This document shows, in pieces, positions 1 through 32,797 of a stretch of DNA of 32,797 nucleotides. The notes under the pieces were generated by a model. It searched no databases. It saw only the letters and a list, made by a program, of their open reading frames with translations, and was not told where the DNA came from. The stretch is from contig DYON01000003.1 of assembly GCA_020720525.1 (NCBI GenBank), forward strand, positions 8,257-41,053. The letters are read 5' to 3'. The position numbers and the translations under genes are program-made. Source of the DNA: Acetofilamentum sp. Its GTDB lineage: Bacteria; Bacteroidota; Bacteroidia; Bacteroidales; DTU049. Positions within the stretch are counted from its first letter, which is position 1, and each line of letters begins with the position of its first letter.

Positions 1-285
1 GTTACAATTACCTATCTCGATAGCGCCCGATATTTAGCAATCGACGAGCAAAAACCTACAGCAATCAGTGTTTTTCCAAATCCAGCTCAGAACTTTTTCG
101 AACTAAATGTTTCTCCCAATTTGTTCCCTTTGCAGCTTCAGATCTTCGACGCAATGGGTAGGCTGGTGCTTACTGAAACTGCAACCGAGCAGCGAATCGA
201 TGTTTCGTGGTTGCCAGCTGGTATTTATCAAATTGCACTCAGTAGCAATAGTTTTGCAGCACATGGAAAACTGATAAAACAGTAA
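1..285 (+). CDS. C-terminal fragment of a secreted protein with T9SS (Por) sorting domain; 5' end outside window
   Basis: Frame 1 is open from base 1 to TAA at 283-285: ...ISVFPNPAQNFFELNVSPNLFPLQLQIFDAMGRLVLTETATEQRIDVSWLPAGIYQIALSSNSFAAHGKLIKQ*. Matches the T9SS type A sorting domain pattern (FPNP...D..G...........L..GiY.i.......KLik). Confidence 0.85.
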   Translation, partial: VTITYLDSARYLAIDEQKPTAISVFPNPAQNFFELNVSPNLFPLQLQIFDAMGRLVLTETATEQRIDVSWLPAGIYQIALSSNSFAAHGKLIKQ

Positions 286-331
286 AAAATGTTAATTCTT
301 CCAACAACAAAATTTCATCACGAAAATTATC

Positions 332-339
332 TAATTTTG
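332..339 (+). promoter_or_regulatory. Putative Bacteroidetes -7 box (TAATTTTG) for the downstream lipoprotein
   Basis: TAATTTTG matches the TAnnTTTG consensus, 45 nt before the ATG at 384; no clear -33 TTG at the right spacing. Confidence 0.35.
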
Positions 340-383
340 TGAGTTCGATAAAAAAATAAACCAAACCAAAAAACCAAAGACCT

Positions 384-1013
384 ATGAAAAGAACAATCAT
401 TCTGATGTCGGCTATCGTTTCGATGGCATTCCTCGTTTCGTGCGGTGGAAGCAAAAAAGAAGACAAAAAAGACGAAGGCAAAACCGATTCAACCGTTGTT
501 GAAGAAAAACCAGTTGTGAAAGATTTTAAGTATTTCAACGATTTGGCGAAGAATCTTAAAATTGAAGGACTCGAATTAAGTTCAGCAAATTCATCGTCCG
601 ACACAACCGACAAATGGTTTTACTATGGATTCACCATCAAAGACGCCAAAGACAAAGGTGTCGACAAAATTAATATTAATGTAGGCAACGTAAGAAAACT
701 TGGTAATAAAGACGATGTTGTTGTTGCTTCGCTGGCCGATTTCGAAAAAGCGCAGCGCAAAATGGTTGAAAAAGATGGCGTAACTTGCTCCGATTTCAAA
801 GAATGGAAAAATGGAGAAGAAGTGATCTATTACTACACTATCAAAGGCAAATCAGATCAGATGGGTGGACAGAAAAACTATAATCAGTTGTTTGCTAGTT
901 ATGTTTTAGATGATATGTATTTTTCAATGATGGTTAGCGTTTACGACAACACTGCTTCGATGGAAAAAGCTGAAGCAATTCTTGTTCAGATCATGGAAAC
1001 CATGACAAAATAA
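384..1013 (+). CDS. Hypothetical secreted lipoprotein (209 aa)
   Basis: Signal peptide plus lipobox (MKRTIILMSAIVSMAFLVSCGGS), Lys/Asp-rich linker, intrinsic terminator directly downstream. Confidence 0.75.
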   Translation: MKRTIILMSAIVSMAFLVSCGGSKKEDKKDEGKTDSTVVEEKPVVKDFKYFNDLAKNLKIEGLELSSANSSSDTTDKWFYYGFTIKDAKDKGVDKININVGNVRKLGNKDDVVVASLADFEKAQRKMVEKDGVTCSDFKEWKNGEEVIYYYTIKGKSDQMGGQKNYNQLFASYVLDDMYFSMMVSVYDNTASMEKAEAILVQIMETMTK

Positions 1014-1033
1014 TTAAAATACAATTGTATTTG

Positions 1034-1062
1034 AAAAAGCCCTGAAATTCAGGGCTTTTTTG
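1034..1062 (+). terminator. Rho-independent terminator after the 384-1013 lipoprotein
   Basis: AAAAAGCCCTGA-AAT-TCAGGGCTTTTTT: perfect stem with T-run. Confidence 0.85.
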
Positions 1063-1120
1063 TTGCTCTTAAATGGAAGAAGCTGAATAGACTTTGCTGG
1101 GATACTTTTGGGATGGCGTT

Positions 1121-1215
1121 GGGTTTAGTCTGGTCGTAAAGCTGGGTTTAGTCTGGTCGTAAAGCTGGGTTTAGTCTCCAGACTAAACCCAACGTTCTCC
1201 CAACAGACAAAACCC
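1121..1215. repeat. Intergenic box-and-hairpin repeat element, copy 1
   Basis: GGGTTTAGTC at 1121, 1144, 1167 (first two as a 23-bp tandem unit gggtttagtctggtcgtaaagct), then reverse boxes gactaaaccc (1181-1190) and gacaaaaccc (1206-1215). Core hairpin gggtttagtct-cc-agactaaaccc at 1167-1190. Confidence 0.85.
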
Positions 1216-1238
1216 AACGTCAATCAAGCCCAATAGTA

Positions 1239-2342
1239 CTAGCCCTTTTTTATTATCAAATACTCAATTCTTTGATTCTTTCTAATTAAGCGTTCACGTT
1301 TTTTGGAATTTCTAATTTTGTTTATCTTCTCAAGGGATATAATTGGGACCTTGTCGGAATAATAGCATAGAAAAATCCGAGAAGGGTCAACCCCCTGTCG
1401 AATTAAGTATTTATCAACTACAAGAATCCATTTTGGGGTGAAATTTTCATTTGGATAAGCGCTGTGAAATCTCAGTTCAACTTTTGTCTCAGGATTATTT
1501 TTCAAATACGAAATTATTTTATTGAAAGCATCAAACGAAGTTGTGTCGATATCTGATAGATCATCGGAGAATCGCACTCCCTTAAAAACATCTGGCTTGG
1601 GTTGAGGTTTCTTTTTTGGCATTCTGCTTTTTTCAGGCTTCAAGCGTTTCCCGTCAATAAATGTTTTTTGACTGTGCTTGCGGAAATAGGTTACTTCTTT
1701 CAGTGTGTCATGAGAAAAAGTTTGCCTGATACATGAATACTTCAACGTGTCGTAGAATTCAATAATATGAAAATCTGTGAGTGAGTCAGGCGAATCGCTG
1801 TATGTCCATATTCCTGTTTTTGCGCCATTGTTGAAGGTTCCTCTGGCAAAAAAAACCTCGTTTTCATCAAAGAAAAATGCTGGACCATTCAGAAAATCAT
1901 CCTTGATGAAATAATCGGCAACCACTTTTCCTGAATCATCCATTTTTAACTGCCTGCCTTCCCGGAGGCCGTTTCGGAACTGTCTTATTTCAAATGGTGA
2001 ACCGTCATTATGATAAATAATCCAGAGACTGTCTCTTTTGCCATCTTTCATGTACCATTCGTGAAATAAATTTGCTTCTGATGTCTCTAAATCGAAAGTG
2101 AATAGCAGGTATTTCCCATCAGGTAGCGGAGGTAATGAGTCGGGAAGTCCTGTAAAATACTCAGAAAAATGGTTCCTGTTAACAAATACAAGTCCTTTTG
2201 GTTGATATAATGCCGTAACCGAATCGCCTTTGTAGAGAATTCTTTTGGTGTCAATAATATCGTATCCTTCAATCCAGATTTTCTGGCTGAAAAGGTCGAG
2301 GCTCAAAATAAACAAAACAAATGCTATGAATACAAATTTCAT
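1239..2342 (-). CDS. Secreted protein with MORN-like (YwqK-type) repeats and a C-terminal OmpA-like domain
   Basis: Signal peptide; repeated 'NGxxEGxxxxxxDxGKVxxxYxxxxxxNGxxxxxD' segments; C-terminus ...FDAFNKIISYLKNNPETKVELRFHS...YLIRQGVDPSRIFLCYYSDKVPI...NQRIEYLIIKKG resembles the OmpA-like fold. Confidence 0.6.
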   Translation of the reverse strand: MKFVFIAFVLFILSLDLFSQKIWIEGYDIIDTKRILYKGDSVTALYQPKGLVFVNRNHFSEYFTGLPDSLPPLPDGKYLLFTFDLETSEANLFHEWYMKDGKRDSLWIIYHNDGSPFEIRQFRNGLREGRQLKMDDSGKVVADYFIKDDFLNGPAFFFDENEVFFARGTFNNGAKTGIWTYSDSPDSLTDFHIIEFYDTLKYSCIRQTFSHDTLKEVTYFRKHSQKTFIDGKRLKPEKSRMPKKKPQPKPDVFKGVRFSDDLSDIDTTSFDAFNKIISYLKNNPETKVELRFHSAYPNENFTPKWILVVDKYLIRQGVDPSRIFLCYYSDKVPIISLEKINKIRNSKKRERLIRKNQRIEYLIIKKG

Positions 2343-2354
2343 AGATCAATTGAT

Positions 2355-3404
2355 TTAAAAATCATCAAACAACCTACCATCGGTAATGGGGCGTTTTTTG
2401 CCCAGATGCGAATAGGCCAAAGCGGTCACTTCGCGGCCTCGTGGCGTGCGCATCATATAGCCTTGCTGAATGAGGTAGGGTTCATATACTTCTTCGATGG
2501 TTCCAGCATCTTCGCCAACCGAAGTGGCAATGGTGGTCAACCCAACCGGTCCGCCTTTAAATTTCACGATAATACTTTCCAAAATGCGAATATCCATTTC
2601 GTCGAGACCGTTTTTGTCGATATTGAGAGCGCTAAGCGCATAGTCGGTAATGGGAAGGTCGATATGTCCGTCGCCCTTTATTTGTGCAAAATCGCGAACT
2701 CGCCGAAGCAAGAGGTTGGCAATTCGGGGTGTGCCACGGCTGCGTCTTGATATTTCGGACGAAGCCTTATCGTTGATGGCAATTTTTAAAATTCCCGCCG
2801 AGCGCTCTATAATACTTTTTAGCGTTTCTGAATCGTAATAATCGAGGCGAGCATTGATGCCAAAACGCGAACGCAATGGCGCAGTAAGCAGACCGCTGCG
2901 TGTGGTTGCTCCAATTAAAGTGAAAGGATTGAGCTTAATTTGAACACTTCGAGCATTGGGACCCGATTCAATCATTATATCGATGCGGTAGTCTTCCATG
3001 GCCGAATACAAATATTCCTCTACCACCGAGCTTAAACGGTGAATTTCGTCAATGAAAAGAACGTCGTTGGGTTCGAGCGATGTGAGCAAACCTGCCAAAT
3101 CGCCTGGTTTTTCAATTACAGGTCCGCTGGTAATTTTAATGTTGACACCCATTTCGTTGGCCAAAATATGCGACAATGTTGTTTTCCCAAGTCCTGGAGG
3201 ACCATGAAGCAATGTGTGGTCGAGTGCTTCGCCACGCTTACGGGCTGCATGCACAAAAACAAGTAGGTTGTCAACTACCTGCTTTTGTCCAACAAATTCA
3301 TGAAAATCGGCAGGGCGCAGCACTTTTTCAATTTCGCGCTCCGTTGGGGTGAGACCCAGCCCTTCGGCATCTAAATTTGGATTGATTTCGCTCATCGGAG
3401 ACAA
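2355..3404 (-). CDS. ruvB: Holliday junction branch migration DNA helicase RuvB
   Basis: [57 protein letters not shown] (Walker A), [11 protein letters not shown] (Walker B), [18 protein letters not shown]; full-length RuvB pattern. Confidence 0.98.
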
Positions 3405-3506
3405 AGATAATAATTAATTGTCTGAATACATTGATAGTGAATTATAGAACTTGACCTAAAATGCTTTCAATACTACAATGCATTGTTATGGGGCAAGCGT
3501 AAAGCT

Positions 3507-3605
3507 GGGTTTAGTCGAAAAGAAGGGCGTTGGGTTTAGTCGAAGATGGGCGTAAAGCTGGGTTTAGTCTCCAGACTAAACCCAACGCCCTTCTTCGACA
3601 AACCC
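3507..3605. repeat. Intergenic box-and-hairpin repeat element, copy 2
   Basis: GGGTTTAGTC at 3507, 3532, 3560; reverse boxes gactaaaccc (3574-3583) and gacaaaccc (3597-3605). Core gggtttagtct-cc-agactaaaccc is identical to copy 1, as is flanking cgtaaagct...aacg. Confidence 0.85.
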
Positions 3606-3769
3606 AACTAGCTCTTGCTATCTTAACAAATCTTTCAGCATCAAACGAAGGCTGATCTGAAAGCATTGATAAAAGGAGTTCTTGTGTTGAAAAATAGTTA
3701 TAAAAACGCCTCTCACTCACTTGAAATCTGCCTCAGCATACAATCTGCATCATTGTTAACTATTTTTTA

Positions 3770-3799
3770 TTGGCTGTTTTGAGTAAATGATTAATTTTG
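3770..3799 (+). promoter_or_regulatory. Putative promoter of the etfB-etfA-acyl-CoA dehydrogenase operon
   Basis: TTG (3770-3772), 19-nt spacer, TAATTTTG (3792-3799): Bacteroidetes -33/-7 arrangement upstream of etfB. Confidence 0.5.
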
Positions 3800-3827
3800 C
3801 AGATTCAAATTGACAAAAATCAATCAG

Positions 3828-4700
3828 ATGAGTTTTCGTATTGTTGTATTAGCAAAGCAGGTGCCCGATACCCGCAACGTTGGAAAAGATGCCATGAAAG
3901 CCGACGGAACTGTGAACAGGGCTGCCTTACCTGCCATTTTCAATCCCGAAGATCTAAATGCGCTCGAGATGGCTCTGCGTGTAAAAGACCAGATTGATGG
4001 CGCAGAAGTTATTATAGTTACCATGGGTCCCCCCAGAGCTGCCGACATTATTCGCGAATCGATGTATCGTGGTGCCGATAGTGGCATCTTGATTACCGAC
4101 CGCCGATTTGCCGGAAGCGACACTCTTGCCACCAGTTATGCAATCAGCATGGCAGTTCGCAAGTTGTTTCCTGTAAACCTCGTTATTGCTGGCCGTCAGG
4201 CTATCGATGGCGATACAGCTCAAGTAGGACCTCAAGTTGCCGAGAAGCTCAATTTTCCGCAGGTTACTTATGCCGAAAGCATCGAAGCCGTCGATACCAA
4301 TGCTATTACTATTAAGCGTCGTCTCGAACGTGGAATCGAAGTGGTTAAAATGCCATATCCTTCGGTGATAACTGTTCATGGATCTGCTGCTCCTTGCCGC
4401 GCCCGCAATGCAAAGCGATTGCTCAAATTCAAAAAAGCACGCACACTCACCGAACTTCAAGAAGAATCGATGGATTATGGCGATTTGTTCGAAAACCGTC
4501 CTTATCTGCGCATTCAAGAATGGAGTGTCGAAGATATTGAAGCAAATACCGAATATCTCGGACTCGGCGGTTCGCCAACTAAGGTGAAGAAAATCGAAAA
4601 TGTCGTTTTTACAGCCAAAGAATCGTTGGTAATGGAAGGCAACGACGAAGAACTCAACCACCTGATGAAAAATCTCATCGACACACATATTATTGGTTAA
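3828..4700 (+). CDS. etfB: Electron transfer flavoprotein beta subunit
   Basis: MSFRIVVLAKQVPDTRNVGKDAMKADGTVNRAALPAIFNPEDLNALEMALRVKD...VTMGPP...GRQAIDGDTAQVGPQVAE: EtfB/FixA family. ATG at 3828 preferred over the upstream TTG at 3810 used in the ORF track. Confidence 0.95.
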   Translation: MSFRIVVLAKQVPDTRNVGKDAMKADGTVNRAALPAIFNPEDLNALEMALRVKDQIDGAEVIIVTMGPPRAADIIRESMYRGADSGILITDRRFAGSDTLATSYAISMAVRKLFPVNLVIAGRQAIDGDTAQVGPQVAEKLNFPQVTYAESIEAVDTNAITIKRRLERGIEVVKMPYPSVITVHGSAAPCRARNAKRLLKFKKARTLTELQEESMDYGDLFENRPYLRIQEWSVEDIEANTEYLGLGGSPTKVKKIENVVFTAKESLVMEGNDEELNHLMKNLIDTHIIG

Positions 4701-4717
4701 ACTAAAAAGAACTGACT

Positions 4718-5740
4718 GTGAACAACGTATTTGTATATTGCGAATTGACCGAAGAGAATTCGGTAGCTGAAGTCAGCATCGAGTTGTGTTCGAAGGGACG
4801 TAAACTGGCCAACGATTTGGGTGTTAAACTCGAAGCGGTGCTTATAGGAAATATGAGCGAAGAAATTGCTTCGCAATTGTCGCCTCTTGGTGTTGATGTA
4901 TTGCATTTAGCTCAAGATAAACGATTCAGCCCCTACACCACAATGCCTCATGCAGCCATTGTTTGTGGTATTTTCCGCAAGGAACAACCCGAAATAGCTT
5001 TGTTTGGTGCTACATCTGTTGGACGCGATTTGGCTCCACGTGTAGCTTCCGAATTGCGCTGCGGACTTACTGCCGATTGCACATCGCTCGAAATTGGCAA
5101 CCACACCGAAGCAAAAACTGGTAAAGAATACACCAATCTGCTCTATCAGATTCGCCCAGCTTTTGGAGGCAATATTATTGCTACCATCATCAACCCCGAT
5201 ACACGTCCACAAATGGCAACTGTTCGCGAAGGTGTGATGAAAAAAGAAATGGTTTCGAACAACTACAACATCGAAGTGAAAAAAGTTGATGCCGAGCAGT
5301 TTCTCAACCCAGCTCATTTTGCAGTTGAAATTATTGAACGTCATATCGAAGCTCAAAAAATCAATATTAAAAATTCCAATATCATTGTTGCCGGTGGCTA
5401 CGGTGTTGGAAGTCGCGAAAATTTCAAGCTTCTTTTCGAATTAGCCGACGCACTTGGCGGCGAAGTGGGAGCATCGCGTGCTGCAGTAGATGCAGGATAT
5501 GTTGAACACGAACGTCAGATTGGTCAAACCGGCGTTACTGTTCGCCCAAAGCTTTATATTGCTTGCGGTATCTCAGGAGCGGTTCAGCATCGTGCAGGTA
5601 TGGCCGAATCGGCAACCATCATCAGTATCAACAACGACCCGAATGCACCAATCAACAATATAGCCGATTATGTTATCAATGGTGAAGTGCAGGACGTTAT
5701 TCCCAAAATGATTAAATATTACAGGTCGAACTCCAAATAA
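4718..5740 (+). CDS. etfA: Electron transfer flavoprotein alpha subunit
   Basis: GTG start; C-terminal FAD-binding motif IIVAGGYGVGSRENFKLLFELADALGGEVGASRAAVDAGYVEHERQIGQTGVTVRPKLYIACGISGAVQHRAGM. Confidence 0.96.
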   Translation: MNNVFVYCELTEENSVAEVSIELCSKGRKLANDLGVKLEAVLIGNMSEEIASQLSPLGVDVLHLAQDKRFSPYTTMPHAAIVCGIFRKEQPEIALFGATSVGRDLAPRVASELRCGLTADCTSLEIGNHTEAKTGKEYTNLLYQIRPAFGGNIIATIINPDTRPQMATVREGVMKKEMVSNNYNIEVKKVDAEQFLNPAHFAVEIIERHIEAQKINIKNSNIIVAGGYGVGSRENFKLLFELADALGGEVGASRAAVDAGYVEHERQIGQTGVTVRPKLYIACGISGAVQHRAGMAESATIISINNDPNAPINNIADYVINGEVQDVIPKMIKYYRSNSK

Positions 5741-5748
5741 AAGCCAGT

Positions 5749-7458
5749 ATGGAAAATTTCTATAACGACAATAAAAACCTGCGCTATCATTTGTTTCATC
5801 CTTTGATGGAGAAAATAGTCAATGTTCGCGAAGACAATTTCGCCGAAAAAGATTTGTACGATTATGCTCCTCAAGATTTCGAAGATGCAATGGACAACTT
5901 CGATAAGGTTCTTGAAATAGTTGGCGAAATTGCAGGCGAAATTATTGCGCCCAATGCCGAAAGTGTCGATCACGAAGGTCCACATATCGACAACAATCGT
6001 GTTATTTTTGCTCGCGGAACCGCCGAAAACCATCAGGCTTTGGTAGATGCAAATTTGGCTGGTATGGCTTTGCCTCGCAAATACAATGGTCTTGGAATGT
6101 CGATTTTACCTTTGGTAATGAGCAATGAGATTGTTTCGCGTGCCGATGCCAGCTTCTCGAATATTTGGGGACTACAAGATTGCGCCGAAACGCTCAACGA
6201 GTTTGCTTCCGAAGAAATTAAGCAAGAAATTTTGCCTCTTTTCAATGTTGGAGCCACTGCCGCCATGGATCTCACCGAACCAGATGCAGGAAGCGATTTG
6301 CAAGCCGTACAACTTAAAGCAACTTTTAGCGAAAAAGACAATACTTGGTATCTCAATGGCGTGAAGCGTTTTATTACCAATGGCGATGCCGATATTTCGC
6401 TCGTGTTGGCTCGCTCCGAAGAAGGAACTACCGATGCTCGCGGTTTGTCGCTCTTTGTTTACGACCGCAAGGCCGATGCAATGACAGTGCGCCGTATCGA
6501 AAATAAGCTCGGAATCAAAGGCTCGCCTACTTGCGAATTGGTATTCCGCAATGCTCCCGCCAAATTGGTTGGCGAACGCCGTATGGGTCTCATCAAATAT
6601 GTGATGTCGCTCATGAACGCCGCACGTATTGGTGTTTCGGCACAAGCAGTAGGTATTTGCGAAGCAGCTTGTCGCGAAGCCGACGTTTATGCACAGGAAC
6701 GCGAACAATTCGGAAAACCAATTGCTCAATTTGCACAGGTTTACGAAATGCTTTCGCTCATGCGCGCCAAAACCGATGCTGCACGCACACTTTTGTATGA
6801 AACAAGCCGCTACGTCGATCTTTACAAGGGATTTAATCATCTTGGCATGCATCGCAAACTCGAAGCCGATGAGCGTAACGACCAGAAGCATTATCAGAAG
6901 CTTTCCGACGTATTTACCCCGATTACAAAACTATTTACAACCGAATACTCCAATCAGGTTTCCTACGATTCGCTGCAGGTTCATGGCGGCTCGGGATATA
7001 TGAAAGATTATCCAGTTGAACGTCTCTACCGCGATGCACGCATTACCAATATTTACGAAGGAACTTCGCAATTGCAGGTTGTTGCTTCAATTCGTGGTGT
7101 CATCAACGGAACATATCAGCAGTGGATGGAAGAAAAAGCGCAAATGAAGGTGAAACCCGAATTGCAATACCTCATGGATACGCTGGTGAAAATGACCGAT
7201 CAGTATGTGAAGACTGCCGAAAAGGTTAAAGAAATCAACAGTGCCGAATTGCTCGATTTTCATGCACGTCGGTTGGTCGAAATGGCTGGTCATATCATCA
7301 TGGGCTACTTGCTTACCTACGATGCCAATCGCGAAGCTGGTTTCACCAAATCGGCCGATATTCTTGTTCGTCATGGTCGTGCGCAAAACATTGCCGCAGC
7401 ACATTACATCAACAATGTAACCGAAAAAGACCTTGGAATGTATATTGTGAGCAAATAG
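5749..7458 (+). CDS. Acyl-CoA dehydrogenase (569 aa)
   Basis: MDLTEPDAGSDLQAVQLKA, NGVKRFITNGD, REQFGKPIAQFAQVYEML, QVHGGSGYMKDYPVERLYRDARITNIYEGTSQLQ: acyl-CoA dehydrogenase family with C-terminal extension. Confidence 0.95.
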   Translation: MENFYNDNKNLRYHLFHPLMEKIVNVREDNFAEKDLYDYAPQDFEDAMDNFDKVLEIVGEIAGEIIAPNAESVDHEGPHIDNNRVIFARGTAENHQALVDANLAGMALPRKYNGLGMSILPLVMSNEIVSRADASFSNIWGLQDCAETLNEFASEEIKQEILPLFNVGATAAMDLTEPDAGSDLQAVQLKATFSEKDNTWYLNGVKRFITNGDADISLVLARSEEGTTDARGLSLFVYDRKADAMTVRRIENKLGIKGSPTCELVFRNAPAKLVGERRMGLIKYVMSLMNAARIGVSAQAVGICEAACREADVYAQEREQFGKPIAQFAQVYEMLSLMRAKTDAARTLLYETSRYVDLYKGFNHLGMHRKLEADERNDQKHYQKLSDVFTPITKLFTTEYSNQVSYDSLQVHGGSGYMKDYPVERLYRDARITNIYEGTSQLQVVASIRGVINGTYQQWMEEKAQMKVKPELQYLMDTLVKMTDQYVKTAEKVKEINSAELLDFHARRLVEMAGHIIMGYLLTYDANREAGFTKSADILVRHGRAQNIAAAHYINNVTEKDLGMYIVSK

Positions 7459-7478
7459 CTATAGTCTAAATTCAACTC

Positions 7479-7513
7479 AAAGCTCCTTCGATAATTTTCG
7501 AGGGAGCTTTTTT
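7479..7513 (+). terminator. Rho-independent terminator of the etf/acyl-CoA dehydrogenase operon
   Basis: AAAGCTCC...GGAGCTTTTTT stem-loop just after the TAG at 7458. Confidence 0.75.
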
Positions 7514-7575
7514 GTGTCTATACTTTTGATGCACCAATTATTATTCATAATTCCCTTCGTCCTTACGGATGAAAA

Positions 7576-7610
7576 TAAAAAAAGTGCGAAACCACTATGG
7601 CTCCGCACTT
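7576..7610 (-). terminator. Rho-independent terminator of the dipeptidyl peptidase gene
   Basis: On the minus strand AAGTGCGgagccatagtggtttCGCACTTTTTTT; sits just 3' of the minus-strand CDS. Confidence 0.75.
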
Positions 7611-7627
7611 CTGAATGGTACATGTAA

Positions 7628-9808
7628 TTACAGGTTCTCCAAGAGGAAATTCGTCATTTTATTGTACAAATGATAGCGCGTATATCCACCATAAATACCA
7701 TGATTTTTGTTGGGATACATAAACATTTCAAAATCTTTGTTGGCATTTACCAAAGCCGAAATCAAATCCATGCTGTTTTGTACATGCACGTTGTCGTCGG
7801 TGGTTCCGTGAACAAGAAAATACTTTCCTTTTAGTTTTTTGACGAAGTTGATAGGGGAATTTTTATCGTATCCATCTTCATTTTCTTGCGGTGTGCGCAT
7901 AAAACGCTCGGTGTAAATATTGTCGTAGTAGCGCCAATTGGTTACGGGAGCAACGGCAATGCCCGCCTTGAAGTAATCGGCTCCTTTGGTCATACATAAC
8001 GTACTCAGATAGCCACCAAAACTCCAACCAAAAGCACCAATGCGGCTTTTATCGACAAAGTCGAGCGAGCCCAAATACTTCGCAGTTTCAATTTGGTCTT
8101 GAACTTCGTATTTGCCAAGTTGGAGATAGGTGCATTTTTTGAACTCTTCGCCACGGCCTCCAGTGCCTCGGTTATCGACCGAAACAACAACATAGCCATT
8201 TTGCGCAAGCATTTCGAACCATGCAAAATCGAAATAGCCAAAACTGTTTTCAACTGTATTTACACCAGGTCCTCCGTACATATACATCAGCACGGGATAT
8301 TTTTTCCCAGCTTCCATTTTAGGTGGCTTAATCATCCAGCCATTCAGTTCAACATCTTCGGTTGTTTTGAAAGAGAAGAATTCCTTTTTGGCAAAATTGT
8401 ATTCGGTCATTTTTCCGTTCAACTCTGCATTGTTTTCGAGAACAACAACCGCTTTGCCAGTATTGTTGCAAATGGTGTATTTAGGAGCGGTGTTGGCATC
8501 GCTGAAATTGTCGATGTAGTACGAAAAGTCGGCACTAAAACTAATGTCGTGGGTGCCAATTTCGTTGGTGATTTTTTGCTTTTTGCTTCCATCCAAATTG
8601 ACAGAATAAAGCATAATATTCATGGGCCCATCTTCGAAAGACGTATAATACACTACGCGGTTTTTTTCGTCCACTCCAAGCACTGATGAAATATCGAAAT
8701 TGCCTGTGGTGAGCTGCTTGATTAGTTTTCCGGTCATGTCGAAATAGTAAATCTGGTTGTAGCCAGCTTTTTCGGAGCTGAAAATAAAACCGCTTCCATC
8801 TTTTAAAAATGTAGTGTTGTCGGTAATGTCAACATAGTATTTGTTGTCTTCGGAATACATAACTGTCAATTTTCCTGTCGATGCATCGGCTAGCAAAATG
8901 TCGAGATGATTTTGCAATCTGTTCAATCGCAAAATTGATAGTTTCCCTGGTTGATAAGTCCATTCGATTCGAGGAATATATTGGTCGGTTACCGATCCAA
9001 CGTCCATTTTTATCGATTTGGCACCAGCAACATCGTACATGTAAATATCGACCAACGAATTGTCTTCGCCAGCTTTTGGATATTTATATTTGTATTCTTC
9101 GGGATACAATTCTCCGTGAAAAGTGAGGGTGAATTCCTTTACACCCGATTCGTCCATGCGATAATAGGCAATATATTTTCCGTCGGGCGACCACGAAAAG
9201 CCTTTTGTGAAGCCAAATTCTTCTTCGTAAACCCAGTCGGTTGTTCCATAAATGATTTTATTCCATTCACCATCGGTTGTTACAGCAGTTTCTTTTGCCG
9301 ACGCGATGTCCATTACATATAAATTGTTGTCGCGTACATAAGCTACTTTTTTACCATCGGGGCTAAAATCGGGCAATCTTAAATTGCCGTCGCCAGGAAT
9401 TTTCACCAATGCTTTGGTGCTCATGTTGTAAACAAAATAATTCCCTTTAACACTATGTCGGTAAATGCTTTCAATGTCGGTTCCAACTATCAACAATGAA
9501 GCATCGCTGTTGAACGAATACTCTTCGATGCTTATTGATGAGCCTTCCCATTTCATTTCAGAACCAGAGGCAAGTGTTTTTGTTTCTTTGCCATCTTTGA
9601 AGGAATACATTACAATGGAATTCTTGTCGAGAATGGTGTAAGATTTTCCGTCGGGATAATTCTGAATGTCGGTTATCGATTTTGGATAAAAAACATAATT
9701 TACCCATATATCGGCAAGGGAAATGTCTTTTTGAGAATATGCCTGACGTGGAATTGCAACCCACGAAATCAGAACAACAAGAAATAGCTGAACGAATATT
9801 GCTTTCAT
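7628..9808 (-). CDS. S9 family prolyl oligopeptidase / dipeptidyl peptidase IV-like, secreted
   Basis: MKAIFVQLFLVVLISWVAIPRQAYS signal peptide (internal start at 9808), DPP-IV beta-propeller, GWSFGG nucleophile, DDNVH and NKNHGI for the Asp/His of the triad. Confidence 0.93.
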   Translation of the reverse strand: MKAIFVQLFLVVLISWVAIPRQAYSQKDISLADIWVNYVFYPKSITDIQNYPDGKSYTILDKNSIVMYSFKDGKETKTLASGSEMKWEGSSISIEEYSFNSDASLLIVGTDIESIYRHSVKGNYFVYNMSTKALVKIPGDGNLRLPDFSPDGKKVAYVRDNNLYVMDIASAKETAVTTDGEWNKIIYGTTDWVYEEEFGFTKGFSWSPDGKYIAYYRMDESGVKEFTLTFHGELYPEEYKYKYPKAGEDNSLVDIYMYDVAGAKSIKMDVGSVTDQYIPRIEWTYQPGKLSILRLNRLQNHLDILLADASTGKLTVMYSEDNKYYVDITDNTTFLKDGSGFIFSSEKAGYNQIYYFDMTGKLIKQLTTGNFDISSVLGVDEKNRVVYYTSFEDGPMNIMLYSVNLDGSKKQKITNEIGTHDISFSADFSYYIDNFSDANTAPKYTICNNTGKAVVVLENNAELNGKMTEYNFAKKEFFSFKTTEDVELNGWMIKPPKMEAGKKYPVLMYMYGGPGVNTVENSFGYFDFAWFEMLAQNGYVVVSVDNRGTGGRGEEFKKCTYLQLGKYEVQDQIETAKYLGSLDFVDKSRIGAFGWSFGGYLSTLCMTKGADYFKAGIAVAPVTNWRYYDNIYTERFMRTPQENEDGYDKNSPINFVKKLKGKYFLVHGTTDDNVHVQNSMDLISALVNANKDFEMFMYPNKNHGIYGGYTRYHLYNKMTNFLLENL

Positions 9809-9824
9809 AATTGGAAATTTAAGC

Positions 9825-9857
9825 CAAAAATACTTAAAAAATATGCCACAAACCAAA
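9825..9857 (-). promoter_or_regulatory. Putative promoter of the dipeptidyl peptidase gene
   Basis: Minus strand TTTG (9857-9854), 21-nt spacer, TATTTTTG (9832-9825), 16 nt before the ATG at 9808. Supports the internal start. Confidence 0.5.
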
Positions 9858-10011
9858 AAAATCGCCGAATACTGATTGAACACCGCCCAAAACTGATGTT
9901 ACCATGAACAACGGGTCGGCTGAATGTATCTTTACTACATAATTAATCACAACCGAATCCCGTAACCCTATATACATATATTATCTTCCTGGTGCTTTGT
10001 TCGTAAAACCC

Positions 10012-10044
10012 GAGGCTGTCTGTTCAACGACAGCCTCTTTTTTT
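10012..10044 (+). terminator. Orphan Rho-independent terminator in the intergenic region before citDE
   Basis: GAGGCTGTC-tgttcaac-GACAGCCTC followed by TTTTTTT; perfect 9-bp stem, no CDS ends upstream on this strand. Confidence 0.8.
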
Positions 10045-10089
10045 GTTTAATATCAATTGTTTTGTGCTGCTTTAAACGAAGAAAATTCG

Positions 10090-10097
10090 TAAGTTTG
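10090..10097 (+). promoter_or_regulatory. Putative -7 box (TAAGTTTG) for the citrate lyase genes
   Basis: TAAGTTTG matches TAnnTTTG, 24 nt before the ATG at 10121; no TTG at ideal spacing. Confidence 0.35.
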
Positions 10098-10120
10098 ACA
10101 CCGAATTAGAAGCAACTTTT

Positions 10121-11347
10121 ATGGATTCACAAAATGTTATTTCGTGTGGAAATACCGGACCCAAAGTCCGCTCCGATTGCCGCGTTTCGTTTGAATTAAC
10201 CTCAACTGGTGGGGTTCAAATTGAACTCAAAAGCAAAGTAAAAGCAATGTATGGCGAGCAAATTCTTAAGCTGACCAACGAGGTTGTTGGCTTTTATGGT
10301 ATCGAGCATTGCAGTCTTCTAATTGAAGACTCTGGAGCCTTGTCTCTTACGCTTGCAGCTCGCCTCGAAGCTGCAATTCGCAAAGCGATAGGTTCCGAAA
10401 AAGAATTTTTGATACCTTTTTTACCACAAAACAACTACTCAACCGAAAAAGAGCGTTACCGGTTTTCGAGGCTTTATTTGCCAGGCAATTCGCCTCAGCT
10501 GTTTATCAATGCCGGTATTCATCATCCAGATGGGATAATTCTCGATCTCGAAGATGCAGTAGCTCACGATAAAAAATACGAAGCATGTTTTCTGGTTCGT
10601 AATGCATTGCGCAACGTCGATTTCTATGGTTGCGAGCGAATGGTCCGAATCAATCAGATTCCACGCGGACTCGACGACTTGCCTTTCATAGTAAATCATG
10701 GTGTGCATCTCATTCTGGTTCCCAAATGCGAAAGTGCCGACCAGCTACATCAGGTAAACAATCGCATTCAGGAATTGCTCGACGATAAATCGCACAAAAT
10801 ATGGCTCATGCCCATTATTGAAAGTGCATTGGGTGTAATGCGCGCATACGAAATTGCTTCGGCGGCCGAAAATGTAGTTGCTTTGGCAATTGGTCTCGAA
10901 GATTTCACTGCCGATATGGGCATTCAACGCACCCGCGAAGGTGAAGAGTCGTTTGTTGCTCGAAACTTACTATCAATGGCTTGCAAAGCGGCTGGAATTG
11001 CTGCAATCGATTCGGTTTACAGCGATATTGACGACACCGAAGGTTTAATCAGCGCTATTAAAGTTTCCAAATCGCTTGGTTTCAGTGGAATGGGCTGCAT
11101 TCACCCTCGACAAATTCGAATTATTCATGAGTTTTATGGTCCCGAAGAAGCCGAAGTAGATAAAGCAAAAAAGATTGTTCTGGCATTCGACGATGCCACC
11201 GCTCGTGGACTTGGTGTGGTTTCGCTCGGTAGCAAAATGATTGATCCACCCGTTGTGAAACGAGCCATTCGAACCATCGATGTGGCTGTTAAAACTGGAA
11301 AATTAAACGCAAATTGGAAAGAGGAGGTGAACAATGAAGTACGATAA
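10121..11347 (+). CDS. Citrate lyase gamma (acyl carrier, CitD)-beta (CitE) fusion protein
   Basis: About 90 N-terminal residues (..GPKVRSDCRVSFELTSTGGVQIELKSKVKAMYGEQILKLTNEVVGFYGIEHCSLLIEDSGALSLTLAARLEAAIRK) resemble CitD; the rest (RFSRLYLPGNSPQLFINAGIHHPDGIILDLEDAVAHDKKYEACFLVRNALR...GMGCIHPRQI) is CitE/HpcH aldolase-like. Confidence 0.88.
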   Translation: MDSQNVISCGNTGPKVRSDCRVSFELTSTGGVQIELKSKVKAMYGEQILKLTNEVVGFYGIEHCSLLIEDSGALSLTLAARLEAAIRKAIGSEKEFLIPFLPQNNYSTEKERYRFSRLYLPGNSPQLFINAGIHHPDGIILDLEDAVAHDKKYEACFLVRNALRNVDFYGCERMVRINQIPRGLDDLPFIVNHGVHLILVPKCESADQLHQVNNRIQELLDDKSHKIWLMPIIESALGVMRAYEIASAAENVVALAIGLEDFTADMGIQRTREGEESFVARNLLSMACKAAGIAAIDSVYSDIDDTEGLISAIKVSKSLGFSGMGCIHPRQIRIIHEFYGPEEAEVDKAKKIVLAFDDATARGLGVVSLGSKMIDPPVVKRAIRTIDVAVKTGKLNANWKEEVNNEVR

Positions 11348-12893
11348 ATTAGTTCGCAATTCGCTGGGTCGTTTGGTACCAACTGTTGTAAATGGTGTAG
11401 CGCAAGTTCCGTTTATGGGCGTTGGAAAATACCGCCCAACAGGTCATAAAGCCGCTCCTCCAATTGTGAGTGCAGCCGATTTTCCTGCCGATGGCAACAA
11501 AGTTCTTTCTGGACTTAAGGATGCTTTAATTAAATCTGGTTTGCGCGATGGAATGACTATTTCATCCCATCATCATTTTCGCAATGGCGACCTTATAGCC
11601 AATCAAATTTTCGATATTGCAGCCGAAATGGGTGTGAAAAATCTGGTTTGGTTTCCAAGTGCCAGTTTTGAATGCCATTCGCCGCTGTTGAAATATCTCG
11701 AAGATGGTACCATTCACCATATTGAAGGGTCTATGAATGGTTCGCTAGGGCGTTTCACCTCTTCTGGAAAAATGCAGGGAATGGGAGTGCTTCGCTCGCA
11801 TGGTGGCCGCTACCAGGCTGTTCAGGATGGCGAAGTTCATATCGATATTGCTGTAATTGCGGCTCCAACTGCCGATTTCTTCGGAAATGCTACTGGCGAT
11901 CGTGGTCCTGCAGCATGTGGTTTGCTTGGTTTTGCTTTGGCCGATTCGCAATATGCCGATAAGGTGATTGTGGTTACCGACAATCTCGTTCCGTTTCCAT
12001 GTATTCCATGGCAAATTCAGGGCAACAATGTCGATCATGTTGTAGTTGTTGATAAAGTTGGAATTCCAGAGAAAATTGTAAGCGGAACTACCGAAATTAC
12101 CCGTAGCCCCGACCGATTGCTGTTGGCCGAGTGGTCGGCACAATTCTGCGAAGAAGCTGGTCTTATTCACGATGGCTTCTCGTTTCAAGCTGGTGCGGGT
12201 GGAACAGCCTTGAGTATTGGAGTTTATTTTACCGAAATTCTGAAGCGAAATGGCTGGAAAGCTGCTTTTGCTCGAGGAGGATCGAACAGATATCTTGTTG
12301 AAATGCTCGAAGAAGGTTATACCAAATTCATCCTCGATGGTCAAACATTCGATCTCGAAGGCGTGCGCTCCATGCGCGAGAATTGGAATCATGTAAACAC
12401 GTCTCCTTTCACTTCGTACAATTATCACGGCAAAGGCTTTTTTGCCCAATTTGTCGATATTGTAATTCTTGGCGCCACTGAGGTTGATGTAAATTTCAAT
12501 GCCAATGTGGTTACCCACAGCGATGGAGTACTACTTCATGGCATTGGAGGATGGCAAAACACCTTGTTTGGGAAAACAACCATTTTGCCGGTGCCTTTGT
12601 TCCGCGACCGCATGCCAGTTATTCTCGATGAAGTTACAACCATCACTGGTCCTGGCGAACTCATCGATGTGATTGTGACTGAACGTGGAATTGCAATCAA
12701 TCCACTTCGCACCGACCTGATTGAAAAAATGAAAGGCAGCAGTTTGCCCATCAAAACCATTCAGGAGCTGCAAGCCGAAGCCGAAGCCATTTGTGGCAAA
12801 CCAGCCAAACCAAAACTTACCGACGAACCCGTAGCTGTTATAAAATGGGTTGACGGAACCATTATTGATACGGTTTGGAAATTGGCTGAGTAA
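11334..12893 (+). CDS. citF: Citrate lyase alpha subunit (citrate CoA-transferase)
   Basis: NSLGRLVPTVVNG...YRPTGHKAAPPI...GLRDGMTISSHHHFRNGD...SHGGRYQAVQDGEVHIDIAVIAAPTADFFGNATG; overlaps the upstream stop by 14 nt (translational coupling). Confidence 0.95.
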   Translation: MKYDKLVRNSLGRLVPTVVNGVAQVPFMGVGKYRPTGHKAAPPIVSAADFPADGNKVLSGLKDALIKSGLRDGMTISSHHHFRNGDLIANQIFDIAAEMGVKNLVWFPSASFECHSPLLKYLEDGTIHHIEGSMNGSLGRFTSSGKMQGMGVLRSHGGRYQAVQDGEVHIDIAVIAAPTADFFGNATGDRGPAACGLLGFALADSQYADKVIVVTDNLVPFPCIPWQIQGNNVDHVVVVDKVGIPEKIVSGTTEITRSPDRLLLAEWSAQFCEEAGLIHDGFSFQAGAGGTALSIGVYFTEILKRNGWKAAFARGGSNRYLVEMLEEGYTKFILDGQTFDLEGVRSMRENWNHVNTSPFTSYNYHGKGFFAQFVDIVILGATEVDVNFNANVVTHSDGVLLHGIGGWQNTLFGKTTILPVPLFRDRMPVILDEVTTITGPGELIDVIVTERGIAINPLRTDLIEKMKGSSLPIKTIQELQAEAEAICGKPAKPKLTDEPVAVIKWVDGTIIDTVWKLAE

Positions 12894-12925
12894 TTTTGTA
12901 GCCATTATTCGCACTTAATTTCGAT

Positions 12926-12958
12926 AAAAAAAGGATGAGCATTTGCCCATCCTTTTTT
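12926..12958 (+). terminator. Rho-independent terminator between citF and the giant T9SS gene (probably bidirectional)
   Basis: AAAAAAAGGATGagcatttgcCCATCCTTTTTT, A-run and T-run on the two sides; the genes are convergent here. Confidence 0.85.
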
Positions 12959-12979
12959 GTTGTGTGTTGTCGATACTTT

Positions 12980-15900
12980 CTATCGAATCACCGACAACCT
13001 TCTAGTAAGCACCACCTCTTTGTATTCGAGTGTGTAGAAATAAATTCCTTGCTCGAGATTAGATGCGTCGAAATTGAAGGTGTTTTTGCCAGTTTGTCCA
13101 CTCATCTGAGTGCTCAGAATCTGCTCGCCCAGTGTGTTGCGCAACGTAATTACGCAGTTGCCTGGCTCGGGAAGCGTGAAGCTGATTTCGGTTTGTGCGG
13201 AGGTGGGGTTGGGAATGTTTTGCATCAATACAACTCCATTTTGAGTCATATCTTCAATACCAACTAAAGTAAGGTCAACACAAGTTGTATCGTTTGTTTT
13301 GTATGGGTCGCCGCTCAATAAGGTGTATGCACACAATGTGTAATCAATTGCAGGACCTGAATATGTTTGTGTGAATGTGAATGTGGCTGTGCTATCTGGA
13401 AGCAACGTTCCTGTCCAAGTTCCATTTTGAGGAGGATAACCCGTGTTCAGGCGATATGCCAATGGAATCGAATTTAAGGTGTCGGTTCCGAAGTTTTTGA
13501 TTCGAACTTGAACACTAGTCTGAACACCTGTTTGGGTTGTGCCAGTTGGAGTAATCACATCAACAATACCCGCATCAATTGCAACATTTGGAGCAAGTAT
13601 TTTGATATCGTCAATTGCAAAACCGTTGTAGGTTGTTGTGGAATTCGATTTAAAACCGAAGCGAAATTTCACACTACTGAACCCTGCAACAGCATCCAAT
13701 TTAATAAATGCAGGAGTCCATCCACCGGTATTTTTAGTCCATCCTGGTGTAGTCGAAGCATAAGAGTCGAACCAGTTGTACCCTTCCGGATCGTTGATGC
13801 CACCCAACGAAGCCCAAGTTGTTCCATTGTTGGTAGAATATTGAACATAGCCACCATCGAGATTTTCCTGAGCGTGAATCCAATAGTAAAAAGTGAGGTA
13901 GGCATCGTTAATACCAAAGAAGCTCATCGTTGGAGTGTAAATAAAACCACTAGCCGAGTTGGGATAATTCCCAGCAAGAATAGTAGCCCAAGCACTATCG
14001 GGACTGTGAGCTGTATTTATCACCGATGCTGTTGGCTTGCCATGTTGCCAAAGTGCAGGTGCATCGGTGTAAAGAATGGTTCCATCTTCTATGTCGTCTT
14101 CGAACATAGTAAATGGCGGTAGTCCATAGAATTGCGAGCACTTTTCGTCGTTGAATGTGTTCGAGTCGAGTAGTAAAACTGTTTTTACACATATATCATT
14201 CAACCCTGCAGCAACAGTTAAATCGGGTAAAGTTACAGAAGTGGTGTTGTCTGGGAATAATGTTCCAGTCCATGTGTAAGTTACAACTGGGTTGGAGTTG
14301 TGAGTATATTCAATTGGAATGGAATAAATTGTGTCGGATCCGAAGTTTTTAACGTTAACAATCACAGGAATTAATGAAGATTCTGATTGAATGTAATCGG
14401 GTTCTGTAATTGCAATCACGCCTGCATCGTTGTGCAATACTGGTGCAATTGTGATAGTGTAGTCTTCGGTCTCACCATAGTTATATGTTCCACAAGGAAG
14501 AACAGATGAGGCGGTTCCATTTTCAGTAACCACAACGCGCATTCTGGTATTGCCAATAGTAACAGTTGATGGAACAATCACAGTTCCAGTAATTGTTGCG
14601 CTTGCCAATGCTGGATAGCTACCACCAAATACTACTTCGCCTGGTTCTGCGAAAGTACCGTCTTGGTTGTAATCGATATAGACTTCGCAGTATCCAGTAT
14701 AATATGAAGCTGCATCATCAACAATAGTGACCGAAATTGGGTAGGTGCCTCCAGGAGCTATGTTTCCAGGTGCAACTGAAACAGAATAGTTTGTGTATGT
14801 ACCATTGTGAGGTGATGGAGATGTGTTGTTAATTCCTGCAAACGTTACATTGCCAAGATCTTCATCAGCAGTATATGTAGCAGCAGAAGTACAATATACC
14901 AGTGGACTATTGGTAACTGATTTATAAGCTGTATCATTTATTAGGATATTATCACTGGACAAAGTAGTGTATGCGGCAAATGAATAGGTATTATATGCCA
15001 ACAAATTTGCAGAAGTTGTAAAAGTGTAGATAGCAGTATCGCCTGGGTTAATTGGGCCAGGAATAACTTCCGAAACAGCAGCACCACCATTGATTGAATA
15101 ATTGACGGGGATATTGCTCTGTGTAGCAGTTCCAAAGTTTATCACTCTAACTGTAACACTCTCATGATTGCTTAAATCGATACCAGAATTGGGGTCGTCA
15201 ATTGCTATAACGCCAACATCTTCGGGAGGAGTTCCAGTAATAAATACTGTGTCTTCAACCACAGGCCCAGGGCAACCAGTTTTGTAAAGATTTACTTCAT
15301 CAATATACCAGCCAGTTCCCGCAACGCTACCATCCGACGAGAATGCAAAAGCAATTTCTAACTGAGTTCCACCATTAAGTGGTATTTTCCCAGAACTTAC
15401 AAAATAGGTGGTTGCGGTTCCGCCAAATGTACCAACAGTAGGTCCATAAGTGCATGACGCTAAAACTGGGTCGATGGTCAGGCTAGCTGTACCAGGATAC
15501 ACTCCAGTTGTAGGAGTGAAGTGAGTCCATGAGCCACCGTCTATCCTATAAGCCACTAGACCTCTATCGCAACAGTTTTCTGTATCATAACGATGTCTAA
15601 AACTTAAATCAATGCTATCACCAAAAACAGATAGTACTGGAGAAAATAATGCAGCGCTAGACTCATAATCTGGGTCTTCCATATAAGCAGTGCCTGCACC
15701 GGCATCGCTAGCCCAAGTCCAGTTGTAGGTTGTGTAACTAACGCAAGGAGTAGTAGCAGTCCAACCTTGCAAGTCGGTATCGAAAGTATAGTTGTATTCA
15801 AGCTCAGATGTGGATGCAACATAATAAATTGTGGTGTCAAACAATACTGGAGTTGTAAAAGAAGAACCTGTTTGCAAAAGTGTTGTAAGGGTTGCATCTG

Positions 15901-18900
15901 CATACCACTGAATGGTGTCGGCACTTGTTGCATTGAGTGTTGTTGAAGTTGCATATGGAATAGTTGCGTTAGTTACGCTAACTGTGCCTGGTGAATGCCG
16001 CGAAATTAAATTGAAATGAGCTGTATCGTTGAGCTGCAATGGATCGCCAGTTAATTCTAAGTAATAGGTAAAATGGAATAAACTGTCGATAGCACCAACT
16101 ATCATATTAACAGGAGTACTAAAAGTGAAAATAGCTGTATCGCCCGAAGGAATTATGTTAGGCACAGATTCAGAAACTGGAGTTTGACCATTTACAACAT
16201 AATATGCAGTAAGGTTTCCATTTATGGTGTCGGTACCATTGTTCAATATAGCAATACTGATTGGTTCAATGCCGAGGCTACATCCACCAGATGGAGTAAC
16301 ACCATACAAAAGAGCTGCCTCTTGCGCAGGCGCAGCGAATTCATCGGCTCCAATATCGGGAGTTGTTAAACTACGAATATCACTATCAATGTCATCGGTT
16401 ACAGATGCCAAAGGTGTTCCCTGATTATCTAAGGCAAGCGAAATGGAATGTAAATCGGTGTTAGAGAAAAATGAAGGGTAAACACTTACAGAGTTACTGT
16501 CTTTCAAAGTTGCGGCAACCCATGCAGATAGATTGGTTCTGTTAGCAGAATTATAATAACCAAGGTTCGTTCCAGTTGTGAACAGATTGTTGTAATCTGA
16601 TGTCAAACTTGTAGATGCGCTGTAAAAAGCATAACCACCACCATTGTTTGCAAATATATTATTGCGGAAATTGAAATTGTTGCTGTAATAATAATACATC
16701 GACCGACCATCGATTGTGCTTGTACTAAAACAGTTTACACTATTGTTGTAAATATTGTAATAGTTGCTGTAGTAAGCATACAAACCATAGGCTGTTGCTC
16801 CACCTCCAATGCTGATAAAATTATTGGCTATTTGTCCCTGAGTTGTAGCATCTCCATCGCAATAATACAAATAGAGCCCATAATACGTTGGATTGTTGAT
16901 TTTGTTTTTCTCAATGATCGAGTAATCACAGTAATTCAAGTAGAGTCCAGTAGAATAGGCGTATGTGGTGTTGGAATTTAGGTTATTTTCGCTAATTCTG
17001 AGATTTTTTTGGTTGTATGTGTAAATACCCGCAAAGTAGTAATTATTGAAATTGTTATTCTCAATCACGTTACCATTTTCCAATACAGTCGAAGATGTTC
17101 CATACATGTAAAGTGAATATGATCCATTGTTAAATGTGTTGTTTTTGATAACAATGTTGCTGTCGTTCGAAGAGCCAACATTATAAAAAAGGGCTTTATC
17201 AGATGAAGTGGATATGCTTACTGTGGGATTGGTGAAAATATTTCCTTCAAAAAGAATATTATTCGAATTGCCTTGTATAGAGACACATCTACTGTATGTC
17301 AATCCTTGGGCTAAGAATGTCATGTTTTTAAATTCCATGAATTTTGCACCTGCGAGACTTACAATGTAGTTCGAGCCAGAAGTAGTTGCAGAATCGCGCA
17401 AAACAACATCGGTAGCAATACCAGTGCTGCTTTGGAAAACAATACTAGCGTTGAGTCCATTGCCAGGGATTGCTCCACTAAAAGTCAACAAAGTATCGTA
17501 TGTACCCGAAGCAATTTCGAATATTGTTGTATCGCTGATACCACAGCTGTTGAGCTGAGCAATAACATCGGCAAAATATTGGAAATTTGTTCCGCCTGTT
17601 GGAACCAATGGGTCTATGGTATAAGTTCCAGATAGAACAGTGATACATGAAAAATAGGCTTCACTCAATGTATCGTTGATATTGTTGGGGTCAACTGAAT
17701 CGTTAGGCAGAGACGTCCAAACTGTTATGTTGTGTGTTCCAGCAGTTGGAAATGTTACTGTTCCGACAATAATATTCGATGAAATAGAATCTGGAAGCAA
17801 AGAGCCAGTAAAAGCAAAAGGTGTTTGAGCAACTCCATCTAGTTTCCACTCAATATTCGCTTTGGTGATTGTGTCGGTTCCATAATTCTTTATTTTCACT
17901 GTCATGTTGTATGGTGTTCCAACAACCGGCGCTGGCGATGTGGCTGGTTCAATTATAGCATACACTCCGGCATCTTCAGCTGCAGGAGTGTATTCGTCGG
18001 CTCCCATGTCGGGGCTGAAAAGGCTTCTAACCTGGTTGTCGATGTCATCAATAATTCCAACTGGAGCTCCTAAGTCGTTTAGAGCTGTCAATGTGGTGTG
18101 AAGATCTGTAGTTGATTGGAATTGAGGATTTATGCTCACCGAATTAGCATCCTGCGATGTCGCTGTTTGCCATGCTGATAAATCGGCACTGTTTGCTGAA
18201 TTATAATAGCCAAGGTTCGTTCCAGTTGTGAACAGATTGTTGTAATCTGATGTCAAACTTGTAGATGCGCTGTAAAAAGCATAACCACCTCCAGTGTTAG
18301 CAAATATATTGTTGTTTATTTTGCAATTGTTGGCGTAATAATAATAGAATGAGCTTCCTCCCGTTGTACTCGTACTGCTACAATTAATACTGTTGTGGTA
18401 GAAATTGAAATAGTTTGAATAATATGCATAAATACCGTAAGCAGTTGTTATTCCTCCAACGCTAATAAAGTTGTTCGAAATCGCACCTTGTGTAGTTGCA
18501 TCGCCATCTGAATAATTTAAATACAAGCCATAATACGTGGGTTGCACTATTTTATTTTTATTGATTTGAGCATAATCGCAATAGTTTAGACTCATTCCAA
18601 TTGTTGAAGCGTAGGTTGTGTTGGTAGATAAGATGTTTTTCTTTATTTGCAAGTTTTTCTGATAGTATGCATACAGACCTGAAGTATAATAATTTGAAAA
18701 TGTATTACCTTCAATAAGATTTCCGTTTTCCAGAGTTGTTGAATTAGTACCATACATATAAACACCATACGAACCGTTGGTAAATGTGTTGTTTATAATC
18801 ACAATGTTGCTATCAATCGACGCGCTGTAGTTGTGAATCAAAGCCATGTCGGTGCTGGTTGATGTTGCAACTGGTCCTTTTATGATATTTCCTTCAATCA

Positions 18901-21085
18901 AAATGTTGTTCGAATTGTTTCTGAGGGAAAAACATTTGCCGTAAGTAGAACTTAACGACTGAAAAGTCATATTGCGGAAAGCAAGGAATTTAGCGCCATT
19001 AATGTCAATGATGTAGTTGTTGCCCGTACTTGCTGCATTGTTGCGCAAGGTTACGTCGCTTGCATTTCCCGATGCAGATTGGAATGTTACGGGTGCTGAT
19101 ATTCCAATGCCAGGAATTGTTGCAGGGAACGATAACAAGGTGTCATAAATACCACTTGCAATCTGAAATACTGTGGTATCACTAACTCCACAATTTTTTA
19201 ATACATTCATAGCATCAGTAAAGCCTTGAAAGTTAGTTCCTCCTGTTGGAGTTATTGGGTCTATAGTGTAATTGCCAGCTAAAACCGATGTGCATGCAAA
19301 ATAGCTCTTACTTGTAGTGTCATTCAATGGTTGTTCATCTACAAAACCATCTGGATTGCTTGTCCATACTTTAATATTGTTGGAACCAGTGTTTATAAAT
19401 GTTACAGAGCCAATGTTGATTTCATTCGAAATCTGGTCTTGAAGCAACATTCCTGTCCAAGCGTATGGAGTTTGTGCTATGCCATTGAGCTCCCAATTTA
19501 TGGTAATGCCAGTAAGTGTATCGGAGCCAATATTCCTAATCTTCACCTTTGTGTTGTAAGGTGTTCCAACAATTGGAATAGGACTACTAAAAGGCTCAGT
19601 AATTTGTATTGCTGCTGCATCGTGTACAGTATTGCTGGGTTGAAATGCAATTTTCAAATTGGGCCTTGTTGTAGTGAGAGTTCCAGTTGATGATGGAAAA
19701 ACACTGGAGTATGTATTGCTATACACATATTTAGCTTTATTTGCTACTGGAGTAGCTGTATATTTGAAAGTAGGATACCCTGAAGAGTAACTTCCATCTC
19801 GATTTATCCAATAAATAAGTAAATGACCTAAACCACTATAATAAAAAGAGGTAGTTGGAATAAATTTGAACCAACCTGTTCCGTTCCAAGTAACATTGCC
19901 AGCAAAAAAAGTGGTCATGCTTGTACTATCGGGCATAACTCCGCTGGCAAATGTTGAGTCTGCCACAATGGCTATCATCATTCGTTGATTGGTCATAATA
20001 TAGTTTGAAACACTATTGCCAATTTGGAAAAATAAGGAATCAATAATGCCTGATGTCCCAATTTCGGAAGCGGTGTAAACCTGAGCACTCCAACCATAAT
20101 TGTAATATCCATAGCATGGCAGGTAATACTCTGTGCTTGTTCCCGTTCCAATAATTACAACAGGAGCTGGCTGTTTAGTATAAAACCATTTGGTCGTTGT
20201 ACTTCCAATATTGGAAGCTGCCGAAGCATCTTTTGCGACAATAAAATAATCAATATGCATATTGTATGCTTGAGCAGGAATAAATGTGCTAAAGGTATCG
20301 GCTGCGAGAACTGTCATGCCAATAGTGTCGTTTAAACCACCATTTAGTGAATATACTACATAAGCTGTGTCAATTCCAGATAAATCGCTTATTTTTGCTT
20401 TTACTTGAAATGGACCTGTGGCATAAACTGTGTCTTGCCAAATTGTAGGAATTTGAGTAATAGTCGGTGGAGTAAGTTCGGATGGAGCAATGGTAACTTT
20501 AATATCGTCGAGAAACCAACCAACGCGCTGGTTTGAGCCGTTGTTGTTGCCATCGCTTAGCTTGAAGCGAATAATCACACTCGCCAGATTGCCCAAAACA
20601 GCACCAAGGTCGAATTGTTCCGTCTTCCACCACGTGTTGGTTGGAACAACAGCTGCAACTCCTGCTTGCCAATCGGCAGAATAGCTTTGTTCGGTAAATT
20701 TCGAACTTGTATAGCCACCGCTACCTAAATAATACGTTGCTGCAATGGCTGTCCATGTACCTCCTCCATCGGTGGAGTATTCAATCTGAGCAGCATCGAA
20801 AAATTCAATTTTACATATTTGTTTGAACTCAAGCAAAACACTAGAGTTGCCCAAAGTACTAAATGCATTCGATGTTAAGTACGAAGTAGATGATAATCCA
20901 ACATAGCAACTGTCGGAATATGAACCCGAAACATGCACTCGAGAATTGATGCCCCAAGTTGGAGTTCCACTGGCGGTGAATTCGTAAGGTCCTGATTCGA
21001 AGTCTTCGTTGAAAACAATAGTCTGTGCAGCTACTGTTCCCGTCAACAGAAAGGCTGCAAAAGCAAACAGAAAAAGATTTTTCAT
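12980..21085 (-). CDS. Giant secreted multidomain T9SS cargo protein (parallel beta-helix x2, CARDB-like repeats, GEVED domain, adhesin/MAM-like modules)
   Basis: Start MKNLFLFAFAAFLLTGTVAAQ (ATG at 21085); FNEDFESG and MFEDDIEDG jelly-roll modules; two NosD-like beta-helix blocks; GEVED segment CEVYIDYNQDGTFAEPGEVVFGGSY...CGTYNYGETEDYTI; C-terminal IPNPTSAQTEISFTLPEPGNCVITLRNTLGEQILS...LEQGIYFYTLEYKEVVLTRRLSVIR sorting signal. Confidence 0.92.
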   Translation of the reverse strand: MKNLFLFAFAAFLLTGTVAAQTIVFNEDFESGPYEFTASGTPTWGINSRVHVSGSYSDSCYVGLSSTSYLTSNAFSTLGNSSVLLEFKQICKIEFFDAAQIEYSTDGGGTWTAIAATYYLGSGGYTSSKFTEQSYSADWQAGVAAVVPTNTWWKTEQFDLGAVLGNLASVIIRFKLSDGNNNGSNQRVGWFLDDIKVTIAPSELTPPTITQIPTIWQDTVYATGPFQVKAKISDLSGIDTAYVVYSLNGGLNDTIGMTVLAADTFSTFIPAQAYNMHIDYFIVAKDASAASNIGSTTTKWFYTKQPAPVVIIGTGTSTEYYLPCYGYYNYGWSAQVYTASEIGTSGIIDSLFFQIGNSVSNYIMTNQRMMIAIVADSTFASGVMPDSTSMTTFFAGNVTWNGTGWFKFIPTTSFYYSGLGHLLIYWINRDGSYSSGYPTFKYTATPVANKAKYVYSNTYSSVFPSSTGTLTTTRPNLKIAFQPSNTVHDAAAIQITEPFSSPIPIVGTPYNTKVKIRNIGSDTLTGITINWELNGIAQTPYAWTGMLLQDQISNEINIGSVTFINTGSNNIKVWTSNPDGFVDEQPLNDTTSKSYFACTSVLAGNYTIDPITPTGGTNFQGFTDAMNVLKNCGVSDTTVFQIASGIYDTLLSFPATIPGIGISAPVTFQSASGNASDVTLRNNAASTGNNYIIDINGAKFLAFRNMTFQSLSSTYGKCFSLRNNSNNILIEGNIIKGPVATSTSTDMALIHNYSASIDSNIVIINNTFTNGSYGVYMYGTNSTTLENGNLIEGNTFSNYYTSGLYAYYQKNLQIKKNILSTNTTYASTIGMSLNYCDYAQINKNKIVQPTYYGLYLNYSDGDATTQGAISNNFISVGGITTAYGIYAYYSNYFNFYHNSINCSSTSTTGGSSFYYYYANNCKINNNIFANTGGGYAFYSASTSLTSDYNNLFTTGTNLGYYNSANSADLSAWQTATSQDANSVSINPQFQSTTDLHTTLTALNDLGAPVGIIDDIDNQVRSLFSPDMGADEYTPAAEDAGVYAIIEPATSPAPVVGTPYNMTVKIKNYGTDTITKANIEWKLDGVAQTPFAFTGSLLPDSISSNIIVGTVTFPTAGTHNITVWTSLPNDSVDPNNINDTLSEAYFSCITVLSGTYTIDPLVPTGGTNFQYFADVIAQLNSCGISDTTIFEIASGTYDTLLTFSGAIPGNGLNASIVFQSSTGIATDVVLRDSATTSGSNYIVSLAGAKFMEFKNMTFLAQGLTYSRCVSIQGNSNNILFEGNIFTNPTVSISTSSDKALFYNVGSSNDSNIVIKNNTFNNGSYSLYMYGTSSTVLENGNVIENNNFNNYYFAGIYTYNQKNLRISENNLNSNTTYAYSTGLYLNYCDYSIIEKNKINNPTYYGLYLYYCDGDATTQGQIANNFISIGGGATAYGLYAYYSNYYNIYNNSVNCFSTSTIDGRSMYYYYSNNFNFRNNIFANNGGGYAFYSASTSLTSDYNNLFTTGTNLGYYNSANRTNLSAWVAATLKDSNSVSVYPSFFSNTDLHSISLALDNQGTPLASVTDDIDSDIRSLTTPDIGADEFAAPAQEAALLYGVTPSGGCSLGIEPISIAILNNGTDTINGNLTAYYVVNGQTPVSESVPNIIPSGDTAIFTFSTPVNMIVGAIDSLFHFTYYLELTGDPLQLNDTAHFNLISRHSPGTVSVTNATIPYATSTTLNATSADTIQWYADATLTTLLQTGSSFTTPVLFDTTIYYVASTSELEYNYTFDTDLQGWTATTPCVSYTTYNWTWASDAGAGTAYMEDPDYESSAALFSPVLSVFGDSIDLSFRHRYDTENCCDRGLVAYRIDGGSWTHFTPTTGVYPGTASLTIDPVLASCTYGPTVGTFGGTATTYFVSSGKIPLNGGTQLEIAFAFSSDGSVAGTGWYIDEVNLYKTGCPGPVVEDTVFITGTPPEDVGVIAIDDPNSGIDLSNHESVTVRVINFGTATQSNIPVNYSINGGAAVSEVIPGPINPGDTAIYTFTTSANLLAYNTYSFAAYTTLSSDNILINDTAYKSVTNSPLVYCTSAATYTADEDLGNVTFAGINNTSPSPHNGTYTNYSVSVAPGNIAPGGTYPISVTIVDDAASYYTGYCEVYIDYNQDGTFAEPGEVVFGGSYPALASATITGTVIVPSTVTIGNTRMRVVVTENGTASSVLPCGTYNYGETEDYTITIAPVLHNDAGVIAITEPDYIQSESSLIPVIVNVKNFGSDTIYSIPIEYTHNSNPVVTYTWTGTLFPDNTTSVTLPDLTVAAGLNDICVKTVLLLDSNTFNDEKCSQFYGLPPFTMFEDDIEDGTILYTDAPALWQHGKPTASVINTAHSPDSAWATILAGNYPNSASGFIYTPTMSFFGINDAYLTFYYWIHAQENLDGGYVQYSTNNGTTWASLGGINDPEGYNWFDSYASTTPGWTKNTGGWTPAFIKLDAVAGFSSVKFRFGFKSNSTTTYNGFAIDDIKILAPNVAIDAGIVDVITPTGTTQTGVQTSVQVRIKNFGTDTLNSIPLAYRLNTGYPPQNGTWTGTLLPDSTATFTFTQTYSGPAIDYTLCAYTLLSGDPYKTNDTTCVDLTLVGIEDMTQNGVVLMQNIPNPTSAQTEISFTLPEPGNCVITLRNTLGEQILSTQMSGQTGKNTFNFDASNLEQGIYFYTLEYKEVVLTRRLSVIR
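16320..17962 (-). repeat. Internal duplication, copy B (CARDB-like + beta-helix + DIGADEF), about 1650 bp
   Basis: IIEPATSPAPVVGTPYNMTVKIKNYGTDTITK...TYTIDPLVPTGGTNFQ...DGDATTQGQIANNFISIGG...YAFYSASTSLTSDYNNLFTTGTNLGYYNSAN...PDIGADEF parallels copy A module by module. Boundaries approximate. Confidence 0.85.
17975..19615 (-). repeat. Internal duplication, copy A (CARDB-like + beta-helix + DMGADEY), about 1650 bp
   Basis: ITEPFSSPIPIVGTPYNTKVKIRNIGSDTLTG...NYTIDPITPTGGTNFQ...DGDATTQGAISNNFISVGG...YAFYSASTSLTSDYNNLFTTGTNLGYYNSAN...PDMGADEY. Matching bases lie 1650 bp apart (e.g. 16561 vs 18211). Boundaries approximate. Confidence 0.85.
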
Positions 21086-21117
21086 CTTAAATTGATTATT
21101 TATTAATTTTTGTGAAA

Positions 21118-21125
21118 CAAAGATA
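21118..21125 (-). promoter_or_regulatory. Putative -7 box (TATCTTTG) of the giant T9SS gene
   Basis: Minus strand TATCTTTG, 32 nt upstream of the ATG at 21085, supporting the internal start over the ORF-track start at 21133. Confidence 0.45.
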
Positions 21126-21255
21126 CACAACATTAGACAATTAAACGTTACAAACGTTGTTTTATGTTTTACTATTTTTTAAAAAAAACGACATAGCAGG
21201 TTAAATATCTCTTCAAAATGACATTATTCGTTGTATTTTTGTGCAAAATATTTTG

Positions 21256-23478
21256 ATGGAATTCGGACTCACCGATATGGAAAAAAAGGAACTGCTTAAG
21301 AGGTATAGAATGCTTCTTAAAGTATGTAAACCTGTTACCGATGCTAAAGACAAACGCCTAATTCGTAAAGCTTTCAATCTGGCAGCCGAAGCACATAAGG
21401 GTATGCGTCGTCGAAGTGGCGAACCCTACATTTTCCATCCTGTGGAGGTTTCAATTATTGCTGCAGGTGAAATTGGTCTTGGTACAACTTCAATTATTTG
21501 CGCTCTTTTGCACGATGTGGTCGAAGATACCGATTATACTCTCGAAGATATCAGTGGTATGTTTGGACCCAAAGTGGCTTCCATTATTGATGGTCTCACA
21601 AAAATTGCTGGAATTGTAAACAATTCTGAATTGGGACCTTCGTTGCAGGCCGAGAACTTTCGCAAAATTCTTCTCACAATGGCAGAAGATGTGCGGGTGA
21701 TTTTGATTAAACTTGCCGACCGCCTTCACAATATGCGTACGCTTGAACACATGCCTCCCGATAAGCGCCTCAAAATCTCATCCGAAACTTCGTTCCTTTT
21801 TGCTCCATTGGCTCACAGGCTTGGCTTGTATGCTGTAAAAAGCGAAATGGAAGATTTGGTTCTTAAATACACCGAGCCCGAAGTATTTGAGAGTATCACG
21901 AAAAAATTGATTGAAACCGATGAAGATCGTCGGAAATTTATTCAGCAATTTATCAAGCCTGTCGAAGACCAACTTCGTAGGGCAGATCTCAATTTCACAA
22001 TTCTTGGTCGAACCAAAAGCATCAATTCTATTTGGAATAAAATGCTGAAGAAGAAAATTCCTTTCGAAGAGGTTTACGACATTTTTGCAATTCGAGTTAT
22101 TATTAATTCTGAATCCGAAAACGAGAGAATCGATTGCTGGAAAGCCTACTCGGTTGTTACACAAGTATATACGCCAAACCCAGAGCGATTGCGCGATTGG
22201 ATTTCGGTTCCCAAAGGAAATGGATACGAAGCATTGCACACAACTGTGATGAGCGATGCTGGAAAATGGGTCGAAATTCAAATTCGCTCGGTGCGAATGA
22301 ACGAAGTGGCCGAAAAAGGCTACGCAGCACACTGGAAATACAAAGAAGATCGCGATGGCATCGAAAATTCGCTCGACGATTGGTTGAAAAAAATTAGAGA
22401 GCTTTTGCAACGCCCCGAAGCCAATGCACTCGATTTTCTCGACGATTTCAAACTTACGCTTTTTACCGACGAAATATTTGTTTTTACTCGCACTGGCGAA
22501 ATGCGCAATTTGCCGAAAGATAGTACGGTAATCGATTTTGCATACAGCATTCACACTGGGTTGGGAAATAAATGTATTGGTGCCAAAGTGAACCATAAGT
22601 TGGTTCCTCTAAACCATGTTCTCAAAAGCGGCGATCAAGTTGAAGTGCTTTCGAGCGAAAAACAAGCGCCAAAAGAAGAATGGCTCCAAAATGCAGTTAC
22701 CGCAAAAGCCAAATCGCAAATAAAACAGGCAATCAAAGAAGACCGCCGAAAAGCAATTGAAAGAGGCCGCGAAATTGTGTTGCGCATGTTTGGTCAAGTG
22801 AAGCTAAGCCCCGAAGATGTTGTTTTGACCGAATTTGCTCGCTACACAGGGAGCCTTACCATCAATGAACTGTATTTCGAAGCTTCAAAAGGCAAAATCG
22901 ACATTAAAACAGTTAAGTCTTTCGCCACTGTTCACGATCGGTCGGGTTGGCTTCAGTATTTAAGAAAGCCTTTCCTTCGCGGAAAAGGCGGAGCTGCCAG
23001 CACCAATGAATCGAAAAAAGCGACTCCTCGACGAAAAACGCTCGATTTAAACACCGATAACAAAATTTCGTACATAATTGCCGATTGTTGCAATCCAATT
23101 CCTGGCGACGAAGTTGTTGGTTTTGTGGTGTCGGAAAATACACTCGAAATTCATCGCGCCAATTGCAGCAATGCTATCCGAATCAATGCTCGCTACGGCG
23201 ATCGAATTAAAAAGGTGCAATGGAATTCGGCCAGCGACATTGTTTTTAAAACTGGGATTCAAATTTCGGGAATTGATAAAATTGGTATTCTCAGCGATAT
23301 TAGTCGCATTTTGTCCGAAGAAAATCAGCTCAATATCAGTTCGATTTACCTCGAAAGCAAAGGCGAGACTTTTGAGGGCAAAATTACTTTGTTTGTCAAC
23401 GACACCGATCACATCAAAAATCTTATTTCGCAATTGCGAAAAGTGGAGGGGGTAGAAAGAGTATTTAGAATGCGATAA
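21256..23478 (+). CDS. Bifunctional (p)ppGpp synthetase/hydrolase, RelA/SpoT family
   Basis: HD domain (EPYIFHPVEVSII...LHDVVEDTDYTLEDI...KLADRLHNMRTL), synthetase domain (GRTKSINSIWNKM...WISVPKGNGYEALHTTVM...VEIQIRS.RMNEVAEKGYAAHWKYK), TGS and C-terminal ACT. A TATTTTTG box overlaps 21241, so ATG 21256 (or 21277) is a likelier start than GTG 21241. Confidence 0.95.
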   Translation: MEFGLTDMEKKELLKRYRMLLKVCKPVTDAKDKRLIRKAFNLAAEAHKGMRRRSGEPYIFHPVEVSIIAAGEIGLGTTSIICALLHDVVEDTDYTLEDISGMFGPKVASIIDGLTKIAGIVNNSELGPSLQAENFRKILLTMAEDVRVILIKLADRLHNMRTLEHMPPDKRLKISSETSFLFAPLAHRLGLYAVKSEMEDLVLKYTEPEVFESITKKLIETDEDRRKFIQQFIKPVEDQLRRADLNFTILGRTKSINSIWNKMLKKKIPFEEVYDIFAIRVIINSESENERIDCWKAYSVVTQVYTPNPERLRDWISVPKGNGYEALHTTVMSDAGKWVEIQIRSVRMNEVAEKGYAAHWKYKEDRDGIENSLDDWLKKIRELLQRPEANALDFLDDFKLTLFTDEIFVFTRTGEMRNLPKDSTVIDFAYSIHTGLGNKCIGAKVNHKLVPLNHVLKSGDQVEVLSSEKQAPKEEWLQNAVTAKAKSQIKQAIKEDRRKAIERGREIVLRMFGQVKLSPEDVVLTEFARYTGSLTINELYFEASKGKIDIKTVKSFATVHDRSGWLQYLRKPFLRGKGGAASTNESKKATPRRKTLDLNTDNKISYIIADCCNPIPGDEVVGFVVSENTLEIHRANCSNAIRINARYGDRIKKVQWNSASDIVFKTGIQISGIDKIGILSDISRILSEENQLNISSIYLESKGETFEGKITLFVNDTDHIKNLISQLRKVEGVERVFRMR

Positions 23479-23547
23479 AACTCTTCAATCCTTTTTTAAA
23501 TGCGTATTTAGAATGTGGCTTATCGGTTTCAATTAATTATTTATACT

Positions 23548-23569
23548 AAATAAGAATAATTTCTTATTT
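23548..23569. promoter_or_regulatory. Candidate Fur/PerR-type operator
   Basis: AAATAAGAA-TAAT-TTCTTATTT, a perfect 9-bp inverted repeat with 4-nt spacer, 20 bp before the fur-like ATG at 23589. Confidence 0.6.
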
Positions 23570-23588
23570 TTACGGAAATTTTTCAGAC

Positions 23589-24077
23589 ATGGATGAAGAT
23601 TCGACAACTCGGGACAAAGTTGACAAATACGATTCAGTGAGGCAGATATTCACCGAGTATCTTGAACGCACAAGTCATCGCAAAACTCCTGAGCGATTTA
23701 CAATTTTGAAGGAAATTTATACACATATAGGTCATTTCGATATTGAATCGTTGTACATAAGAATGAAAAACAATAAGTATAGGGTGAGTCGAGCTACTTT
23801 GTACAACACCATGGATCTTTTGCTCGAAAGCGGCTTGGTTGTGAAGCATCAGTTTGGACAGAATTGTGCTCAATACGAGAAAAGCTATCGATTTCAGCAA
23901 CACGATCATGCTATATGCACTCAATGCAAAAAAGTTATGGAATTTTGCGACCCTCGCATCCATGAAATCGAAAAATCGCTTGGCGAGTCGTTCAACTTTG
24001 CTGTTTCGTCGCACTCGCTTGTTTTTTATGGGCTTTGCGAAGAATGCAGCAAAAACTTGAAAAAAAGCAACGGGTAG
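23589..24077 (+). CDS. Fur family transcriptional regulator
   Basis: [69 protein letters not shown]...[18 protein letters not shown]...C..C: winged-helix plus Fur metal motifs. Confidence 0.93.
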
Positions 24078-24091
24078 AAAGCATTATTTTG

Positions 24092-24099
24092 TAGTTTTG
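24092..24099 (+). promoter_or_regulatory. Putative -7 box (TAGTTTTG) for purA
   Basis: TAGTTTTG 21 nt before the purA ATG at 24120. Confidence 0.35.
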
Positions 24100-24119
24100 T
24101 CACTCTGATTTAAAACAAT

Positions 24120-25406
24120 ATGAAAGTTGACGTTATTTTAGGCCTGCAGTGGGGCGACGAAGGGAAAGGAAAAATTGTGGATGCGCTTGCTCCGGCTTAC
24201 GATATTATAGCTCGTTTTCAAGGCGGACCCAATGCAGGGCATACCATTATTTTTAACGAACGAAAATTCGTTTTACATACCGTGCCTAGTGGTATTTTTC
24301 GACGCGAAATCACCAATGTGATTGGCAATGGTGTGGTTCTCGACCCAGTTATTTTTTGTAAAGAAATTGATGCAGTTGTCGATGCTGGTTTCAATCCGGT
24401 CGATAATCTGATTATTAGTGGCAATTGCCATCTCATAATGCCTTCGCATCGCTTGCTCGATGCCATTAGCGAGGCTGCAATGGGCGATCGCAAAATCGGA
24501 AGTACTCTAAAAGGCATTGGGCCAACCTATACCGATAAATATGCGCGCAAAGGACTTAGGGCTGGCGCAGTTGCTTTGCCCGATTTCGAAACTCAATACC
24601 AAATTCGCAAAGAGCAGCATTTCGACTATATTCGATTAACTGGCGCAGATACTTCCCAGTTTCGCTTCGATGGTTTGTCGTTCGACGAGTATGAGAAATT
24701 GTGGTTCGAAGCCATTGCGAAGTTGAAAAAATTTAGAATTGTTGCTACCGAAGTATTTCTCAACAATGCGCTCAAAGAAGGTAAGCGCGTTTTGTCCGAA
24801 GGTGCGCAGGGTACTTTGCTCGATATCGATTTTGGCTCCTATCCTTTTGTGACTTCTTCCAATACAACCACTGGTGGCGTTTGCACTGGACTTGGAATTG
24901 CTCCGCAACATGTCGGCAAGGTTTTTGGAATTTTCAAAGCCTATTGCACCAGGGTAGGGAATGGTCCATTTCCGACCGAACTCAACAACGATATGGGAGA
25001 GCTTATTCGCAAAAATGGAAATGAATTTGGTTCAACTACTGGTCGCCCACGCCGAACGGGTTGGCTCGATCTTCCTGCTTTGAGGTATGCAATTATGATT
25101 AATGGTGTTACCGATTTGGTGATGACCAAAGCCGATGTTCTCACAGGATTGGAAACCATACAATTGTGCAATGCGTATAAATGCGCTGATAAGGAGTATT
25201 CTATGCCCGAATTGGTAATCGAAAATTCATGTGAACCCATCAATCAGTCTATGAAGGGCTGGTCGGAAGATATTTCAAAAGTTGACTCTATCGACTCCTT
25301 GCCTTTAGAGATGAAGCAATATCTCAATTTCATTGAAATGGAAGTTGGTGTTGTGGTGTCTTGTGTTTCTACAGGCCCCGACAGAAATCAAATAATTAAA
25401 ATTTAG
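24120..25406 (+). CDS. purA: Adenylosuccinate synthetase
   Basis: VDVILGLQWGDEGKGKIVDALAPAYDIIARFQGGPNAGHTI..., GIGPTYTDKYARKGLRAG, GAQGTLLDIDFGSYPFVTSSNTTTGGVCTGLGI, TGRPRRTGWLDL. Confidence 0.98.
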   Translation: MKVDVILGLQWGDEGKGKIVDALAPAYDIIARFQGGPNAGHTIIFNERKFVLHTVPSGIFRREITNVIGNGVVLDPVIFCKEIDAVVDAGFNPVDNLIISGNCHLIMPSHRLLDAISEAAMGDRKIGSTLKGIGPTYTDKYARKGLRAGAVALPDFETQYQIRKEQHFDYIRLTGADTSQFRFDGLSFDEYEKLWFEAIAKLKKFRIVATEVFLNNALKEGKRVLSEGAQGTLLDIDFGSYPFVTSSNTTTGGVCTGLGIAPQHVGKVFGIFKAYCTRVGNGPFPTELNNDMGELIRKNGNEFGSTTGRPRRTGWLDLPALRYAIMINGVTDLVMTKADVLTGLETIQLCNAYKCADKEYSMPELVIENSCEPINQSMKGWSEDISKVDSIDSLPLEMKQYLNFIEMEVGVVVSCVSTGPDRNQIIKI

Positions 25407-25410
25407 CATC

Positions 25411-26913
25411 ATGAAAAAAATATCGTTTTTTCTTGTTTTTTGCATTGGATTTATGTTTTGCACAATGGCGCAAATCCCTGTAAAAGAAAGTGATGTGCCC
25501 GATGCAGTGAAAGGCAAAATGGCAAATTTGTTTCCAGGCTTTTCGGGTGTTCAGTGGACAAAGCACAGCACCGATTTTCATGCATCTTTTGCCTACGACG
25601 ATGCAAAAGTGCTCGTGAAATTTACTGAAGCCGGCAAATGGTTGGTTTCCGAATCGGAATATCAACTCGATAAATTGCCTCGTTCGCTCCAGAAACATGT
25701 GGGGGCGAATTTTGCTCAATTTGAAATAGATAAATCGATAATGGTTGAAACAAAAGATGTTTCGGAATATAGAATTGAAATGACCGATTCGGTCACCAAG
25801 AAAAAAATGATTGCCTATTACGACATTTCTGGCAACTTTTCGCGCCAAGCCGATGCAAATGGAAACGATCAGAATCTCTCTCTCAACAACAACAACGATA
25901 AAGGACGCCATCCAGTGCACCCAAAAGAACTCCCTTCATCTGTGAATTCGTATATTATAATAAACTACCCAACCCATACCATTAAAGAGAGTTTCATCGT
26001 AAACAACGAAACTTATCAAAATGCTTATCTTGTCTTTTTGTCTAAAACCGACGAAACTGGCAGTGTTGAATTGTGGTTCGATTTTCAGGGTACGCTTATA
26101 AAAATTGGCGGGGAGCAACAACCCAATAATAACACCAATCCCAATAATAAGGCTGAGAAAGGCAATAAGAAAAATCTTCGTCAACCAGTTTCAGAAAGTA
26201 AAGTTCCTGCTATTGCGGTTCAATACTTTATTAAAAAAGAACCCAAAGCCGACGAGGTAAGGTGGGACACAATTGGCAAAGAATACGTGGTTTCTTATTA
26301 CAATGCAGCTCGCAGCATCGATTGTAGAATGCATTTCGACAGCCGTGGTACATTTGTAAAACAAGCTACTGTTTTAAGTCCTAAAAATCTGCATCCTCTC
26401 ATTCAGAGTTACCTCGATGAAAATTACTATGGGCTTGAAATAGAGTCGGCCGAAGCATTGGTGATGGCAGATAAGAAAAAATATACCTTGGTAAAATTGT
26501 TTAGCCCCAATTGGGCGAACGACCCAATGGTGTATCATCAGATTTATTTTTCCACCAGTGGTCGCCTCGAAAAAGAAGATCTTGCCAATTTTATTGATGG
26601 CGACGAAGCTTTCCGAAAGCAACAAAATGCCGAACGCGATCAGCAGTTCAACGAATACATCGATAGCGAAGATATTTCGATTGGCGAAAATTCAATTGTT
26701 GATGGGCAAATGATTACCTTTAAGGAGCTTCCTTCTAAAACCATTAAATACATTTCTGACAACTACGTTGGCTTTAAATTTGTTGAAGGCATTATTATAA
26801 GCGACGAAGATGCACTCAAATACAGTGTTATAATGAAGAAAGATGGCTTCAATGAGCGCAAACGATTGTTGTTCGACTTGAAAGGCAATTTCTTGAAAGA
26901 AGAAGATTTTTGA
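25411..26913 (+). CDS. Secreted PepSY-like (DUF2874-type) repeat protein
   Basis: Signal peptide; repeated 'vP.av......fp......W........V.....a.....i.fd..G.......' units at about residues 22-95, 170-230, 260-330 and 430-500. Confidence 0.6.
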   Translation: MKKISFFLVFCIGFMFCTMAQIPVKESDVPDAVKGKMANLFPGFSGVQWTKHSTDFHASFAYDDAKVLVKFTEAGKWLVSESEYQLDKLPRSLQKHVGANFAQFEIDKSIMVETKDVSEYRIEMTDSVTKKKMIAYYDISGNFSRQADANGNDQNLSLNNNNDKGRHPVHPKELPSSVNSYIIINYPTHTIKESFIVNNETYQNAYLVFLSKTDETGSVELWFDFQGTLIKIGGEQQPNNNTNPNNKAEKGNKKNLRQPVSESKVPAIAVQYFIKKEPKADEVRWDTIGKEYVVSYYNAARSIDCRMHFDSRGTFVKQATVLSPKNLHPLIQSYLDENYYGLEIESAEALVMADKKKYTLVKLFSPNWANDPMVYHQIYFSTSGRLEKEDLANFIDGDEAFRKQQNAERDQQFNEYIDSEDISIGENSIVDGQMITFKELPSKTIKYISDNYVGFKFVEGIIISDEDALKYSVIMKKDGFNERKRLLFDLKGNFLKEEDF

Positions 26914-28499
26914 TGCATGCCTCTGCTGTTCGGTTCTTCTTTTTAGCCATTGCATTGATTTGTGCAAATTCTGTATTTGCTCAAGAGAAGAAAAAAATTC
27001 TTCTCAAGTCGGCCAACGAACTCGAATTTAATAAGCCTGTAAATCCCGACGTGCAAATTTTGCGCGGAAATGTGGTTTTTCAGCACGAAGAGTCGCTTAT
27101 GTATTGCGATAGTGCTTATTTGTATATTCATACAAATGCAATGGATGCTTTTGGAAATGTACATGTTAAAGTATCGGATACAACTCAGATTTATGGAGAA
27201 AAACTCCACTACGATGGCAACAAAAAAACGGCTGTCATGGAGAAAGATGTTCAGCTTATCGACAACAAAATTATTCTCAGAACCAACAAACTCACCTACG
27301 ATATAGGCAAAGGTGTTGGCTACTATCTCGATGGCGCTGTGATTGAAGACCCAAGCAATACTCTTGTGAGTAAACATGGCTACTATTATGCGGGTAGCAA
27401 AGAGTTTTTCTTTCGCCACGATGTGGTTGTTACTGGCAATAATTTCAAACTTACTTCGGATAGTTTGATGTACAATACCATCACCGAACAAGTCAATTTT
27501 TATGGCAATACGCATATTATTAGCGATAGCACCCACATTTTTTGCAACAGTGGTTGGTACAATACCAAAACCGATAGAACATTGCTTACCGATAGGGCTC
27601 GCATGATTAATGGTTCATCAGTACTTGAAGGCGACACATTGTATTACGACCGCCGCGTGGGCGAGGGAACAGCTACTCGCAATGTGGTGTTTCGCGATAC
27701 CCTTGAGAGCATTATGCTTCGCTCGGGGCTTGGCATTTTTCATCAAGCCGATAGTTCTATTCTTGCAACCGACAGCGCTGTTTTTATCACCTGGGATGCT
27801 TCCGATTCGCTTTATTTGCACGGCGATACTCTTTTTTCGCGAAAAGACACTCTTTTGGGTCGCGAAGTGAAGGTTTTTCATCACGTGAGATTTTTTCGCG
27901 CCGATATGCAAGGAGTGTGCGATTCGCTCTATTATTGCGAATCCGATTCGCTTATGCGGATGTATGTCGATCCTTGCTTATGGTCCGATTCTACTCAAAT
28001 GACAGCCGACTATATGCAGTTTCTCACCGATAAGGGTCATATTTTAGAATTGTTCATGCGAAACAATGCTTTTATTGCTTCGCACTACTCCGACAACGAC
28101 TACCAACAAGTGAAGGGCGATATGATGAAAGGGTATTTTGTCAACAACGAGCTGAATCTGATGAAAGTGTTTGGTAGCACTGAAACAATTTACTTCATTG
28201 AAGATGAAAATGGTGGAAAAACGGGAATCAACAAGTCGAAATCGACAGCCTTAGATATGCACTTCGAGGAAAAAGAAGTTACCGCTATCGATATGAATGG
28301 AAGCCCAATTGGGACTATTTATCCGCACCGCGAACTCTCGTCGGAGCAGCGCAAATTGAGTGGATTTTTGTGGCGTGGTCTTGTTAGACCGTTGAATCCC
28401 GAAGATGTGTTTCGCAACGATTCAAGCACTGGAAACAACCAAAACAGTGGACGTGGACGTGGTGGACAGTTCGAACAAAATAAAACTGCTCCCGAATAA
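26913..28499 (+). CDS. OstA-like (LptA/LptD-N-related) outer-membrane/LPS transport-associated protein
   Basis: ATG overlaps the upstream stop (TGATG). Signal peptide; VQILRGNVVFQHEESLMYCDSAYLYIHTNAMDAFGNVHVKVSDTTQIYGEKLHYDGNKKTAVMEKDVQLIDNKIILRTNKLTYD is typical of Bacteroidetes OstA-like proteins. Confidence 0.88.
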   Translation: MHASAVRFFFLAIALICANSVFAQEKKKILLKSANELEFNKPVNPDVQILRGNVVFQHEESLMYCDSAYLYIHTNAMDAFGNVHVKVSDTTQIYGEKLHYDGNKKTAVMEKDVQLIDNKIILRTNKLTYDIGKGVGYYLDGAVIEDPSNTLVSKHGYYYAGSKEFFFRHDVVVTGNNFKLTSDSLMYNTITEQVNFYGNTHIISDSTHIFCNSGWYNTKTDRTLLTDRARMINGSSVLEGDTLYYDRRVGEGTATRNVVFRDTLESIMLRSGLGIFHQADSSILATDSAVFITWDASDSLYLHGDTLFSRKDTLLGREVKVFHHVRFFRADMQGVCDSLYYCESDSLMRMYVDPCLWSDSTQMTADYMQFLTDKGHILELFMRNNAFIASHYSDNDYQQVKGDMMKGYFVNNELNLMKVFGSTETIYFIEDENGGKTGINKSKSTALDMHFEEKEVTAIDMNGSPIGTIYPHRELSSEQRKLSGFLWRGLVRPLNPEDVFRNDSSTGNNQNSGRGRGGQFEQNKTAPE

Positions 28500-28516
28500 A
28501 AAAAATAGACTAAACT

Positions 28517-29335
28517 GTGCACGAAACTGTTCTGAAACCTATAAAGCGAAGCGGATTAAGGCATTTTTTTGCTCGGGAATTCTATACCTGCAAGCGCCGA
28601 ATAATATGGCTTGTTGGAAATACACGTTTTGCACAATCGGTTTCGCTTCGGCAATTGCCTTATGTTGTGTTCGAGCACAAGTCGGTTGTAATGCGACCTC
28701 TTAAAGATGTTGATATGCAATTGCAGCGAAACAAAAAAGTCAATTTGTCAATTGCTATAAAACCCATTCACCAAATTGTGATTGCTCCTGGCGAGACATT
28801 TTCGCTGTGGAAACTTGTTGGACGCCCTCGAAGCAGCAAAGGTTATCTCGAAGGACTGACCCTGTCGCGTGGGCAAATTTCAACAGGAGTTGGCGGTGGT
28901 TTGTGTCAGCTGGGCAATTTGCTGTTTTGGATTTTTATGAACAGTCCGCTTAGTATTGTTGAGCGTCACCGACATTCGTACGATGTGTTTCCCGATATTA
29001 ATCGCAAAGTTCCTTTTGGAGCAGGTGCAACTTTGGTTTACAACTATATCGACTTGCAAGTGAAGAATAACACCGAACAGCAATATCAGATTCTACTTTG
29101 GCTCGACGATGAATATCTCCATGGAAGCCTACTTTGCGAATCGCCACTGCTGAAAGAGTATCGCATCGAAGAAAAATACCACTTCTTTCGTCAAGAATCG
29201 TGGGGAGGATACTCCCGTCACAATCAAATTGCCCGCATTGAAACCGATTTGCAAACTCAAGTCGAAACCGAAACGTTTTGGGTCGAAAATCATGCATTGC
29301 TTATGTATAGGCCGTTTTTGAATACAACAAATTAG
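28517..29335 (+). CDS. VanW family protein
   Basis: GTG start; IAPGETFSLWKLVGRPRSSKGYLEGLTLSRGQISTGVGGGLCQLGNLLFWIFMNSPLSIVERHRHSYDVFP: VanW domain. Confidence 0.88.
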   Translation: MHETVLKPIKRSGLRHFFAREFYTCKRRIIWLVGNTRFAQSVSLRQLPYVVFEHKSVVMRPLKDVDMQLQRNKKVNLSIAIKPIHQIVIAPGETFSLWKLVGRPRSSKGYLEGLTLSRGQISTGVGGGLCQLGNLLFWIFMNSPLSIVERHRHSYDVFPDINRKVPFGAGATLVYNYIDLQVKNNTEQQYQILLWLDDEYLHGSLLCESPLLKEYRIEEKYHFFRQESWGGYSRHNQIARIETDLQTQVETETFWVENHALLMYRPFLNTTN

Positions 29336-29370
29336 TGTTTTGAATTTTGTGAATTAATCGGTCTTTAGCC

Positions 29371-29440
29371 GACAGTAAACGGTTACAAATGCTTATAAGT
29401 GTTTATATCCGTTTATAAACGACTATAAACGTTTAATAAC
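29371..29440. repeat. Degenerate 10-bp phased repeat array upstream of ssb, consensus GTTTATAAAC
   Basis: Seven consecutive 10-mers: gacagtaaac ggttacaaat gcttataagt gtttatatcc gtttataaac gactataaac gtttaataac. Central 12-bp palindrome CGTTTATAAACG at 29410-29421. Confidence 0.75.
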
Positions 29441-29495
29441 CGACTAAAATGGATGACGGTTGCGACCTTTGTTCTAACTTTTAAAAATCAAAATT

Positions 29496-29837
29496 ATGAA
29501 CAAGGTTGAATTAATTGGTCGAATTGGAAAAGCTCCTGAAATCAAAACAACAAAGAACGGAAACAAACTAGCCACGTTTTCGATAGCCATCAACGAAGGC
29601 TATTTGAATGGTTTTGGCGAATTCGTAAACAATACGAGCTGGCATCGCATTGTGCTCTGGGGCGAAGAAGTCGCCAAATACGAAGCATTGCTCAAAAGTG
29701 GTGCTCAATTGTATGTGAGTGGAAAACTCAACAACAATAGCTATACCGACAAAGAGGGCAATAAACGTACGGTTACCCAAATTATTGGTCAGCTAATCGA
29801 AGATAGGCCTAATGGCGTGTCGCAAGGAGCTGTTTGA
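29496..29837 (+). CDS. ssb: Single-stranded DNA-binding protein (short, 113 aa)
   Basis: MNKVELIGRIGKAPEIKTTKNGNKLATFSIAINE...WHRIVLWGEEVAKYEALLKSGAQLYVSGKLNNNSYTDKEGNKRTVTQIIGQLIE: OB-fold SSB. Confidence 0.93.
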   Translation: MNKVELIGRIGKAPEIKTTKNGNKLATFSIAINEGYLNGFGEFVNNTSWHRIVLWGEEVAKYEALLKSGAQLYVSGKLNNNSYTDKEGNKRTVTQIIGQLIEDRPNGVSQGAV

Positions 29838-30022
29838 TAAAAATCTATCTAACAATTCTGCATTCGGGCCGATGTATGTTTGCCATTCAGCATTTACACC
29901 CGATGCAGGTTGTTTTTAAACTATTTCTTCACTCTGCACAACGCTTTTGTTGTTGTGGTTGTATGTAGCAACGTAGCAAAACCTATTTGGCGAAAAATGA
30001 TTATTTTTGCAATAAAAATACA

Positions 30023-30496
30023 ATGAAAAATTTGTTTCTTATTTTAATAGTAATTGCTGCCATTGCTTTATCTTCTTGTGAGAAAGATAGCGACGGTACA
30101 CCAGTGATTATCAACCCCAATGCAGCAATGAATTGCCAAATTGATGGTCAGAGTTGGACTGCTTTTACACGTGTGACTACCAATACATCTGGCACTTTTG
30201 TTATCAATGGTAGTGCTCTTTCTAGCGATGCATTGAACATTACAATAGCTGGTGAAACTGTTGGAACTTACACTTTAGGCACTGCACAATTTGGTTTTTC
30301 CGGTTCTTATAGCCCAGTTGCATCTAATCCAGATAGCGCATACACTGCTTTGAATGGAACTGTTGTAATAACCGAATTGAATACTACAATGAAGAAGATT
30401 TCTGGTACATTTCAGTTCAACGCAATCAATGTTTTGAACAACAATCTAAACAAAGCTATTACAGACGGCGTTTTCACATCTTTGTCATACAATTAA
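30023..30496 (+). CDS. DUF6252-like lipoprotein
   Basis: MKNLFLILIVIAAIALSSCEKD lipobox, NCQIDGQSWTAF...ISGTFQFNAIN pattern. ATG at 30023 preferred over ORF-track start 29987. Confidence 0.7.
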   Translation: MKNLFLILIVIAAIALSSCEKDSDGTPVIINPNAAMNCQIDGQSWTAFTRVTTNTSGTFVINGSALSSDALNITIAGETVGTYTLGTAQFGFSGSYSPVASNPDSAYTALNGTVVITELNTTMKKISGTFQFNAINVLNNNLNKAITDGVFTSLSYN

Positions 30497-30593
30497 GTCT
30501 TGTTTGTGTTTTTTCGAAATGTCTTGCCGAAAATTTGCTGTCTCAGTTTTTGTTCTTCGATGAGTAAGCGTAAATATTGCGTATTTTTGCAGA

Positions 30594-31778
30594 ATGAATG
30601 ATCAGCTATACTCCTACACTTTCAAAACACTGTCTGGCCTTGAGCCTTTGCTAGAAAGAGAACTTATTGATGCCGGTGCCGAAGAAATTTCGCCTGTAAA
30701 ACGTGGTTTCTGCTTCAAGGGAAACGAAGAATTGATGTACAAACTCAATTACACTTCGCGCTACGGAATTCGACTTCTAATTGAAGTGTTGAGATTTGAA
30801 TTTACCAACAAGGAAGATTTTCTCAAACAAGTGAAAGCATTTGAGTGGGATACCTATATTTCTACCGACAAAACAATGGCTGTTGATGCTGTGGTTACCA
30901 CAAGTGAATTGTTTAAAAATAGTCATTTTGCCGAGCAACTCACCAAAGACGGTATTGTCGATTTTTTTCGAAATCGATATGGGTTGCGCCCAGCAGTCGA
31001 TAAGGAATTTCCTGATATGTTGGTAAATGCTTACATCAATGGGAATGTATGTGTAATGTCGGTAGATAGCTCTGGCGATTCGCTTCATAAGCGTGGATAT
31101 CGCATTGCAGCTCACGTAGCACCACTCAACGAAGTGCTGGCTGCAGGTATTGTTGGGCTTTCGGGTTGGAATATGGATTGCGATTTTGTAGATCCCATGT
31201 GTGGTTCGGGGACTATTCTTATTGAAGCAGCCATGCTTGCCAACAATATTCCTGCTGGCTTTTATCGTAAACGATATGGCTTTATGGGGTGGCAAACATT
31301 CAAACCTGCCATGTTCGAGCGCGTCAAAAAAGAAGCATCGGAGCAGGGAATCGAATTCGAACATCGCATTATTGGAATGGATAGGTCCGACGATTCGTTG
31401 CGCTCGGCTCAGCGAAATATTATTAATGCGAAGCTCAACAAAGATATTGAGCTTAAATCGGGCAATTTTTTCGAAATTGAACTCGACGAACCAAGTTTTT
31501 TGGTGTTCAATCCACCATACGATGCACGAATGCCGATTGAAAACAGTAGAGAATATTATGAGAAAATCGGCGATACAATCAAAAACAAGCTTAAAGGCTC
31601 AACAACCTGGATGATTGTGGGCAACGAAGACCTTTGGAAAAGCATTGGGCTAAAAACAAGTAAAAAAATTCCGTTGTTGAATGGGATGATTGAAAGCCGA
31701 CTTTTGTGTTTTGAATCTTATAGCGGAAGCAAGCGATATACCGAAAATCCAGAATTTACCAACGATGGCGAAGAATAA
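30594..31778 (+). CDS. THUMP-domain class I SAM-dependent RNA methyltransferase (RlmL/RlmKL N-terminal-like)
   Basis: LEPLLERELIDAGAEEISPVKRGFCFKG (THUMP region), SLHKRGYRIAAHVAPLNEVLAAGIV, VDPMCGSGTILIEAAMLANNIPAG, FLVFNPPYDARM. Confidence 0.93.
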   Translation: MNDQLYSYTFKTLSGLEPLLERELIDAGAEEISPVKRGFCFKGNEELMYKLNYTSRYGIRLLIEVLRFEFTNKEDFLKQVKAFEWDTYISTDKTMAVDAVVTTSELFKNSHFAEQLTKDGIVDFFRNRYGLRPAVDKEFPDMLVNAYINGNVCVMSVDSSGDSLHKRGYRIAAHVAPLNEVLAAGIVGLSGWNMDCDFVDPMCGSGTILIEAAMLANNIPAGFYRKRYGFMGWQTFKPAMFERVKKEASEQGIEFEHRIIGMDRSDDSLRSAQRNIINAKLNKDIELKSGNFFEIELDEPSFLVFNPPYDARMPIENSREYYEKIGDTIKNKLKGSTTWMIVGNEDLWKSIGLKTSKKIPLLNGMIESRLLCFESYSGSKRYTENPEFTNDGEE

Positions 31779-32382
31779 TTTTTATGTTGTTTGGAGAGGC
31801 CATGCTACAGGCATTTATTCGTCGTGGGACGAATGCCGCCAGCAAATAGATGGATTCCCTGGCGCTCAATACAAAGGATATCCAACATTAGCCGCGGCCA
31901 AAGCTGCACAAAAAGAAGGCTATTCTATTACTCCCAAAAAAGCGGAACAACTTACTTCGTTCAATGGCGATACGAAGCCTGAACCATTAAGTATTTGTGT
32001 AGATGCCGCATGCAGCGGAAATCCTGGACCCATGGAATACCGTGGTGTGTGGATAGAAACCCGCGATGAGATTTTCCGACAAGGACCATTTGCGTATGCA
32101 AACAACAATGTTGGCGAATTTTTAGCCATTGTACATGGTCTAGCTTGGCTTGCCGAAAATAAAATGGACTTAATGCTGTATTCCGACTCGGTTACCGCTA
32201 TTTCGTGGGTTCGAAACCGAAAAGCCAAAACCGAACTGGTTGCAAAACCAAGCAACGAAAAAGTATTTCAGTTGATCAAACGCGCAGAAAATTGGCTGCA
32301 AAACAACCCAGTACATGCAAAAGTGCGCAAATGGGAAACTAAAATTTGGGGCGAAATTCCTGCCGATTTCGGCAGAAAATAA
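31765..32382 (+). CDS. Ribonuclease H with N-terminal viroplasmin (hybrid-binding) domain
   Basis: FYVVWRGHATGIYSSWDECRQQIDGFPGAQYKGYPTLAAAKAA (viroplasmin), ICVDAACSGNPGPMEYRGV, NNVGEFLAIVHGLAW, LYSDSVTAISWV (RNase H catalytic motifs). ATG at 31765 overlaps the upstream stop by 14 nt. Confidence 0.93.
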   Translation: MAKNNFYVVWRGHATGIYSSWDECRQQIDGFPGAQYKGYPTLAAAKAAQKEGYSITPKKAEQLTSFNGDTKPEPLSICVDAACSGNPGPMEYRGVWIETRDEIFRQGPFAYANNNVGEFLAIVHGLAWLAENKMDLMLYSDSVTAISWVRNRKAKTELVAKPSNEKVFQLIKRAENWLQNNPVHAKVRKWETKIWGEIPADFGRK

Positions 32383-32386
32383 ATAA

Positions 32387-32608
32387 TCAATTATTGGGAA
32401 TAGGCGCACCATATTTGGTGAGCGTTGTGGAGTCCTTTATGTCAACAGGAACACCATATTTGGTGTTGGGCTGGTTTTGATACGAGTCGGTCGGTGATCC
32501 GTATTTGGTGGTATGTAAATTGCGTTTACACGAAGAATTTAGCATGAATAAACACAACGCAGAAATGCTGAAAAGCAAAAAACGCCTTATACTTGTAAAC
32601 AACTTCAT
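32387..32608 (-). CDS. Small lipoprotein with three TKYGxP repeats
   Basis: MKLFTSIRRFLLFSISALCLFMLNSSCKRN (lipobox), then TKYGSPTD, TKYGVPVD, TKYGAPIP. Alternative start 32626. Confidence 0.65.
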   Translation of the reverse strand: MKLFTSIRRFLLFSISALCLFMLNSSCKRNLHTTKYGSPTDSYQNQPNTKYGVPVDIKDSTTLTKYGAPIPNN

Positions 32609-32797
32609 GGCTTTTATTTTTGGCAAATGTATTAAAAATATGGTTACTACTCAGCTGCGAATTCAACAATAAAATGTTTTGGTATAGGCGTTTAGACCGC
32701 TGTTGTTAGTTTTCTATTATTCAGCCTAATAGGCTCATTAAACACCATCCTTTTTAGGAGTAAATTGAATGTTGACCCCATCATGTACCTTCTGTTA

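Follow-up and report, generated by a model that had tools for sequence, protein, structure and literature searches.

The window analysed here, the whole 32,797-nt stretch of an Acetofilamentum sp. contig, carries at two places a row of short boxes in forward and reverse orientation arranged around a hairpin, which raises the question of what kind of element these two copies represent and what might move it. We conclude that the repeat is genuine: a small DNA element built as a nested palindrome, low in copy number and associated with a REP-associated tyrosine transposase (RAYT). The two copies are composed as follows:

1121-1215, plus strand: element copy 1, with boxes at 1121, 1144 and 1167 (plus), at 1181 (minus) and a degenerate one at 1206 (minus)
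1206-1215, minus strand: outer reverse box of copy 1, degenerate (gacaaaaccc)
3507-3605, plus strand: element copy 2, with three forward boxes, a hairpin and two reverse boxes
3507-3516, plus strand: forward box F1 of copy 2, GGGTTTAGTC, whose partner in the minimum-energy fold is the outer reverse box
3520-3541, plus strand: F2 of copy 2 with its flank, a perfect 22-bp complement of 3574-3595
3532-3541, plus strand: second forward box of copy 2
3560-3569, plus strand: third forward box of copy 2
3560-3583, no strand assigned: apical hairpin of copy 2, GGGTTTAGTC-TCCA-GACTAAACCC
3574-3583, minus strand: inner reverse box of copy 2
3597-3605, minus strand: outer reverse box of copy 2, degenerate (gacaaaccc)

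The order of the boxes, the core, the degenerate outer box and the spacings (box starts 25, 28, 14 and 23 nt apart in copy 2, and 23, 23, 14 and 25 nt apart in copy 1, where a 23-nt box-plus-spacer unit stands in tandem) had been described in an earlier note on this DNA and are correct to the base. Its proposal that boxes and core are constrained while the spacers drift also holds, the 41-nt core being 98% identical in the two copies and the spacings differing between them; the pairing it had seen through the spacers of copy 2 is real, the better register being the 22-bp one listed above. Allowing at most one mismatch, GGGTTTAGTC occurs at 9 sites in the window, with 1.1 expected and as many as 9 reached in 0 of 100 shuffles, and when folded as single-stranded DNA the two copies have z-scores of -9.4 (copy 1) and -9.1 (copy 2), with 0 of 200 shuffles as good. 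Alternative pairing registers exist for the forward boxes of both copies, and each can be taken as a nested palindrome in which one forward box is in surplus. Elsewhere in the window, positions 1-282 (plus strand) encode the T9SS type A sorting domain (TIGR04183, 45.7 bits against a cutoff of 23) at the C-terminus of a protein whose start lies beyond the window; this domain, with the Bacteroidota relatives of the hairpin described below, points to a host in Bacteroidota. A 2717-aa reading frame at 12980-21133 (minus strand) overlaps several internal DNA repeat families, some of whose pairs lie 84 nt apart.

How widespread is the element? The earlier note had read the two copies as a dispersed palindromic element, which stands, and as members of a high-copy family, which finds no support in the window's own genome, although the congener G002 has about 17 strong copies. 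In the 3.02-Mb assembly the hairpin has two exact matches, both of them in the window, and GTAAAGCTGGG is likewise confined to these two copies. A relaxed pattern adds one hairpin on C18 and one on C539, and the tally is three full elements (the two window copies and the C539 variant) plus two variant hairpins flanking a RAYT gene, in an assembly of 548 contigs in which a run of N adjoins the C539 array and from which copies may be missing. Three further isolated GGGTTTAGTC sites lack partner boxes and are consistent with chance, and a literature search for the box returned nothing of apparent relevance among the matches listed, judged by title and abstract.

In G002 the relatives are built regularly: (ggYt)GGGCGTAGTC is separated by a mostly AT-rich spacer of about 15 nt from (gct)GGGNNNAGTC, after which come a loop, usually TCCA or TGGA, and the same parts mirrored. 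The whole measures about 86 nt, and each copy is a nested palindrome F1-F2-loop-R2-R1. A covariance model trained on nine of these copies finds 17 strong loci in G002, namely the nine training copies and eight further ones. Outside G002 it recovers the two copies of the window, with E-values of 2e-8 and 2.4e-5, as well as the C539 element and a single locus in a second congener, G001; in nine other genomes of the host's family it finds no loci. The arms bear the compensatory changes that the earlier note had proposed looking for: several stem positions have changed on both sides, and covariation over the stem of the nine aligned G002 copies is 0.159, compared with 0.076 in shuffled alignments (0 of 500) and at most 0.043 in slid controls, the latter, together with the variety of pair types, weighing more because shuffle tests are inflated by relatedness among the copies. 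In an alignment of 20 elements, 464 of 496 stem cells are paired, a count that leans towards structure because the alignment was fitted to it; L025 was left out of the pair-count alignment, in which MAFFT had shifted its inner box by one base, and returns as L200 among the 20. In the G002 elements L178-L200 the complementarity of the outer stem extends over up to 8 flanking bases, with a sequence that varies among the copies, as if the elements had entered palindromic sites or one arm had been rewritten from the other. At L076 (G002:C2:20515-21176) the outer boxes stand about 260 bp apart and enclose repeat-like gcgacgaaggag...ggacatggaacc. Similar sequence lies close to other elements of G002 as well, and the enclosed stretch is possibly a second repeat family that has inserted there.

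Both the length of the box array and the presence of the element differ between congeners. The C539 element consists of a hairpin followed by three more reverse boxes with a 28-nt period, and its G001 ortholog (L086) has one further reverse box, so that array length differs between the species at this orthologous locus; at L121, which holds a RAYT gene of another genome of the order, successive half-boxes likewise follow a hairpin. In G001 the syntenic interval spanning the lipoprotein gene, ruvB and etfB (EtfB 96% identical) lacks both window copies; it was the sole syntenic interval obtained at the etfB locus, and since the intervals hold other sequence this is a presence/absence difference and not a clean empty site. 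Further afield, the exact pattern gives nine stretches across 85,462 species genomes, six of them in Bacteroidota, some of which bear further boxes (L093 in Dyadobacter, L097 in Bacteroidales); the remainder may be chance. In L093 (Dyadobacter diqingensis, 3087-3210), from a distant Bacteroidota genome, a GGGCGTAGTC hairpin is followed by several degenerate boxes and resembles the half-box arrays. The strict hairpin pattern is nearly missing from the order, with 2 of 295 genomes, which points either to a fast turnover of box sequences or to an over-strict pattern.

Which enzyme, then, could act on these elements? The REP-associated transposase with matching ends for which the earlier note had suggested searching is encoded in the window's own genome, on C18. 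Its 180-aa product passes the NCBIfam equivalog model REP_Tyr_transpos (NF047646; 100.9 bits, cutoff 80), falls below the cutoff of the IS200 model and, compared by sequence with solved structures, gives weak matches to IS200-type transposases and to E. coli TnpAREP (4er8). On either side of the gene stand AGGCTTAGTCtggaggaGACTAAGCCT and GGCGTAGTCtccaGACTACGCC, both of them parts of longer stems, and the boxes of the two flanking hairpins are AGGCTTAGTC on one side and GGCGTAGTC on the other, unlike those of the window copies (GGGTTTAGTC). The G001 ortholog, which adjoins the same DEAD-box helicase gene, is also flanked by family hairpins, one of them without its apex. Among 14 Y1-transposase loci of the genus scanned for the boxes, the C18 RAYT and this ortholog are the only ones with family hairpins on their flanks; none of the three in G002 is flanked by these boxes. 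The cognate gene of G002 may have been lost or may lie in unassembled sequence, or another enzyme may act in trans. Near-identical hairpins with stems of 14-15 bp, AACCCTCACAGGGTTT(T/A)AAACCCTGTGAGGGTT, lie in both G000 (the window's own genome; L109, C495) and G001 (L113, C108), near the gene of a Y1-like protein of a second type, which has a weak PF01797 match.

Homologs of the C18 RAYT at E <= 1e-15 are present in 68 of 295 genomes of the order, and across the order these genes are strongly enriched for adjacent short hairpins. The 32 loci compared, a non-random sample, were the best-scoring matches with stored loci plus the G001 and G002 genes. Enrichment appears in all three settings that were quantified: (i) with stems of at least 8 within 300 bp, at 21 full loci, the 12.6 kb near the gene hold 23 hairpins and the 37.8 kb far from it 6, or by locus 12 of 21 RAYT loci versus 2 of 42 control windows; (ii) with stems of at least 7 and loops of 3-7 within 350 bp, 97 near versus 17 far (21.7 versus 49.4 kb); and (iii) with loops of 3-4, 90 hairpins in 21.7 kb near versus 8 in 49.4 kb far, at least one being found at 30 of the 32 loci. 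Locus counts are the safer figures because hairpins within one array are not independent, and part of the excess could be explained by the near hairpins being mainly intergenic and the far controls more coding. The arm pattern tried first, GCNNAR, fits 21 of 97 near and 2 of 17 far hairpins, and CNNAGNN fits 46 of 90 near and 2 of 8 far, at 19 of 32 loci; CNNAGNN was picked after the arms had been inspected, so neither set of counts is an independent test. At L143 (G076:C596) the RAYT gene is immediately preceded by a series of hairpins GTTTCGGATTtgcAATCCGAAAC, one about every 30 nt.

Since relatives of the window copies flank the gene of a domesticated single-strand transposase in the same genome, the two copies are most likely a low-copy Bacteroidota version of the REP elements that such transposases would spread. 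The association of element and RAYT is well supported, and we consider it probable that the window copies are REP-like non-autonomous palindromes cognate to the C18 protein, a domesticated transposase of the IS200/IS605 type (RAYT/TnpAREP, similar to subclass 2.6). That this RAYT mobilises the elements is our leading inference, and it would bind and cleave them. In the unit an outer pair of boxes encloses the spacers and an inner pair, whose loop measures about 4 nt. On an exposed strand, such as the lagging-strand template, it would fold into a long nested hairpin, which the HUH/Y1 enzyme may recognise, cut beside and help to excise or copy into intergenic sites, while duplication or loss of the box-plus-spacer unit could give arms of three or four boxes. 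What speaks most against this reading is that in G002, where copies are most numerous, no RAYT is flanked by the boxes; the difference between the window boxes and those beside the C18 gene, and the occupied intervals of G001, also count against it.

A different history, in which a RAYT spread the elements in the past but they have since become immobile and are decaying, the present RAYT being inactive on them, is possible although we think it rather unlikely. It would account for the many G002 copies without a cognate RAYT, the apex or loop deletions in some copies (L079, L081), the few copies in the window's own genome and the difference between window boxes and RAYT-adjacent boxes, and it keeps its standing mainly because no Y1 gene of G002 is box-flanked. 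Against such decay, the RAYT reading frame is intact in both G000 and G001 at their shared locus, with 86.7% DNA identity and hairpins on both sides, and the G002 stems are still mostly paired through compensatory changes, though copies may descend from different paired sources.

Conserved pairing would equally be expected if the hairpins were kept for a role in transcripts, as terminators, in mRNA stability or in protein binding, with the link to the RAYT incidental; the elements lie mostly outside reading frames (13 of the 15 checked overlap no ORF of at least 100 aa) and several stand between convergent genes. The stems are near-palindromic, and pairing therefore cannot show which strand matters, or whether it does so as DNA or RNA. 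Nevertheless, we hold such a role to be improbable: neither window hairpin is followed by a T-run, no Rfam family matches the element, and gene context is not conserved, copy 1 lying between convergent genes and copy 2 between the divergent ruvB and etfB. A terminator scan of the window listed neither copy, only a separate terminator at 1032-1062 and a weak site at 1380-1396, and an intrinsic terminator in the sense of a GC-rich hairpin with a T-run is rejected for both. An integron attC (RYYYAAC 5', GTTRRRY 3') was likewise discarded: some boxes fit GTTGGGT/ACCCAAC, but the other way round, and there are also boxes that have GCTGGGT instead. A MITE of a DDE transposase, with the outer boxes as terminal inverted repeats, is very unlikely, for although the G002 copies are constant in length (near 86 nt) and have outer inverted repeats, no common short direct repeat is evident, by eye, around the aligned copies, and the matching hairpins flank a Y1 gene, not a DDE one.

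How does a RAYT-cognate REP-like element compare with the systems already described? Canonical REPs often exceed 100 copies per genome, a number that neither G002 nor the window's own genome, with its three full elements and RAYT-flanking pair, reaches. Like canonical REPs and REPINs, which combine a GTAG foot with a RAYT (PMC2817692, PMC3116915), these are short palindromes in extragenic DNA, arranged as inverted doublets, and in the window's own genome, as in G001, the RAYT stands between two palindromes of one family, as in a REPtron. Unlike the canonical elements (PMC2817692, PMC3116915), (i) no GT[AG]G stands at the hairpin foot of either window copy, read directly, GTAG occurring within the arm and not at the foot in G002 elements and at the C18 RAYT; (ii) the half-palindrome boxes are nested; and (iii) copies are few in the window's own genome. 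With foot tetranucleotide and high copy number both lacking, the element is an atypical REP of the subclass 2.6 kind and not a canonical one. The repeats of TIRYTs (PMC3733652) are also similar, in that tyrosine transposase genes are flanked by non-GTAG repeats, some of them double-palindromic and repeated in the genome; here, by description, each side of the RAYT is instead a hairpin of a dispersed family.

The closest match is subclass 2.6 of TnpAREP, to which, according to the main text of a 2018 survey (PMC6006769), most Bacteroidetes RAYTs belong, with proteins of ~179 aa bearing the motifs NH[LIV]H, WQ and YIH[QN]NP and with flanking structures that lack GT[AG]G, were found by manual inspection and have copies elsewhere in the genome. 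The present system shares a Bacteroidetes RAYT of nearly the same length (180 aa), the non-GT[AG]G flanking structures and the copies elsewhere; NHIH fits, and WSQ and YIHKNP each depart by one residue. The nested four-box anatomy, the covariation and the tandem half-box arrays go beyond that main text, against which the novelty of the nested anatomy is provisionally judged. We propose, tentatively, that Bacteroidota RAYTs of the C18 clade might recognise a class of substrates other than GTAG REPs, composed of nested palindromes together with arrays of tandem half-boxes. The enzyme would read them through the arm near the apex, often CNNAGNN with a loop of 3-4 nt, and this arm would change along with each RAYT. 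Where the survey's main text leaves the Bacteroidetes RAYT-adjacent elements as 'atypical secondary structures' (PMC6006769), the anatomy of one such family is now described and captured in a covariance model, with copies known from three congeners, a candidate for the cognate gene within the window's own genome and an order-wide pattern beside related RAYTs, so that recognition of non-GTAG substrates becomes directly testable in vitro.
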